Below, piece after piece: positions 1-60,616 of a DNA stretch of 60,616 nucleotides. The notes beneath the pieces were generated by a model. That model was given only the letters and a program-made list of their open reading frames with translations. It was not told where the DNA came from and did no database searches. The stretch covers positions 1 to 60,616 of the forward strand of contig NZ_JAFBCW010000016.1 of the NCBI RefSeq assembly GCF_016907915.1. The letters run 5' to 3'. Each line of letters opens with the position of its first letter. Position 1 is the first letter of the stretch. Position numbers and translations under genes: made by a program. This DNA is from Desulforadius tongensis. Lineage in GTDB: Bacteria > Bacillota > Desulfotomaculia > Desulfotomaculales > Desulfohalotomaculaceae.

Positions 1-86
1 CGTTCCCATACCGAACACGGAAGTTAAGCTCTGCAGGGCCGATGGTACTTGGGGGTTGACCCCTGGGAGAGTAGGTCGCTGCCAGA
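1..86 (+). rRNA. rrf: 5S rRNA, 3' part
   Basis: The first ~86 bases match the 3' two thirds of a bacterial 5S rRNA (CCGAACACGGAAGTTAAG near the start and GGGAGAGTAGGTCGCTGCCAG at the end, each a typical 5S segment). The 5' part lies outside the window, so an rRNA operon runs in from the left. The exact 3' end is uncertain by a few bases. Confidence 0.93.
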
Positions 87-98
87 ATTAATTTTTAT

Positions 99-126
99 AA
101 CCCGAGGAAATACCTCGGGTTTTTGT
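99..126 (+). terminator. Terminator of the rRNA operon
   Basis: The inverted repeat ACCCGAGG / CCTCGGGT has a 5-nt loop and is followed by a T run, a standard intrinsic terminator 13 bases after the 5S end. Confidence 0.85.
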
Positions 127-162
127 TATAATAAAATTAGTAATACTTACCGGGTGATTTAT

Positions 163-822
163 ATGGTCTTAAAAGGTATTTTAAAAAAGTTAATTTTTTT
201 AGTTATAATTAGTATAATATTGGTTTTAATTATTGATTGGCATGTAAAAAAGATTGGTGGGAATAATATAATCTCACATGATGATGATTATAAAGCCCAG
301 GCAGCTATTGTTTTAGGAGCATATGTATCACCCGAAGGAATACTGTGTGATATGTTAAAAGACCGTGTTCAAACTGCGGTGGAATTGTATAAGAGCGGTA
401 AAGTTGAAAAAATATTAATGACCGGTGACCATAGTAAAACTTCATATGATGAAGTAAATCATATGCGTAAATATGCGGAACAATTAGGAGTTCCTACGAA
501 GGATATTTTTATGGACCACGCCGGTTTAAGTACTTATGACAGTATGTATAGAGCCAGGGATATATTTTGTGTTAAATCTGCTGTTGTAGTTACGCAAAAA
601 TTTCATCTTCCAAGGGCTGTATATATTGCCAATTCTATGGGAATAAATGCCAAAGGGGTTATTGCAGATAAGCATATTTATCGGGGAGCCGATTATTATG
701 AAATAAGAGAAATATTGGCTAGAAATAAAGATTTTATAAATGTAACGTTATTAAAGCCAAAACCTAAATTTTTAGGACCAACTTTATCTATTACCGGTGA
801 TGGTAGAATTACCCACGATTAA
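163..822 (+). CDS. DUF218/SanA-YdcF-like membrane-anchored protein
   Basis: This 219-residue protein has one N-terminal membrane anchor (about residues 8-24) and an extracytoplasmic DUF218-type domain. Family hallmarks seen are AAIVLGA near the domain start, ILMTGD in the middle, and VTQKFHLPRA followed by a predicted helix. The SanA/YdcF family is linked to envelope integrity in other bacteria; the substrate is unknown. I chose ATG 163 because GGGTGAT lies 5 bases upstream and the anchor starts directly; the open frame reaches back into the 5S gene, which cannot be coding. The gene is AT-rich compared with its neighbours and stands alone between the rRNA operon and pdxS. Confidence 0.8.
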   Translation: MVLKGILKKLIFLVIISIILVLIIDWHVKKIGGNNIISHDDDYKAQAAIVLGAYVSPEGILCDMLKDRVQTAVELYKSGKVEKILMTGDHSKTSYDEVNHMRKYAEQLGVPTKDIFMDHAGLSTYDSMYRARDIFCVKSAVVVTQKFHLPRAVYIANSMGINAKGVIADKHIYRGADYYEIREILARNKDFINVTLLKPKPKFLGPTLSITGDGRITHD

Positions 823-894
823 GTTTATTTACCGAATAAAAATTTACATTAATAAAAACTATTACGAAGTTGAAAATGGTAATTTTATCAAGCC

Positions 895-923
895 TTGTTT
901 ATTAATCTAAATTATTGTAAAAT
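895..923 (+). promoter_or_regulatory. Sigma-A type promoter of pdxST
   Basis: TTGTTT (895-900), a 17-base spacer and TAAAAT (918-923) lie 37 bases ahead of the pdxS start. Confidence 0.55.
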
Positions 924-959
924 GATTAAGTTAATAAGTAGTAGAAATGGAGGTAGAAT

Positions 960-1847
960 TTGTTGACTGAAAAGGGGACTTGGACGGTCAAAAAAGGTTT
1001 GGCCGAGATGCTTAAAGGCGGAGTAATTATGGATGTAACTACTCCGGAACAGGCTAAAATAGCCGAAGAAGCCGGCGCTTGTGCTGTTATGGCTTTGGAG
1101 AGGGTACCTGCTGATATTAGAGCTGCCGGCGGTGTGGCCAGAATGGCAGATCCCACCGTTATCCAAAGAATTATGGATGCCGTAACAATACCGGTTATGG
1201 CTAAAGCACGGATTGGTCATTTTGTAGAAGCTCAGATTTTGGAATCTTTGGGCGTTGATTACATAGATGAAAGTGAAGTTTTAACTCCTGCTGATGAAGA
1301 ATTTCATATTGACAAGCATGAGTTTAAGGTTCCCTTTGTATGTGGAGCCAGGAATCTTGGTGAAGCGCTGCGCAGAATTGGCGAAGGTGCAGCAATGATT
1401 CGTACTAAAGGGGAACCCGGTACCGGTAACGTTGTTGAAGCAGTGCGTCATATGCGAAAAGTGATGGGTGAAATTCGCTACCTGCAGAACCTGCCCAAAG
1501 AAGAATTAATGACAGCGGCTAAGGAAATGGGGGCCCCCTATGACTTGGTAGTTAAAGTTGCCGAGCTGGGTCGTTTACCTGTTGTTAATTTTGCTGCCGG
1601 TGGTATTGCTACCCCTGCAGATGCTGCGTTGATGATGCAGCTGGGCTGTGACGGTATTTTTGTGGGTTCCGGAATCTTCAAATCTAAGGATCCTGTGGCC
1701 AGGGCTAAGGCAATTGTTGCTGCCACCACCCATTACAACGACCCGAAAATTTTAGCTGAAATATCCAGAGATATTGGGGAAGCTATGCCGGGTATTGAAA
1801 TACAAACCATTGCTCCGGAACAGCGCATGCAGGATCGTGGTTGGTAA
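960..1847 (+). CDS. pdxS: Pyridoxal 5'-phosphate synthase, lyase subunit PdxS
   Basis: PdxS is the synthase subunit of the DXP-independent vitamin B6 pathway. It makes PLP from ribose 5-phosphate, glyceraldehyde 3-phosphate and ammonia channelled from PdxT, as a 12+12 complex in the cytoplasm. The 295-residue length is typical. Visible hallmarks are VIMDVT (Asp25), the VMAKARIGH segment with the Schiff-base lysine (about K82), and the phosphate-binding [11 protein letters not shown] and VGSGIF loops. Start is TTG 960 after GGAGGTAG; a second TTG at 963 cannot be excluded. pdxT follows 12 bases downstream in one operon. Confidence 0.97.
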
Positions 1848-1859
1848 GAAGGGATATAG

Positions 1860-2429
1860 ATGATTATAGGTGTTTTAGCGTTACAAGGTGCCTTTTTAGA
1901 ACATGAAAAAGCCCTGCGGGTTTGTGGAGTAAATACACGTCAAATTCGTTTACCTGAACAGCTAAACGGTTTGGATGGGTTGGTAATACCGGGTGGTGAA
2001 AGCACCACCATGGGAAAACTTTTAACTGCCTATGAACTGCTGGAGCCTATTAAACAGCTGGCAGAACAGGGCTTACCGGTATTCGGAACTTGTGCGGGAT
2101 TAATTATGATGGCTAAAGATATTGTGAAATCTAATCAGCTGTCTTTGGGTTTAATGGATATAGCGGTGGAACGGAATGCCTTTGGGCGCCAGGTGGATAG
2201 TTTTGAAGCTGATTTAGCCATTCCCGCCCTTGGTGATAAGCCTTATCGTGCTGTTTTTATAAGAGCTCCGTACATTGCTTCGGCAGGTTCAGGGGTGGAA
2301 GTTATGGCTAAATACGAGGAAAAAATAGTTTTAGCCAGGCAGAAGAATTTTTTAGCGGCTGCTTTTCACCCGGAATTAACTGCTGATTTGCGCCTGCATC
2401 AATATTTTTTAAATATGATTAAAAAGTAG
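1860..2429 (+). CDS. pdxT: Pyridoxal 5'-phosphate synthase, glutaminase subunit PdxT
   Basis: PdxT is a class I glutamine amidotransferase that hydrolyses glutamine and passes ammonia to PdxS. At 189 residues it has the normal family length. The catalytic triad is visible as Cys78 in GTCAG and His170/Glu172 in FHPEL, and PGGEST is the usual oxyanion-side loop. It is co-transcribed with pdxS, and an intrinsic terminator follows. Confidence 0.97.
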   Translation: MIIGVLALQGAFLEHEKALRVCGVNTRQIRLPEQLNGLDGLVIPGGESTTMGKLLTAYELLEPIKQLAEQGLPVFGTCAGLIMMAKDIVKSNQLSLGLMDIAVERNAFGRQVDSFEADLAIPALGDKPYRAVFIRAPYIASAGSGVEVMAKYEEKIVLARQKNFLAAAFHPELTADLRLHQYFLNMIKK

Positions 2430-2443
2430 ATTATAAATTTGCT

Positions 2444-2475
2444 AAAGGTCGCAGTTTATGCTGCGGCCTTTTATA
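2444..2475 (+). terminator. Terminator after pdxT
   Basis: AAGGTCGCAG and CTGCGGCCTT form a stem with one G-T pair, followed by TTTAT. Confidence 0.7.
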
Positions 2476-2647
2476 GTGAAAAAATATTGAATATTGGCCG
2501 GGTTTGGCAAATGATTTTTTAAATCAGCTGGTCGGGGTAAAGCTGAAAAAGTATAGAAAAACGATGAAAAAGTTAATTCGCAATTTAATAAATACAAATA
2601 AAAGACGATTACCCTAAAAAATTAAAAAAATTTTAACAAAAAATGTC

Positions 2648-2676
2648 TTGAAAATTGGAGCCGGTTATAGTACAAT
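2648..2676 (+). promoter_or_regulatory. Promoter of the serine T-box operon
   Basis: TTGAAA (2648-2653) and TACAAT (2671-2676) are separated by exactly 17 bases, just ahead of the T-box leader. Confidence 0.75.
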
Positions 2677-2683
2677 TCAAATC

Positions 2684-2960
2684 ACATTTTAAATAAGCAA
2701 AACCCGATGACGGGGTCAAGTAATAGTGATCCTTTTTCAGAGAGCCGGTGGCTGCTGTGAACCGGTAAAGGTAGCTGTGAAATCCGCCCCCAAGGGAACC
2801 TGCCGAAAGAGAAATCGATTAAGCAGGTTCGGGCACGGGCCCGTTATAAACAATGAGAGGGCTGAGGGTATCTTTTCCTTGGTCAACTTGGGTGGCAACG
2901 CGGGAGCAAAATCTCTCGTCCCTGATTTAAAGTCAGGGGCGGGGGATTTTTTATTTTGTA
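2684..2960 (+). promoter_or_regulatory. T-box leader, probably tRNA-Ser responsive
   Basis: The leader has the T-box layout: AGAGAG near its start, a long stem I, the antiterminator motif GGGTGGCAACGCGG (2890-2903) and a terminator whose arms are GTCCCTGA and TCAGGGGC followed by a T-rich run. The T-box motif carries CAACG where the consensus has NACCG. A UCC triplet at 2783-2785 sits after a GAAA segment where the specifier loop is expected, which would read serine. The genes downstream (aminotransferase and serA) fit serine control. The specifier is read by eye and is the least certain part. Confidence 0.85.
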
Positions 2961-3087
2961 TACACTTAAAGAGGATGTTCGAAAAGCCCGCGCGAGATCC
3001 ACTTCAAACACTTACTTAAATAAATTTTTGTTTTCTGGCCAGAAACAAAAAAATAAACCAACTATTTGTGTATGGAGGAGATAAATT

Positions 3088-4239
3088 ATGAAAGATAAGC
3101 TTTATTTGATGATTCCGGGACCGACACCGGTTCCGCCCGCAGTGGTTAATGCCATGTCCAGGCCGATTATTGGGCACCGCAGTGCCGAGTTTGCTGCTTT
3201 AATTGGCCGTGTTACCGATAAATTAAAAAAGGTTTTTCAAACAGAAAATGAAGTGTTTGTATTAGCATGTTCCGGGACCGGTGGACTGGAAGCGGCGGTG
3301 GCCAATGTGGTCAGCCCGGGAGATAAAGTGATAACCCTTAACACCGGTAAATTTGGAGAGCGCTTTGGAGAATTGGCCCGTAAGTACGGTGCCGATGTAG
3401 ATGAAATAAAATTTGGATGGGGCTGTGACGTAGATATTAGGGTAGTGGAAGAAAAATTAAAGGCAGACCCGGACATTAAAGCGGTATTTGCCACTCATAA
3501 CGAAACTTCAACCGGTGTGGTTAATGATATTGAAGGGTTGGGCAGGTTAACTGCCCAGCACCAGGCCGTTTTAGTGGTTGATGCAGTAAGCAGTATGGGG
3601 GGCATGGATATCCGCACCGATGAGTGGAAGGTGGATATAATGGTCAGCGGCTCCCAGAAAGCCATGATGCTGCCCCCGGGATTGGCCTTTGTAAGTGTCA
3701 GCCCTAAAGCATGGAATGTAATTGAACAAAATAAAGCACCAAAATATTATTTTGATTTAATTAAAGCCAGAAAGTCACTGGGTAAAAACAATACCCCTTA
3801 CACCTCGGCGGTATCTTTGTATTATGGCTTGGAAGCAGCATTGGATATGATGCTGGAAGAAGGATTGGAAAATGTGTTTAAGAGGCACAAGCTGCTGGCT
3901 AAGGCCACCAGGGCGGCGGTGATGGCACTGGGATTGGAACTGCTGCCTGCTTTGGAATATGCCTCAGATACCGTTACCGCAGTACAATGCCCAATGACAG
4001 TTGATGTTAATAATTTGCGTAAAACACTGTTGGATAAATATCGCGTTATGGTGGCCGGTGGCCAGGGAGAATTAAAGGGTAAAATTTTCCGCATTGCCCA
4101 CATGGGATATACTGCCAAAGCTGACGTGTTACTAACCATCGCTGCTTTGGAAATGGCGTTAAATGAATGCGGGTATAAAGCAGAATTGGGTGCCGGGGTA
4201 CGTGAAGCACAGTTAGTATTTTTAGGGGAGGATAACTAA
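3088..4239 (+). CDS. Class V aminotransferase (phosphoserine or Ser/Ala-glyoxylate type)
   Basis: This is a PLP enzyme of aminotransferase class V, 383 residues. The PLP lysine is K191 in SGSQKAMM, the cofactor aspartate is D165 in VVDAVSS, and the N-terminal IPGPTPVPP is typical of the SGAT/SerC-like branch. In the pathway shown by context it would transaminate 3-phosphohydroxypyruvate made by SerA to phosphoserine. Proteins of this branch are also annotated as alanine/serine-glyoxylate aminotransferase. A GGAGGAG ribosome binding site precedes ATG 3088. The stop overlaps the serA start by one base (TAATG), so the two are translationally coupled under one serine T-box. Confidence 0.9.
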   Translation: MKDKLYLMIPGPTPVPPAVVNAMSRPIIGHRSAEFAALIGRVTDKLKKVFQTENEVFVLACSGTGGLEAAVANVVSPGDKVITLNTGKFGERFGELARKYGADVDEIKFGWGCDVDIRVVEEKLKADPDIKAVFATHNETSTGVVNDIEGLGRLTAQHQAVLVVDAVSSMGGMDIRTDEWKVDIMVSGSQKAMMLPPGLAFVSVSPKAWNVIEQNKAPKYYFDLIKARKSLGKNNTPYTSAVSLYYGLEAALDMMLEEGLENVFKRHKLLAKATRAAVMALGLELLPALEYASDTVTAVQCPMTVDVNNLRKTLLDKYRVMVAGGQGELKGKIFRIAHMGYTAKADVLLTIAALEMALNECGYKAELGAGVREAQLVFLGEDN

Positions 4240-5822
4240 TGATGAAGGTACTGGTGTTAGATGGTGTTTCGGAAAAGGGTTTAGCCCCTTTATATCAGAT
4301 TCCAGATATAAGGGTGGATATAGAAAACAAAATGCCCGGGGAAGAATTAATAAAAATAATTGGTGATTACGATGCCATGATTGTACGCAGCGCCACCAAG
4401 GTAACTGCGCAGCTGCTGGAACATGCCGCTAAGTTGAAAATAATTGGCCGGGCCGGGGTTGGTGTTGACAATATTGACTTAAAGGCAGCCACCAATAAGG
4501 GGATTATCGTTGTAAATGCCCCCGACGGCAACACCATAGCAGCAGCAGAACACACGATGGCCATGATGCTGGCATTGTCCCGCAAGATACCGGCGGCGGC
4601 AGCAAAACTAAAGGAAGGGGTTTGGAATAAAAAAGCGTTCTTGGGTGTTGAACTGCGCAATAAAGTGTTGGGCATCATTGGATTGGGGCGGATCGGTTCA
4701 GCGGTGGCCAAAAGAGCCATGGCCATGGAAATGGGTATTTTAGCCTACGACCCCTATATTTCCGCTGAAAATGCAGCTAACCTGGGAGTGGAAATAGTAA
4801 CGCTGGATCAGTTATTAAGAGAAGCTGATTTTATCACCGTGCATATGCCGCTAACTAAAGAAACCCGGCATATGATTGATGCAGAGGCGCTGGAAAAAGT
4901 TAAAGATGGGGTGCGGATAATAAACTGCGCCCGGGGCGGCATCATAGATGAAGAAGCACTTTACGAAGCTTTAAAATCGGGTAAAGTGGCCGGTGCAGCA
5001 CTGGATGTTTTTGAGAAAGAGCCCAATACCGACAGCCCGCTGTACCAGCTGGAAAACTTCATAGCCACACCGCACTTGGGCGCTTCCACCGTGGAGGCAC
5101 AAATAAATGTGGCGGTGGATGTAGCTAAAGAAATTGCCGACTATCTACAGGGCAGTATGGTTAAAAATGCAGTGAATATTCCATCGTTAAGCCCGAAACT
5201 GCTGGCCAAGGTTCGTCCTTTCCTGGAGCTGGCAGAGAAGTTAGGTAATTTCCAGGCCCAGATATTGGATGGCCGCATTAATCGTATTGAGGTAACTTAT
5301 GGTGGAGAATTAACCAAGCATGAAGTGACACCGATTACCACCATGCTGCTGAAAGGAATTTTAGACCCCATTCTGCAGGAAACGGTTAATTTTGTTAACG
5401 CTTCGGTGGTGGCCAGAAACCGGGGAATTGAAGTAGTACAAACCACCCGGGATAAGGTTCAGGATTACAATAACATTATTACCGTTAAAGTAGTTACCGA
5501 TCGGGGTGAACGTACTTTAAGCGGTACCCTGTTCTTAGGCAATGATCCACGGATTGTAAATATTGACGGTTTCCGCATCGATGCAAAGCCGGAAGGGCAC
5601 ATGTTAATTGTTCCCCACCATGACAAGCCCGGTATAATTGGTAAAGTTGGTACCGTGCTGGGAGAACACAAAATTAACATTGGCGGAATGCAGGTGGGCC
5701 GCCAGCAGCAGGGCGGAATTGCAGTAATGGTATTGGCTGTGGATACTGCCACCTGCGATGATACCTTGAAGGAAATAGCCTCGGTGGACGGGGTGCTGGA
5801 TGTGAAACTGGTTAGTTTATAA
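4239..5822 (+). CDS. serA: D-3-phosphoglycerate dehydrogenase SerA
   Basis: SerA oxidises 3-phosphoglycerate with NAD+, the first step of serine synthesis. The 527-residue form has the catalytic and Rossmann domains (GLGRIG at 148-153, the NCARGG arginine, the TPHLGAST histidine), an allosteric substrate-binding domain after about residue 320, and a C-terminal ACT domain (from about 455) that usually senses serine. The start is ATG 4239 or 4242; the first shares one base with the preceding stop. The ASB-ACT architecture and the T-box suggest control at both enzyme and transcript level. Confidence 0.97.
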   Translation: MMKVLVLDGVSEKGLAPLYQIPDIRVDIENKMPGEELIKIIGDYDAMIVRSATKVTAQLLEHAAKLKIIGRAGVGVDNIDLKAATNKGIIVVNAPDGNTIAAAEHTMAMMLALSRKIPAAAAKLKEGVWNKKAFLGVELRNKVLGIIGLGRIGSAVAKRAMAMEMGILAYDPYISAENAANLGVEIVTLDQLLREADFITVHMPLTKETRHMIDAEALEKVKDGVRIINCARGGIIDEEALYEALKSGKVAGAALDVFEKEPNTDSPLYQLENFIATPHLGASTVEAQINVAVDVAKEIADYLQGSMVKNAVNIPSLSPKLLAKVRPFLELAEKLGNFQAQILDGRINRIEVTYGGELTKHEVTPITTMLLKGILDPILQETVNFVNASVVARNRGIEVVQTTRDKVQDYNNIITVKVVTDRGERTLSGTLFLGNDPRIVNIDGFRIDAKPEGHMLIVPHHDKPGIIGKVGTVLGEHKINIGGMQVGRQQQGGIAVMVLAVDTATCDDTLKEIASVDGVLDVKLVSL

Positions 5823-5872
5823 AGGAAGCTGATAACTGGAAAATTAAGCTGGTTTTCAGCAGTGAAGAAGGG

Positions 5873-5898
5873 AAGTTTGGGCTGTAAGGCCCAAACTT
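5873..5898 (+). repeat. 10-bp perfect inverted repeat after serA
   Basis: AAGTTTGGGC and GCCCAAACTT flank a 6-nt loop. No T run follows, so it is at best an atypical terminator. Just downstream (5914-5940) a CCCCTGCC...CATGGGG segment resembles ends of IS200/IS605-type elements, but nothing else of such an element is present. The rest of 5823-5950 shows nothing recognisable. Confidence 0.5.
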
Positions 5899-5956
5899 AC
5901 CAAACTGCACCGTAAAGCCCCTGCCTTTAGCCATGGGGAATTGTCAAGACCAAGAT

Positions 5957-5985
5957 TTTACAACACCGGGCTGCTATAGTATAAT
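5957..5985 (+). promoter_or_regulatory. Promoter of serS
   Basis: TTTACA (5957-5962), a 17-base spacer and TATAAT (5980-5985) lie 50 bases ahead of serS, so serS has its own promoter and no T-box. Confidence 0.75.
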
Positions 5986-5990
5986 ACTAA

Positions 5991-7322
<1,332 letters not shown>

Positions 7323-7330
7323 AAACTAAA

Positions 7331-7359
7331 TTGACAACATATAATATATATGTTATATT
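7331..7359 (+). promoter_or_regulatory. Promoter of the tRNA-Ser pair
   Basis: TTGACA (7331-7336), 17 bases and TATATT (7354-7359) lead into a ~40-nt hairpin (7360-7400, arms GTACTTGCGTTGAGGC and CGCCTCAGCGCAGGAGTAC) and then the tRNA genes. Confidence 0.7.
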
Positions 7360-7438
7360 AGTACTTGCGTTGAGGCATAGCGCCTCAGCGCAGGAGTACT
7401 AAAGAAGTTAATGGTGGGAGGGGTACCTCCTTAGATAT

Positions 7439-7528
7439 GGAGGGGTGTCCGAGCGGTTTAAGGAGGCGGTCTTGAAAACCGTTGAACCTTCACGGGTTCC
7501 GTGGGTTCGAATCCCACCCCCTCCGCCA
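7439..7528 (+). tRNA. tRNA-Ser(UGA)
   Basis: A full class II tRNA with acceptor GGAGGGG/CCCCTCC, long variable arm, GGTTCGAATCC T arm and encoded CCA. The anticodon loop CTTGAAA gives TGA. Confidence 0.97.
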
Positions 7529-7535
7529 CGGACGC

Positions 7536-7630
7536 GGAGAGCTGGCCGAGTTGGCTGAAGGCGCTCGCCTGCTAAGCGAGTATACGGGCGAAATCCCGTA
7601 TCGAGGGTTCGAATCCCTCGCTCTCCGCCA
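7536..7630 (+). tRNA. tRNA-Ser(GCU)
   Basis: A class II tRNA starting 7 bases after the previous one; acceptor GGAGAGC/GCTCTCC, long variable arm, encoded CCA, anticodon loop CTGCTAA (GCT). Confidence 0.97.
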
Positions 7631-7695
7631 TTTATTTTAGCTGCATGTGGCTGTGGTTTTTTAACGGCAGGCTGCTGCCGGCAGAAATTAACATC

Positions 7696-7724
7696 TTGAC
7701 AAATCCACTGCCATTTGCTATAAT
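7696..7724 (+). promoter_or_regulatory. Promoter of the tRNA-Arg pair
   Basis: Consensus TTGACA (7696-7701), 17 bases, TATAAT (7719-7724), 28 bases ahead of the tRNA. Confidence 0.85.
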
Positions 7725-7752
7725 AACTTTCGTCGCTGGCGAGAAGGTTCAT

Positions 7753-7829
<77 letters not shown>

Positions 7830-7837
7830 CTGGAAGT

Positions 7838-7877
7838 AAGTTGTTAGTTAAGCCCAGGGGGGTTGAACTAACAACTT
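7838..7877 (+). repeat. Perfect 12-bp hairpin between the two tRNA-Arg genes
   Basis: AAGTTGTTAGTT and AACTAACAACTT pair perfectly around a 16-nt loop, followed by ATTTG. It may be a processing stem or a weak terminator between the tRNAs. Confidence 0.6.
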
Positions 7878-7885
7878 ATTTGTAT

Positions 7886-7961
7886 GCCCCCGTAGCTCAG
7901 GGGATAGAGCAGCGGTTTCCTAAACCGTGTGTCGGAGGTTCGAATCCTCCCGGGGGCACCA
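7886..7961 (+). tRNA. tRNA-Arg(CCU)
   Basis: A complete cloverleaf with acceptor GCCCCCG/CGGGGGC, encoded CCA and anticodon loop TTCCTAA (CCT). Confidence 0.97.
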
Positions 7962-7989
7962 TATTTATTTATAGACAAAGGAGACAGCT

Positions 7990-8445
7990 GTGGTACACGC
8001 CGAGTACATGCGCCGTGCCTTAGAAGAAGCCCGCAGGGCTTATAAGCTGGGTGAAGTACCCATTGGCGCGGTGGTTGTATCTGACGGAGAAGTGATATCT
8101 GCCGGCCATGATTTGCGGGAGTTATTAAAGGATGCCGGTGCCCATGCGGAAATGCTGGTACTGCGGGAAGCGGCGCAAAAGTTGGGCGACTGGCGGTTAA
8201 ATAATGCCACGCTATACGTAACGGTTGAGCCCTGTGCCATGTGTGCCGGTGCCATTGTACAGTACAGGGTTGGCACTTTGGTATACGGTGCTCCAAATAA
8301 TAAGTCGGGGTCCATTGACAGTATACTGGATATAGTGAGGCAGCCGAGATTTAATCACCAGGTGGAAGTAATATCCGGTGTACTGGAAGATGAATGCAAA
8401 GAAATCATTCGCCTGTTTTTTAGAAAACTGCGTAAAGGTAAATAG
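7990..8445 (+). CDS. tadA: tRNA-specific adenosine deaminase TadA
   Basis: TadA converts A34 to inosine in tRNA-Arg(ACG). The 151-residue zinc deaminase shows HAE (His52, Glu54) and PCAMC (Cys82, Cys85). Start is GTG 7990, 7 bases after AAAGGAG; an in-frame ATG at 8008 would cut conserved N-terminal residues. It lies between tRNA-Arg and tRNA-Ser genes as in B. subtilis. Confidence 0.96.
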   Translation: MVHAEYMRRALEEARRAYKLGEVPIGAVVVSDGEVISAGHDLRELLKDAGAHAEMLVLREAAQKLGDWRLNNATLYVTVEPCAMCAGAIVQYRVGTLVYGAPNNKSGSIDSILDIVRQPRFNHQVEVISGVLEDECKEIIRLFFRKLRKGK

Positions 8446-8452
8446 ATAGTGT

Positions 8453-8546
8453 GGAGAGATGGCCGAGTTGGTTGAAGGCGCTCGACTCGAAATCGAGTAG
8501 GCAGTGATAAGCTGTCTCCAGGGTTCGAATCCCTGTCTCTCCGCCA
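8453..8546 (+). tRNA. tRNA-Ser(CGA)
   Basis: A class II tRNA with acceptor GGAGAGA/TCTCTCC, long variable arm, encoded CCA and anticodon loop CTCGAAA. It starts 7 bases after the tadA stop and is probably read through from it. Confidence 0.97.
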
Positions 8547-8557
8547 GGCTAGATAAA

Positions 8558-8594
8558 TTAAGGGGTTTCGCCATTGAGTGCGGAACCCCTTTTA
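8558..8594 (+). terminator. Terminator after tRNA-Ser(CGA)
   Basis: AAGGGGTTTCGC and GCGGAACCCCTT pair around an 8-nt loop with T residues after it. Confidence 0.85.
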
Positions 8595-8763
8595 ATATTG
8601 AGATCAGGAGAGAATTTTAATGTTTGCCGTTTAAATTTCATTAATAGCGCAGATATTAAATAACGTAGAAATTAAATCAAGCGGGCTGCATTTAAGTTAT
8701 TCTGTATTTACCGGTCAATATAGCGGATTAAAAATAATTCAGCTTCACAGAGGATGGGAACTA

Positions 8764-9729
8764 ATGTGGAAGATTATTTCAGTTCTGCAAAAAAATTTAA
8801 CCTGGAGTATCCCCTTGTTCATGCTGCTTGGCATATTAAGCGGGTATTTTTATGATCCATCGATCCTTAAAGCTGCTATTATTCCCTTTACCTTTCTAAT
8901 GGTTTACCCCATGATGGTTAACCTCAAAATAGAAGAATTGTTTTCTGTGGGCAATATCAAACTAAATATAACTGCTCAGATTATAAATTTTATCATAATT
9001 CCATTTGTGGGATTCGGTATGGGAAAACTGTTTTTCCCTCAAAATCCCGTTTTTATATTAGGTTTTTTAATTACTTCGTTACTACCTACTTCGGGAATGA
9101 CCATTTCATGGACAGGATTTGCCAAAGGTGATGTTCCGGCGGCAATAAAATTGACGGTTATAGGATTAGTGTTGGGTTCAATACTTACACCTTTCTACCT
9201 GCAATTTCTAATGGGTACGGTTATAAAAATACCTTTGATGGACGTATTTAAGAATATTTTACTGGTTGTGTTTATACCCATGATAGCGGGATATGCTACT
9301 CAGCGCTTCATAATACAAAAGTACGGTAAAGAAAGATATCAGAAAGATTTTAAACCGAAATTTCCCATGCTGTCAACGGTAGGTGTTTTGGGAATAGTTT
9401 TTATTGCCATGGCTTTAAAATCAAAAACTATAATTTCTAATCCTGTACTCTTGTTATATATTTTCTTACCTTTATTTTTGTTCTATAGTTTTAATTTTAT
9501 ATTTAGTACGATTATTGCAAAGGCTTTATTTAAAAGAGGCGAGGCAATAGCCTTAGTTTACGGGACAGTGATGAGAAATTTATCAATTGCTTTGGCCATT
9601 GCAATGACTGCATTTGGTGAAAAAGGAGCAGATATTGCACTTATAATTGCGGTGGGTTATATTATTCAGGTGCAGGCAGCTGCCTGGTATGTCAAACTAA
9701 ATGATAAAATATTTGGCAGGGCTGCTTAA
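8764..9729 (+). CDS. ACR3/BASS-type permease (arsenite or bile acid:Na+ symporter family)
   Basis: This 321-residue integral membrane protein has about ten hydrophobic segments. Its pattern fits the BART superfamily: FLMVYPMMVNL early, LLPTSGMTISWTGFAKGD in the middle, and MRNLSIALAIAMTAFG near the end, close to the arsenical pump ACR3. The probable role is export of an oxyanion such as arsenite, but there is no arsR or arsC beside it, so the substrate is open. It is clearly distinct from the second ACR3 homologue at 50832-51899. AGAGGATGGG precedes ATG 8764. It stands alone between tRNA genes and interrupts the tadA-SRP RNA order seen in B. subtilis, so it may be a later arrival. Confidence 0.75.
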   Translation: MWKIISVLQKNLTWSIPLFMLLGILSGYFYDPSILKAAIIPFTFLMVYPMMVNLKIEELFSVGNIKLNITAQIINFIIIPFVGFGMGKLFFPQNPVFILGFLITSLLPTSGMTISWTGFAKGDVPAAIKLTVIGLVLGSILTPFYLQFLMGTVIKIPLMDVFKNILLVVFIPMIAGYATQRFIIQKYGKERYQKDFKPKFPMLSTVGVLGIVFIAMALKSKTIISNPVLLLYIFLPLFLFYSFNFIFSTIIAKALFKRGEAIALVYGTVMRNLSIALAIAMTAFGEKGADIALIIAVGYIIQVQAAAWYVKLNDKIFGRAA

Positions 9730-9889
9730 ATCAAACTTACCATCTTCAATAGCGCCAAAAGATTTGCTGAAAATACAGATATACCCGGAAAAAATGTCTT
9801 AAGACGATAACAATGATAGTTAACCTTAAAAAATAAATATTTGTTACGATTATTCCCGTCAATAAAAAATAAAAACTAGGATTTGCCTG

Positions 9890-9918
9890 TTGTTATAATA
9901 AATTAAATATGCTATAAT
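9890..9918 (+). promoter_or_regulatory. Promoter of tRNA-Ser(GGA)
   Basis: TTGTTA (9890-9895), 17 bases, TATAAT (9913-9918). Confidence 0.65.
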
Positions 9919-9934
9919 AACAACCGTGATTTGT

Positions 9935-10024
9935 GGAGAGATGGCCGAGTGGATGAAGGCGCACGCCTGGAGAGCGTGTGGACGGGCAACCGTCTCCAGG
10001 GTTCGAATCCCTGTCTCTCCGCCA
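9935..10024 (+). tRNA. tRNA-Ser(GGA)
   Basis: A class II tRNA with acceptor GGAGAGA/TCTCTCC, encoded CCA and anticodon loop CTGGAGA. GGA decodes UCC, the triplet proposed as specifier of the T-box at 2684. Confidence 0.97.
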
Positions 10025-10042
10025 TTTTTTTATTTTCAAAAA

Positions 10043-10314
10043 TGGTCGTGCTAGACGGGGAGGTAGCGGTGCCCTGTACCCGCAATCCGCTGTAGCGGGG
10101 TCGATTACCTACTCTCGGGTATGGCTTGTGAAGTCTGCCTGGTGTAAGGGGCGTTGATGATCGGGTCTTGCGCGACGCAAGCTTCCGAACCGTGTCAGGT
10201 CCTGGCGGAAGCAGCACTAAGGAATGTCTTGCGGGTGCCGCAAGGGTGCCTGGTCTGAGTTACCTGCACCGGTTACGTTCGGAAGCCGTAATCCAAAAGT
10301 AGGGTGCACGACCA
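10043..10314 (+). ncRNA. ffs: Large signal recognition particle RNA (scRNA type)
   Basis: A ~272-nt RNA gene with the closing pair TGGTCGTGC/GCACGACCA at its ends, a 5' Alu-like region (GGTAGCGGTGCCCTGTACC, close to the 4.5S/scRNA 5' motif) and an S-domain hairpin around GTGTCAGGTCCTGGCGGAAGC with GGAAGCAGCACTAAGG, the Ffh-binding internal loops. Size and Alu domain match the large B. subtilis-type form. Its place directly before dnaX is the same as in B. subtilis. Confidence 0.93.
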
Positions 10315-10325
10315 GTAATTTTTTC

Positions 10326-10362
10326 AAGGGATGATTCTTTCAGCAGAATCATCCCTATTTTA
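10326..10362 (+). terminator. Terminator of SRP RNA
   Basis: The perfect 12-bp stem AGGGATGATTCT/AGAATCATCCCT is followed by ATTTT. Confidence 0.85.
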
Positions 10363-10445
10363 ATATTTTCTATTCGTTAATGATAACAGGAAAAATGTAT
10401 TAAATAGCGAAATTTATAATAGACTAAATCTGGAGGGGTATAATT

Positions 10446-12086
10446 ATGGGCTATCGTGCCCTGTACCGGGAATATCGCCCACAGAAATTTGCCGATATTG
10501 TCGGCCAGCAGCATATTACCCGCACCCTGCAAAATGCAATTTCCAGCGGCCGGGTAAGTCATGCCTATCTTTTTTGTGGGCCCAGGGGTACCGGTAAAAC
10601 CAGCACCGCGAAGGTGCTGGCCAAAACGTTAAACTGCTTGAACAGCCAAGCCGGGGAACCCTGTAACCAATGTCAAAACTGCATATCTACCATTGAGGGT
10701 ACTGCTGTGGATGTGATTGAAATAGATGCCGCTTCAAACCGCGGTATTGAAGATATACGAGACCTGCGGGAAAAGGTAAAATATTCACCGGCCAATGGTC
10801 GATACCGCATATATATAATTGACGAAGTGCACATGCTCACTGCCGAGGCATTTAATGCGCTGCTAAAAACCCTGGAAGAACCCCCGTCTCACGTGGTTTT
10901 TGTGCTGGCCACCACAGAACCCCATAAAGTACCGGTAACTGTGCTGTCCCGCTGCCAGCGGTTTGATTTTCGCCGCATTGATGTTAAAGATATGCTGCCC
11001 CGGCTAAGACAGGTGGCGGAAAGTGCCGGCCTGCAGGTGGAGGAACAGGCTCTGGTATTGATTGCCAGGGCAGCGGAAGGCGGGCTGAGGGATGCTTTAA
11101 GCATTTTGGACCAGGGTTCGGTTTTTGGTGATGGTATCGTTACAGTGGATGACGTGCACAACCTTTTGGGTACGGTGCGGGAAGACATATTAAGCACTAT
11201 GGCCGGTTACCTGGCTGAAGCAAATGCATCCGGTGCGTTATCCCTGGTAAATGATCTTTTCCAGCAGGGTAAAGATCTGCGTTTGTTTATTAAAGAACTA
11301 AATACTTATTTAAGATCCTTAATGCTGTATTTAGTTTCCCAGCAGGTGCCTGAAGATTTTATAGAAAATGAAAAAATTAAAACCGATGCCCGGAAATTTA
11401 CGCCCCTTTTTGTTTCTAAATGCTTGGAAATATTAACCCGTTTAGAATATGATATGAAGTGGAGCTCTCAACCCAGGGTGCTGCTGGAACTGGCGCTGGT
11501 TAAAATTACCACCGGTGAGAGCGATGATATAAATACCAGGGTAGATAAAATTGAAAAGTATTTAAAAAATATAAATACCGGTAAACAGCTGGCCGGGCCG
11601 CACCCGGAAATACCTGCTGAAAATAGTTGGCCGCAAGAAGTCAGCAGTTCAAGTAAGGAAATAAAAAATACCGTTGATATAAAACAACAAAAGCAGCCGG
11701 AAGAAAATAATGTACCGCAGCAGAATGATAGAAATAAACATATTAAACAATCCTGGCCCAGTATTTTGGAAAGGGTTAAAAAACTGAAGCCTGCTGCATA
11801 CGGGATATTCCGGGAAGCCGAAGTGGTTGATGTTAAAGAACAGCAGCTGACCATTGGATTTAAACCCCAGCATGCTAGTTTTCATAAAGTTAGGGCTGAG
11901 CGGGAGGAAAACCGAAAAGTATTTCAGCAGGCGTTAAACGATGTGCTTGGCGGCAGCTGGTCTGTTAAAATAGTTACGCTGGACCAGGTGGGATACCAGG
12001 GGGAAAAAAAAACCGCTGAAACGGAATCACCGTTATTGAAAAAGGCAATAGAATTTTTCGGTGAAGATAAAGTTGTGCTTAAATAA
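10446..12086 (+). CDS. dnaX: DNA polymerase III gamma/tau subunit
   Basis: DnaX is the clamp-loader ATPase of the replisome. The 546-residue protein has a Walker A GPRGTGKTS at about 45-53, zinc-binding cysteines in CNQCQNC, Walker B DEVHML, and the SRC sensor in VLSRCQRF. A hydrophilic, low-complexity linker (about 385-440) precedes a C-terminal tau-like domain. The start ATG 10446 follows CTGGAGGGG. The dnaX-ybaB-recR order is conserved widely. Confidence 0.96.
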   Translation: MGYRALYREYRPQKFADIVGQQHITRTLQNAISSGRVSHAYLFCGPRGTGKTSTAKVLAKTLNCLNSQAGEPCNQCQNCISTIEGTAVDVIEIDAASNRGIEDIRDLREKVKYSPANGRYRIYIIDEVHMLTAEAFNALLKTLEEPPSHVVFVLATTEPHKVPVTVLSRCQRFDFRRIDVKDMLPRLRQVAESAGLQVEEQALVLIARAAEGGLRDALSILDQGSVFGDGIVTVDDVHNLLGTVREDILSTMAGYLAEANASGALSLVNDLFQQGKDLRLFIKELNTYLRSLMLYLVSQQVPEDFIENEKIKTDARKFTPLFVSKCLEILTRLEYDMKWSSQPRVLLELALVKITTGESDDINTRVDKIEKYLKNINTGKQLAGPHPEIPAENSWPQEVSSSSKEIKNTVDIKQQKQPEENNVPQQNDRNKHIKQSWPSILERVKKLKPAAYGIFREAEVVDVKEQQLTIGFKPQHASFHKVRAEREENRKVFQQALNDVLGGSWSVKIVTLDQVGYQGEKKTAETESPLLKKAIEFFGEDKVVLK

Positions 12087-12131
12087 GTGAGAATTATAAA
12101 ATAACTATTATATATAAGGAGGACTCTTATT

Positions 12132-12452
12132 ATGCTTGGTGGCGGTAATATGAATAAAATGATGAAACAGGTGCAGAAAATGCAGCGGGATATGGCCAAA
12201 ATGCAGGAAGAATTGGCCGAAAAAACTGTTGAAGCCACTGCCGGCGGTGGTGTAGTAAAGGTTGTGGCTAACGGTCGTCAGGAATTAATATCGGTGGAGA
12301 TTAAGCCGGAGGCAGTGGACCCTGATGATGTGGAAATGCTGCAGGATTTAGTGCTGGCAGCAGTAAACGAGGCCCTGCGCAAGAGTCAAGAAATGGTATC
12401 TGATGAAATGAGTAAAATTACCGGCGGTATTAAAATTCCGGGGCTGTTTTAA
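12132..12452 (+). CDS. YbaB/EbfC family nucleoid-associated protein
   Basis: This 106-residue DNA-binding protein begins with a Met/Lys/Gln-rich helix and has the family signature [20 protein letters not shown] in the beta sheet. YbaB dimers bind DNA non-specifically. AAGGAGGA lies 8 bases ahead of ATG 12132. A paralogue of similar length is encoded at 38593-38904. Confidence 0.94.
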
Positions 12453-12456
12453 ACAC

Positions 12457-12490
12457 CGGGGTGTGGTTAAAAAACCATACCCTTTTTTGT
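12457..12490 (+). terminator. Terminator between ybaB and recR
   Basis: GGGTGTGGTT and AACCATACCC pair around a short A-rich loop, followed by TTTTTT. recR therefore probably has its own promoter in 12490-12590. Confidence 0.75.
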
Positions 12491-12592
12491 ATTACTACCT
12501 TATTGACTTGTAAAGTAAATTGTTCTACACTTTTGGTTAAGTGTTAACAAACAGTTTAAAAAATATTTAATTTGGTTAATGAGGGTTAAACT

Positions 12593-13195
12593 ATGAGAAA
12601 ATTTGCTGAACCGGTAACTCGCTTAATAGAAGAATTTGCCAAACTGCCCGGCATTGGGCCTAAATCAGCCCAACGCCTGGCCTTTTACATATTAAATGCT
12701 CCCCCCCAGGTTGCCCACCAGCTGGCTGAAGCTTTAGTGGAAGTACGGGATGCCGTTAAATACTGCAGCAGCTGCGGCAACCTTACAGATGTTGATCCCT
12801 GCGGTATCTGCAGTGATTCCAGCCGCAACCGGTCTATAATATGTGTGGTGGAGCATTCCAGAGATGTTATGGCCATTGAAAAAACCCAAAGTTTTAACGG
12901 ATTGTACCATGTGTTAAACGGGGTATTGGCACCGATGGAAGGCATTGGGGTGGAAGACTTAAACATCAAAAGTTTACTGAAGCGCCTGGAAGATCAGCAG
13001 GTGAAAGAAGTTATTATTGCCACCAATCCCACCGTTGAAGGTGACACCACCGCCATGTACCTGGCCCGGTTGATAAAGCCGCTGGGTATAAAAACCAGCC
13101 GCCTGGCCCACGGCTTACCGGTGGGGGCAGATTTAGAATATACCGACGAGTACACGTTAACCAAGGCCCTGCAGGGAAGAAGGGAAATGGAATAA
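12593..13195 (+). CDS. recR: Recombination protein RecR
   Basis: RecR works with RecO and RecF in loading RecA at gaps. The 200-residue protein has the helix-hairpin-helix LPGIGPKSAQRLAF, a four-cysteine zinc finger (CSSC...CGIC, about 57-72), a Toprim domain starting at ICVVEHSRD, and the C-terminal RLAHGLPVGADLEY motif. Confidence 0.97.
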   Translation: MRKFAEPVTRLIEEFAKLPGIGPKSAQRLAFYILNAPPQVAHQLAEALVEVRDAVKYCSSCGNLTDVDPCGICSDSSRNRSIICVVEHSRDVMAIEKTQSFNGLYHVLNGVLAPMEGIGVEDLNIKSLLKRLEDQQVKEVIIATNPTVEGDTTAMYLARLIKPLGIKTSRLAHGLPVGADLEYTDEYTLTKALQGRREME

Positions 13196-13263
13196 GTAAA
13201 ACGGGCATAATTAACCCCTGCAGACCATATAAATAACCAAAAGCAATGTGGGGGTATATGGTA

Positions 13264-13527
13264 ATGGAGTGGACGACCATTTTACTGGGGCTGGTTGGCC
13301 TGTGCGGTTTGTATTTAATTGGTATTTTTATTGTCAAACCGTTAAAGTTTATTTTTAAACTGGTAATGTACCTGGTAATAGGTGCCTTGTTGTTAATTTT
13401 TTTTAATTTAATTAGTTCCCACTTTGGAATTCACATACCGTTAAATCCCTTCACCCTAATTACAGCCGGTGTGCTTCAAGTGCCGGGAGTAATACTGCTG
13501 CTGTTAATGGAATATATGCTGTTTTAA
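13264..13527 (+). CDS. bofA: BofA family pro-sigma-K processing inhibitor-like protein
   Basis: An 87-residue protein with two long hydrophobic segments and the BofA-family C-terminal pattern NPFTLITAGVLQVPGVILLL. BofA restrains the SpoIVFB protease so that pro-sigma-K is processed only after engulfment. Three in-frame ATGs (13246, 13258, 13264) exist; GGGGG at 13250-13254 is best spaced for 13264. Its place after recR matches B. subtilis (recR-yaaL-bofA, with yaaL missing here). Confidence 0.85.
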   Translation: MEWTTILLGLVGLCGLYLIGIFIVKPLKFIFKLVMYLVIGALLLIFFNLISSHFGIHIPLNPFTLITAGVLQVPGVILLLLMEYMLF

Positions 13528-13554
13528 TGGTATTTTTTAGGGGTTAGAATGTTC

Positions 13555-13584
13555 TTGACGGAAGTATTTTACTGGGGTTATACT
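13555..13584 (+). promoter_or_regulatory. Promoter ahead of the P-loop ATPase/2-oxoacid oxidoreductase genes
   Basis: TTGACG (13555-13560), 18 bases, TATACT (13579-13584). An imperfect hairpin at about 13630-13665 (GGGAACGGGGCA / TGTCCCGGTTGTTC) lies in the ~160-nt leader and may act as an attenuator. Confidence 0.65.
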
Positions 13585-13743
13585 GTAAACATAGGAAAAT
13601 GTTATTAGTATTGTGGCAGTGAAAGTAACGGGAACGGGGCAGATTATTTGTCCCGGTTGTTCTTTATTAGAGGCAATTTATAAATATTCTTAATTGGATA
13701 AACTATACTAAATTTGCTGATAATTAGCAAGAGGGGGTGAGGC

Positions 13744-14412
13744 ATTATACCCAACCGTATTGTAGAGGCATATATCGGTGAGTATGCAAGCGGTAAGAGT
13801 GAAGTTGCTGTTAACAGGGCTTTGGATTTAGCAAGGCAGAATCGTAAAGTTAACCTGGTGGATTTAGATATTGTTGAACCGTGTTATACCTTAAGACCTA
13901 TTAAAAAGCAGCTGGCGGAGCAAAATATTAACGTAATTGCCTGGGAAACAAAAGAAACCGTTGGACTGGGTGAAGCGGGCAATATAATTAAGCCGGCAGC
14001 CAGGTGGGCCCTGCTTAACGAGGGTGATGTCATTTTAGACATTGGTTATGGCGTAGAAGGTTCTAAAACACTTAACCTGCTTGAAGGTGTAGATAAAGAG
14101 CCAAACTTAAGAATATATGCAGTAGTTAATATATCCCGTCCGATGACATCAACCGTGGATGAAATAGTGGAGTATTTAAAACAGTTGGGGAATATTCATG
14201 GAATTATCAACAACACCCATTTAGGAGATGAAACCACACCTGAGATTGTGCAGAACGGTGCAAAGGTTGTCGCTGAAGCGGCAGAGGTGCTGCAGGTTCC
14301 GGTAATAGCGACCACTGCAGAAAGAAGTGTGGCTGAAGCAATAGGAAAGCAGGATTGTATGGGCAATATGGTCAGACCTTTAGACCGCTTTATGCCCTGT
14401 ACATTATGGTAA
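13744..14412 (+). CDS. P-loop ATPase of unknown function, apparent ATT start
   Basis: The protein of about 222 residues carries a Walker A-like P-loop, GEYASGKSE (residues 12-20), at its very N terminus, then VNLVDLDIVEPCYTLRP, a pattern of MinD/CobB-type nucleotide-binding proteins. A hydrophobic VILDIGYGVEGS segment could be the Walker B region. No ATG, GTG or TTG exists between the in-frame stop at 13738 and TTG 13822, and starting at 13822 would delete the P-loop. ATT 13744 lies 6 bases after GGGGG of GAGGGGGTGA, an ideal position; ATA 13747 is the other option. It is followed after 59 bases by the 2-oxoacid oxidoreductase genes and may serve their maturation, which is speculation. Confidence 0.8.
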   Translation: MIPNRIVEAYIGEYASGKSEVAVNRALDLARQNRKVNLVDLDIVEPCYTLRPIKKQLAEQNINVIAWETKETVGLGEAGNIIKPAARWALLNEGDVILDIGYGVEGSKTLNLLEGVDKEPNLRIYAVVNISRPMTSTVDEIVEYLKQLGNIHGIINNTHLGDETTPEIVQNGAKVVAEAAEVLQVPVIATTAERSVAEAIGKQDCMGNMVRPLDRFMPCTLW

Positions 14413-14471
14413 ATAAACTTTCCCCTTTGGATATAAGGGAGTTACATATTACAGGAGGTGCAGTTTATTTT

Positions 14472-15557
14472 ATGTCAGAAAAACTTATCACCGAAGAAAA
14501 GCGCGTCTTTATGACGGGCAACGAGGTGGTGGCATGGGCAGCGGTGGCTGCTGGTGCAGAAATTATGTATGGGTATCCCATCACCCCGCAAAACGAAATT
14601 ATGCACTATTGGACAAGGTTAGCGCCCAAGTATAACCGCAAGTTCCTGCAGACCGAAGATGAGCTGTCTGCCGGATTTACTACCGTTGGCGGTGTTATGG
14701 CTGGCCGCAAGGCATTTACCGCCACTGCCGGCCCGGGCAACACCCTGATGCAGGAACCGATGTCAATGGCGGAAGCCATGCGTTTACCCACCGTAACCAT
14801 TGTTCAGCAGCGTGGCGGCCCGTCCACAGCTACTGTTATTTACTCCCAGCAGGAAGTAACAATGACTACCTTTGGTGGTAACGGTGAAGGTTTAAGAATA
14901 GTATATTCAACGGCCAATCACCAGGAGCTGTTTGATTATACCATCAAAGCCTTTAATGTGGCCTGGAAGTACCGCTTCCCCACCTTTGTACTGGGTGACG
15001 GCTACCAGGCTAAAATGCGCGAGTCGTTGACTGTTTACGATCCGGAGCAGAAGGGCATTGAGTTTGTTCCGGCAGAACCTTATGTGGGTAAACCCGGAAC
15101 CCCCGGCGTTGATCGTGAACCGGGTCACTACCGCAATACTTATAACGTTGAAGAAGAACTGTATGAAGTTCTGCAGGGTTACTTTAAAGATTACGCCAAA
15201 ATGGCGGAAGAAGTAGCTGAATACCAGGCTTTTGATACCGAAGACGCTGATGTGGTAGTTCTTTCCCATGGTGTTGTTTCCCGCGGTGCAAAGGAAGCGG
15301 TGGAGCAGCTGCGTAAGGAAGGTAAAAAAGTTGGCTACTTCCGTCCCATTACCCTGCGCCCGCTGCCGGAAAAAGAACTGAAAGAGCTGGCAGGCAAGGC
15401 TAAAAAATTCTTAATAGTTGAATCTGCTCAAGGCCAGTTTGCCAAACTGATTAAAGATGTTATTTACGGTGCAAGCGTTGAGATTGTACCTTTCTTCAAG
15501 CCTGGTGTGGGTATAACAACTGATGAAATTGTTGGTAAAGTAAACGAAATTTTATAA
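14472..15557 (+). CDS. 2-oxoacid:ferredoxin oxidoreductase, alpha subunit
   Basis: This is the pyrimidine-domain subunit (361 residues) of a four-subunit 2-oxoacid:ferredoxin oxidoreductase, which decarboxylates a 2-oxoacid to its acyl-CoA and reduces ferredoxin. Hallmarks are GYPITPQNEIM, the LQTEDELSAG glutamate segment and the ATAGPGNTLMQEP loop. The substrate (2-oxoglutarate, branched-chain 2-oxoacid or pyruvate) cannot be fixed from sequence by eye; the KorA/VorB type is nearest. ATG 14472 follows AGGAGGTG. Gene order alpha-beta-gamma-ferredoxin with 16-, 1- and 16-base type gaps marks one operon. Confidence 0.93.
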   Translation: MSEKLITEEKRVFMTGNEVVAWAAVAAGAEIMYGYPITPQNEIMHYWTRLAPKYNRKFLQTEDELSAGFTTVGGVMAGRKAFTATAGPGNTLMQEPMSMAEAMRLPTVTIVQQRGGPSTATVIYSQQEVTMTTFGGNGEGLRIVYSTANHQELFDYTIKAFNVAWKYRFPTFVLGDGYQAKMRESLTVYDPEQKGIEFVPAEPYVGKPGTPGVDREPGHYRNTYNVEEELYEVLQGYFKDYAKMAEEVAEYQAFDTEDADVVVLSHGVVSRGAKEAVEQLRKEGKKVGYFRPITLRPLPEKELKELAGKAKKFLIVESAQGQFAKLIKDVIYGASVEIVPFFKPGVGITTDEIVGKVNEIL

Positions 15558-15606
15558 TAGCAATTAATATTTTTTGTTCTTTAATTTGAAAGGAGGCCCA
15601 TTGTTT

Positions 15607-16365
15607 ATGACTGTACAACCAGCCATGCCAAAATGCTGGCGGCCGGAAACCAAACCGCATAAATTTTGCCCCGGCTGTGGTCACGGCTTAGTGTTAAAAG
15701 CACTGGGTGAGGCCATTGATGAATTAGGAATTCAAGATAGAGTAGTTTTCGGTTGTGATATCGGTTGTTCTCTTTTAGCTTGGGATTTCTTTAATGTGGA
15801 CAGCATTCAAACTCACCACGGTCGTACCACCCCGGTTATGACCGGTGTTAAAAGAGCTAATCCGGATTTAATTTGTATTGCTTACATGGGTGACGGCGGC
15901 GGTTATGCTATCGGATCTCAACACCTGGTTAACGCTGCAGCCCGTAATGAAAAGATTACCGTGATACTGGCATTAAATACAGTATACGCAATGACCGGTG
16001 GTCAGATGGCACCTACCACCATGCCCGATCAGAAGGCAGAGACTGCACCTTACGGTCGTAATGTTGAGGAAACCGGTTACCCCACCCAGGGTCCGGAAAT
16101 GGTTGCTGCCATTACCCGGGAGGGTGCTTATGTGGCCCGTGGTACCACTGCTAACTTAAAGCAGCTGAAGAGCTATATTAAGAAAGCGCTGCAAAACCAA
16201 ATGGAAGGCAGAGGATTCTCCTTTGTAGAAGCGCTGTCTGCTTGTCCCACCAACTGGCGCACCAATGCAGAGAAAACTTGGAACTTTGTACAAAAAGAGA
16301 TGCCCAAGTACTTCAAAGTGGGAGAGAAAAAGGTTCCCGGCGCCGAAGAAAAGGAGGGACAGTAA
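15607..16365 (+). CDS. 2-oxoacid:ferredoxin oxidoreductase, beta (TPP-binding) subunit
   Basis: The 252-residue beta subunit binds thiamine diphosphate: the motif runs from GDGGGYAIG to the asparagine in ILALNTVYAMTGGQ. FCPGCGHG near the N terminus and CDIGCS supply conserved cysteines. AAGGAGG (15590-15596) is best placed for ATG 15607, with TTG 15601 as alternative. Confidence 0.94.
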   Translation: MTVQPAMPKCWRPETKPHKFCPGCGHGLVLKALGEAIDELGIQDRVVFGCDIGCSLLAWDFFNVDSIQTHHGRTTPVMTGVKRANPDLICIAYMGDGGGYAIGSQHLVNAAARNEKITVILALNTVYAMTGGQMAPTTMPDQKAETAPYGRNVEETGYPTQGPEMVAAITREGAYVARGTTANLKQLKSYIKKALQNQMEGRGFSFVEALSACPTNWRTNAEKTWNFVQKEMPKYFKVGEKKVPGAEEKEGQ

Positions 16366-16366
16366 A

Positions 16367-16921
16367 ATGGCTGAAGTAACCAAAATTATGCTGGCCGGTG
16401 AAGGCGGCCAGGGTGTTCAGTCCGTTGCGCAAATTTTGGCTGAAGCCGCTGACAACGAGGGTAGAGAGGCACTGTACATTCCTAACTTCGGTGTTGAACA
16501 GCGCGGTGGTGTTTCTATCGCCTTTTTACAAATCAGTGATGAGCGTATCGGTGCACCTAAATTCGATATTGGCGATATTGTTGTAGCCTTAAGTGACAGG
16601 GCCATCTACCGTACCAAACAATATGTTGGCGAAAATACCATTTTTGTGTATGACACCAGCATTGATATTCCGAAAGAAGATTTGCCTCAAAACGCGGCTA
16701 AAATACTGGCAATTCCTGCTTTGGAAATCGCTAAAAATGAACTGCATCCCCGGGTATTTAACGTAATTATCCTCGGTGCAGTTGTAGCGGCTACCAAAGT
16801 GGTTACCGCTGAAGATGCCAAGAAGGCCATTGAAAAGAAACTGGGTTACAAGTTCGAGCAGAATCCAAAGCTGCGTGAATTGAACTATAAAGCTATTGAT
16901 AAAGGTATGGAATTAGTATAA
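16367..16921 (+). CDS. 2-oxoacid:ferredoxin oxidoreductase, gamma subunit
   Basis: The 184-residue gamma subunit (POR/KOR gamma fold, CoA-side domain) shows LAGEGGQGVQSVAQILAEA and YIPNFGVEQRGGVS, both typical of this family. ATG 16367 begins one base after the beta-subunit stop, with AAGGAGGG upstream inside the beta gene. Confidence 0.94.
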   Translation: MAEVTKIMLAGEGGQGVQSVAQILAEAADNEGREALYIPNFGVEQRGGVSIAFLQISDERIGAPKFDIGDIVVALSDRAIYRTKQYVGENTIFVYDTSIDIPKEDLPQNAAKILAIPALEIAKNELHPRVFNVIILGAVVAATKVVTAEDAKKAIEKKLGYKFEQNPKLRELNYKAIDKGMELV

Positions 16922-16937
16922 CGAGGAGGGAAAAGAA

Positions 16938-17183
16938 GTGGCCGTAGAATTTAAGCCCCGGACCCTGGAACTGGATAAGGCTCAATGGACTATTTTCCCC
17001 GGTCTCTGTAAGGGTTGCGGACTCTGTATAGAAAAGTGCCCCAAAAAGTGTATTGCCTGGTCAAAGGTACTGGGTGTTTATGGTACACCATCTGTAGAAG
17101 CTAACAACGATTGTATTGGCTGTGGCATCTGCCAGATGGTTTGTCCGGAACCTGCCATTAACGTGGTAAAGAAGAATAAATAG
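16938..17183 (+). CDS. 2x[4Fe-4S] ferredoxin subunit of the 2-oxoacid oxidoreductase
   Basis: This 81-residue delta-like subunit carries two [4Fe-4S] motifs, CKGCGLCIEKCP and CIGCGICQMVCP, separated by about 30 residues. It would pass electrons from the TPP centre to soluble ferredoxin. GTG 16938 follows GAGGAGGG. It is the last gene before a strong terminator. Confidence 0.95.
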   Translation: MAVEFKPRTLELDKAQWTIFPGLCKGCGLCIEKCPKKCIAWSKVLGVYGTPSVEANNDCIGCGICQMVCPEPAINVVKKNK

Positions 17184-17218
17184 AGAGCTTAACAGTGCAT
17201 CTGCTGTGGCTGAGTAAA

Positions 17219-17256
17219 TAAAAAATCCCTTCGGGTTTACCCGAGGGGATTTTTAA
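17219..17256 (+). terminator. Terminator of the 2-oxoacid oxidoreductase operon
   Basis: AAAATCCCTTCGGGT and ACCCGAGGGGATTTT pair across a 2-nt centre and end in a T run. Confidence 0.9.
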
Positions 17257-17348
17257 TACTATCTTACGTCGGGGTTTTTATCATCTGGCGGTGACGCGGG
17301 AGGTCATTTTTACATAGCATATAAAAAACATTTTGTGGGGTGAAAGTT

Positions 17349-17540
17349 TTGTTAAACCAGGCAGCCCGCTGCATATACTGTCAGAGTTTGGGCAGTATAA
17401 AAAACGGTGGTATCTTTATTTTGGGTAAATTCATCTGTTCAAAGTGTGAGCAAAAAATTGTTCAATTAAGCTGCGATGCCCAAGATTATACATATTATGT
17501 CAACGGTCTTAAAAAAATATGGTGCTGTTTAGGGGACTGA
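17349..17540 (+). CDS. gin: Anti-sigma-G factor Gin (CsfB) family
   Basis: A 63-residue zinc-binding protein with CIYC near the N terminus, GKFICSKCEQKI in the middle and YTYYVNGLKKIW after it, matching the Gin/CsfB layout (CxxC, GI-x-FICxxCE, Y-V-x-L-K). Gin binds sigma-G, and sigma-E, to keep them silent in the wrong compartment or stage of sporulation. GGGGTGA lies 5 bases ahead of TTG 17349; GTG 17340 is the alternative start. Its 3' end overlaps a convergent gene by 46 bases. csfB also lies ahead of the decarboxylase-tmk segment in B. subtilis. Confidence 0.88.
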   Translation: MLNQAARCIYCQSLGSIKNGGIFILGKFICSKCEQKIVQLSCDAQDYTYYVNGLKKIWCCLGD

Positions 17541-17767
17541 CCATGGGCCAGGGCCTCTTTTTTTTCTTCTAATCTTTGGCGGCGGTGAGCCAGTTCGATC
17601 TCTGATTTTATTTGTTTAAGGGTAAAAAGATCAATGCCGGTACTGCAGGCTATTTCTACGTCGGAACGTCCCTTTTTCCATGCCGCTATTAAGCCGCCCA
17701 CGTTGGTGCGGTATTTTTTAGAGAGTTTTTTTTCATCTACAAAAGATTTTTTTGATGATTTTTTCAT
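17495..17767 (-). CDS. Small helix-turn-helix-like protein, unknown
   Basis: A 90-residue, strongly basic protein. Residues about 20-55 (VGGLIAAWKKGRSDVEIAC then TGIDLFTLKQIKSEIE) look like a helix-turn-helix, followed by a charged helix. AAGGAGGG sits 6 bases before ATG 17767, with ATG 17773 directly abutting it, so 17767 is preferred. The last 46 bases overlap the 3' end of gin on the other strand. Not recognised beyond this. Confidence 0.7.
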   Translation of the reverse strand: MKKSSKKSFVDEKKLSKKYRTNVGGLIAAWKKGRSDVEIACSTGIDLFTLKQIKSEIELAHRRQRLEEKKEALAHGQSPKQHHIFLRPLT

Positions 17768-17926
17768 TTTCATCCCTCCTTGTTTGAATTTATTTTTTCA
17801 CTTTTAATAATTCATCATGAGGTATAACTGCTGGTAAAAACCCAAAATTACTTGGAAGATATTTATAATCTGTGATAAAATTAAATGTTACTATATATGA
17901 TTTAATTTTTATAAAGGTTGATTAAA

Positions 17927-19369
17927 TTGAACCAGTTGGAAACACCGCTGATTGAGGCATTAAAAGAATATTGTTCAAAAAATAAAGTGGGCTTTCACGT
18001 GCCGGCGCACAGGCAGGGAAAAGCGCTGCCCCGGGAAATGCTGCAGCAGGAAAAATTTTTTCAATGGGATTTGACCGAAGTGCCCGGTTTGGACGATTTA
18101 CACAACCCCCGGCAGGCCATTGCCCGGGCTCAAAGATTGGCTGCAGACTTATATCAATCCCGGGAATGTTATTTTATAATAAACGGTACTTCTGCCGGCC
18201 TGGTAGCATTGATACTGGCCACCTGTGGTCCCGGTGATGTACTGGTTATGCCCAGAAACGTGCACCGGTCGGTGCTCACCGGGTTAATATTAAGCGGTGC
18301 CCGGCCGGTATACCTGTATCCGCCGCTGTTAGATGAATTTGGTATTCCTTCCATTCTGGCGCCGGAAAAGTTAAACCGCTGCCTGGAAAAATATCCTGCT
18401 GCCGCTGTATTAATGGTACATCCCAGCTACTACGGCATAGCGGAAAAAATTGCTCCCATGGCTGAAATTACTCATCGCTATGGTATACCACTGCTGGTTG
18501 ATGAAGCCCACGGCGCTCATTTTCGCTTTCACAGTGAACTCCCTGCCGATGCCCTTTCCGGTGGTGCCGATGCAGTGGTTCAAAGTACCCATAAGGTGGG
18601 TGGAGCGCTGACCCAAGCATCGATGCTGCATTTGAATTCTCACCGGGTAGATAAAATGCGCTTGGAAGAATGCCTGCGCATGGTGCAGAGCACCAGCCCG
18701 TCATATATACTAATGGCTTCGCTGGATGCCGCCAGGCGCCAACTGGCCGCCGAGGGCAGCGTTTTAATTGATAAATCCCTTAGGGTGGCGCGAAAATTAC
18801 GACAAAAAATATCTGCATTACCCGGTGTAAAGGTTTTAAGCCCGCATCATTTGAATGACTGTGATATACTCTTGATAGATGAAACCCGGTTAGTAATAAA
18901 CGTGCAGGAAACCGGTTTGACCGGCTTTCAGGCTGCGGAGATACTGTCTGATAATTATGGTGTACAGGTTGAAATGGCTGATTACTATAATATTGTGGTG
19001 CTGCTGGGGCTTAATGCCGGCGAGCAGGATGGCCGGGCGCTGTATCAAGCGCTGTTTAAACTGGTAACGGAAAATAAAGGTAACAGCAGCGCTGTGTTCA
19101 GTGCACCACAGCCGCCCCGGGTGGTACAAGCCGTTACACCACGGCAGGCCTGGTTATCAAAGGTGAAGGTAATTTCCCTGGAAGAGGCGGCAGGGAAAAT
19201 CAGTGCTGACAGTGTGGCGGTGTACCCACCGGGAGTACCGGCCCTGTGCCCGGGGGAAATAGTCAGTGAGGAAATGATAGATTATCTTTTGGAAGTGCGG
19301 AAAAGAAAACTGCACGTGCAGTGTTCCGGGGACGTAACTTTAAATACTATTAGAGTATTGAATATATAA
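17927..19369 (+). CDS. Orn/Lys/Arg decarboxylase family protein
   Basis: A fold-type I PLP enzyme of 480 residues with FHVPAHRQGK at the N terminus, VDEAHGAHF (cofactor aspartate) and STHKVGGALTQ (PLP lysine), the standard landmarks of SpeA/YaaO/Cad-like decarboxylases. It would decarboxylate a basic amino acid in polyamine synthesis. AAAGG is spaced 9 bases before TTG 17927; the TTG at 17918 abuts it. It sits directly before tmk like yaaO in B. subtilis. The substrate cannot be assigned by eye. Confidence 0.9.
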   Translation: MNQLETPLIEALKEYCSKNKVGFHVPAHRQGKALPREMLQQEKFFQWDLTEVPGLDDLHNPRQAIARAQRLAADLYQSRECYFIINGTSAGLVALILATCGPGDVLVMPRNVHRSVLTGLILSGARPVYLYPPLLDEFGIPSILAPEKLNRCLEKYPAAAVLMVHPSYYGIAEKIAPMAEITHRYGIPLLVDEAHGAHFRFHSELPADALSGGADAVVQSTHKVGGALTQASMLHLNSHRVDKMRLEECLRMVQSTSPSYILMASLDAARRQLAAEGSVLIDKSLRVARKLRQKISALPGVKVLSPHHLNDCDILLIDETRLVINVQETGLTGFQAAEILSDNYGVQVEMADYYNIVVLLGLNAGEQDGRALYQALFKLVTENKGNSSAVFSAPQPPRVVQAVTPRQAWLSKVKVISLEEAAGKISADSVAVYPPGVPALCPGEIVSEEMIDYLLEVRKRKLHVQCSGDVTLNTIRVLNI

Positions 19370-19392
19370 ATTTAACATGGCGGAGACTGGTT

Positions 19393-20022
19393 ATGACAGG
19401 AAAGTTCATTGTTTTTGAAGGAATAGATGGTTCGGGAAAAACAACGCAAATAGCCCTGCTGAAAGAGTATTTACAGCAGAAAGGACACCGGGTTATATCT
19501 ACCAGGGAACCGGGGGGGACGCCGGTGAGCGAGGAAGTACGCGCTATTTTGCTCAATCCGGAACACAAGGATCTCCATTACCGTACCGAAGCACTTTTAT
19601 ATGCTGCTGCCCGGGCCCAGCATGTGGAAACTTTAATCAAACCAGCACTGGAACAGGGTGCAGTGGTGCTGTGTGACCGTTTTGTGGATTCCACCCTGGC
19701 TTACCAGGGGTATGGCAGGGGGTTATCGCTGGATTTTCTGCAGCAGATAAATAACCTGGCCACCGGTGGACTGCAGCCCCATTTGGTGCTGATTTTTGAT
19801 CTAACGGAAAAGGAAGGTTTAAGCAGGGTTAAACGCCGCAGCGGCGGTGATAGATTAGAACGTGAGCCGGAACAATTTCACCGCCTGGTACGGCAGGGAT
19901 ATTTGGAGATATCCAGGCGGCAGCCGAAAAATCATTTGGTTTTAAACGCTTCGTTACCGGTGGAAGAGTTACAGCACCGGGTTAGGTCAGCGGTGGAGGA
20001 GATACTAAATGCAGCAACTTAA
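19393..20022 (+). CDS. tmk: Thymidylate kinase
   Basis: Tmk phosphorylates dTMP to dTDP. The 209-residue enzyme has the P-loop FEGIDGSGKTTQ, the DRF motif in VLCDRFVDSTLAYQGYGRG and an arginine-bearing lid (RVKRRSGGDRLE). The 3' end overlaps holB by 14 bases. Confidence 0.96.
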   Translation: MTGKFIVFEGIDGSGKTTQIALLKEYLQQKGHRVISTREPGGTPVSEEVRAILLNPEHKDLHYRTEALLYAAARAQHVETLIKPALEQGAVVLCDRFVDSTLAYQGYGRGLSLDFLQQINNLATGGLQPHLVLIFDLTEKEGLSRVKRRSGGDRLEREPEQFHRLVRQGYLEISRRQPKNHLVLNASLPVEELQHRVRSAVEEILNAAT

Positions 20023-21052
20023 AGATATAATCGGCCACAGCCAAAATATACGTACACTTTTGAAAGCGGTAAAAGACAGCAAGGTGGCCCATGCTTACCT
20101 GTTTATCGGCCCGGAGGGGGTGGGAAAAACCACCACTGGTGCGGCCTTTGCCCGGGCGCTGCTGTGTGAAAATCCTGCTGACGGTGACAGCTGCGGCACC
20201 TGCCGCCACTGCCGGCAGGTTGACGGGGGCAATCACCCCGATCTGCACCAAATAACTCCTGCCGGGGCGGTGATAAAGCTTGAGCAAATACATCAGCTGC
20301 AGAAAAATGTGTATTACCGTTCCTATCAGGGCGGCCGGCAGGTATATATAATAAAGAAGTGTGATGTTATGACTGCAGAGGCGGCCAATTCGCTGTTGAA
20401 AACGCTGGAAGAACCGCCGGGTAATGCGGTGTTTATTCTCATATCTTCCCGTCCTTATGCTCTTCTGCCCACCATACTATCCCGCTGCCAACAGTTCTGG
20501 TTTAAACCAATGTCCGTTAATCAAATAGTGGAAGGATTAACCTTTCTGGCCGGTGTAAGCGGCAAACAAGGACAAATGATAGCCTCCATGGCCGGGGGCA
20601 GTTTAGGCCGGGCGTTGGCGCTGCACAGGGGAGATATTCAAAGCCGCAGGAAAAGGGTGTTGAAGATTTTTGAAAGAATTGCTTCCGGTAATATAGTGGA
20701 GTTACTGCGGGAATCGGCGGATTTATCCGCTGACAGGGGGATGGCTGTTCAGTGGATTGAGTTGATACAATTATGGTTGAGGGATTTGTTGATTTGGAAG
20801 CTGACCGGGGACAAGACCCTGGTTATAAACAGTGATATGGTGGAAGAATTGGATAAGTGGGCCCGGGAGTATAATTCACGCCGGTTAGTGGACATGATGG
20901 AAGAGATAGAAAGGGCTCGCGCCAGGCTGGAAGCCAGGGGCAATACCCGCCTGGTGTTAGACGCGCTGTTTTTGTCCTGCCGGGATCAGCAGGATAACTT
21001 TATCAGGGTAAATGAAAAACAGGTGGCTTGGTCAAAGAACACCGGCTTATAA
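20009..21052 (+). CDS. holB: DNA polymerase III delta' subunit
   Basis: HolB is the delta' part of the clamp loader. The 347-residue protein shows an intact P-loop-like GPEGVGKTT, zinc cysteines in CGTCRHC, and the TILSRCQQF sensor segment. It shares its AAA+ start with DnaX (compare HAYLF and the same cysteine pattern). It overlaps tmk and is followed by ricT as in B. subtilis (there with yaaQ-yaaR between tmk and holB, absent here). Confidence 0.94.
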   Translation: MQQLKDIIGHSQNIRTLLKAVKDSKVAHAYLFIGPEGVGKTTTGAAFARALLCENPADGDSCGTCRHCRQVDGGNHPDLHQITPAGAVIKLEQIHQLQKNVYYRSYQGGRQVYIIKKCDVMTAEAANSLLKTLEEPPGNAVFILISSRPYALLPTILSRCQQFWFKPMSVNQIVEGLTFLAGVSGKQGQMIASMAGGSLGRALALHRGDIQSRRKRVLKIFERIASGNIVELLRESADLSADRGMAVQWIELIQLWLRDLLIWKLTGDKTLVINSDMVEELDKWAREYNSRRLVDMMEEIERARARLEARGNTRLVLDALFLSCRDQQDNFIRVNEKQVAWSKNTGL

Positions 21053-21065
21053 GGAGGGAAGGCGT

Positions 21066-21914
21066 ATGCCGATTAAGGTTGTTGGTATCCGCTTTAAAAC
21101 GGCGGGTAAGATATATTATTTTGATCCGGGGGACATGGAACTGGAGATTGGCGACTGTGCCATTGTAGAAACCACCCGGGGGGTAGAATACGGGATGGTT
21201 GTTGTGGGGCCTAAGGAAGTGGCAGAAGATGAAGTGGTGGCTCCCCTTAAAAAGGTGATTCGTAAGGCCACGGAAGAAGATGAATTGCAGCTGAAAAAAA
21301 ACAATGAAAAGGAAAAAAGGGCCTATCAAATCGGTTTGGAAAAAATAGCCGCCCACGGTCTGCCAATGAAGTTAATTGATGTAGAGCAGACCTTTGATGG
21401 CAATAAAATTATTTTTTACTTTACCGCTGATGGAAGGGTGGATTTCAGAGAGCTGGTTAAGGACCTGGCTGCTGTTTTTCGTACCAGGATTGAATTAAGG
21501 CAAATTGGGGTGCGGGATGAGGCTAAAATGTTGGGTGGGTTGGGCTGCTGCGGCAGGGAATTGTGCTGCAAGTCCTGGCTGGCGGAATTTAATCCTGTTT
21601 CCATTCGAATGGCCAAAGATCAAAACCTGTCCCTTAACCCGACTAAAATTTCCGGTATATGCGGCCGGTTAATGTGCTGCCTGAAATATGAAAACGATGT
21701 GTACGAAGAAGCCAAAGAGCGCTTTCCTAATACCGGTACCAATGTTATAACGCCCAGCGGGGAAGGAAAAGTAACCGGTTATAATATTTTTAAAAATACT
21801 GTTTCGGTTGAATTGAGAGAAAATAAGCATGTGATAGAGCTACCCAAAAATGAAATAGAAATAAAAAATATAAAGGGTGAAAACAGTGGGCCCTCTTCCC
21901 GGAAGAATAGCTAG
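21066..21914 (+). CDS. ricT: PSP1-domain protein RicT (YaaT)
   Basis: RicT is part of the RicA-RicF-RicT complex that in B. subtilis supports RNase Y processing, sporulation and competence. The 282-residue protein has the PSP1 domain with its cysteine-rich core ([16 protein letters not shown] and [11 protein letters not shown]), where the family holds iron-sulfur clusters. ATG 21066 follows AAGGAGGG. The 3' end overlaps yabA. Confidence 0.94.
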
Positions 21915-22224
21915 ATTGGAATATATGGTTAAAGAGTTATTGTTTGAGTTAGAAGAAATAAAAAAGTTAGCCCGTTCATTGGAGCAGGAAAACCAAAAGC
22001 TGCGGCGGCAGCTGGCGGATGTTTACAGTGAATACTGTAACTGTGAACGGAACGGTGGTGAGGAGATAGAAAAAAGCGATGGCCACGAATCAACACTGCT
22101 GCGCCTTTATAACGAGGGTTTTCATATCTGCAATGTTAAGTTTGCCCAGGTTAGAGAGGGAGAATGTCTTTTTTGTTTGGGATTACTGAGGCGCCAGGGG
22201 GACGATGAGGTGAGCGAAAAATAG
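21886..22224 (+). CDS. yabA: Replication initiation control protein YabA
   Basis: YabA restrains DnaA by linking it to the sliding clamp DnaN. The 112-residue protein has an N-terminal coiled coil (about 5-45) and the C-terminal zinc motif GFHICN...[10 protein letters not shown], almost identical to the B. subtilis signature. GGGTGA lies 5 bases before GTG 21886; GTG 21877 is the alternative. The gene starts inside the ricT 3' end and its stop overlaps the rsmI start. Confidence 0.92.
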
Positions 22225-23072
22225 TGTCAGCTGTAAAGGACGGTACACTTTATTTATGTGCCACACCAATCGGTAACTTGGAAGATATAACTATACGGGT
22301 GCTCAGGGTACTGAAAGAATGTGATTTAATTGCCGCCGAAGATACCAGGCATACCAGAAAACTGCTGGCCCATTACGATATTCATACTCCTTTAACCAGC
22401 TATCATGCCCATAATGAGCAGAAAAAGGGCGAAAAACTGCTGGAAAAGTTGAAGCAGGGGCAGAGTGTTGCGCTGGTAACGGATGCCGGGATGCCCGGTA
22501 TTTCTGATCCCGGTTTAGAAATAGTGCAGATGGCACTGGAGCAGGGTGTAGCGGTGGTGCCTGTTCCCGGGGCCACTGCCGGCATAACAGCTTTAGTGAT
22601 TTCCGGGCTGCCCTGTGCCCGGTTTGCTTTTGAGGGTTTTTTACCGGCCAATAAGAAGGGTCGCCGGCGCCGGTTGGAGAAACTGGCCGGTGAAGAACGA
22701 ACCATGGTATTTTATGAATCGCCCCATCGTTTAATAGACACACTGGAGGATATGTATAAAATAATGGGGGACAGGCCGGTGGCGGTGGCCAGGGAGATAA
22801 CCAAAAAACATGAAGAGGTTTACCGGGGTAATATTTCCGGGGCGATAGAGTATTTTAAAGAGAATACCGTTAAAGGGGAATTTACGCTGGTTGTTTCCGG
22901 TTCTGCAGCAGAAGAAAAGGAAAATCAGTGGGAGGATCTGCCCGTTGCTGACCACGTTATGCAGTTGATGGCCGCTGGGATGGATAAGAAACAAGCCATA
23001 AAAAAAGTGGCCCGGCTGCGTGGATTACCAAAGAGGGAGGTATACTCGGCGGTAAATATGGGAAATAATTAA
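22224..23072 (+). CDS. rsmI: 16S rRNA (cytidine-1402-2'-O)-methyltransferase
   Basis: RsmI methylates the ribose of C1402 in the decoding centre. The 282-residue protein has LYLCATPIGNLEDIT, AAEDTRHTRKLL, and VTDAGMPGISDPG, all typical of the tetrapyrrole-methylase-fold RsmI family. GTG 22224 shares its first base with the yabA stop. Confidence 0.96.
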   Translation: MSAVKDGTLYLCATPIGNLEDITIRVLRVLKECDLIAAEDTRHTRKLLAHYDIHTPLTSYHAHNEQKKGEKLLEKLKQGQSVALVTDAGMPGISDPGLEIVQMALEQGVAVVPVPGATAGITALVISGLPCARFAFEGFLPANKKGRRRRLEKLAGEERTMVFYESPHRLIDTLEDMYKIMGDRPVAVAREITKKHEEVYRGNISGAIEYFKENTVKGEFTLVVSGSAAEEKENQWEDLPVADHVMQLMAAGMDKKQAIKKVARLRGLPKREVYSAVNMGNN

Positions 23073-23098
23073 AGAGAGACAAAGGTCTCTCTTTTAAA
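23069..23098 (+). terminator. Terminator between rsmI and abrB (convergent)
   Basis: AAAGAGAGAC and GTCTCTCTTT pair around AAAG and end in TTT; the symmetric A and T flanks suit both directions. Confidence 0.85.
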
Positions 23099-23124
23099 TT
23101 ATTTCGGCAGAGATAATGCTGATA

Positions 23125-23379
23125 TTATACGGCGTTGGTACTTTCAGCCATTGCCATGGCGCACTCTTTGCAGACCTGTTTACCTTTGAACATCTTTACA
23201 TCTGCTGCGTTACCGCAAAATACACAGGCGGGCTCATACTTTTTGAGAATAATTTTTTCGTCGTCCACGTAAATTTCCAGGGCATCTTTTTCTTCTATGC
23301 CCAAGGTGCGGCGCAGTTCAATGGGTATAACTACCCGGCCCAGCTCGTCCACCTTGCGTACAATGCCTGTGGATTTCAT
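23125..23379 (-). CDS. abrB: AbrB/SpoVT-like transition-state regulator with zinc ribbon
   Basis: An 84-residue SpoVT-AbrB swapped-hairpin DNA-binding protein; MKSTGIVRKVDELGRVVIP is the characteristic N terminus. The C terminus holds two CxxC pairs (CVFC and CKEC) that suggest a small zinc ribbon, as in many clostridial AbrB proteins. AbrB-type proteins repress post-exponential genes in growth. GGGGAGG precedes ATG 23379. The position between rsmI and metG matches B. subtilis. Confidence 0.92.
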   Translation of the reverse strand: MKSTGIVRKVDELGRVVIPIELRRTLGIEEKDALEIYVDDEKIILKKYEPACVFCGNAADVKMFKGKQVCKECAMAMAESTNAV

Positions 23380-23532
23380 AAGTTTTTCCCTCCCCTTTAA
23401 AGCAATACGACATTCGACAGCATATACTAATAAGCTACAAGTAAAGAGTACCAATGATTCCATTAAAAGTCAATAATTAATTTTATAAAAAATACCAATT
23501 ATTTTACATCCTACCAATTATTTAGGGAAAAC

Positions 23533-23561
23533 TTGACAACGGGTAGTGGCTGGGCTAGAAT
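23533..23561 (+). promoter_or_regulatory. Promoter of the metG leader
   Basis: TTGACA (23533-23538), 17 bases, TAGAAT (23556-23561). Confidence 0.75.
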
Positions 23562-23567
23562 TGGTAA

Positions 23568-23840
23568 GTGAGGCAAAAGGCTTTGAAGGAGCGGAGTAAA
23601 TTGCCGGGAACTGCACAGAGAGCGGGGATGGTGGAAACCCGCCAGTAAACGGCAGTTGAAGATGGCTCCGGAGCTGCGGGTCGAACCTCTTTTAGGGCAG
23701 TAGGCCTTGCCGGTTGGTTGCCGTTATCAACCGGGGTGAGTAATTCACCCGCCGAGGCTGCCGTCGTGAGACGGGGCAAATTAGGGTGGTACCGCGGAAT
23801 AACTCCGTCCCTTTGCCGGGAGCGGGGTTTTTTTTATTTA
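23568..23840 (+). promoter_or_regulatory. T-box leader of metG (Met)
   Basis: A canonical T-box: AGGGTGGTACCGCGG antiterminator at 23783-23797, then a terminator with arms AACTCCGTCCC and GGGAGCGGGGTT and eight T residues. In the specifier region AGTTGAAG is followed by ATG (23662-23664), which fits methionine and the gene downstream. Confidence 0.93.
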
Positions 23841-23884
23841 ATTAAGTCCAGAATACAACATCTTTAATATGAGGAGGAATTGAC

Positions 23885-25429
23885 ATGAGCAAGGGGACCT
23901 TTTACATTACTACCCCCATTTACTATCCCAGTGACAAGCTGCACATCGGCCATGCCTATACCACTGTAGCGGCGGATGCCATTGCACGTTTTAAAAAACT
24001 TACCGGCTATGATGTTTACTTTCTTACCGGTTCCGATGAACACGGTCAGAAAATTGAGCGTACGGCCAAAGAAAAGGGCAAAACGCCGCAGGAATATGTA
24101 GATAAAATTGTGGCCGGCTTTAAACACCTGTGGGCTGAGCTTAATGTAGATTATAATGACTTTATTCGCACCACAGAAGAGCGCCATAAAAAAGTGGTGA
24201 AAACGTTTTTTCAGCAGTTATATGAACAGGGGGATATTTACAAATCATCTTACAAAGGATGGTACTGTACACCCTGTGAAACATTTTTTACCGAGTACCA
24301 GTTAGAGGAAGGAAAATGCCCTGACTGCGGGCGGGAGGTTGAGCTGCTGGAAGAAGAAAGTTATTTCTTCCGGATGTCAAAATATGCTGATCGGTGGTTA
24401 AAGTTCATTGAAGAAAATCCCGACTTTATCCAGCCTGACACCCGACGCAATGAAATGGTCAGTTTCGTGAAGCAGGGATTGGAAGACCTCTGCGTGTCCC
24501 GCACTACCTTCGATTGGGGAATTAGAGTTCCCTTTGACCCCAAACACGTGGTGTATGTTTGGGTAGATGCGCTGACCAACTATATTTCGGCACTGGGTTA
24601 CGGCAGTGATAATGATCAGCTGTATCAAAAGTACTGGCCGGCCAATGTTCACCTGGTGGGTAAAGACATCATGCGCTTTCACACCATCATTTGGCCCATC
24701 ATGTTAATGGCCCTGAACCTGCCGCTGCCTAAAAAAGTAGTGGGACACGGGTGGCTGCTGCTGGAAGGCGGAAAAATGTCCAAATCCAAGGGAAATGTGG
24801 TTGACCCCCTGGTATTGATTGATAAATACGGCGCCGATGCCGTTCGTTATTACCTGCTGCGGGAATTACCCTTCGGTTCTGACGGTTACTATTCAGAAGA
24901 AGCTTTAGCCAAACGCATCAATAACGATTTGGCCAACGATTACGGAAACCTGCTTTCCCGTACGGCAAGCATGCTTGTAAAGTACCAGCAGGGAGTGCTG
25001 CAGAAGCCGCAGCCCCAGGGAGAACTGGATGAAGAATTAATTAACCTGGCTTTGGAAACACCCAAAGTGGTGGAAGATTACATGAACAAGCTGCAGATAT
25101 CAGCGGCGGCGGAAGCGATAGGCAAACTGGTGGCCCGGGCCAACAAATACCTGGAAGAAACCGCTCCCTGGTCGCTGGCCAAAGATGAAGCCCAGGCCGA
25201 GCGTTTAAATACCGTGTTATATAACGTTATTGAAGTAATGCGCTTTGCCACGGTAATGCTTACCCCGTTCATGCCCAACATACCGGAAAAAGTATGGCCG
25301 CAGATGGGTATAGAAGACAAACCAGAACTGCACAGCTGGGAAAGTTTACGCTGGGGACAAATACCCGCAGGTACTGTGGTACAAAGGGGAGAAGTGCTGT
25401 TCCCGCGCATAGATTTATCAAAACTGTAG
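23885..25429 (+). CDS. metG: Methionyl-tRNA synthetase, short form
   Basis: A class I synthetase of 514 residues with HIGH at 20-23, a zinc knob CTPC...CPDC at about 125-150, and the KMSKSKGN signature. It ends soon after the anticodon-binding helical domain and lacks the C-terminal Trbp111-type tRNA-binding domain found in the 664-residue B. subtilis enzyme. GAGGAGG precedes ATG 23885. The T-box upstream indicates induction by uncharged tRNA-Met. Confidence 0.96.
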   Translation: MSKGTFYITTPIYYPSDKLHIGHAYTTVAADAIARFKKLTGYDVYFLTGSDEHGQKIERTAKEKGKTPQEYVDKIVAGFKHLWAELNVDYNDFIRTTEERHKKVVKTFFQQLYEQGDIYKSSYKGWYCTPCETFFTEYQLEEGKCPDCGREVELLEEESYFFRMSKYADRWLKFIEENPDFIQPDTRRNEMVSFVKQGLEDLCVSRTTFDWGIRVPFDPKHVVYVWVDALTNYISALGYGSDNDQLYQKYWPANVHLVGKDIMRFHTIIWPIMLMALNLPLPKKVVGHGWLLLEGGKMSKSKGNVVDPLVLIDKYGADAVRYYLLRELPFGSDGYYSEEALAKRINNDLANDYGNLLSRTASMLVKYQQGVLQKPQPQGELDEELINLALETPKVVEDYMNKLQISAAAEAIGKLVARANKYLEETAPWSLAKDEAQAERLNTVLYNVIEVMRFATVMLTPFMPNIPEKVWPQMGIEDKPELHSWESLRWGQIPAGTVVQRGEVLFPRIDLSKL

Positions 25430-25439
25430 GAGTGTGAAT

Positions 25440-26207
25440 ATGAATCTGATTGACAGTCATGCCCATATTGATGATGAGCGCTTTGATGAGGACCGGGAGC
25501 AGGTTATTGAACGGGCCCGGCAGAATGGGTTAAGTAAAATAATCAACATCGGTCATGACCTGGAATCTTCCCGCAGATCGGTACAGCTGGCGGAAAAGTA
25601 CCGGTTTATATATGCTGCGGTGGGGGTGCATCCCCATGATGCCAAAGACGTGCCGGGGGATTACCTGGAGCAGTTAAAAGAAATGTCCCGGCAGGACAAA
25701 GTTCTGTCCATAGGAGAAATAGGGTTGGATTATTACTACGATCTGTCGCCCCGGGAGGTACAGAAAAAAGTTTTTATTGAACAGCTTAACCTGGCCAAGG
25801 AATTGAATTTACCCGTGGTGATTCACCTCCGGGATGCCTACGGGGATTTTTTGGATATTATGAGAGTGGAAGGTTTGGAACCAATTACCGGGGTGATGCA
25901 CTGTTATTCCGGAAGCTGGGAAGTGGCCAAAGAATGTTTGAACATGGGTTTTTACATTTCCTTTGCCGGCCCGGTGACATTTAAAAATGCCCAAAAGGTA
26001 AGGGAAGTGGCCGCCCGGGTGCCTTTAGAAAGGCTGTTAGTGGAAACGGATTGCCCCTATTTAACCCCTGTTCCCCACCGGGGTAAAAGAAATGAACCGG
26101 CGTATGTAAAGTATGTGGCCGAACAGCTGGCTGCTTTGAAGGGGATAACTTTGGAAGAGCTGAGCCAGAGCGTCTGCCGGAACGCCGAAAAACTGTTCGG
26201 GATATAA
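25440..26207 (+). CDS. tatD: TatD family metal-dependent hydrolase
   Basis: A TIM-barrel metal hydrolase/DNase of 255 residues: IDSHAHIDD (metal histidines), IGEIGLDYYYD, VIHLRDA, VMHCYSG and ETDCPYLTP are the five TatD motifs. AGGAG is spaced 7 bases before ATG 25440; GTG 25434 is too close. It follows metG by 10 bases (metS-yabD order of B. subtilis). Confidence 0.95.
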   Translation: MNLIDSHAHIDDERFDEDREQVIERARQNGLSKIINIGHDLESSRRSVQLAEKYRFIYAAVGVHPHDAKDVPGDYLEQLKEMSRQDKVLSIGEIGLDYYYDLSPREVQKKVFIEQLNLAKELNLPVVIHLRDAYGDFLDIMRVEGLEPITGVMHCYSGSWEVAKECLNMGFYISFAGPVTFKNAQKVREVAARVPLERLLVETDCPYLTPVPHRGKRNEPAYVKYVAEQLAALKGITLEELSQSVCRNAEKLFGI

Positions 26208-26242
26208 TAACAGCACAGCAGGATAACATTTTTCAGGGTGGG

Positions 26243-26791
26243 ATGGTGGAAATATTGGATAAAAAATCCACCGGCTTAGTGCTGGTATTTACCGGTGAAG
26301 GCAAGGGTAAAACCACAGCCGCTTTAGGGACGGCGGTGAGAGCCTGGGGCCAGGGTATGAAAGTGCTGATGATGCAGTTTATAAAAGGCAGCTGGCCCAC
26401 CGGGGAACAAAATGCCATCAAAAAACTGGGTAGTGGTTTTGAACTGCGCCGGGTAGGGGATGGCTTTATTAATTTCAATGATGCTGAAGAAATGGAAAAA
26501 CAAAAAAAGATGGCCCGAGAAGGTTTAAAAATAGCGCGGCTGGCCATTACCTCCGGGCGCTATCAAATGGTGGTGCTGGACGAAATAAACTACGCCATGT
26601 CTTACGGGTTAATCGATAAGGAAGAAGTTTTGGATATTATTGACACCAAACCGCCGGAAATGCACCTGATACTGACCGGCCGCAGTGCCCCGGAAGAAAT
26701 ACTAGAAAAGGCGGACATGGTAACCAGGATGGATAACGTAAAGCATCATTACAGCAAAGGAATACCGGCCCAACGGGGAATTGAATATTAA
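26243..26791 (+). CDS. cobO: Cob(I)yrinic acid a,c-diamide adenosyltransferase, CobO type
   Basis: A P-loop enzyme of about 180 residues that transfers adenosyl from ATP to corrinoid cobalt in B12 synthesis or salvage. VFTGEGKGKTTAALG is the CobA/CobO P-loop, and VLDEINYAMSYGLI and ILTGRSAPEEI are further signatures. ATG 26243 directly abuts its GGGTGG; TTG 26255, 5 bases after GGTGG, is an equally good start. It is an addition relative to the B. subtilis order. Confidence 0.9.
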   Translation: MVEILDKKSTGLVLVFTGEGKGKTTAALGTAVRAWGQGMKVLMMQFIKGSWPTGEQNAIKKLGSGFELRRVGDGFINFNDAEEMEKQKKMAREGLKIARLAITSGRYQMVVLDEINYAMSYGLIDKEEVLDIIDTKPPEMHLILTGRSAPEEILEKADMVTRMDNVKHHYSKGIPAQRGIEY

Positions 26792-26827
26792 TAAACTTCC
26801 ATTATATGGTAATAATAAATTATCATT

Positions 26828-26890
26828 ATCCCCTCCATGCTGCATATATTATTCCTAAAATTGGTATGGAAAATGCAGGAGGGGTTTTTA
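26828..26890 (+). promoter_or_regulatory. Hairpin covering the yabE ribosome binding site
   Basis: CCCCTCCATGC (26830-26840) can pair with GCAGGAGGGG (26875-26884), leaving one bulged A. The 3' arm contains the only Shine-Dalgarno sequence of the following gene and is followed by TTTTTATT, so the same element could act as terminator of cobO or as a translational switch for yabE. Confidence 0.55.
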
Positions 26891-27750
26891 TTATTTATAT
26901 TTATAAAGGGAAACAAGCCTTTTGGAAGGATAGAGCTTGGCAGGCGCTGTTTGCAGTGGTGGTAATTTCCTTAGCGGTAATTACTGCCCTTAGTGTTCAG
27001 GGAAGACAGGTTACAATACATGTTGATGGAAAAAGTTATTCCCTATATACATTTAAGGAATCCGTGCAGGAGGTTATTTTACAATCCGGCATTTATGTTG
27101 GAGAAAGGGACATAGTAACGCCATCTTTAGCATCACCGGTTAAAGAGCATCAAAATATTAAAATAACAAGGGTAACCCAGAAATATATCTATGAAGAACA
27201 GGTGGTGCCCTTTAAGATTATCAGGAAGCCTGATTACCGCCTGCCCAAAGGAATAGAAATAGTTAAGCAGAACGGTGCAAACGGCTTAAAGCAGCTTGTA
27301 CACTTAGTTACGCTGCATGATGGGGTTGAGGTAGGCCGGAAGCTGGTTAAGACAAAGATTATAAATAAACCGCAGCCGAAAGTAATTGTAGCGGGCAAGA
27401 GGACTATTTTTTCCACAGTTAACCGTTCAGTTAGTGTTTCGCGGGCCGTTTATGGTGACAGGCTGAAAAACAAAAGGACAGAATTTGCATTTAATGCCGA
27501 AGCAACGGCATATACCTTTACCGGAAACAACACGGCCACAGGTATTACCCCTTTCCGCGGGGTGGTAGCGGTGGATCCCCGGGTGATACCGCTGGGGACA
27601 AAACTATATGTTGAAGGTTATGGTGAATGCATTGCCCTGGACACCGGCGGGGCCATCAAGGGCAGCCGTATTGATGTATTTTTTCCCACCAGGGAAGAAG
27701 CGATAAAATGGGGTAGAAAAATGGTAAAAGTACATGTTTTAACATATTAA
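26890..27750 (+). CDS. yabE: YabE-like protein: DUF348, G5 and 3D domains
   Basis: A cell-wall-associated protein of about 286 residues, related to Rpf2/YabE. It has one N-terminal membrane segment (VVVISLAVITALSV), a ubiquitin-like DUF348 region, a G5 domain (KYIYEEQVVPFKI to VKTKII) and a C-terminal 3D domain with its aspartates (AVDPRVIPLG, ALDTGG, RIDVFF), a lytic-transglycosylase-like fold. The only Shine-Dalgarno, AGGAGGGG at 26877-26884, points to ATT 26890 (or ATT 26893). ATG 26866 and ATG 26806 are in frame but have no ribosome binding site and the second would encode an unlikely extension. Confidence 0.9.
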   Translation: MIYIYKGKQAFWKDRAWQALFAVVVISLAVITALSVQGRQVTIHVDGKSYSLYTFKESVQEVILQSGIYVGERDIVTPSLASPVKEHQNIKITRVTQKYIYEEQVVPFKIIRKPDYRLPKGIEIVKQNGANGLKQLVHLVTLHDGVEVGRKLVKTKIINKPQPKVIVAGKRTIFSTVNRSVSVSRAVYGDRLKNKRTEFAFNAEATAYTFTGNNTATGITPFRGVVAVDPRVIPLGTKLYVEGYGECIALDTGGAIKGSRIDVFFPTREEAIKWGRKMVKVHVLTY

Positions 27751-27872
27751 AGGGTATTTATGTGCTTTTTTGCGCTTATTGGCGGCCGGGGTGTTTATTT
27801 GTAGGAATTTTTTGGCAGGAAATTTTCCCTCTACCTAGAAGTACCTAGTATAGTTTAGAGGGGGTACGGTAA

Positions 27873-28139
27873 ATGGGTTGGGCAACGATAGATTGGCCGC
27901 CAAAAAGTGGAACCACGTTAAAACCGAAACCGAGACTTTATAAAAGGTTATTGAAACCGCTGGCGGGTATTTTAGCAGTGCTGCTTATATTGATGACTTC
28001 GCTGTTATATATTACTTGGAAATATGGTGGGACCAGCTGGCCTTACCCGGCAAATTTGGTTCAAAACCAAATTTATAAATTTATCCCTGCCGCTGCGTTG
28101 GACAAGGGTGAGGTAGTGAAGGAAAAACAAGAGCCCTGA
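27873..28139 (+). CDS. Small single-pass membrane protein, unknown
   Basis: An 88-residue protein with a basic N-terminal stretch (residues 10-32) and one hydrophobic segment (about 33-50, ILAVLLILMTSLLYITW), followed by a short outside tail. GAGGGGGT precedes ATG 27873. It stands where B. subtilis has rnmV, which it does not resemble. Function unknown. Confidence 0.75.
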   Translation: MGWATIDWPPKSGTTLKPKPRLYKRLLKPLAGILAVLLILMTSLLYITWKYGGTSWPYPANLVQNQIYKFIPAAALDKGEVVKEKQEP

Positions 28140-28206
28140 AGTAGGGGCTGAATAAAGGTGCATTTTACCTTGTCTATTATGACAGGGTTTTTTTCATGTT
28201 CCCAAA

Positions 28207-28234
28207 TTGTTTTCATGATACTATGCGTTATAAT
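28207..28234 (+). promoter_or_regulatory. Probable promoter of rsmA
   Basis: TTGTTT (28207-28212), 16 bases, TATAAT (28229-28234); a second TATAAT lies at 28240-28245. Confidence 0.5.
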
Positions 28235-28283
28235 AAGGGTATAATAAATAAACAAAGCATAAATTTGGAAAGAGAGGTTTGTT

Positions 28284-29171
28284 GTGGGAGAATTATCATC
28301 ACCGGCCAAAGTAAAAGAAATTTTAAGCAGATATCATTTTCGGACCAAAAAAACCCTGGGTCAAAACTTTTTAATAGATGGAAATATCATAGAAAAAATA
28401 GTACAAACAGCTGGTGTCAGTGATAATGACATGGTGGTGGAAATCGGACCGGGCATTGGCGTTCTCACCAGTACGTTGGCCCAAAAAGCGCAAAGGGTGC
28501 TGGCGGTGGAAATTGATAAAAAACTGCAGCCCATTTTAGAGGAAACGCTGGCGCCTTATGATAACGTGGATGTGGTATTTGCCGATGCCATGGAAACAAA
28601 CTTCGACCGGCTGGTATACAATAAAAGCAGCGGCCGTTTTGGCGCCGGTGCCGACAGTTACAAACTGGTGGCCAACCTGCCTTACTATATTACCACCCCT
28701 TTAATTATGCATATGCTGACCAATAAATTTAACTTAAATACACTGGTGATAATGGTGCAAAAAGAGGTTGGCATGCGCATGGCGGCATCTCCCGGCAGTA
28801 AAGATTACGGGGCCCTAACGGTGGCGGTGCAGTATTATACCGATGCAGAGATAGCCTTTAAAGTGCCCAAGACTGTTTTTTATCCCCGGCCGGAGGTAGA
28901 TTCGGTGGTAGTAAAACTTAGAACCAGAAGGACTCCCCCGGTGCAGGTAAAAGATGAAAACCTGCTTTTTCAAGTTGTACGTGCTGCTTTTGGGAAGAGA
29001 CGCAAGACCCTGTTAAATGCCCTGGCTGGATCGGGAATTGATTTAAACAAAAAACAATGGACAGATCTTTTAAAAGGGCTGGAAATTGACCCTAAGCGCA
29101 GGGGAGAAACTTTATCTATGAAAGAATTTGCGTCCATTGCCAACGAGCTGTATAATACAATAACCGCTTAA
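28284..29171 (+). CDS. rsmA: 16S rRNA dimethyladenosine transferase
   Basis: RsmA (KsgA) dimethylates two adjacent adenines in helix 45 of 16S rRNA. The 295-residue protein shows KTLGQNFLID, the SAM loop VEIGPGIGVLT and the catalytic NLPYYITTP motif, with FGKRRKTLLNAL in the C-terminal domain. Start is GTG 28284 after AGAGAGG. Confidence 0.96.
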   Translation: MGELSSPAKVKEILSRYHFRTKKTLGQNFLIDGNIIEKIVQTAGVSDNDMVVEIGPGIGVLTSTLAQKAQRVLAVEIDKKLQPILEETLAPYDNVDVVFADAMETNFDRLVYNKSSGRFGAGADSYKLVANLPYYITTPLIMHMLTNKFNLNTLVIMVQKEVGMRMAASPGSKDYGALTVAVQYYTDAEIAFKVPKTVFYPRPEVDSVVVKLRTRRTPPVQVKDENLLFQVVRAAFGKRRKTLLNALAGSGIDLNKKQWTDLLKGLEIDPKRRGETLSMKEFASIANELYNTITA

Positions 29172-29186
29172 AACAGGAGTAATGCT

Positions 29187-29657
29187 ATGTATTTTATCAG
29201 CCCAACCAAAGGAAAACTCTCTTTTGAAGAAATGATGCAGGATATTATAAACTACATTACCGGCCTGCCTCACTCCAGTTACAAAATAATCATTGGTTCG
29301 GACTCCCAGGTAAAGAACCAAACCTGCTATATTACCGCTGTGATTGTACATCGAATGGGTAAAGGGGCTAAATACTATTATCGCAAGCGCACCGAACCAA
29401 AGGTTAAAAGTTTAAGGCAGAAGATTTTTTATGAAACCTCTTTGAGTTTAGAGGTTGGCGGACTGATAACTCGCTATTTTTCCCAAATTGGGCATATGGA
29501 TGAACAGGTAGAAATACATATTGATGTGGGTAAACAGGGAGATACCAAGGATTTAATTAAAGAAGTGGTGGGTATGGTTACCGGCAGCGGTTTTCAGGCC
29601 AAAATAAAACCGGATGCTTACGGGGCATCAAGTGTGGCTGATAAACATAGTAAATAA
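29187..29657 (+). CDS. ykuK: YkuK family (DUF458), RNase H-like
   Basis: A 156-residue protein of the DUF458 family, with an RNase H-like fold start (KIIIGSDSQV) and acidic residues in IHIDVG that fit the fold. YkuK is a sporulation-associated protein of unknown activity in B. subtilis. It lies 15 bases after rsmA and before a terminator. Confidence 0.85.
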   Translation: MYFISPTKGKLSFEEMMQDIINYITGLPHSSYKIIIGSDSQVKNQTCYITAVIVHRMGKGAKYYYRKRTEPKVKSLRQKIFYETSLSLEVGGLITRYFSQIGHMDEQVEIHIDVGKQGDTKDLIKEVVGMVTGSGFQAKIKPDAYGASSVADKHSK

Positions 29658-29688
29658 TTGAGACGCAGGCAGCTGCGTCTTTTTTTAT
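29658..29688 (+). terminator. Terminator after ykuK
   Basis: AGACGCAG and CTGCGTCT pair around GCAG and end in TTTTTT. Confidence 0.88.
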
Positions 29689-29812
29689 GCCGGAAAGCAT
29701 AACAAAAGCTAAAGGTTGTTTACCGGGCAAAACAAATTTTTTTTGGTGCACCATACGGTTATAGTTACATAGAATAACAAAAATGCTAAAATTTTCTTGA
29801 GGGGTGGGCTTT

Positions 29813-30682
29813 ATGGCGGAAATAAAAAAAGGGGACATAGTGGCCCGTAAATCCTATGACAAAGATATTTTTTTTAAGGTTATTGATGTTTTTATTGATA
29901 AAAATAAAAAAAAGCATGCCTTGGTAAAGGGGATAGATATGAGATTGTATGCCAGTGCCCCGGTTGAAGATTTAGAACCCATTGAGGCCATGGATGTGGC
30001 CAATTACTGGAAAAAAATGATGAAAAAAGCCAACGACCAAATAAATAGGGTATTCAGCCGCAGGATGGAAGAACGGGAAAAAAGTTTTTCCCGGGCATTA
30101 AAAAGAGAATACCGGGAGCAGAAAAAAAAAATAGAATCATTTGATAAACCGGGCACCGTACTGCATCTTGACGGCGATGAAGATTACTTAAATCTTTGCC
30201 TTACCACTTACAGGCAGATGGGTGTGCCTGCCCATGGGTACCACGTGGCGGAAGAAAGGCAACCCCGGGTGGTAGCGCAGTACTTGGAGGAACACCGGCC
30301 GGATATTTTGGTACTAACAGGTCATGATGGTTTTGTCAAGGGGAAAAAAGATTATAAAGATGTCAGAAATTATCATAACTCGCAAAACTTTATAGATGCC
30401 GTAAGGGCGGCCCGCCACTATGAAAAAAATATGGATGACTTGATTATTTTCGCTGGTGCCTGCCAGTCTTACTATGAAGCCATTTTGGAATCCGGGGCCA
30501 ACTTTGCCAGTTCGCCTAAAAGAGTGTTAATACATGCCTTCGACCCGGTATTTGTGGTGGAAAAAATTGCTTTTACCTCTATTTATGATCCGGTTCCTTT
30601 AAAGGATGTAATTGACGGTACCATAACCGGATTTGACGGCATTGGCGGCTTTGAAAGGCTGAAAGTACATTCCGAATTTTAA
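29813..30682 (+). CDS. yabG: Sporulation protease YabG
   Basis: YabG is a mother-cell cysteine protease that processes coat proteins such as SipA/SafA and SpoIVA. The 289-residue protein has the N-terminal barrel start EIKKGDIVARKSYDKDIFFK and the catalytic domain with LVLTGHDG (His) and IFAGACQSYYEA (Cys). GGGGTG is spaced 7 bases before ATG 29813. In B. subtilis it also follows ksgA. Confidence 0.93.
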   Translation: MAEIKKGDIVARKSYDKDIFFKVIDVFIDKNKKKHALVKGIDMRLYASAPVEDLEPIEAMDVANYWKKMMKKANDQINRVFSRRMEEREKSFSRALKREYREQKKKIESFDKPGTVLHLDGDEDYLNLCLTTYRQMGVPAHGYHVAEERQPRVVAQYLEEHRPDILVLTGHDGFVKGKKDYKDVRNYHNSQNFIDAVRAARHYEKNMDDLIIFAGACQSYYEAILESGANFASSPKRVLIHAFDPVFVVEKIAFTSIYDPVPLKDVIDGTITGFDGIGGFERLKVHSEF

Positions 30683-30738
30683 TAATCCACCCCTCGGCAC
30701 CCTTCATCAGCAATGATCCTTACTTTAAATTACCCCAC

Positions 30739-30888
30739 TTATGCAGCGTGTTTGTCTGCGCTGTTTTGTTCTTTAGATATAACTACCGTTTGCTGTGGCT
30801 TTGATTCTTCCATGAAAATCATTTGACCGAACTGATCGAAATAAACTTCAAAGGTACCACGGCTTGTGCCTGTTTTCACATTCTTCAT
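30739..30888 (-). CDS. Small hypothetical protein, 49 residues
   Basis: AAAGGAGG lies ahead of ATG 30888 on the minus strand. The product is hydrophilic, with an aromatic-rich middle (FEVYFDQFGQMIFMEE). It takes the place of veg in the B. subtilis order but does not resemble Veg. Function unknown. Confidence 0.7.
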   Translation of the reverse strand: MKNVKTGTSRGTFEVYFDQFGQMIFMEESKPQQTVVISKEQNSADKHAA

Positions 30889-30924
30889 GTAAAAAAAACC
30901 TCCTTTCAAATATAAAAGAAGCAT

Positions 30925-31543
30925 ATGTATAAGGTGTTTTGCTGTTTAATTAATTATTGACACCATTATAAGGAATTAAGCGGCCGGGAACAACCCTTCG
31001 GGCTGAAGTTGTACTAGCAAAAATATAAAATGTTTTGTGAAAATAATCTCTTTTCCTTTCTTTTTTAATATTTTATAAATAGCACCTACGGTGTGAATAA
31101 CATAGAATATGGTGGTGCATGGGTGGTAATTTTAAATAGTTATGAATAATTAATAATTATCGCGCTTGGAATTATTTGGTAGTATTAAAATGTCATCGCC
31201 ACCGCATTTCAAAAGCTTTGGAAATCATTCTTTGCACCCAAGTAATAATAGATATGGCCAGTATAAGTATGGTTTAAGCAGGGGTTAGTGAATGGTGATT
31301 TTCAAGATGCTTATCACATAAATTATATTAAGCAGTTAAGGTGTCTCTATCACCGAGAAATAATGCTGGGGAAATAAAATTCCTTCTTCCGGGTGCACTG
31401 GAGACACTGGATAATACACCGGTACATTTTTAAAAACTGAATATTGAGGAGAAAAAAATCTAGGAAATAAATTTTTTTAAATAAAAGGCAGCGGTTAACA
31501 GCTTTTATCTGATTGATGCTGCCTGAAAAAGGGGTGTTTGATT
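30925..31543. other. 620-base intergenic region with a possible structured RNA
   Basis: This AT-rich stretch holds no convincing gene. GTGTCTC (31341-31347) can pair with GAGACAC (31401-31407), enclosing about 50 nt with smaller stems; an alternative hairpin GGTG/CACC (31340-31354) would exclude it. A second stem, GGCAGC/GCTGCC (31488-31523), lies just before the next ORF. The remainder shows nothing recognisable. Confidence 0.35.
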
Positions 31544-31918
31544 ATGGTGGCAGCCATTAAAAATATATCTGTCAACTGGTATCAAAAAATTGTCAACCTG
31601 GTGGGCGGAAAAGTGCGCGCAGTTCAGGGGGATAGCGGAAAAGAATTTCACCAGCCGGTGGAAAGGGGTAACTGCCCGGCGGTGAATAATAAAAGAAAGA
31701 GAGTGAAGTATTTGGTATACGGAACAAAGAAGAGATTAGTTAATCAACAAAGGCAAAATAATGTAGGGCAGAAGAATGAGTTAATAAAAGGAGTCAGCAA
31801 AAGCGGCCGTGCCGGGGAATTGGAGACAGTTCATAACCGGGACAGTATAAGTATGATGGTGAGAGCGGGCCCGGATGATAAAAAATCTTATGAAGGGAGG
31901 GGTGCCATGGGAAGTTAA
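31544..31918 (+). CDS. Hypothetical basic protein
   Basis: A 124-codon ORF with GGGGTG 8 bases before ATG 31544. The product is lysine/arginine/asparagine-rich with no recognisable domain or membrane segment. It is uncertain whether it is translated. Confidence 0.4.
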   Translation: MVAAIKNISVNWYQKIVNLVGGKVRAVQGDSGKEFHQPVERGNCPAVNNKRKRVKYLVYGTKKRLVNQQRQNNVGQKNELIKGVSKSGRAGELETVHNRDSISMMVRAGPDDKKSYEGRGAMGS

Positions 31919-31920
31919 TT

Positions 31921-32086
31921 TTAATCGGCTTTCGGACGGTTTTTTAGCACTGCACCGGCAGTGCCGGCACCGGGGCGGGAATTATTGTTCTGAGAACTGC
32001 TGCTGGCAGTTAGTATTTTATATAAAACTTCCAACAACCGGTCCCTGTTAAGATTATTCCCGTTAAAGTTCTTTATTACCTGCATT
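31921..32086 (-). pseudogene. Small gene interrupted by a frameshift
   Basis: GCGAGGTGA lies ahead of ATG 32086 on the minus strand. The frame reads MQVIKNFNGNNLNRD, then enters a run of C residues (plus-strand 32039-32046) and stops at codon 23. Removing one base there joins it to a second frame, LLEVLYKILTASSSSQNNN and onward, which stays open to TAA at 31921, for about 56 residues. The helix-like NLNRD-LLEVLYKIL junction makes a real, recently broken gene or a sequencing error likely. Confidence 0.4.
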
Positions 32087-32155
32087 TTTTCACCTCGCTT
32101 TAAAGTTACTTTATGCGGGAGAATTTGTCTAAAATCACCGGGAGGTTGGCTATAT

Positions 32156-33661
32156 TTGAAAGTTGCCGTTTACTGTAGAGTTTCTACAGAAGACCAGGCC
32201 GAATCTAAAACCATTGAAAACCAGGTGGAATTTGCTAAGAAGTATTGTCAGCTGCACCAAATGGAAATATATAAGTTCTACCTGGATGAGGGGGTAAGCG
32301 GATCAAAACCACTGCCTGAGCGGCCGGCTGGGCGGCGGATGCTTTCTGACGCAGAGCGAAAATGCTTTCAAGCGGTATATGTATACCGGCTGGATCGCCT
32401 GGCCAGGACAACGCTGGATATTTTAAACACCCACGATAAGCTGAGCAAACTGGGTATTGGCTTAAAAAGTATGACCGAGAATTTCGACACTTCTACTCCC
32501 AGTGGGAAATTTTTCATGACTACTTTGGGCGGTATAGCGGAAATAGAAAGATCGACCATAGCAGAAAGAATGCGTTTAGGTAAAACCAGGGCCATAAAAG
32601 AGGGGAGGTGGCCGGGGGGGCCGCCTCCGTATGGCTATCAGGTGGTGAATAAAAGGCTGGTTATTAACAGCGGTGAAGCGGAAGTTGTTCGGTTGATCTT
32701 TCGCTTGTACACCGAGGAAAACATGGATACTGTATCGGTGGCAGATTATCTCACTGCGGCCGGTTATGCCAGCCCGGCCGTGACCAGAAATAAAAAGAAC
32801 GCTGCCAATGTATGGTACGGCAGTAAAATATGGGGTATTTTAACCAACTTTACCTATACCGGTGAATTTGTGTACGGTAAAAATAAATCCCCGGAGGAGC
32901 AGCAGAAACTTTACTGCCCGGCTATTATAACTAGACAGCAGTGGGAAAAGGCCCGGCGGAAGCTAAAACAAAATCAATTTAATGCCCGGCGTAATGCCAA
33001 ACATAACTATTTGCTGCGCGGGCTGATCCGCTGCGGCACCTGCGGGCGGAACTACTGTGGTGATGGCAGCCGCAGTAAAGGCAGGTATCATTACTATCGC
33101 TGCACCGGTACATCCTCTTTTCGCGGCAAGCTGGTTAAAAAGTGTTCATCTAAATATGTACGGGCGGATATATTAGAAAAAATTGTGTGGGAAGATATTT
33201 TAAAATTTCTCAACACTAGAAGGAATCTTTTAATCGAACTGCAGCAAAAACTGGCTGCAGAAACAGGATGCGCATCCCAAAGTTGTGAATTTGATTTGAT
33301 TGAAGGGGCGCTGCGGGCTAAAAAAGAAGAGCGTTTAAGAATATTGGCATTATTTCGCAAAGGTGTAATTGGCGAAGATGAGGTTGAGCGGCAGCTGTCA
33401 GATATTAACCGGGAAATGCAGCTGCTGCAGCACCGGCAGAGAAAACTTCGCCTGCAGCGGGACACAAAATCTGCTTTGCAGAAACAAAATCTTAACCTGT
33501 TGAATATGGCGGCACTGCTGCAGGAGAAAATTTTGACTGCTGATGCAGCAGCGAAAAGGGAACTTATTTCTGTTTTGGTAGATTCCATAGTGGTGGACAC
33601 CATAAGGGAAGGGGGCAAAGAATGCCCCCGGGTGACTATTAATTACTGTTTTGCGGAATAA
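32156..33661 (+). CDS. Large serine recombinase
   Basis: A 501-residue serine recombinase of the phage-integrase/SpoIVCA class. The resolvase domain spans residues 1-150 with catalytic Ser10 in YCRVSTEDQ and the RLDRLAR and GGIAEIERSTIAERM segments. The Recombinase domain follows (about 165-270), then a zinc ribbon (CGTC...YYRC, about 297-325) and a coiled coil near the C terminus. Start is TTG 32156 after GGGAGGT. No other phage gene is nearby and no att repeat was found by eye, so it may be a relic, or a recombinase acting elsewhere in a developmental rearrangement. Confidence 0.93.
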   Translation: MKVAVYCRVSTEDQAESKTIENQVEFAKKYCQLHQMEIYKFYLDEGVSGSKPLPERPAGRRMLSDAERKCFQAVYVYRLDRLARTTLDILNTHDKLSKLGIGLKSMTENFDTSTPSGKFFMTTLGGIAEIERSTIAERMRLGKTRAIKEGRWPGGPPPYGYQVVNKRLVINSGEAEVVRLIFRLYTEENMDTVSVADYLTAAGYASPAVTRNKKNAANVWYGSKIWGILTNFTYTGEFVYGKNKSPEEQQKLYCPAIITRQQWEKARRKLKQNQFNARRNAKHNYLLRGLIRCGTCGRNYCGDGSRSKGRYHYYRCTGTSSFRGKLVKKCSSKYVRADILEKIVWEDILKFLNTRRNLLIELQQKLAAETGCASQSCEFDLIEGALRAKKEERLRILALFRKGVIGEDEVERQLSDINREMQLLQHRQRKLRLQRDTKSALQKQNLNLLNMAALLQEKILTADAAAKRELISVLVDSIVVDTIREGGKECPRVTINYCFAE

Positions 33662-33796
33662 ACTCCCGGTGTTGAAACACGGGGTAAGCACCGCTTGGGA
33701 ATTCCCAAATCATATTATTAAGTATTATTAAGCCAGACACCCCTTTCAGGAAGTTTGCATAACATGGTTTAAGGATTTTCCTGGGAGGGGTTACTG

Positions 33797-34819
33797 TTGG
33801 ATAGATATTTCAAGGCTTTATCTAAAGTCCGGGATAAATTGCTCCAGCAAAGGAATGTAGTGGGTGTTGGTGTGGGGCATAAAGAAGTGCGCAGCATGCG
33901 CACTAAGCAGCTTTCGATGGTGGTGCTGGTGGAAAAAAAGCTGCCCCCGGAAAATTTAAAACGCGGTCATATTGTGCCGCGGAAGGTTGAAGGAATAGAT
34001 ACGGATGTCATTGAAGTGGGACGCATCAAAATGCTGTTTGGTGGTACCGAGCGCAAAGAACGCATCAGACCGGCGGTGCCGGGCTGCAGTGTTGGCCACT
34101 ACCGGGTTAGTGCGGGAACTTTGGGAGCGGTGGTGCGGGATCGCATCAGCGGTGAAAAGTTAATACTGTCCAATAATCACATTTTAGCCAACGGCACAAA
34201 TGGCTATGATGGGCGTGCGGCCATTGGTGATCCCATTTTGCAGCCCGGCAGTTATGATGGCGGCAATGAAAGCGACAGGATAGCCCGCTTGTTCAGATTC
34301 ATCCCCATAAACCGGGGGATCGCATCAGAGCAGCAGGTGTCCTGTCCCATTGCCAATGGATTTTCAATGGCCAGCAATGCCCTGCTGCGGGTGATTAGAC
34401 CTAATTACCAAATTAAAGTATTTAAGAAACTGCGCCAGGCCAACAGTGTTGACTGTGCCCTGGCCAGGCCGGATCGCCCGGATTTGATTGACAATAATAT
34501 ACTGGGCATCGGTGAAGTGAAGGGTATAGCAGAAGCGCGGCCGGGAATACCGGTGATAAAAAGCGGCCGCACCACCGGGGTTACCACCGGGGTGGTAACC
34601 ACTATAGGTACGTCTTTAAAGGTGGAAATGGATGATAATGAAGTGGTACTGTTTAATGATCAGGTAACCACAGATTTAAAATCCCGGGGCGGTGACAGTG
34701 GTTCTCTGGTATTAACCCCGGATAACCGGGCGGTGGGCCTGCTGTTCGCGGGATCGGACAGTATTACGGTGTTTAACCCCATTCAAAGGGTTATGGAGGC
34801 GCTGCAGATAGAGTTTTAA
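33797..34819 (+). CDS. Trypsin-like serine protease (Nal1-like)
   Basis: A 340-residue protein with a chymotrypsin-fold C-terminal two thirds: LILSNNHILA supplies the histidine, SVDCALA a plausible aspartate and RGGDSGSLV the catalytic serine. The N-terminal ~80 residues (VVGVGVGHKEV) resemble the prefix of Nal1-like proteins. No signal peptide is present, so it is likely intracellular or released by lysis. TTG 33797 follows GGGAGGGG. Substrate unknown. Confidence 0.78.
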   Translation: MDRYFKALSKVRDKLLQQRNVVGVGVGHKEVRSMRTKQLSMVVLVEKKLPPENLKRGHIVPRKVEGIDTDVIEVGRIKMLFGGTERKERIRPAVPGCSVGHYRVSAGTLGAVVRDRISGEKLILSNNHILANGTNGYDGRAAIGDPILQPGSYDGGNESDRIARLFRFIPINRGIASEQQVSCPIANGFSMASNALLRVIRPNYQIKVFKKLRQANSVDCALARPDRPDLIDNNILGIGEVKGIAEARPGIPVIKSGRTTGVTTGVVTTIGTSLKVEMDDNEVVLFNDQVTTDLKSRGGDSGSLVLTPDNRAVGLLFAGSDSITVFNPIQRVMEALQIEF

Positions 34820-34841
34820 AGTTAAAATGAGTTGGTGGTTG

Positions 34842-34881
34842 TTAACAGGTTGAATTTGTTAATTTACCTGTTATTTTTTTG
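34842..34881 (+). terminator. Terminator after the trypsin-like protease
   Basis: AACAGGT and ACCTGTT pair around a 15-nt loop and end in ATTTTTTT. Confidence 0.75.
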
Positions 34882-35040
34882 TTCTATTTCTATACCGGAA
34901 AAGTAAATTTTTGAAACTTATATATAAATGTATCCATTAAAGGGTGATGGTGGGACTTTCCATTGCTTTTGTGCTGGTTAGTTGGTATAGTAACTATTGG
35001 ACAACCTGTTTTAAGCCCAAAAAGAAGGGGGAGAATTTTC

Positions 35041-36045
35041 TTGACTTTATGTAAAATTAAAAAAGCACTGGCGTCCATTTTGGTTACCATATTTTTGTTC
35101 AGCCTGGTTGTTCCTGTGGTGCCGGCGGAAGCGGCGCAGAACACCAACTTAGAACAAAAGGTTGTTGAAGTGATTAACAAAGCCCGTTTGGAGAAAGGTA
35201 TTTCCGAACTGCAGGTTGACCCGGCGTTGACCGCTGTTGCCCGTGAGCAGGCTCAGAAACTGGCCGACAGTTACCGCGGTAGTTACGATCCCCTGTATAA
35301 TCTAATGAAAAGCGGCAGCTACGAAGCGGTAAAAGCCAGTGTGCTGCGCACAGGCAGTGTTGAATATGTGGTTAAGTACCAGGTTTCTAAGTCCAGCAGT
35401 TTTGCCGGGTTAAGTGAAAAGTACAATTTAGTAGGTATCGGTATTGTAGACAGCAGCATTTTTAATAAAGTTTGCGTGGAAGTATTTGCCAAAGGCCAGC
35501 CGGTGGGGAAACAGCCTCAAAATACGCAGCAGACTTCCAACCAGGATAAAAATAATGAAGACCAAAACAATCAACCGCAGGTACCCCAGCAGCCGGCGAA
35601 CAAAAATGAAAACAAAACACCTGTCCAGCAGCCTCAAGACAGTCAACCGAAAAATGCCGTTCCCAGTATCAATGAGTTCCAAAAGAAAATTGTTGAGCTG
35701 GTAAATAAGGAACGAGCCAAGGAGGGTTTACAGCCCCTGGTGGCTAAAGCAGATCTAAATAAAGTAGCGCAGTTAAAAGCTGAAGATATGGCTAAAAACA
35801 ATTACTTCAGCCACACATCACCCACATATGGCTCGCCCTTTGATATGATGAAACAGTTTGGTATTAACTACTCCTATGCCGGGGAAAACATTGCTGTGGG
35901 ATACCGCACCCCGGAAAGTGTTATGGAAGGCTGGATGAACAGCCCCGGCCACAGAAAAAACATTTTGAACCCCAACTTTACTGAAATCGGTGTGGGCTTT
36001 ACCGCAGACGGGTACTACTGGGTACAGCATTTTGTTAAACGTTAA
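35041..36045 (+). CDS. Secreted protein with two CAP (SCP/YkwD) domains
   Basis: A 334-residue exported protein. The signal peptide covers about residues 1-32 (VTIFLFSLVVPVVPAEAA). A degenerate N-terminal CAP-like domain (about 37-140) is followed by a Q/P/N-rich linker (145-205) and a complete CAP domain (about 215-334) with YFSHTSPTYGSPFDMM, AGENIAVGY and SPGHRKNILNPNFTEIGVGF. Clostridial YkwD-type CAP proteins are often spore or cell-surface proteins. TTG 35041 follows GGGGGAG; the open frame upstream lacks a signal. The N-terminal CAP copy lacks the H/E core residues and may only bind. Confidence 0.88.
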   Translation: MTLCKIKKALASILVTIFLFSLVVPVVPAEAAQNTNLEQKVVEVINKARLEKGISELQVDPALTAVAREQAQKLADSYRGSYDPLYNLMKSGSYEAVKASVLRTGSVEYVVKYQVSKSSSFAGLSEKYNLVGIGIVDSSIFNKVCVEVFAKGQPVGKQPQNTQQTSNQDKNNEDQNNQPQVPQQPANKNENKTPVQQPQDSQPKNAVPSINEFQKKIVELVNKERAKEGLQPLVAKADLNKVAQLKAEDMAKNNYFSHTSPTYGSPFDMMKQFGINYSYAGENIAVGYRTPESVMEGWMNSPGHRKNILNPNFTEIGVGFTADGYYWVQHFVKR

Positions 36046-36088
36046 TTACTAAAATAAGCCTACCTGCAAATATTAAATTATATTTTGC

Positions 36089-36119
36089 TAAAGCTTGGCG
36101 TAAGCCAAGCTTTTTTTTA
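36089..36119 (+). terminator. Terminator after the CAP gene
   Basis: AAGCTTGGC and GCCAAGCTT pair around GTAA and end in eight T residues. The ~280 bases from here to the next gene show no gene and no clear promoter consensus. Confidence 0.9.
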
Positions 36120-36398
36120 TGTATTGAAACACAAAAAACATAAAAGCTGCTTTTTAAGCTGATTATCAATTGCAGCCCATAATGATCACAGGTTTTATTA
36201 TAGTGCAAACCTTATCAAAAATAGTAACAAAAAAGTTACAGTTTAAACTGCCATTTTTAACATTTGCTGCAGGTACGGCCGGTTGTTTGCCGATAAAAAT
36301 AAACCTGTCCGTTTTTGCGGTGTTTAAGGTTGTTTTGCGCACATTATAAAAACTTTCTCATATATTAGTATAAAAATTACCGGAAGGGAGGTTTGTCT

Positions 36399-37976
36399 GT
36401 GCCTAAAACCGCGAAAAAAAGCCGTGGACATCCTGAACGGCAGTTTTTTAAAGTCAGCACCGGCAGCATGAAAATAAACCGGGTGGCTGCTGAAAATGAA
36501 GAACAGACCATTATCCGGGGCAAATTAAATATTCCGGGCAGCATGCCGGAAATAAAAAAGATTTTGTCCACAAAGCATTTTTTAAACATTGAAAACGTGG
36601 AAATAGAAAAGGGAAAGGTTTTATATGAAGGTACCATTACCTTACTGATAAACTACCTATCCCGGGCCGAAGGAACAAATCACCAATTTTACGGCAGTGT
36701 TTTTTTCCAAGACTTTATTGATGTGCCCGGCGCCGAGAAAGGTATGACGGCGGTGGTGCAGCCAGAAGTAAAAAACCTTAAGCTGATGGAACACGACAAA
36801 GAGAAAAGAATCATCACCGTCGATGTAATGTTAAATACACTGGCCAGAGTTAATAAAGCGGAAGAGGTAAGTTTTGTAATTGATGCACCGGTACAATGTA
36901 AAGTCAAAAAAGAAGAAATTACATTAAATCAGGTGCTGTCCTCCGCCAAGGGTAAGCTGGTAAAAAGCGAAGAAGTTACAATTCCCGCACTAAAATCCCC
37001 CGTTAAAGAACTGCTTGGTTATCGCTGTGTACCTTTAGTACAAAATTATAAACTGGCCCTGGGCTCAATTACTATTAACGGCTGGCTGCAGTTGGAGATA
37101 ACTTACTTAGATTCACTGCATAACCGGCAGCATTTACAGCGCCTGATAAATTTCAGCAAGCTGCTGCCCGTTCCGGAAGCCCGGGAAGAATACCTGGCAG
37201 AAGTACATGTGGCTGCCCATGATACAGAAGTTAACCTGCTGCCGGGGCAGAGCTGCCTGTCTGTTCAGGCCCGGGTAGATTTTTTGGTGCATGTTTTATG
37301 CCCCCGGCAAATAAAGGTGGTAACCGCGGTGGATTGTTGTACAGCCGAAGTGACAGCCGGTGAACTGGTGGTTGAAAATTTAACCAGCGTGAAAAGCAGT
37401 GAAGCGATAATTAGAGATATCAGTACCCCGGCAGAGGAATATACCGGTTATGATGTGCATGATATTCGGGTAGGCCCGGTGACAATTTTATCTGCTGACA
37501 TGGTAAAGGATAAGGTATTAATGCGCGGGTGCGCTGATTTTATAGTGGAATTTATAGACACCAAATCCGCAGGCAAAAAATATATATATCGTAAAGTGTT
37601 TTTCAAATCGATGGCGGTGGTAAACAAAGATAACGGCAGTGCCAGGGTGGAAACCTTCCCGGTGGTGGAATTTGCCGGGGCAGAGCTAAAGGATAACCAG
37701 CTGATAATTAATGCCGTGCTGCATGTTATTGTTCGAACGTTAGTTTTAAATAGATATAAAGTTGTATTTGGCGTTGATTTTTTAAACCGGTTCCCAAATG
37801 TCCAACGAGAAACAATATCATTTACATATGTGTTTAAGAAAGGGGACACGCTGGATGCTTTGGCAGAACGTTTCGGTACAACCGTTGAGGCGCTGGTAAA
37901 AATAAATCCGGGTATAGATGCGCAAAAGCCATTATGGGGTCAAAAAATTCGCATTCCCTGCCAGGTGAAGAAATAA
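36399..37976 (+). CDS. sipL: SipL-like spore coat morphogenetic protein (SPOCS repeats and LysM)
   Basis: A 525-residue protein with three DUF3794/SPOCS-type regions (about 30-150, 170-300 and 325-460) and one C-terminal LysM domain (YVFKKGDTLDALAERF to WGQKIRIP). This is the architecture and length of Clostridioides difficile SipL, the functional counterpart of SpoVID, which tethers SpoIVA and coat layers to the forespore surface. GGGAGG is spaced 7 bases before GTG 36399; the TTG at 36393 abuts it. Confidence 0.88.
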   Translation: MPKTAKKSRGHPERQFFKVSTGSMKINRVAAENEEQTIIRGKLNIPGSMPEIKKILSTKHFLNIENVEIEKGKVLYEGTITLLINYLSRAEGTNHQFYGSVFFQDFIDVPGAEKGMTAVVQPEVKNLKLMEHDKEKRIITVDVMLNTLARVNKAEEVSFVIDAPVQCKVKKEEITLNQVLSSAKGKLVKSEEVTIPALKSPVKELLGYRCVPLVQNYKLALGSITINGWLQLEITYLDSLHNRQHLQRLINFSKLLPVPEAREEYLAEVHVAAHDTEVNLLPGQSCLSVQARVDFLVHVLCPRQIKVVTAVDCCTAEVTAGELVVENLTSVKSSEAIIRDISTPAEEYTGYDVHDIRVGPVTILSADMVKDKVLMRGCADFIVEFIDTKSAGKKYIYRKVFFKSMAVVNKDNGSARVETFPVVEFAGAELKDNQLIINAVLHVIVRTLVLNRYKVVFGVDFLNRFPNVQRETISFTYVFKKGDTLDALAERFGTTVEALVKINPGIDAQKPLWGQKIRIPCQVKK

Positions 37977-38007
37977 ATTAAATTAATAACCAAAAGGAGG
38001 TTGTATA

Positions 38008-38577
38008 GTGGAAGATAATTCGAAAAAAAGTGGGCCGGAGCAAACAGTTATAAACTTGCTGCAAGCCCAGTCAGAGCACAATGTCAGCCATGTCAATATG
38101 CTGCTGATGCTCAGTTTAGTCAACCTGATGGGGATAGTGGATGTACTGCAGCGCACCACCGGTGGAGAGGGTCTGGAAGTAGAAATAGCCCCCCGGGGTC
38201 TTCCTGCCCCTAAAGATAAGGCTCAATCACCCAATGATGATTTAATGGAGCTGGTTCAGCAGGCGGCTTCAGGCAATTTACACCCCGCTCAACTGCTCGG
38301 TTTGCTCAACAGGCAGGGGGGGCAGATGTCCAACCAAGCTGCTTTGATTAACCTGCTGTCGCAAATGCTGCCGCCACCTCCACCGCCGGAGAATAGAAGA
38401 GAAGGACCAAGACAGTGCCCGCAGGCACCGCCCAAGGATAAATGCCATGAGCCAAAACAACCGCAGCCGCCCAAGGAGGATAATGTTAACGCCAATACAA
38501 ACAGTAAACCGGTAGAAGAAGAAAAAAAACCACCGGGTCAAAAACCGGTATTAAAATGGGACCCGCGGTTAGGATAA
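38008..38577 (+). CDS. Proline-rich hypothetical protein
   Basis: A 189-residue protein with an amphipathic N-terminal region (about 15-50) and a C-terminal third rich in proline, lysine and glutamate, including a run of six prolines. AAAGGAGG precedes GTG 38008. It lies 31 bases after sipL and 15 bases before a second YbaB gene, so the three are probably co-transcribed. Not recognised. Confidence 0.75.
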   Translation: MEDNSKKSGPEQTVINLLQAQSEHNVSHVNMLLMLSLVNLMGIVDVLQRTTGGEGLEVEIAPRGLPAPKDKAQSPNDDLMELVQQAASGNLHPAQLLGLLNRQGGQMSNQAALINLLSQMLPPPPPPENRREGPRQCPQAPPKDKCHEPKQPQPPKEDNVNANTNSKPVEEEKKPPGQKPVLKWDPRLG

Positions 38578-38592
38578 AAGGAGGAACAGCGG

Positions 38593-38904
38593 ATGTTTGA
38601 AAATTTGGGTAATATGGGGCAGATAATGTCCCAAATACAAAAAATTCAGCAGGAAATAGATAGATTAACTGTTGAGGCTGCCTCGGCAGACGGTGCTGTA
38701 AAAGTGGTTATGAATGGTAAGCAGGATGTGATTGCAGTAAATTTAGATCCCGTGGCGGTTAATAATTTGACGGTTAGCCAGCTGGAAAACAGGTTAACTG
38801 AAGTCTTAAACCAGGCTAAAAATAAATCACGGGCAGCGGTAAAAGAAAAATTGGCCCAGGCCACCGGGCTGAATCTTGACGGCATGATGAATATGTTTGG
38901 TTAA
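38593..38904 (+). CDS. Second YbaB/EbfC family protein
   Basis: A 103-residue paralogue of the product of 12132-12452, with the same VKVVMNGKQDVIAVNLDP core and an N-terminal helix. AAAGGAGGA precedes ATG 38593. Its link to sipL and a proline-rich protein suggests a sporulation-stage nucleoid role, which is inference. Confidence 0.85.
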   Translation: MFENLGNMGQIMSQIQKIQQEIDRLTVEAASADGAVKVVMNGKQDVIAVNLDPVAVNNLTVSQLENRLTEVLNQAKNKSRAAVKEKLAQATGLNLDGMMNMFG

Positions 38905-38913
38905 AGGGTTAGT

Positions 38914-38952
38914 AAAGAAAGGGCTTTTGAAAAGAGCCCTTTCTTAATTTTA
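38914..38952 (+). terminator. Terminator after the second YbaB (convergent)
   Basis: AGAAAGGGCT and AGCCCTTTCT pair around a short A-rich loop with T-rich flank. Confidence 0.85.
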
Positions 38953-38959
38953 GATAAAT

Positions 38960-39187
38960 TTATTTTTTATGTGTATAATTATTGTTCCTCATGGATGAAT
39001 GAAACTCATTCATTCCTGCCCGCATCATTTTCACAGCGTTATGCCCGGACTTAATTACACTGCTGACATAGCTGAGGCGTTCTTCAAATTCTCTGTTGGT
39101 ACTGAGCACAAGCAGGATTAAGATTAAAAACAAGGTATATGCATTGGGCTCTAAAATAGAGTCGTCTTTCTGATCGTAAAAATTCAT
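38960..39187 (-). CDS. Small hypothetical protein with one hydrophobic segment
   Basis: A 75-residue protein: AAAGGAGGT precedes ATG 39187 on the minus strand. A hydrophobic stretch (AYTLFLILILLVLST, about 16-30) is followed by a charged helix. Function unknown. Confidence 0.75.
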   Translation of the reverse strand: MNFYDQKDDSILEPNAYTLFLILILLVLSTNREFEERLSYVSSVIKSGHNAVKMMRAGMNEFHSSMRNNNYTHKK

Positions 39188-39380
39188 GTTCTACCTCCTT
39201 TCGTTAAGCATAAAAGCCTTTGGTTATTTAGTTTACGTATCATGGAAGAATATTGTTACTGCTGTAACTGTTCCGGCCGGGCGTTAAAAAGTTTATGTGC
39301 AATGTAACAAAATATGGTACATCAACGTATTTTAGCTATAAGAAATTTTGACAGCTGCTTTTTAGAAAGGAGGGCTGGCA

Positions 39381-39554
39381 ATGATCGAACATGTAAAACA
39401 AAAGTGTTCCTGTGGTTTTTTTAATGTTTATACCGTGTGCATTTGCCTGGCACTTTTGATACTGGCTGCGGTACTGCTGGGGTTAGGTTTGATCGGGTTG
39501 GGAACATTTATTTTTTTAATACTGCTGGGGTTGTTGATATTTATTTTCTTATAA
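39381..39554 (+). CDS. Small membrane protein, 57 residues
   Basis: AAAGGAGGG precedes ATG 39381. The product starts with a hydrophilic Cys-containing segment (VKQKCSCGFF) followed by about 40 residues of almost continuous hydrophobic sequence with Gly repeats, probably two membrane passes. Function unknown; it leads a cluster of small membrane and protease genes. Confidence 0.75.
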   Translation: MIEHVKQKCSCGFFNVYTVCICLALLILAAVLLGLGLIGLGTFIFLILLGLLIFIFL

Positions 39555-39679
39555 TTTTTCCTAAATAAAAAGTTATGGCTGGTTGTAACAGAATTTGGAA
39601 CCCTCTCATATTGTATGATTAGAACGAATCCCGGGATTTTCGTTCGGTACATTAAAGTTGATACAAGGAGGAATTTAGG

Positions 39680-39895
39680 ATGGCTAATGTTGTTGAAGCC
39701 GCTAAAGAATTAGGCTTTGGAGGCAAGTATGATAGCTATTCATTAGTTAAATGCTGCTGCTTATTCTTAGTGGGTGCTTTTATCGGTGTAGGCCTGGCTT
39801 TCTGCGGCATACTGCCCTTCCACCTGTTGGGAGTATGGATCTTCTTAATGGTAGTTTTAATTTGCTGCTGCCTCGGTGGATACTTTGGTTGCTAA
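39680..39895 (+). CDS. Small cysteine-rich membrane protein
   Basis: A 71-residue protein with AAGGAGG before ATG 39680. After a soluble start (residues 1-20) come two hydrophobic segments, each containing a cysteine triplet (VKCCCLF and LICCCLGG) and a C-terminal Cys. Function unknown. Confidence 0.78.
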   Translation: MANVVEAAKELGFGGKYDSYSLVKCCCLFLVGAFIGVGLAFCGILPFHLLGVWIFLMVVLICCCLGGYFGC

Positions 39896-39915
39896 GTGAT
39901 GTGGTAGTCGACCCG

Positions 39916-39946
39916 GCGAGGGCTACACAATTGTGTAGCCCTTTAG
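39916..39946 (+). terminator. Palindromic terminator-like hairpin
   Basis: AGGGCTACACAA and TTGTGTAGCCCT form a perfect palindrome with TT after it; T run short. Confidence 0.6.
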
Positions 39947-39982
39947 CACCAAACACAGACACGGCAGAAAGGAGTGAAACCG

Positions 39983-40555
39983 ATGGCATCGAACCAGGCC
40001 AAAGTGGAAGAAACTTTAGACAGACTGATGAACAGAATAGACAGTTATCAAAGGGAAAAAAATTACAATTTGCGGCACGCATCTGCTGTTTATGATCGGC
40101 TGGATAAACTGGTGCAGACCATGGCCAGGCTGGAAGCGGAGAAAAGTGAAGAAGTAAAAATAGCCGCCAAGATTGAAGAAATGACCAAGCAAATTGATAA
40201 GATATTAAAGCAGCAGCAAAAGAAAGAAAAGCAGATGGAATTTGAAGAAACTCTGCGCAAAATTCTACATGGGGCCAAAATAACCGGTAAAGTGATCGAA
40301 ACTTTTGCCAGCAGTGCCGATTTAATGTTTGAAACCATTGCCCGTTTGATTAAAGAAGAATATAAAGGCGGCGCCGTCAGAAAACAAAAAGAGGATGATT
40401 TTGACCTGGCCGCTTTACTAAAGCCGCTTAACTCGCTGATACAAGGTTTTGCATCTATTGGTTCCGGTGGCGGTTCCGACAGCGGTTACAGTGCCGACAG
40501 CAAAGAAGAAGAAGATAAAGACGATAAAAATCGCTCCGGGAACGGTCCTGAATAG
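39983..40555 (+). CDS. Coiled-coil protein of unknown function
   Basis: A 190-residue protein, coiled-coil over about residues 5-100 (MTKQIDKILKQQQKKEKQM region), then a helical part and a Gly/Ser/Asp-rich tail (GSGGGSDSGYSADS). AAAGGAG is 8 bases before ATG 39983. Its stop touches the downstream subtilase frame, so the two are translationally linked and may act together. Confidence 0.78.
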   Translation: MASNQAKVEETLDRLMNRIDSYQREKNYNLRHASAVYDRLDKLVQTMARLEAEKSEEVKIAAKIEEMTKQIDKILKQQQKKEKQMEFEETLRKILHGAKITGKVIETFASSADLMFETIARLIKEEYKGGAVRKQKEDDFDLAALLKPLNSLIQGFASIGSGGGSDSGYSADSKEEEDKDDKNRSGNGPE

Positions 40556-40572
40556 TGTTCGGGGGGCAGACG

Positions 40573-41673
40573 GTGGAAAAAATAATTTTATTTAGGGTGC
40601 CAGTTATTAGCCGGTACGGGATGGCTTCCCCACTAGTTAAGCTGCTTACCAGATCGGGAGTGAAAAAAATACAACCGCTGCCGGTGATTAATGGTATTGC
40701 CTGTAATATACCCAAGGGCATGGAGGATAAAATTTTCCGTGATATGCCGGATGTGCTGGCGGTGGAGGATAATGTTCGTATCAAGCTGAGGCCTGTAAAA
40801 ATAGATGGTAAATGGCCGTACTTTGGGACCTTTGATGAAGGGGATCAACTTATACCCTGGGGTATAGCTAAAATTGGTGCCCATAAGGTTTGGGAAGTAT
40901 CCAGGGGTAAAAAAATAAAAGTGGCAGTGATAGACAGCGGAGTTGACTTAGACCATCCTGACTTGCGTGGAAATATCAAGGGTGGGGTGAACATCTTGGA
41001 ACCCGCTGAAAAGCCAGATGACGATAACGGTCATGGAACCCATGTTGCCGGAACTATAGCCGCTGAAGATAATAATAAAGGCGTTATCGGCGCTGCCCCT
41101 ACAGTTAATCTTTATGCGGTAAAAGTGCTTGACCGCAGTGGTGAGGGGTCGCTGGTAGATATAATAAAGGGGCTGGAATGGTGCATTAACAATGGAATGC
41201 AGGTAGTAAATCTAAGTGTGGGCACAGATACCGATAAACTGAGTTTGCGGAAAGCGGTGCAAAAGGCTGCTGAAAGAGGCGTTATACTTGTGGCAGCGGC
41301 CGGGAATGATGGCACTAACAATTCGGTGGATTATCCCGGTGCCTACCCGGAAGTAATAGCGGTGGGGGCCATTGATAAAAGGGGCCGGATATCCTCTTTT
41401 TCCAGCCGTGGGCCGGAGGTTACAGTGGTGGCACCGGGGTCGGAAGTATATTCAACCTTTATACATCAATCTTATCAAAGACAGAGCGGTACTTCCATGG
41501 CTGCACCCCATGTTACCGGCTTGATTTCTTTGATGTTGGAGTTAAACCCGCGCTTGAAACTACCGCAGGTAATGCAGGTGTTTAAAAACACCTGCCGGCG
41601 GTTGCCCGGACTGAGTGCTGAAGAACAGGGGTACGGCCTGATCAATGCGGAGAAAATATTTTTTCGTCATTGA
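40573..41673 (+). CDS. Subtilisin-like (S8) serine protease
   Basis: A 366-residue subtilase with the triad visible: Asp in VAVIDSGVDLDHPD, His in NGHGTHVAGT and Ser in QSGTSMAAPHV. Residues 1-80 look like an inhibitor I9-type propeptide, but no signal peptide is visible, so it may be intracellular (ISP-like). GGGGGG precedes GTG 40573; GTG 40555 overlaps the previous stop and is an alternative. Context of small membrane and coiled-coil proteins is unusual. Confidence 0.92.
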   Translation: MEKIILFRVPVISRYGMASPLVKLLTRSGVKKIQPLPVINGIACNIPKGMEDKIFRDMPDVLAVEDNVRIKLRPVKIDGKWPYFGTFDEGDQLIPWGIAKIGAHKVWEVSRGKKIKVAVIDSGVDLDHPDLRGNIKGGVNILEPAEKPDDDNGHGTHVAGTIAAEDNNKGVIGAAPTVNLYAVKVLDRSGEGSLVDIIKGLEWCINNGMQVVNLSVGTDTDKLSLRKAVQKAAERGVILVAAAGNDGTNNSVDYPGAYPEVIAVGAIDKRGRISSFSSRGPEVTVVAPGSEVYSTFIHQSYQRQSGTSMAAPHVTGLISLMLELNPRLKLPQVMQVFKNTCRRLPGLSAEEQGYGLINAEKIFFRH

Positions 41674-41707
41674 CGGCACTAAAATTTGAGGGCTGAATTG
41701 TGAATAT

Positions 41708-41761
41708 TTCCTAAGTGCTTTTGCCTTAAAAAAATTTAAGGTAACACTTAGGATTTTTTTG
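41708..41761 (+). terminator. Terminator after the subtilase
   Basis: CCTAAGTG...CACTTAGG encloses a second stem CCTTAAA/TTTAAGG; a T run follows. Confidence 0.85.
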
Positions 41762-41895
41762 GTTTTATTGCTGCCTTGAAAAACGGTATCTTACTATATA
41801 CTGGTTAAGTTTAACTTTTGCAGATATCCGGAATAAATCTCCCGGCAAAGGAAGAAAATATATTCACAGCAGAACATGCATTGGGAGGTGGTAAC

Positions 41896-42111
41896 GTGGC
41901 CAGGGAAATTTTTAAAGTTGGTGGACTTTTTAGTTTAGAAGACAAGGAAGAAATAGAAACCTACCTGGGTCAAATTGATGGTGTGAAAAAGGTTCAGGCC
42001 AATCTTGATGATAAAACAGTGACCATAGATTACAGCCCATCTGAGGTTCAGTGGGAATGGTTGGTAGAAACGCTGCAGTCATTGGGGCATGATACCAGCG
42101 TGTTAAGCTAA
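41896..42111 (+). CDS. HMA-like protein lacking the metal-binding cysteines
   Basis: A 71-residue protein with the length and secondary-structure rhythm of a heavy-metal-associated domain (DKEEIETYLGQIDGVKKVQ then KTVTIDYSPSEV). The CxxC of metallochaperones is replaced by GGLFS, so it probably does not bind copper in the usual way. GGGAGGTG precedes GTG 41896. Confidence 0.7.
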   Translation: MAREIFKVGGLFSLEDKEEIETYLGQIDGVKKVQANLDDKTVTIDYSPSEVQWEWLVETLQSLGHDTSVLS

Positions 42112-42158
42112 GCAGGCTGTTAAAGCCTGCTATATATTTTGAAATGGGGGGGAGACCA

Positions 42159-42608
42159 TTGGGAGGCAGAGCCCTGGCCCTGGTAATAGCCGCGTTATCC
42201 GGGATGACCATGGCCCTGCAGGGTACTTTGAACTCTGCGCTGGGTAAGATTATTGGAATGTGGGAAACCACTTTAATAGTACATGTTGTTGGTACCATTG
42301 TTGTTGCAGTGATGGTTTTTGTTTTTAAAATGGGTGTTTTTGACTGGACAAAATGGCTGTCGGGCCCCTGGTATACATACCTGGGTGGGGTGCTTAGTAT
42401 AATAATAACTTACACCGTTGTACGCAGCATACCTAAAGTTGGGGTTGCTTCTGCCACCACAGCCATTATTATCGGCCAGGTTTTTACTGCCGGGTTAATA
42501 GATCACCTCGGTTTATTTGATATGGAGCGAATTCCCTTTACCTGGCACCGTGTGCTGGGAGCGTTATTAATGGCCGGTGGTGCATGGTTAATACTGTTTA
42601 AGAAATAA
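42159..42608 (+). CDS. DMT-type transporter, DUF606/YdcZ family
   Basis: A 149-residue protein with five hydrophobic segments and MALQGTLNSALG near its start, as in YdcZ (DUF606) half-size members of the drug/metabolite superfamily. Substrate unknown. GGGGGGGAG is spaced 5 bases before TTG 42159; ATG 42144 precedes that site. Confidence 0.8.
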   Translation: MGGRALALVIAALSGMTMALQGTLNSALGKIIGMWETTLIVHVVGTIVVAVMVFVFKMGVFDWTKWLSGPWYTYLGGVLSIIITYTVVRSIPKVGVASATTAIIIGQVFTAGLIDHLGLFDMERIPFTWHRVLGALLMAGGAWLILFKK

Positions 42609-42657
42609 AAAAACAAGGCTGCTGTACCCTGGCAGGGCAAACAATAGCCTTGTTTTA
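42609..42657. terminator. Bidirectional terminator
   Basis: AAAACAAGGCT and AGCCTTGTTTT pair around a 24-nt loop and serve the convergent genes on both sides. Confidence 0.8.
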
Positions 42658-42660
42658 GTG

Positions 42661-43413
42661 TTAAAATGTTTTTTTCCTGGGAATGAAAATCTTTTGTCCC
42701 GGGTAAAGCCAGTTTGGGTTTTCCAGGTTATTAGCTTCTATCAACTGCCGGATGGGCAGGCCGTGGCTGCGGGCGATTGACCACAGGGTATCCCCCGGCT
42801 TTACAATGTATTCAAATCCCTCCACCGGTGTTTGGCCCGTTTCTTTGCTTTCAGGCTGTTTTTCGGTTTGGGTTTCTTCCGTTGGCAGAGCGGTATCATA
42901 TTCCGGGTATTCTGGGTGTTTTTCTGCTGTTTCCCAGGTGTTTTCTACCGCCGGTTCCGGTGCTTCTGCCGGCGGGGGCTGATCTTTGGAATCCGGTTCC
43001 TGCTGGTAACCGGCGGAGGTGTGCTTTTTGCCGGGTGCGGTATATTCGGCTGAAGCGGTAATGATTACCGGGGTGCCGATATTGACCCTGGGGAACAGTT
43101 CCTCAATATCTTTGTTATACATACGTATGCACCCGTTGGAAACAGCTTTTCCGATGGAGGAAGGCTTGTTGGTGCCGTGAATACCGTAGTTTCCATCGGG
43201 TATTGATAAACCTATCCACCTGGTGCCCAGTTCTTTTCCCGGGTGATAAATTTTGGTGGCTACTTTGTACTGCCCTGTGGGAGTGGGGGTGGTTGGTTTT
43301 CCCACCGCGGCGGGATAGCTTTTTACCAATCGACTGCCCTGGTAAAATTCTATTTTTTTCATGGCGGTATTAACCAGCAGGTATTTGGTGGCCGTAATGT
43401 TTTTGTTAATCAT
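42661..43413 (-). CDS. L,D-transpeptidase (YkuD) with C-terminal LysM
   Basis: A 250-residue protein. The N-terminal YkuD domain (about 10-120) shows YGIHGTN and the catalytic cysteine in AVSNGCIRMYN. A Glu/Pro-rich linker leads to a LysM domain (YIVKPGDTLWSIARSHG, about 203-247). It would form 3-3 crosslinks or anchor in peptidoglycan. AAGGAGGG precedes ATG 43413. No signal peptide is visible, which is common among spore-cortex-type YkuD proteins. Confidence 0.9.
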   Translation of the reverse strand: MINKNITATKYLLVNTAMKKIEFYQGSRLVKSYPAAVGKPTTPTPTGQYKVATKIYHPGKELGTRWIGLSIPDGNYGIHGTNKPSSIGKAVSNGCIRMYNKDIEELFPRVNIGTPVIITASAEYTAPGKKHTSAGYQQEPDSKDQPPPAEAPEPAVENTWETAEKHPEYPEYDTALPTEETQTEKQPESKETGQTPVEGFEYIVKPGDTLWSIARSHGLPIRQLIEANNLENPNWLYPGQKIFIPRKKTF

Positions 43414-43683
43414 TTATTATTCCCTCCTTATGGTTGGGACCGGTTAACTGGTCAATAAATTAATGGTATGGGGTTCTCTTATGAATATATTGTGCTGCAG
43501 AAGAAAAAATTACTGGATTTGTAATTTAAGCTGTTTCTGAAAAATGGTATCTTTAAGCTGGCTGCTTTTTCACCCCTGTGGTGCCATATTGTCTACCCTA
43601 AAATGCCGGCGGGGGTGTGAGGCAGGAATTTTGGCTTTCCAGCGCTAATTATTTCTAATGACAAAGACACGGGAGGTTATCTT

Positions 43684-44532
43684 TTGCAGTTAAAGCTTAA
43701 AGCCCATGCCAAAATAAACCTGACGTTAAAGGTGCTGGGCAAACGAAGTGACGGTTATCACCAGTTGGAAACGATAATGCAGAGTTTAGAATTACATGAT
43801 GAGTTAACCATTGAACAGCGTAAAGAAGGCATTGAATTAAGCGTTCAAGGTGCTGTCCCGGCCGGCCGGGATAATTTAGCTTACCGGGCGGCGGAAGTTA
43901 TTAAACGGTATACCCGCTGCAGCAAAGGGTGTTTTATTTATCTTGTTAAACGTATACCGGTGGCTGCCGGCCTGGCGGGGGGGTCCACCGATGCTGCCGC
44001 TGTACTGCTGGGGTTGAATAAATTATGGGATTTGGGATTAACCAAGCAGGAACTGCTGCAGCTGGCGGAAAAGCTGGGGGCGGATGTACCCTTCTGCCTG
44101 TGGGGAGGAACTGCCCTGGCCAGGGGTAAGGGGGAAGAGCTAACCCCGTTGCCCGGGGCGCCGGAAATGGGAGTGGTGCTGGTTAAACCTCACTTTGGGG
44201 TTTCCACCGCCGAGGTTTACCGCGGCTGGGCCGGTGCTTGTTTAGGAGAACGGCCGGATACAGCTGCGATGATCGCTGCCCTGCAGCAGGGAAGTATTGC
44301 CGGAATAGCAAAAAACTTGGCTAATGACCTGGAGTATGTAACCTTACAGATGCATCCTCAGTTGCAGGAAATTAAAGAGGCTGTAAAGAAAGCCGGGGCT
44401 GACGGGGTGCTGATGTCGGGCAGCGGCCCTACAATTTTTGGACTAACTGATTCCGAGGAACAGGCCCGTGAAATTGCCGGTAGGCTGAAGATACCCGGCG
44501 CCCGGGTAATTGCCACCGCCACCCTGTCTTGA
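43684..44532 (+). CDS. ispE: 4-diphosphocytidyl-2-C-methyl-D-erythritol kinase
   Basis: IspE is the GHMP kinase of the MEP isoprenoid pathway. The 282-residue protein has LKAHAKINLTLKVLGKR, the ATP loop PVAAGLAGGSTDAAAVL and the C-terminal LMSGSGPTIFG. Start is TTG 43684 after GGGAGG. Confidence 0.96.
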   Translation: MQLKLKAHAKINLTLKVLGKRSDGYHQLETIMQSLELHDELTIEQRKEGIELSVQGAVPAGRDNLAYRAAEVIKRYTRCSKGCFIYLVKRIPVAAGLAGGSTDAAAVLLGLNKLWDLGLTKQELLQLAEKLGADVPFCLWGGTALARGKGEELTPLPGAPEMGVVLVKPHFGVSTAEVYRGWAGACLGERPDTAAMIAALQQGSIAGIAKNLANDLEYVTLQMHPQLQEIKEAVKKAGADGVLMSGSGPTIFGLTDSEEQAREIAGRLKIPGARVIATATLS

Positions 44533-44676
44533 TCTACCTGAAAAATGGTATCTTACTGGGCCGGCGGCTTTTGTAACCTTCGCTAAAATTCCTTCGCCGG
44601 CTCAATGGGAGGAAATTTATTATAGAAAATGTAATAATAATAGTTTAAAGAAGCGTTAAGGGGGATAATTTAAAAA

Positions 44677-45375
44677 ATGAAACAAGAACCACGGTTGGTA
44701 CCGATTAAACTGGACAATTATAAGCCGCTGAGGGAAATAGTTTTTGAAACCCTTAGAGATGCCATTATCAAAGGCAAACTGAAGCCGGGCGAGCGCCTGA
44801 TGGAAATACAGTTGGCAGAAGAAATGGGAGTGAGCCGTACCCCGGTACGGGAAGCCATCCGTAAATTAGAATTGGATGGGCTTGTGGTGATGGTGCCGCG
44901 TAAAGGGGCCTATGTGGCCGGTATCTCGATGAAAGATATCGTAGATGTTTTTGAAGTGCGGGCGGCATTGGATGCCCTGGCAGCAAGGCTGGCTGCAGAG
45001 AGAATTACAGATGAAGAACTGGATCAACTGGAAAAGTCCATCGTATCCATAAACGAAGTTTCCGACGGTAAGGACATTAATGCGGTGGTGGCCAGGGATA
45101 CCGGTTTCCACGAAACCATATACAAGGCCAGCCGTAATGAAAAATTAGTACAATTTATTACTCATCTTAAAGAGCAGCTGCAGCGATTCCGGGCCACTTC
45201 ACTGGCACTGCCCGGCCGTACTAAAGAGGCGGTGGAGGAACACAAGCAAATTGTGGAAGCGCTGTCTGAGCGCGATGCCGATCGAGCGGCCCAACTGGCT
45301 TACCAGCATATTGAAAATGCAGAGAACAGCATGTTAAGCGCTATTAAAAAACTAAAGGAGTTTGAAGATGAATGA
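44677..45375 (+). CDS. GntR family regulator, FadR (FCD) subgroup
   Basis: A 232-residue regulator with an N-terminal winged helix (GERLMEIQLAEEMGVSRTPV then REAIRKLE) and an FCD effector domain containing metal-ligand-like histidines (FHETIY, EEHKQIVEAL). Effector unknown. It takes the place of purR in the B. subtilis order and overlaps the next gene by 4 bases, which may be its target. Confidence 0.9.
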   Translation: MKQEPRLVPIKLDNYKPLREIVFETLRDAIIKGKLKPGERLMEIQLAEEMGVSRTPVREAIRKLELDGLVVMVPRKGAYVAGISMKDIVDVFEVRAALDALAARLAAERITDEELDQLEKSIVSINEVSDGKDINAVVARDTGFHETIYKASRNEKLVQFITHLKEQLQRFRATSLALPGRTKEAVEEHKQIVEALSERDADRAAQLAYQHIENAENSMLSAIKKLKEFEDE

Positions 45376-46127
45376 TAGATGCGTTGGTACTGGCCGGCAG
45401 TCCCAACGACGGGCTACTTAAAGATTGCAGCAGTGCCAAATTTGAGGCATTAATTCCCATTGGAGAACGCACCATGGTGGAATATGTTGTGGAGGCATTG
45501 AGGCAGTCTAAAAAAATTGGGCAGGTGGTGGTGGTGGGGCCCAGGGAACTGTCGGCCCTTTTATCTCCCCGCGGGGTTAAGGTGGTGGCGCCCAAAAAAA
45601 CAGTAATGGAAAATATATATTACGGTTTTCAGCACCTACCCAATGCCCAAAGAGCCCTGGTGGTTACATCGGATATACCGCTCATTACATCCGAAACGAT
45701 AGACAACTTTATTAATTTGTGCGGTGACTGTAAAAGTGATCTGTACTTTCCGGCAGTACCCAAAGACGCGGTAGAGAAAAAATTCCCGCTGGTTAAAAGA
45801 ACTTACGTTAAACTGAGAGAGGGAACTTTTACCGGAGGCAATGTTTTTATGGTTAACCCGGCCGTGGTGCCCAAATGTTTAGATATTGGACAAAGATTTG
45901 TTGAGATGAGAAAAAGCCCCTTGAAACTGTGCGGCATGCTGGGGGTTAAATTTTTAATAAAATTTATAACCAACAGCTTGACCCTGGAGGAAGTTGAACA
46001 AAAGGCATCGGCGGTACTGGGTATCAGGGGCAGGGTAGTGATATGCAGTTTCCCAGAGTTGGGGGTGGATATTGATAAACCCAGTGACCTTTCACTGGCC
46101 ATGGAAGCCTTGGGTGTTAGTACTTAA
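45372..46127 (+). CDS. MobA-like nucleotidyltransferase
   Basis: A 251-residue protein of the NTP-transferase fold: MIDALVLAGSPNDG is the glycine-rich nucleotide loop, and VVTSDIPLI supplies a metal-binding aspartate. The substrate is unknown. It is translationally coupled to the GntR gene (ATGA overlap) and located just before spoVG. Confidence 0.82.
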   Translation: MIDALVLAGSPNDGLLKDCSSAKFEALIPIGERTMVEYVVEALRQSKKIGQVVVVGPRELSALLSPRGVKVVAPKKTVMENIYYGFQHLPNAQRALVVTSDIPLITSETIDNFINLCGDCKSDLYFPAVPKDAVEKKFPLVKRTYVKLREGTFTGGNVFMVNPAVVPKCLDIGQRFVEMRKSPLKLCGMLGVKFLIKFITNSLTLEEVEQKASAVLGIRGRVVICSFPELGVDIDKPSDLSLAMEALGVST

Positions 46128-46218
46128 CAATGCCCGGGGCTTTTTATTTTGAAAACAGTTGGAATTCAGAGTAAATATTTAACAAGGAATATTTTTCTAA
46201 AAAATATGAAAATCCAGG

Positions 46219-46247
46219 AAGGAATTTGAGATACAATGCAGAAGATT
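46219..46247 (+). promoter_or_regulatory. Possible sigma-H promoter of spoVG
   Basis: AAGGAATTT (46219-46227) followed 12 bases later by AGAAGATT resembles the sigma-H pattern (RnAGGAWWW ... RnnGAAT), except for GATT in the -10. spoVG is a sigma-H gene in B. subtilis. Confidence 0.4.
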
Positions 46248-46299
46248 CAATTAACTAAAAAAATATACATCATAGTATAGTGGGAAGGTGGTGAAAAAT

Positions 46300-46569
46300 A
46301 TGCAGGTGACGGATGTAAGAATACGAAAAATTCTTCCCGACGGCAAAATGAAAGCAATTGTTTCAGTTACTTTAAATGACATGTTTGTGGTACATAACGT
46401 AAAAGTAGTGGAGGGACAAAACGGTTTATTTGTCGCTATGCCCAGCAGCAAAACTCCCAGTGGTGAGTACAGAGACATAGCCCATCCCATTAATTCAGAA
46501 GCCAGGGAAATTATTCAATCCGCAGTTTTAGAGGCATTTAATTCAGCAGTAAATTCTCAGGCAATTTAA
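46300..46569 (+). CDS. spoVG: SpoVG regulator
   Basis: SpoVG is an 89-residue nucleic-acid-binding regulator of sporulation and division. [11 protein letters not shown] and [20 protein letters not shown] are diagnostic. GGTGGTGA fits ATG 46300; the upstream GTGs would add residues not found in the family. Confidence 0.96.
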
Positions 46570-46731
46570 TAAATTAGGATTAATTAGGGAGCTTTGCTCC
46601 CTTTTGTATTTTTATAGATTATATTGTGCAAAAATGTCAGGATATAGAGGAATACTGTATTCAGTGTTGAATGTTATAATTGTGTAACATTTTTTTCGAG
46701 AACTAAATTATGGTACAAAGGGGGTTCCCGA

Positions 46732-48096
46732 ATGCGGCTTGCGGCAGTAATTTTAGCAGCTGGTAAGGGTACCAGAATGAAATCCAAACTGCCGAAAGTG
46801 TTGCACCAGGTGGGTGGCAAGCCGATGTTGGGACATGTGCTTGATGCTGTTGTAAAGGCCGGTGCGGAAAAAACGGTTGTTGTAGCAGGTTATGGGGCAG
46901 AGCAGGTGGAATCCTTTGTGGGAAACCGTGCCCAGGTGGTATACCAGGAACAACAACTGGGGACAGCCCATGCATTAATGCAGGCTGCCGGCATTTTAGA
47001 GTCCTTTCCCGGCCATATACTTGTAGTGTGTGGGGATACACCGTTAATAACCCCGGAAACACTATCCCAGTTGGTAAAGTGTCATGCAGATAATCAAGCA
47101 TCGGCCACCGTTCTGACTACAGTAATGCAAGACCCCACCGGTTACGGGCGAGTGATTCGCGACGAACAAGGCAGGGTAGATCGCATAGTAGAGCAGAAGG
47201 ATGGAACGCCGGAAGAACTGGCGGTGCAGGAAATTAACACCGGGTTTTATTGTTTTGCAGTGCCCGGTTTGTTTGATGCTCTAAAGCAGATTTCTTCTGA
47301 CAATGCCCAGGGAGAGTATTATCTGCCGGATATAATCAAAATTTATAACCGGCAGAACAAAGTTGTTGCGGCCAGCCTTTGTAATGATCCCCGTGAAGTG
47401 ATGGGTGTAAACAACCGCCAGCAGCTGGCAGCGGCGGAAAAAGAACTGCGCGCCAGGGTGCTGAATCGCCTGATGAATGACGGTGTAACGGTAATTGATC
47501 CAGCAGCTACCTATGTTGACAGTACAGTGACCATAGAACCGGATACCGTGCTGTACCCCGGAACGATACTTGAGGGTGATGTTAAAATTGCCGGCGGCTG
47601 TTATGTCGGCCCTAATACACGTATTGTCAGCAGTATAATTGGCCCGGGCTGCCGGGTTCAATATTCAGTAGTAATGGACAGTGAAATAGGTCCCGGCTGT
47701 ACCATCGGTCCCTTTGCTTACATTCGTCCGGAATGCAAACTGGGGTCCGGTGTAAAAATCGGTGACTTTGTAGAGGTTAAAAAATCTGAAATTGGTAATA
47801 ACAGTAAGGTGCCGCACTTATCTTACATAGGAGATTCAATTATCGGTAAAGATGTTAATGTGGGTGCTGGAACTATTACCTGTAACTATGACGGAAAGAA
47901 AAAACACCGTACCGAGATTAATGATGGCGCCTTCATAGGCAGTAATACTAACCTGGTAGCACCGGTAAAAGTGGGCGCCGGAGCGGTGATTGCTGCCGGG
48001 TCCACCATCACCAAAGATGTTCCCCGGGGGGCGCTGGGTGTGGCCAGGGGACGACAGATAAACAAAGAAAACTGGGTTAAAAAAGGCAGTAAATAA
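46732..48096 (+). CDS. glmU: Bifunctional UDP-GlcNAc pyrophosphorylase / GlcN-1-P acetyltransferase
   Basis: GlmU makes UDP-GlcNAc for the cell wall. The 454-residue protein has the uridylyltransferase domain ([20 protein letters not shown]) and a C-terminal left-handed beta helix with hexapeptide repeats ([36 protein letters not shown]). Confidence 0.97.
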
Positions 48097-48127
48097 TATA
48101 CAAAGCATTATTTTGGAGGTAAAGTAA

Positions 48128-49078
48128 ATGTCTTCGGGAAACAAGCGGTTAAAAATATTTACTGGTAATGCAAATAGAAAATTAGCAGAAGAAATATGCC
48201 AATACCTGGGAGTAACCATGGGTGATTCCAATGTAGGCCGGTTTAGCGATGGCGAAATAAGGGTTAGAATTAATGAAAGTGTCCGGGGGGCGGATGTTTT
48301 TATTATTCAACCCACCTCTACCCCGGTAAATGAACATTTAATGGAACTGCTGGTGATGATAGATGCTATCCGCCGGGCTTCGGCAAGGCGCATTACCGCG
48401 GTCATTCCTTATTACGGCTATGCCCGTCAGGACCGTAAAGCCCGGGCTAGGGATCCCATTACGTCAAAACTTATTGCTAACCTGTTATATGCTGCCGGTG
48501 CCAGGCGGGTAATAACCATGGACCTGCATGCCGGGCAGATACAGGGATTCTTTGATATTCCGGTGGACCACCTGCCGGGTGTGCCTATACTGGCAGAGTA
48601 TTTCACGCGGAATGAAATAGACAACCTGGTGGTTGTTTCTCCGGATATTGGTGGAGTGACCAGGGCACGGGATCTGGCAGAACGGCTGGGTGTACCGCTG
48701 GCCATCATCGATAAACGCCGTCCGGAACCCAATGTGGCGGAGGTAACCAATGTCATCGGTAAAATAAGAGATAAGCGGGTTATCATGATAGACGACATTA
48801 TTGACACCGCCGGCACTATTACCAAAGGTGCCGAAGCCCTGTTGGAACGGGGAGCGAAAGAAATTTATGCCTGCTGTACCCACCCGGTATTATCCGGGCC
48901 GGCCGTTGAACGATTGAAAAATTCAGTGATTAAAGAACTGGTGGTTACCAACACCATACATTTGACTAAAGAAAAACTTTTTGATCGGGTTAAAGTACTT
49001 TCGGTGGCCCCAATATTGGGAGAAGCAATTATTCGCATTCATGAAGACCTGTCTGTAAGCAAACTTTTTGACGCATAG
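48128..49078 (+). CDS. prs: Ribose-phosphate pyrophosphokinase
   Basis: Prs makes PRPP. The 316-residue protein shows [50 protein letters not shown] and the PRPP loop [12 protein letters not shown]. In B. subtilis it is directly followed by ctc and pth; here a 4.5-kb insert separates them. Confidence 0.97.
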
Positions 49079-49125
49079 GCAAGCCCCCATGCCCGCGGCG
49101 CCAACAGGAAATAAAAAAAGAAACA

Positions 49126-49171
49126 AGAAAACACCGCTTTTATACCGAAAGGTTTGAAAGCGGTGTTTTAT
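49126..49171 (+). terminator. Terminator of prs and insertion target of the group II intron
   Basis: AAAACACCGCTTT and AAAGCGGTGTTTT form the stem. The intron-like sequence starts at the base after TTTTAT, the usual site for class C group II introns. Confidence 0.88.
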
Positions 49172-49403
49172 GTGCGCCCGGCATGGGCGATGTCTATAAG
49201 GTGGAAGTCCCGAACGTTAAAGGTAGCAGTAAACATTAGCTTAAGGCAAGGTGTAAAATCTCAAATTAAAAATGTCTAAACCACCCTCGTATTCTCAAAT
49301 TAAATAATCTGCAAATAATTTTAATGCTAAAATAATTTGCGAAAAATTCTCATTTTATTTTGGTACAAAAATATTATAAAATTTGTTGCGGGAGTGATTA
49401 CTC

Positions 49404-49690
49404 ATGCAGCAAATTTTTTTAACTTCATTAACCCCAAAAGAATATTTCGATACGGGTAAAAAATTTCCCTTTCTACAACCTGAAAGCTGCCTTAATCCTG
49501 CCGTCTTGTACAAATACCACCTAAAAAGCATGGGCTCTACAGCCGCAATTATATCTGTCAGGATTTCTCTAACAAAATCCTAATTCGTCGTTACTACTGC
49601 CCCTACTGCGGGAATACTTTTTCTTACCTGCCCTCTTTTTGTCTGCCGTACTTCCAGTACTCCATAGGACTTATCTTTATGGCTATATTG
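49404..49690 (+). pseudogene. DUF6431-like transposase-associated protein, broken
   Basis: After GGGAGTGA, ATG 49404 reads MQQIFLTSLTPKEYFDTGKK and FPFLQPESC, then shifts frame near 49535. The second frame continues YYCPYCGNTFSYLPSFC, a zinc-finger segment typical of these proteins. Confidence 0.6.
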
Positions 49691-49884
49691 TATTTTTTTA
49701 CCTTGACCGGTCGAAGGAGGGATTTTAAGACTTATCAAATCAATGTATAGCAATATCTATTGGAACAAGCAGCACCTAGTTTTTTATATTAAAAGATTTT
49801 TAGATAACTTGAAGTTTATACAGATGGGCTTGCGCCAATTGTTTTCTGGTATTTGCTGAAGCGCTTTGCCCATCAGTTTATAAA

Positions 49885-49980
49885 TGAACTGTGGCAAACG
49901 GATATTATGTACGGCCCTGGATCAAGGTGGGTAAGTCTAAAAAACAAACGTATTTGATAGCATTTATCGATGATGCCTAA
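49885..49980 (+). pseudogene. DDE transposase (rve-type) fragment
   Basis: ELWQTDIMYGP in one frame and IKVGKSKKQTYLIAFIDDA in another, separated by a one-base shift and followed by a stop, match the first catalytic Asp segment and the FIDDAS motif of integrase-core transposases. Confidence 0.65.
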
Positions 49981-50102
49981 AATAGTAATTATCAAGTTGA
50001 ATGCTACCGTAATTTGAGAATTATTTTTAAAGTTATTATTTTAATTTGAGAATTTGGGTCATTTTTACGCCTATTAATACTAATTTAATTTGAGAATTGA
50101 CA

Positions 50103-50300
50103 CCTAAGACAAAGAGAAAGAAACTAATTACACTGGGAATACCCAAAAAATGGGCTGTATTAATAAGTAGCTCACGAAAAGGAATATGGCGCTTATCAAA
50201 TACTCCGCAAGTAAATAAAGCCCTTTCACTCACCTTCTGGCGAGAACAAGGACTTAAGAGTTTAGTCAAGCGCTACGATAAACTTCGTTCCACAACATGA
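50103..50300 (+). pseudogene. C-terminal fragment of a group II intron reverse transcriptase
   Basis: The frame reads RKGIWRLSNTPQVNKALS and EQGLKSLVKRYDKLRSTT, the usual C-terminal end of group II intron proteins. The N-terminal reverse transcriptase domain is missing, replaced by the insertion sequence. Confidence 0.8.
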
Positions 50301-50390
50301 ACCGCCGTATACCGAACGGTACGTACGGTGGTGTGAGAGGACAGGAGTTAATCACTCCTTTCTACTCGATTGAAGGTTAAATTAAAATTA

Positions 50391-50801
50391 TTACAAATTA
50401 TCTTGTTGTACCCTTAAAATTAAATCTTCCACTTTTTTCTTAATAATATCTCTTGTTTTCCTAAATCCTTCAATTGGCCCTCCGGATGGGTCTTCAAGTC
50501 CCCAGTCTTCTGAATGCTTGCACAGCACGTGGGGACAAACTACATTACACCCCATAGTTACTAAAATATCTACTTCTTTTGGTATATCACTAAGTAGTTT
50601 AGGATAATGCTTACTCATATCAACTCCCGCTTCTTCCATAACCTGCACTGCTTGAGGTTTTACTTCGGGATGTTTTTCTGTACCTGCCGAATACACATCC
50701 AGTACATCACTGTCTAATTTTTTAGCCCATCCTTCTGCCATTTGGGAACGGCATGAATTATGCGTGCAAACAAATGCAACTTTTTTTTCATGATAAATCA
50801 C
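50391..50801 (-). CDS. arsC: Arsenate reductase ArsC, thioredoxin-coupled type
   Basis: ArsC reduces arsenate to arsenite for export. This low-molecular-weight-phosphatase-fold protein has the P-loop CTHNSCRS (Cys12, Cys17) and downstream redox cysteines in MGCNVVCPHVLCKH, with EDWGLEDPSGGP following. As read it starts at GTG 50801, with its ribosome binding site touching the start. An ATG at 50791 is well spaced after AAGGGTGA but runs out of frame through a tract of eight A residues; a ninth A would give the family-typical start MKKKVAFVC. See findings. Confidence 0.88.
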   Translation of the reverse strand: MIYHEKKVAFVCTHNSCRSQMAEGWAKKLDSDVLDVYSAGTEKHPEVKPQAVQVMEEAGVDMSKHYPKLLSDIPKEVDILVTMGCNVVCPHVLCKHSEDWGLEDPSGGPIEGFRKTRDIIKKKVEDLILRVQQDNL

Positions 50802-50831
50802 CCTTAGTCGCAGACTTTATGCAGCGGTATT

Positions 50832-51899
50832 TTAGATATCTTTAAACCAATTTCTGGTATTATTTGCTATTTTAACAAGTGTAAGCATCAACGGTACTTC
50901 TACTAATACTCCCACTACTGTGACCAAGGCAGCGCCAGATTGAAGTCCGAATAATGATATGGCTACAGCAACGGCAAGTTCAAAGAAGTTGCTTGTGCCT
51001 ATCATTGAAGCTGGTGCTGCAATATTATGCGGAAGCTTCCAAAGCCGTGCCCAACCGTAAGCAAAAATAAATATCAAGAAGCTTTGAATGATAAGCGGTA
51101 CTGCAATTAATCCAATGTGAAATGGATTATTAATAATAACCTCTCCTTGAAAGGAGAATATTATTATCAGCGTTAATAAAAGACCGATAATCGTTATATT
51201 ATTAAACTTTTTAAGAAACACATTTTCAAAATAATCCGACCCTTTATTTTGGATTATATACCTTCTGGAGACATATCCCCCTGCTAGCGGTATTACCACA
51301 AATAATACCACTGATAAAAGCAGCGTGTCATAAGGTACTAGAACATCGGAAACTCCCAGTAAAAATGCAACAATTGGTGTAAAGGCAAATAACAGTATAA
51401 GGTCATTTACTGCAACCTGAACTAAAGTATATGCTGGATCTCCATCTGTTAAATGACTCCACACAAAAACCATAGCTGTACAGGGGGCTGCTCCCAACAG
51501 TACCGCCCCTGCCAGGTAATCTGTTGCCAAATCTGCCGGTATAAAGGCTTCAAAAACAACCTTAAAGAAAAATGCGGCAATTAAATACATTGTAAAAGGC
51601 TTTATAAGCCAGTTTGTAACACATGTTACCGTTAATCCTTTGGGTTTTTTGGTTGCTTCAACTATGCTGGAAAAATCAATTTTAAGCATCATGGGGTAAA
51701 TCATAAGCCATATAAGAATAGCAACCGGTATGGAAACCTGTGCATATTCAAATTTACTTAAAGTTTGTGGGAAAGCTGGGAATAACTGTCCTATGGCAAC
51801 CCCTGCAACAATACATAAGGCCACCCAAATTGTTAAATACCTTCCAAAAAAATCCAAAACCTGGCCTTGCTGTTTACTTTCCTCAGACACATTAACCAT
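50832..51899 (-). CDS. acr3: Arsenite efflux permease ACR3
   Basis: A 355-residue ten-segment permease of the ACR3 family with the diagnostic LGAAPCTAMVFVWSHLTDGD (the functional cysteine) and MIGTSNFFELAVAVAISLFG. It exports arsenite. ATG 51899 follows AAGG closely; GTG 51890 is better spaced from GGATGG. It lies between arsR and arsC in one minus-strand operon. Confidence 0.93.
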   Translation of the reverse strand: MVNVSEESKQQGQVLDFFGRYLTIWVALCIVAGVAIGQLFPAFPQTLSKFEYAQVSIPVAILIWLMIYPMMLKIDFSSIVEATKKPKGLTVTCVTNWLIKPFTMYLIAAFFFKVVFEAFIPADLATDYLAGAVLLGAAPCTAMVFVWSHLTDGDPAYTLVQVAVNDLILLFAFTPIVAFLLGVSDVLVPYDTLLLSVVLFVVIPLAGGYVSRRYIIQNKGSDYFENVFLKKFNNITIIGLLLTLIIIFSFQGEVIINNPFHIGLIAVPLIIQSFLIFIFAYGWARLWKLPHNIAAPASMIGTSNFFELAVAVAISLFGLQSGAALVTVVGVLVEVPLMLTLVKIANNTRNWFKDI

Positions 51900-52020
51900 C
51901 CTTCCGTGAATTAAGTTTTTTCTTTTATACAGAGGCATACAGAGGCATTTTTTGCTACCCAGGTGATTTCTCCGTTTACATTAGTTTACATTATAAGAAG
52001 GCATCTTTATTTTTTGGTTA

Positions 52021-52335
52021 TTAATCCCCCTCCTTTGGCTTTAAAACTTTTTTACAAATACAGTTTTCTTTATATGATGATAAATAGTTAATATAAGCAC
52101 ATAAATCATTAAAAGCGGCCTTGTTTAATGAATATATCATCCATTTACCGTTTTTTCTGGAATTGACCAACCCTGCATGCTGAAGTATTTTCATATGATG
52201 TGAGATAGTGGGCTGTGTAAGATCTAATCCTTCCATTATGTCGCAGGCGCAAAGCTCCCTGCAGGACAGCATATCAATAATCAGCAATCTGTTTTTATCA
52301 GCAAGGGCCTTAAATATTTCAATCTTTTCTTTCAC
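52021..52335 (-). CDS. arsR: ArsR family repressor
   Basis: A 104-residue winged-helix metalloregulator with ELCACDIME, the arsenite-sensing cysteine motif of ArsR helix 3, then LTQPTISHHMKILQHAGLV, the recognition helix. Further cysteines at the C terminus (ENCICKK) could complete a site. GGGGTGG is spaced 5 bases before GTG 52335, with TTG 52338 the alternative. Confidence 0.94.
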   Translation of the reverse strand: MKEKIEIFKALADKNRLLIIDMLSCRELCACDIMEGLDLTQPTISHHMKILQHAGLVNSRKNGKWMIYSLNKAAFNDLCAYINYLSSYKENCICKKVLKPKEGD

Positions 52336-52355
52336 CAAACCACCCCATAAAAAAA

Positions 52356-52381
52356 CATAGAAATATATAAATGTATCTATG
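52356..52381 (-). promoter_or_regulatory. Probable ArsR operator
   Basis: An imperfect inverted repeat with ends CATAG and CTATG and an AT-rich centre (26 bp) lies 21 bases upstream of the arsR start, as expected for an autoregulated ars operon. Confidence 0.6.
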
Positions 52382-52435
52382 AATAGAATAAAACTTTATT
52401 TTACTTTCGTCAATATATTTTTGTAGCAAAATGGA

Positions 52436-52463
52436 AAAAGGCTGTCGATTTTATCGACAACCT
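52436..52463 (-). terminator. Terminator of the PRC-barrel operon
   Basis: On the minus strand GGTTGTCGAT and ATCGACAGCC pair around AAA and end in TTTTT. Confidence 0.88.
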
Positions 52464-52472
52464 GCACAGACG

Positions 52473-52598
52473 TTATTTATCATTAGTCTCTTTTTCTTCT
52501 TCCTGATCTTTATTTTCCAGCGCAGAAAACCGGTCATAACTGCGGTTGGGGAACCCGGTTATAAAATCATCCGGGCGCCCGGTGAAATTAGCGGACAT
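52473..52598 (-). CDS. Small hydrophilic protein, 41 residues
   Basis: GGGGGTGG is spaced 5 bases before ATG 52598. The product starts MSANFTGRPDDFITG and ends in a Glu/Lys-rich tail; no membrane segment. The ribosome binding site lies within the 3' arm of a hairpin (52610-52650), and a terminator follows the stop, so it probably ends the PRC-barrel operon. Function unknown. Confidence 0.65.
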   Translation of the reverse strand: MSANFTGRPDDFITGFPNRSYDRFSALENKDQEEEKETNDK

Positions 52599-52607
52599 AA
52601 TACCACC

Positions 52608-52650
52608 CCCGGTGCTTTTTTACTATTTTTCCCGCAGCACCGGGGGTTTA
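52608..52650. repeat. 10-bp hairpin between the PRC-barrel gene and the 41-codon gene
   Basis: CCCCCGGTGC and GCACCGGGGG pair around a 22-nt loop. On the minus strand the second arm contains the Shine-Dalgarno of the following small gene; on the plus strand it is followed by TTT. Confidence 0.7.
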
Positions 52651-53490
52651 TTATTTTTGGTGGGAGTGATTTTCATCTTTTTCCGCTTTTTTTTCATCCG
52701 CTGCAGCTTGTTCCTCCTGTGGATTGTTTTGTACAGCGGCTGAAATTTTTTCCTCATCACCTGCTGGGCCGGTTTGTGGGTTATTTTCTTTTGGAGAAGG
52801 GGTGCTGGGAGCACAACTGCTGCATTGACACTGGTCGCTGTGTTCTAAGGCTTTTTTTCTTTCGTTTTTTAACTGTTCCAGTCTTTTATTTATGGTACCG
52901 GTTACTTCCCTGGCCTTAACAACGGTGGTTTCCCAAAGACTGCTGCCGGCATCTTTAATAGTTTTTAAAGTTTCCCACAACCCGCCGTCAATTTTTACAA
53001 GATTTTCTGAGGCATCATTACTGACCACCAGTATTTTTTTACCAATGGTGCGCACCAGCGAAATGTCTAAAAAAGCCCGTCCGGACATAATGCCGCTGAT
53101 GAAACTGCCCGATATTTCGAACCCGGAAAGGGATCCGTCTTCGACATTGATATAATATTCTTCCACCGTTCCCAACACTGTGCCCTTTTCAGCTACCACC
53201 TTACAACCGGTCAGTGAATGTTTGTCCTTGGTCAGCTGGACAATATCAGGAATACTGGCCCCTTTGGTTGCGCTGCTGCTTTTTTCTATGGTGATGGCGT
53301 CACTGCCTATGCTGGATACCTTGCTGTAAGGAATAAATTTTTGTCCCTTAAGGAAGCCCTTTTCCTCTATAATTAAAGCCGCTACCACCTTAGAATCGGG
53401 ATTAATTACCAGGTCCTTCACTTTTCCTATTTCATTGCCTTCACCGACACTGATTACCGGCATGCCAACAAGTCGTCTGCTTTTAATCAC
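52651..53490 (-). CDS. PRC-barrel domain protein
   Basis: A 279-residue protein with two PRC-barrel domains (about 1-80, GEGNEIGKVKDLVINPDSKV; and about 90-170, GTVLGTVEEYYINVEDGSL). A helical segment and a Cys-containing, Pro/Glu-rich tail (QCQCSSCAPSTPSP) follow. PRC barrels of this kind are found in YlmC-type sporulation-related and photosynthesis proteins. GAGGGGGT precedes GTG 53490. Role unknown. Confidence 0.85.
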   Translation of the reverse strand: MIKSRRLVGMPVISVGEGNEIGKVKDLVINPDSKVVAALIIEEKGFLKGQKFIPYSKVSSIGSDAITIEKSSSATKGASIPDIVQLTKDKHSLTGCKVVAEKGTVLGTVEEYYINVEDGSLSGFEISGSFISGIMSGRAFLDISLVRTIGKKILVVSNDASENLVKIDGGLWETLKTIKDAGSSLWETTVVKAREVTGTINKRLEQLKNERKKALEHSDQCQCSSCAPSTPSPKENNPQTGPAGDEEKISAAVQNNPQEEQAAADEKKAEKDENHSHQK

Positions 53491-53613
53491 TTTAATAACC
53501 CCCTCGGCTTCATGGGTTGTTCTAATTCATGATATGCCCGGCCAAAGTTTGATATGACCAATTTTAGGGAATAATGATAATAACTTCTTAATATTTTTAG
53601 GAGGGGTATCTAT

Positions 53614-54249
53614 ATGGCAGATATTAACTTGGAAGTGGAAGAGCGTTCCAAGGGCGGCAGACATACTCGAAACCAGCTGGCCCGAAGGGGACAAATACCG
53701 GGTGTAGTGTACGGCAGGGAAATAGGTTCCATGTCGCTGGCAGTGGATGCCGGAGAAATAAAAAAGATTATCAAGAACTTCGGTACCAGCAAATTAATTG
53801 ATTTAAGGATTAAAGGTGACGATAAAAATACCCATAGGGTAATGATAAGGGACCTGCAGCACGACCCGCTGCGCAATGAAATTACCCATGTGGATTTTCA
53901 AAAAGTATCCATGGCGGACAAAATTAAAACCACCGCTAAAATAAAGCTGGTGGGAAAACCGGATTTGCCAGGCGGGGTGACCGTTCAGCATCAACTGTGG
54001 ACGGTGGATATTGAGTGCCTGCCCGCGGCCATACCGGAAAGCATTACCGTGGATATTTCATCCCTAAAAGAGGGGGAAGCGGTACATGTGGCGGATTTAG
54101 ACCTGCCGGAGGGAGTAAAAGTTACCACCGACCCCGGGGCGGTGGTTGCTTTAGCAGCTTATACCCGGCCCGCTGAACCGGAGACCGTTTCTAAGGAAGC
54201 TGAGGAAGCGGCGGAGAACAAAGAAGCTGTCCACCAGGAAGAGGCTTAA
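53614..54249 (+). CDS. rplY: 50S ribosomal protein L25 (general stress protein Ctc)
   Basis: A 211-residue L25/TL5/Ctc protein. The N-terminal 5S rRNA-binding domain includes RRGQIPGVVYGREIGSMSL, and the C-terminal beta domain ends in an acidic tail. In B. subtilis ctc is induced by sigma-B and lies between prs and pth. AGGAGGGG precedes ATG 53614. Confidence 0.95.
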   Translation: MADINLEVEERSKGGRHTRNQLARRGQIPGVVYGREIGSMSLAVDAGEIKKIIKNFGTSKLIDLRIKGDDKNTHRVMIRDLQHDPLRNEITHVDFQKVSMADKIKTTAKIKLVGKPDLPGGVTVQHQLWTVDIECLPAAIPESITVDISSLKEGEAVHVADLDLPEGVKVTTDPGAVVALAAYTRPAEPETVSKEAEEAAENKEAVHQEEA

Positions 54250-54277
54250 TTCTTTCGTTCCCCCTCCCCCTCCGGGT

Positions 54278-54311
54278 TGTCAATTTTAACTGCCTTGGGG
54301 TAAAATTGACA
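54278..54311 (+). repeat. Perfect 11-bp hairpin ahead of pth
   Basis: TGTCAATTTTA and TAAAATTGACA pair around a 12-nt loop. A pyrimidine tract CCCCCTCCCCCTCC (54259-54272) lies before it and could pair with the pth ribosome binding site (GGAGG, 54331). Confidence 0.6.
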
Positions 54312-54343
54312 GAGAAAAAAGGACAACTTTGGAGGTAAGGCAG

Positions 54344-54895
54344 ATGAAATTGATTGTGGGGTTGGGAAACCCTGGACCGGAATACAGCCAAACTCGTCAC
54401 AATGTGGGATTTATGACGGTGGACAGGCTGGCAGAGGAACTAAAAGCAGAGGTGAATAAAAATAAATTTAAAGCCTTAATTGGTGAAGCGCAAATAGGCT
54501 GTGAAAAAATACTGCTGGTTAAGCCGCAAACATACATGAATCTGAGCGGGGAAGCAGTGGGGATGCTGGCCCGCTGGTACAAGTTAAGTGCTGAAGATAT
54601 TGTAGTTATCTATGACGATATGGATTTGCCCCTGGGGAAACTGCGTATCAGGCCCCAGGGCGGATCCGGCGGGCATAACGGTATGAAATCGATTATTGCT
54701 CACCTGGGCACAGAAAAATTTGCCCGCATTAGAATTGGCATCGGCAGGAGTGAAGACAGTATAAAACACGTGCTGGGGAATTTTTCGACCGAAGAGATGA
54801 AACAAATTGACAGCGTTATTTCCGATGCGGTAAAGGCCGTGCATGTCCTGGTGTGCCGGGACGTTAATACGGCTATGAATAAATATAATCGCTGA
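54344..54895 (+). CDS. pth: Peptidyl-tRNA hydrolase
   Basis: Pth releases peptides from peptidyl-tRNA. The 183-residue enzyme has GLGNPGPEYSQTRHNVGF with the catalytic histidine (His20), and GSGGHNGMKSI. GGAGGTAAGG precedes ATG 54344. B. subtilis calls this gene spoVC. Confidence 0.96.
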   Translation: MKLIVGLGNPGPEYSQTRHNVGFMTVDRLAEELKAEVNKNKFKALIGEAQIGCEKILLVKPQTYMNLSGEAVGMLARWYKLSAEDIVVIYDDMDLPLGKLRIRPQGGSGGHNGMKSIIAHLGTEKFARIRIGIGRSEDSIKHVLGNFSTEEMKQIDSVISDAVKAVHVLVCRDVNTAMNKYNR

Positions 54896-54909
54896 CCGGG
54901 GGAAAAACG

Positions 54910-55365
54910 GTGTATTATTTGCTTGAACTGGTGGAAAATATAAAATTGGATTCCAGTTGGCTCTCGCCGGCGTTAAAGCATGGCGTGAGCCAAGCTTTTT
55001 TAGCGGCTTTGGCGGCTTCCGGTATATCATGGCTGCTTAACGGGCGGCTGTTTAATATATATAACCATAAAGCGGTGATTTACCTCGGGCCGGCGGTGGA
55101 AGAACTTTCTAAAACCGGGTTGGCTGTGCTTGTTGGTGCACCGGTAATGCTAACCCATACCCTGTTTGGAGCGGTGGAAGCCCTTTGGGAGTTAAAAACC
55201 TATCGCCGGGGTGCTGCTGCCGGTTTTGCGGCCTTGGCGACACACGCGTTTTATGGTTGGTTAGCCCAAATGGTAATCGATCACAGCGGTATTCCGGCGG
55301 CTTTGGCGGTGGTTTATGCGGTACATATGCTGTGGAATTTTTGGGTAATGCATAAATTAACATAA
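54910..55365 (+). CDS. PrsW-like integral membrane protein
   Basis: A 151-residue membrane protein of 3-4 segments. It contains AVEELSKTG (EExxK-like), LFGAVEALWE (FxxxE-like), ATHAFYGW and VHMLWNFWV (histidine near Asn), the spacing of motifs in the PrsW/CPBP-type intramembrane proteases. The classification is tentative. GTG 54910 follows CCGGGGG; it is 14 bases after pth. Confidence 0.55.
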   Translation: MYYLLELVENIKLDSSWLSPALKHGVSQAFLAALAASGISWLLNGRLFNIYNHKAVIYLGPAVEELSKTGLAVLVGAPVMLTHTLFGAVEALWELKTYRRGAAAGFAALATHAFYGWLAQMVIDHSGIPAALAVVYAVHMLWNFWVMHKLT

Positions 55366-55791
55366 ATATAATAAAATAATTTATAGGTTTATTAAATGAA
55401 GCGAAAAAGTTAGAACGGCAGGAAATTGCGGGACATTCTGTCCATATTGACTAACCTACCAAGCTGTGATAGATTTATAACCAAATAAGGTTTTGTTTTA
55501 TAGCAGCTTCACGCACATAAAAACACTTTCAAAAACCGCTTTTTTCACATCACCTTTTTTTCATCATGTAAGCTCACAAATTAAACCCCTTTTTAGCACA
55601 ATTATTTTAATAATTCCAGCAGCCAGTGGATAACTTCTAGAAAGCCTGTAATAATGTATTCAATATACTTAATGACCAGTTAGTGAATTAATTCGCTAAA
55701 AATTAAATCGGGCCCATTACGGTGTTTAGCGCGCCGTAACAATAAATACCCGCCGGCTGTGCGGTGGGGAAATAAGAAAGGAGGAATGTGG
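55366..55791. other. 426-base intergenic region with palindromes
   Basis: No gene is visible. TAGTGAATTAATTCGCTA (55681-55698) is an 18-bp near-perfect palindrome that could be an operator, and TTACGG/CCGTAA (55717-55739) is a small hairpin. Both precede the small membrane protein/exporter cassette by about 50-110 bases. Confidence 0.45.
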
Positions 55792-55983
55792 ATGCCGGAA
55801 GCAAAAATTCAAGAACAAGAGGAATTTCAAGGGGGACTGACAGCAAATTTTAGTCCCGGCCAGGACATCGAATCGCCTGAACCATGGGAACCATGGGAAA
55901 CGAAACTGGTCATTTACAGCTTAGGTATCGGTATAGGGGTTCTTATAATTGGTGGTATTTTAATTAACAAATTACTCCTTTAA
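55792..55983 (+). CDS. Small single-pass membrane protein
   Basis: A 63-residue protein with an acidic, Trp/Pro-containing N terminus (ESPEPWEPWETK) and a C-terminal hydrophobic segment (about 41-62, GIGIGVLIIGGILI). AAAGGAGG is 7 bases before ATG 55792. It heads the exporter cassette and may be an accessory subunit. Confidence 0.7.
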   Translation: MPEAKIQEQEEFQGGLTANFSPGQDIESPEPWEPWETKLVIYSLGIGIGVLIIGGILINKLLL

Positions 55984-56022
55984 ATCACAGTACCGTATCC
56001 CACAGGAAATGGGGTGTACGCA

Positions 56023-56277
56023 ATGAAAGCGGATATAGAACTGATTCTTACTCACGATGGAAAAGAATGGATTGCCCGCAACGAAGAGTTTAGTGTTCGG
56101 GGTGAAACGCTGGCGGAAATGGAAGAACGGCTGGAAAAAGCAGTTATTGAGAGGGGAACGTTTAACCGGGGATCAAAAATTACGGTTTTTATGGGGTTTG
56201 ACTTTGACACTATTCCTACTTGGATCAGACAATATGCTGCGCATTACTTTAATCGGTACTATTCCATTGAAGTTTAG
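56023..56277 (+). CDS. Small soluble protein, DUF5395-like
   Basis: An 84-residue protein with a beta-rich start (DIELILTHDGKEWIARNEEF) and a helical middle. It resembles small proteins annotated DUF5395 that sit beside putative sulfate exporters, from memory and not certain. GGGGTG is spaced 7 bases before ATG 56023. Function unknown. Confidence 0.7.
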   Translation: MKADIELILTHDGKEWIARNEEFSVRGETLAEMEERLEKAVIERGTFNRGSKITVFMGFDFDTIPTWIRQYAAHYFNRYYSIEV

Positions 56278-56320
56278 CTGTCGGCGGTGTTTTGATAATG
56301 CAAACTAAAGGGGGGATATA

Positions 56321-57778
56321 ATGGCAAGTGTAAATAGGAAATGGTATTCCGGTATGCTTACCCAAGAAGACTGGTGGGCGGTCTGGTTGGGACTGATAAT
56401 GTTCTTTGCCGGTCTGCTTTCTATTACCGGTGTAGACTTGGTAGGTTGGATGGCTAAAACCCATACCTGGGTTAACCCGGCAGACGGTCTTTCCGCCTCC
56501 GGTAAGGCTTATAAAGATATGCACCCGCTTTTATCACTGCTGATAACTTATATTGTTTTTACTGCTCTTACTACCACCGGTGCTTATTTTATGAAATTGA
56601 ATGTTAAAAAGTTCTTGTACGGTTGGACGATTATATTTGCCATCACCTGGGCCTGCTGGTTTATCGGCCACGAAGCTCACTTTAAAGCGGTGCCCCAGGA
56701 TTGGGATAAGTACGGTATTACCTGGGGCTTGGCATTGGGGGGCGGATTTTCCTACATCCTGGCCCTGTTAGTGGGGCTGTTTATCGGTAACTTTACAAAG
56801 GGATTTGCCAAAACCCTTTACGAAGCAGCCAAGCCGGAATGGTATATTAAAACAGCCATTGTATTTTTGGGTATTAAAGTAGGATTAATGACCATGCAGG
56901 CGGCCGGCTTTACCTTTGAGCTGGCGCTGGCCGGTATGGCTGCTACCTTTGTGGCTTATATGCTGTTTTGGCCCATTGTTTACTCTTTGGGCAGAAAGGT
57001 ATTCAAACTGCCGCGGCAGTGGGCTGCCACCCTGGCATCCGGTATTTCCATTTGTGGGGTATCGGCAGCAGTGGCCACAGCCGGGGCCATTCGCGCCAGA
57101 CCAATTATTCCGGTTATGGTTTCCATGCTCATCGTTGTATTTGCAATGATTGAGCTTCTGATTTTGCCGCCGCTGTATACAGCTACTTTGGACCATGAAC
57201 CGATCGTTGCCGGTGCTGCCATGGGTATGACGGTTAAAACTGACGGTGCCGATGCGGCGGCCGGTGCGGTGCTGGACGAAATGATGCGGGCTAAGGCTGC
57301 CGCTGCTGGAACCATGTGGCAGGAAGGCTGGATTTTAACATCGGCGATTATGACCAAAGTATGGATTGACATGTTTATCGGTCTCTGGGCCTTTGTTTTA
57401 GCTATTATCTGGGTCTATAAGGTGGAACGAAAGCCGGGACAGCTAACGGTGGGCAAATCAGAAATCTGGTACCGTTTCCCCAAATTCGTACTGGGTTACA
57501 TTTTTACGTGGCTTGTTTACGTAGGTATAGCGGTATTACTGCCGGACTTAATTGATGCTGCCATGGTAGGAGCCAAAACCGTTCAAAGCCCCATGCGGAA
57601 GATGATGTTTATGCTTACTTTTGTTAGCATTGGTATCATTACCGACTTCAGCAAGTTAAAGGGTATGGGAAGAATGGCACTGTTATACGCCGTTGCCCTG
57701 TTCCTGATTATTGCACCCATTGCCCTGGTGGTATCTTACGTTTTCCACCACGGCATGATGCCACCTGCTGCCGGCTAA
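56321..57778 (+). CDS. Putative sulfate exporter family transporter (YeiH-like)
   Basis: A 485-residue membrane protein with about ten segments and the PF03601-type core (KTAIVFLGIKVGLMTMQAAG, SGISICGVSAAVATAGAIRA). The N-terminal ~110 residues add membrane segments and a GHEAHF histidine segment not found in short YeiH. The name is a family label; the anion is not established. AAGGGGGGATATA precedes ATG 56321. It ends the three-gene cassette and a terminator follows. Confidence 0.88.
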   Translation: MASVNRKWYSGMLTQEDWWAVWLGLIMFFAGLLSITGVDLVGWMAKTHTWVNPADGLSASGKAYKDMHPLLSLLITYIVFTALTTTGAYFMKLNVKKFLYGWTIIFAITWACWFIGHEAHFKAVPQDWDKYGITWGLALGGGFSYILALLVGLFIGNFTKGFAKTLYEAAKPEWYIKTAIVFLGIKVGLMTMQAAGFTFELALAGMAATFVAYMLFWPIVYSLGRKVFKLPRQWAATLASGISICGVSAAVATAGAIRARPIIPVMVSMLIVVFAMIELLILPPLYTATLDHEPIVAGAAMGMTVKTDGADAAAGAVLDEMMRAKAAAAGTMWQEGWILTSAIMTKVWIDMFIGLWAFVLAIIWVYKVERKPGQLTVGKSEIWYRFPKFVLGYIFTWLVYVGIAVLLPDLIDAAMVGAKTVQSPMRKMMFMLTFVSIGIITDFSKLKGMGRMALLYAVALFLIIAPIALVVSYVFHHGMMPPAAG

Positions 57779-57784
57779 GTAACT

Positions 57785-57822
57785 TTAAAAAAACGGCCGC
57801 CCAAAAGGGGGCCGTTTTTAAC
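57785..57822 (+). terminator. Terminator after the exporter gene
   Basis: AAAACGGCCGCCC and GGGGGCCGTTTT pair around AAAA and end in TTTTT. Confidence 0.9.
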
Positions 57823-57844
57823 GGAACCTATCAACCCAAACCTG

Positions 57845-58022
57845 TATACTAAAAATGTCGTCGACCCCCGGTAGTGTAATTTTTCCGGGGGATCGACGAC
57901 ATTTATTAATAGCTCCAATGTATTGATTTAACTGGTATGTTGGAAAAACCGAAGATGAAATGCTTGTTTTTGGAATTAGTATTGTGTAAACTAAAGTGCA
58001 GATATTAAGCGCTTTTTAATGG
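57845..58022 (+). promoter_or_regulatory. CRISPR leader 1
   Basis: The 178 bases ahead of array 1 recur almost identically ahead of arrays 2 and 3. They start TATACTAAAAATGTCG, include a ~20-bp hairpin (57853-57904) and end GCGCTTTTTAATGG directly before the first repeat. Confidence 0.85.
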
Positions 58023-58591
58023 GTTTCTAGCCTACCTATGAGGAATTGAAACATGACACTAGTGTTCCTTGCCATAATGGATGGGTAGGTTTCTAGCCTA
58101 CCTATGAGGAATTGAAACAGGTCTAAACCATATTGTTTTAATTCATATTCAAAAACGTTTCTAGCCTACCTATGAGGAATTGAAACTTGAACTTTTGGGG
58201 ACCTTAAACTCAGCTGTATATTTCGTTTCTAGCCTACCTATGAGGAATTGAAACTTCGTGGTGCTTCCCTTAGCGATAACCTCAAATTTAGTTTCTAGCC
58301 TACCTATGAGGAATTGAAACCTGTAGTAGCTAGAGATAGAAACGAGGCTGTAAAATTTGTTTCTAGCCTACCTATGAGGAATTGAAACATAAAAAAATGC
58401 TGGGAAAAAACAAAAAAGAATATCAGTTTCTAGCCTACCTATGAGGAATTGAAACATGGGTCTTACATCGGAATATGACATATTGGAAAAGGTTGGTTTT
58501 TAGCCTACCTATGAGGAATTGAAACCCGAGACCTGCCCGGGATATTTTTTATGATGTTTTAGTTTCTAGCCTACCTATGAGGAATTGTCCT
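58023..58591 (+). CRISPR. CRISPR array 1: 9 repeats, 8 spacers
   Basis: Thirty-base repeats begin GTTTCTAGCC and end GGAATTGAAAC, with TATGAGG in the middle. They start at 58023, 58089, 58157, 58225, 58291, 58359, 58426, 58496 and 58562. Spacers are 36-40 bases. The eighth repeat has C to T at position 5 and the last has lost its final AAAC, so the leader end is on the left. The GAATTGAAAC end is common in clostridial type I-B and III systems; no cas gene is in the window. Confidence 0.98.
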
Positions 58592-58784
58592 TTTCCCGGT
58601 TTAATGGACAGCCGGTAAAGAGTGGATAGTATAAATAATAGAAGATGCTGAAAATGGTGGGGATGCCGGTTACCTGGGAGCACACGGAGTAATTCCGTCA
58701 TCACCGGGCTGTATGAGCCCAGAAATTATAAAAACAAAGAAAAGCGGTTTAACTTATTGTCTAATTTATCAAGGGAAGATCAGA
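58592..58784. other. Trailer of array 1
   Basis: No gene. It contains short segments shared with the region after array 2 (ATAAATAAnnAGA...GTGCTGAAAA-like and ATGCCGGTT) and a hairpin around CACACGGAGTAATTCCG. AACTTATTGTCTAATTTATC just before leader 2 recurs before leader 3. Confidence 0.7.
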
Positions 58785-58962
58785 TATACTAAAAATGTCG
58801 TCGATCCCCGGTAGTGTAATTTTCCCGGGGGATTGACGACATTTATTAATAGCCCCAATGTATTGATTTAACTGGTAAGTTAGAAAAACCTAAGATGAAA
58901 TGCTTGTTTTTGGAAGTAGTATTGTATAAACTAAAATGCAGATATTAAGCGCTTTTTAATGG
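58785..58962 (+). promoter_or_regulatory. CRISPR leader 2
   Basis: A second copy of the 178-base leader, with few changes from leader 1. The hairpin is at 58793-58844; a base change turns one pair into G-T. Confidence 0.85.
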
Positions 58963-59257
58963 GTTTCTAGTCTACCTATGAGGAATTGAAACGTAAAGGA
59001 AGTGATAAATAATCGATAGCAATAAAAGTTTCTAGTCTACCTATGAGGAATTGAAACTCGGGATATGGCTCGTACTTTATGGAGCCGTCCGCGTTTCTAG
59101 TCTACCTATGAGGAATTGAAACCCCAAGTATCAAATACCATGGGCAAGATCGCCCAGTTCCAGTTTCTAGTCTACCTATGAGGAATTGAAACATTACCCC
59201 CTCTTAAAATCCGTTTATAGCCCGTCGGTTTCTAGTCTACCTATGAGGAATTGAAGC
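58963..59257 (+). CRISPR. CRISPR array 2: 5 repeats, 4 spacers
   Basis: All five repeats carry GTTTCTAGTC where array 1 has GTTTCTAGCC, and are otherwise like array 1. They start at 58963, 59028, 59093, 59163 and 59228; the last ends GAAGC instead of GAAAC. Spacers are 35-40 bases. Confidence 0.98.
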
Positions 59258-59678
59258 ATATGATGCTGCGAAGGAATAAAAACGCATGTCAACGGTTAGT
59301 GTACAGCATAAATAACTAGATGTGCTGAAAACGGTGGAGAATGCCGGTTTACCCGGGAAGGCATGGAGGACTTCCATGTTGAGAGGATGTGCCAAGTCCT
59401 CAAGGCTTCCCGGGGTATTATTATGCCTGGTGCAGGGCCGGCAGGGGTATTGAAGCGTTGAGCGTATTATGAGATCAGCAGGCATTAGCCATTTAAAAGG
59501 GCAGGTATAAAGCAGCGGTAAACCCGGGACATACCATACCGGCTGCTGAAAATAAGCTGAGCCGCCGGGTATATTTGAATACTAGAAAGTTTCTATAACC
59601 GAATAAGACTTCATTTATCACTGGACTGTATGAGAAAAGCGCTTAACTTATTGTCTAATTTATCAAGGGAAGATCAGA
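59258..59678. other. Trailer of array 2 with a nested hairpin
   Basis: No credible gene. ACCCGGGAAG (59351-59360) pairs with CTTCCCGGGGT (59406-59416), and inside it GAGGACTT (59366-59373) pairs with AAGTCCTC (59394-59401). The left part is related to the trailer of array 1. Confidence 0.65.
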
Positions 59679-59857
59679 TATACTAAAAAATGTCGTCGAC
59701 CCCCGGTAGTGTAATTTTTCCGGGGGATCGACGACATTTATTAATAGCTCCAATGTATTGATTTAACTGGTATGTTGGAAAAACCGAAGATGAAATGCTT
59801 GTTTTTGGAAGTAGTATTGTATAAACTAAAATGCAGATATTAAGCGCTTTTTAATGG
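59679..59857 (+). promoter_or_regulatory. CRISPR leader 3
   Basis: A third copy of the leader, nearly the same as leader 1, with the hairpin at 59688-59739 and one extra A. Confidence 0.85.
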
Positions 59858-60616
59858 GTTTCTAGCCTACCTATAAGGAATTGAAACGTTCTGCAACTAT
59901 TCTGACTACATCTTGGTATTTATGTTTCTAGCCTACCTATAAGGAATTGAAACTCAATATTCAGGGCCATTTCCTTGCTGGTAACTTCCACAGTTTCTAG
60001 CCTACCTATAAGGAATTGAAACATGTATTGTCTGAGGGATATGCCCAGAATTCTTGCCGTTTCTAGCCTACCTATAAGGAATTGAAACAGGCTATGAAGG
60101 AAACTGATTTGCTGATATGGGACGGTTTCTAGCCTACCTATAAGGAATTGAAACTGTGCATGAGCGCATGCCATAAAGCAATTGCACCGGGAGGGTTTCT
60201 AGCCTACCTATAAGGAATTGAAACACCGCCAATATTGCGAGCTGGTATAATTCCTCATCGTTTCTAGCCTACCTATAAGGAATTGAAACATCTAACATCA
60301 TACTCAATAGCTTTATTTATTTCAGTTTCTAGCCTACCTATAAGGAATTGAAACATAAAAGCTATACCCTTGCGAAAAGCGATGAACCCAAGTTTCTAGC
60401 CTACCTATAAGGAATTGAAACGCTTGCCGGCGGTTTCAAATATAACCTCTAAAACATGTTTCTAACCTACCTATAAGGAATTGAAACCCCTCTGCCTGCA
60501 CTATAAACCATGAACCAAAGGGTTTCTAACCTACCTATAAGGAATTGAAACCCCTCTGCCTGCACTATAAACCATGAACCAAAGGGTTTCTAACCTACCT
60601 ATAAGGAATTGAAACC
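59858..60616 (+). CRISPR. CRISPR array 3: at least 12 repeats, running out of the window
   Basis: Repeats carry CTATAAGG where arrays 1 and 2 have CTATGAGG. They start at 59858, 59924, 59993, 60059, 60125, 60195, 60260, 60325, 60392, 60458, 60522 and 60586. Spacers are 34-40 bases. The last three repeats share a further change, TCTAACC for TCTAGCC. The last two spacers visible (60488-60521 and 60552-60585) are identical. Confidence 0.98.

What the first reader, a model, noticed from the sequence alone, without database searches (positions are those of the whole stretch)
57845..60616. Three tandem CRISPR modules, each with its own leader and its own repeat variant
Each array is preceded by a near-identical ~178-base leader and differs by one diagnostic base: AGCC/TATGAGG in array 1, AGTC in array 2, TATAAGG in array 3. 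Within each array the repeats are almost uniform. Leader, array and part of the trailer seem to have been duplicated as a unit. The repeat carried by each new module was then fixed by copying from its leader-proximal repeat during spacer uptake. This makes the locus a natural record of module duplication and repeat drift, and raises the question whether one adaptation complex serves three leaders.
Basis: partly seen in the sequence, partly recalled or inferred. Interest (0 to 1): 0.75.

Follow-up and report, generated by a model that had tools for sequence, protein, structure and literature searches.

The report
Tandem CRISPR modules with a shared leader
This bacterium has copied a whole CRISPR memory unit (leader plus array) at least seven times, four of them in a row. 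Each copy has since gained its own memories and small repeat changes, and all carry a conserved palindrome that marks the same kind of leader in many distantly related bacteria.

Summary
Three leader-array modules lie at 57846-60616, with leaders 94-98% identical to the first and repeats separated by positions 9 and 18. The contig ends inside array 3. A second contig very probably carries the rest of array 3 and a fourth module, and the genome holds seven such leaders in all. Trailers alternate (T1 like T3, T2 like T4), so a two-module unit was probably duplicated. Leader sites conflict, which points to recombination between modules. Array 4 reads GTTTG, then AGCC, then AGTC from new to old, as expected if changes are carried forward by copying the leader-proximal repeat. 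The cas genes are not to the right. One matching Cas4-Cas1-Cas2 operon lies beside a seventh leader on another contig, and almost no spacers are shared. One adaptation complex serving seven leaders is the likeliest reading, but it is inferred. Other genomes have several such modules whose repeats differ at the same few positions. The most unusual part is a 45-bp dyad element at the far end of each leader. It recurs in about 60 genera or MAGs, travels with this Cas1 family, and lies at four preferred distances from the first repeat. It may already be in a leader-motif catalogue I could not read.

The parts
57846..58022 (+). Leader 1
   Evidence: Six further copies in the genome at 88-98% identity
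57857..57901 (+). 45-bp dyad element (GTCGTCGA...TCGACGAC) at the distal end of leader 1
   Evidence: RNA fold -34 kcal/mol, z -7.8; same element in about 60 genera or MAGs
58023..58587 (+). CRISPR array 1: 8 intact repeats GTTTCTAGCCTACCTATGAGGAATTGAAAC, a truncated last repeat, 8 spacers
58588..58785 (+). Trailer 1
   Evidence: 95% identical over 196 bases to the trailer after array 3 on contig C35
58786..58962 (+). Leader 2
   Evidence: 94% identical to leader 1
58797..58841 (+). 45-bp dyad element of leader 2
58963..59257 (+). CRISPR array 2: 5 repeats GTTTCTAGTCTACCTATGAGGAATTGAAAC, last one ending GAAGC, 4 spacers
59258..59679 (+). Trailer 2, longer, with a 132-base block shared at 96% with the trailer of array 4
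59680..59857 (+). Leader 3; left part shares states with leaders 1 and 4, right part with leader 2
   Evidence: Conflicting informative sites
59692..59736 (+). 45-bp dyad element of leader 3
59858..60616 (+). CRISPR array 3, cut by the contig end: 9 repeats AGCC/TATAAGG then 3 repeats AACC/TATAAGG; very probably continues on contig C35:1-290

Best explanation
A type I-B CRISPR leader-array module was multiplied in this genome by duplication and recombination between the near-identical leaders. One duplication probably copied a two-module unit, giving four modules in a row. One Cas4-Cas1b-Cas2 complex, encoded beside another module on contig C8, inserts new spacers at all of the leaders. Each insertion copies the leader-proximal repeat, so a base change there spreads to all later repeats of that array. 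Each array thereby becomes nearly uniform but different from its sisters, or shows ordered blocks of older and newer repeats. Shown: the modules, trailer alternation, conflicting leader sites, ordered repeat blocks, nearly no spacer sharing, one Cas1 of the matching family. Inferred: the C16-C35 join, the order of events, and that one complex serves all leaders. The 45-bp dyad element is most likely a DNA site used in spacer integration; that too is inferred.
For: Seven leaders, six of them at 88-98% identity to leader 1. Trailer 1 and trailer 3 are 95% identical over 196 bases, trailers 2 and 4 96% over 132 bases. Leader columns 40 and 107 group L1, L3 and L4, while columns 132 and 142 group L2 and L3. 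Array 4 runs 12 GTTTG, 3 GTTTC-AGCC, 1 GTTTT-AGTC, 4 GTTTC-AGTC repeats from leader to end. Of 80 distinct spacers only one pair matches; it has the same start and a 35- versus 36-base length with different flanking repeats, as expected from two separate uptakes. Cas1 is found at two places only. All 26 loci in the multi-genome set with a Cas1 match near such a leader score best with the C8 type at about 55-92% identity, against 26-33% for the C13 type. The same pattern in G040 (same order), Paenibacillus, Maledivibacter and Longirhabdus, with repeat differences confined to positions 4, 5, 9, 13, 18, 22 and 30.
Against: No strain series, so no gain of a spacer was observed. GTTTG occurs in both array 4 and the C8 array although their leaders differ, so a repeat variant arose twice or moved by gene conversion. 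The mosaic of leader 3 rests on few sites. The join C16-C35 is inferred from a shared repeat-spacer unit. The C13 Cas1 has not been shown to be unable to use these leaders.
Confidence: 0.75

Rival explanations
1. The modules are not local duplicates: arrays were gained separately by horizontal transfer, or split by insertions, and only look alike because the leader family is conserved.
For: The leader family is widespread. IS3-like coding remnants (read by eye) lie upstream of the C3 module. Duplication, transfer and splitting are all described origins of multiple arrays (PMC12814883).
Against: Leaders within this genome are 88-98% identical to leader 1, while the best other genome in the class is 76%. 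Trailers are shared in an alternating order. The two congeners held have no exact match to the repeat pattern.
Confidence: 0.12
2. Repeat variants are spread between arrays by recombination or gene conversion, not by stepwise mutation and copying within each array.
For: Leader sites conflict. GTTTG is shared by array 4 and the C8 array, and AGTC by array 2, the C6 array and the old end of array 4.
Against: The leader of array 4 carries none of the C8-specific leader bases. The same positions vary between species and within other genomes, so repeated mutation at tolerant positions is enough. No spacer blocks are shared.
Confidence: 0.3
3. The dyad element of the leader is a transcription terminator that shields the array promoter from upstream transcription, not an integration site.
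For: Strong stem. T-rich octamer after the stem in 45 of 102 distinct elements, against 13% of leader octamers.
Against: More than half lack the T-tract. The total length is 45 bases in 126 of 126 although loop length was left free by several bases, its distance to the first repeat falls in four narrow classes, and it follows one Cas1 family. None of this is needed for a terminator. The simple terminator scan, which allows loops of 3-8 only, does not list it.
Confidence: 0.3

Closest known systems
Multiple CRISPR arrays with similar repeats served by one cas locus (survey PMC12814883)
   Same: Several arrays per genome with nearly the same repeat and leader; duplication named as an origin; arrays with identical repeats inferred to gain spacers at similar rates whatever their distance from cas
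   Different: Here the copies are strictly in tandem with their trailers, and each carries its own fixed repeat variant
Type I-B CRISPR-Cas with Cas8b, Cas7, Cas5, Cas3, Cas4, Cas1b, Cas2
   Same: Operon on C8 beside one of the leaders
   Different: No cas6 in that operon; a Cas6 sits with a second effector operon without cas1, cas2 or cas4, near the C3 module
Upstream leader motifs used with IHF in type I-E and I-F adaptation (from my own knowledge; Santiago-Frangos 2021 not readable here)
   Same: A leader-distal motif at preferred spacing from the first repeat, linked to the adaptation genes
   Different: Sequence, host groups (mainly Bacillota) and subtype differ; no bending protein identified; spacing step measured here about 12 bp

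Membership tests
CRISPR array | Identical short repeats separated by unique spacers of similar length | tested here: met
   30-base repeats, spacers mostly 34-40 bases, one pair matching among 80 distinct spacers
CRISPR array | Leader directly upstream of the first repeat, degenerate repeat at the far end | tested here: met
CRISPR array | Spacers match foreign DNA | tested here: inconclusive
   44 spacers of arrays 1-4 gave no match in 50,697 phage records; plasmids not searched
Type I-B CRISPR-Cas | Cas8b, Cas7, Cas5, Cas3, Cas4, Cas1b, Cas2 operon with matching leader | tested here: met
   C8 operon; Cas1b scores 480 against a cut-off of 304. Cas8b, Cas7 and Cas5 reach general Pfam or subfamily cut-offs but not the subtype-specific NCBIfam ones
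Type I-B CRISPR-Cas | Cas6 in the same operon | tested here: not met
   No Cas6 at C8; Cas6 at C3, C5 and C13
Tandem duplication of leader-array modules | Leader and trailer of the modules homologous over their length | tested here: met
Tandem duplication of leader-array modules | Residual shared spacers at the old end (expected of recent copies, not required) | tested here: not met
   No shared old-end spacers among the tandem arrays, so the duplications are not recent or the arrays turned over
Upstream leader motif for spacer integration | Required for spacer uptake | not testable with these tools
   Needs an uptake assay
Upstream leader motif for spacer integration | Fixed or phased spacing to the first repeat | tested here: met
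   Distances cluster at about 135, 149, 161 and 172 in 62 genera or MAGs; none of 3000 smoothed null samples as strong

The most novel reading that the evidence does not exclude
The leaders of a large family of type I-B arrays in Bacillota and some other phyla share an undescribed 45-bp dyad element of fixed length. It acts as the landing site of a specific Cas4-Cas1b-Cas2 family and must sit at one of four distances from the first repeat, about one DNA turn apart. It would work like the IHF-dependent upstream motif of type I-E and I-F, but in hosts and a subtype where no such mechanism is known to me.
Probability: 0.3. Interest if true: 0.68.

Novelty: new member of a known kind. Interest (0 to 1): 0.5.

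Why it matters
The module family is a natural experiment. Seven leaders of known difference in one cell, with repeat variants that tag the arrays, would let one read from a few strains which leaders gain spacers and how repeats drift. The shared dyad element gives a concrete, testable candidate for how type I-B integrases find their leaders, a point that is open in these bacteria as far as I know. It also offers a marker for orienting arrays and linking distant arrays to their adaptation genes.

Tried and rejected
Cas genes to the right of the cluster: none seen; C35 continues into a coding region read by eye as mfd. Rfam family for the hairpin: only a weak match to a microRNA model below its cut-off. 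Phage targets of the spacers: none; the shared spacer was also absent from the viral contigs. Spread of the hairpin in viral contigs: one match only, so it is not a phage-borne element as a rule. Array 4 as a fusion with the C8 array: rejected because its leader is of the L1 type and no spacers are shared. Stem covariation as proof of an RNA structure: weak; several inner pairs fail in about half of the sequences, and the outer pairs were fixed by my search pattern. Only two diverged copies (G001, G019) show paired changes. My first distance script had an indexing error and was discarded. Exact helical phasing at 10.5 bp: the best fit is about 12 bp (11.6-12.35), so one turn per step is suggested, not shown.

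Full report
WHAT IS THERE. The window end holds three CRISPR modules in the same orientation, each a 177-178 base leader followed by an array. Leaders 2 and 3 are 94% and 98% identical to leader 1. The repeats are 30 bases long and are matched by the Rfam CRISPR-DR2 family. The last three repeats of array 3 in the window are AACC/TATAAGG.

THE WINDOW STOPS AT A CONTIG END. Contig C16 is exactly 60616 bases. It ends in a spacer-repeat unit present at least three times in a row. Contig C35 begins with the same unit, and the AACC/TATAAGG repeat occurs only at these two places. I therefore join them, as inference. C35 then shows the end of array 3, a trailer, a fourth leader, a fourth array and a fourth trailer. 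It then continues into coding sequence that I read by eye as mfd, without a family search. No cas genes were seen to the right.

SEVEN MODULES IN THE GENOME. Leader copies lie on C16 (three), C35, C6, C3 and C8, at 88-98% identity to leader 1. The C8 copy follows a type I-B operon: cas8b, cas7, cas5, cas3, cas4, cas1b, cas2. That operon has no cas6. The C3 copy lies near a second effector operon (cas6, a large protein without a family match, cas7, cas5, cas3) that lacks cas1, cas2 and cas4. A third system on C13 has its own cas6, cas4-cas1 fusion and cas2. Cas1 occurs only on C8 and C13.

HOW THE COPIES AROSE. Trailer 1 and trailer 3 are 95% identical over 196 bases; trailers 2 and 4 share a 132-base block at 96%; trailers 1 and 2 share only shorter pieces. 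So the series reads a, b, a, b, as if a two-module unit had been doubled. Leader sites disagree: columns 40 and 107 group leaders 1, 3 and 4, but columns 132 and 142 group leaders 2 and 3, and column 21 groups 2 and 4. This is the mark of recombination between modules, although the number of sites is small. The C3 module carries trailer-like sequence upstream of its leader, so it probably left from a tandem series.

HOW THE REPEATS DIVERGED. Array 4 reads, from new to old: 12 repeats with GTTTG, 3 with GTTTC-AGCC, 1 with GTTTT-AGTC, 4 with GTTTC-AGTC and a degenerate end. Array 3 ends in an AGTC/TATGAGG repeat after AACC/TATAAGG. Ordered blocks are what copying of the leader-proximal repeat predicts. 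Differences between the first repeats of the modules fall on positions 5, 9 and 18 here. In other multi-module genomes (G040, Paenibacillus NAIST15-1, Maledivibacter, Longirhabdus, Fervidibacillus) they fall on 4, 5, 9, 13, 18, 22 and 30. All but position 13 are among the most variable positions between species. So the same variants can arise again and again, and a shared variant alone does not prove exchange.

WHO SERVES THE LEADERS. Among 80 distinct spacers only one pair matches, between array 3 and the C8 array. The copies have the same start, lengths of 35 and 36, and different flanking repeats, which fits two separate uptakes from one target. Spacers of arrays 1-4 matched no phage record. 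Since the modules share no other spacers, each has filled up on its own. The leader family goes with the C8-type Cas1: in all 26 loci of other genomes with a Cas1 match near such a leader the C8 type scores best, at about 55-92% identity, against 26-33% for the C13 type. One complex serving all seven leaders is the simplest reading; it is not shown.

THE LEADER ELEMENT. Each leader starts with a 45-bp dyad element, GTCGTCGA...TCGACGAC with a conserved TAGYG and A-rich centre. A leader BLAST over the class found it upstream of arrays in eight other genomes. A pattern scan of 84,980 species found it in 101 stretches, mostly Bacillota, with Chloroflexota and Caldatribacterium. 80 of 108 matches had repeated DNA at CRISPR spacing within 700 bases downstream (one of these is a run of N), and 18 of the rest lay too near a stretch end to tell. 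A test that does not depend on the element: seven arrays chosen by repeat alone all carry it, two of them in diverged form, and a congener with a different repeat carries a diverged copy with paired changes in the arms. The length is 45 in 126 of 126 although the loop was left free. The distance to the first repeat clusters at about 135, 149, 161 and 172 bases (measured to the end of GAAA) in 62 genera or MAGs. The best period is 12.0 (bootstrap 11.6-12.35), and none of 3000 smoothed null samples was as strong. On a Cas1 tree the distance class changes at least seven times, so ancestry alone does not easily explain the classes, though the tree is small and half-resolved. I favour a DNA site used by the integrase; a terminator role is possible, as a T-rich tail follows in 45 of 102.

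COMPARED WITH WHAT IS KNOWN. Multiple arrays with the same repeat, duplication as one origin, and similar uptake at such arrays are described (PMC12814883). Upstream motifs with spacing rules are known for type I-E and I-F from my own knowledge; the key papers (Santiago-Frangos 2021; Buyukyoruk 2025) were not held, and the second, by its title and by PMC12814883, catalogues leader motifs across subtypes, so this element may already be listed. I found no text naming it in the papers held. For the modules I file a new member of a known kind. Possible novelty lies in the leader element and is kept as the novel case.

LIMITS. Draft assembly; no strains of the species; the statistics on distances use leaders whose ancestry is only partly controlled; pattern hits fix some bases by construction.

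Noticed in passing
57857-57901, 58797-58841, 59692-59736 and about 100 loci in other genomes: A 45-bp dyad element of fixed length marks the leader-distal end of this leader family in about 60 genera or MAGs and lies at four preferred distances from the first repeat.
   Followed up: yes
L211:4038-11358 (contig C3): A second type I-B-like effector operon with cas6 but without cas1, cas2 or cas4, close to the C3 module, while the C8 operon has the adaptation genes but no cas6. The two may share arrays.
   Followed up: partly
60458-60616 and L046:1-64: The same 64-base repeat-spacer unit occurs at least three times in a row, and the assembly breaks there.
   Followed up: partly
L046:94-128 and L049:16950-16985: The same spacer was found in array 3 and in the C8 array with the same start and a length of 35 versus 36, which suggests two separate uptakes of one target.
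   Followed up: partly
L048, bases 5640-5450 on the minus strand, and L046:2386-2440: Sequence upstream of the C3 leader reads like a remnant of an IS3-type transposase, and a stretch after trailer 4 resembles a group II intron end; both by eye, and Rfam gave no intron match in L046.
   Followed up: no
L192 (Paenibacillus sp. NAIST15-1): Four leader-array modules of the same leader family in tandem within about 3 kb, with first repeats differing at positions 5, 9, 18 and 30.
   Followed up: partly
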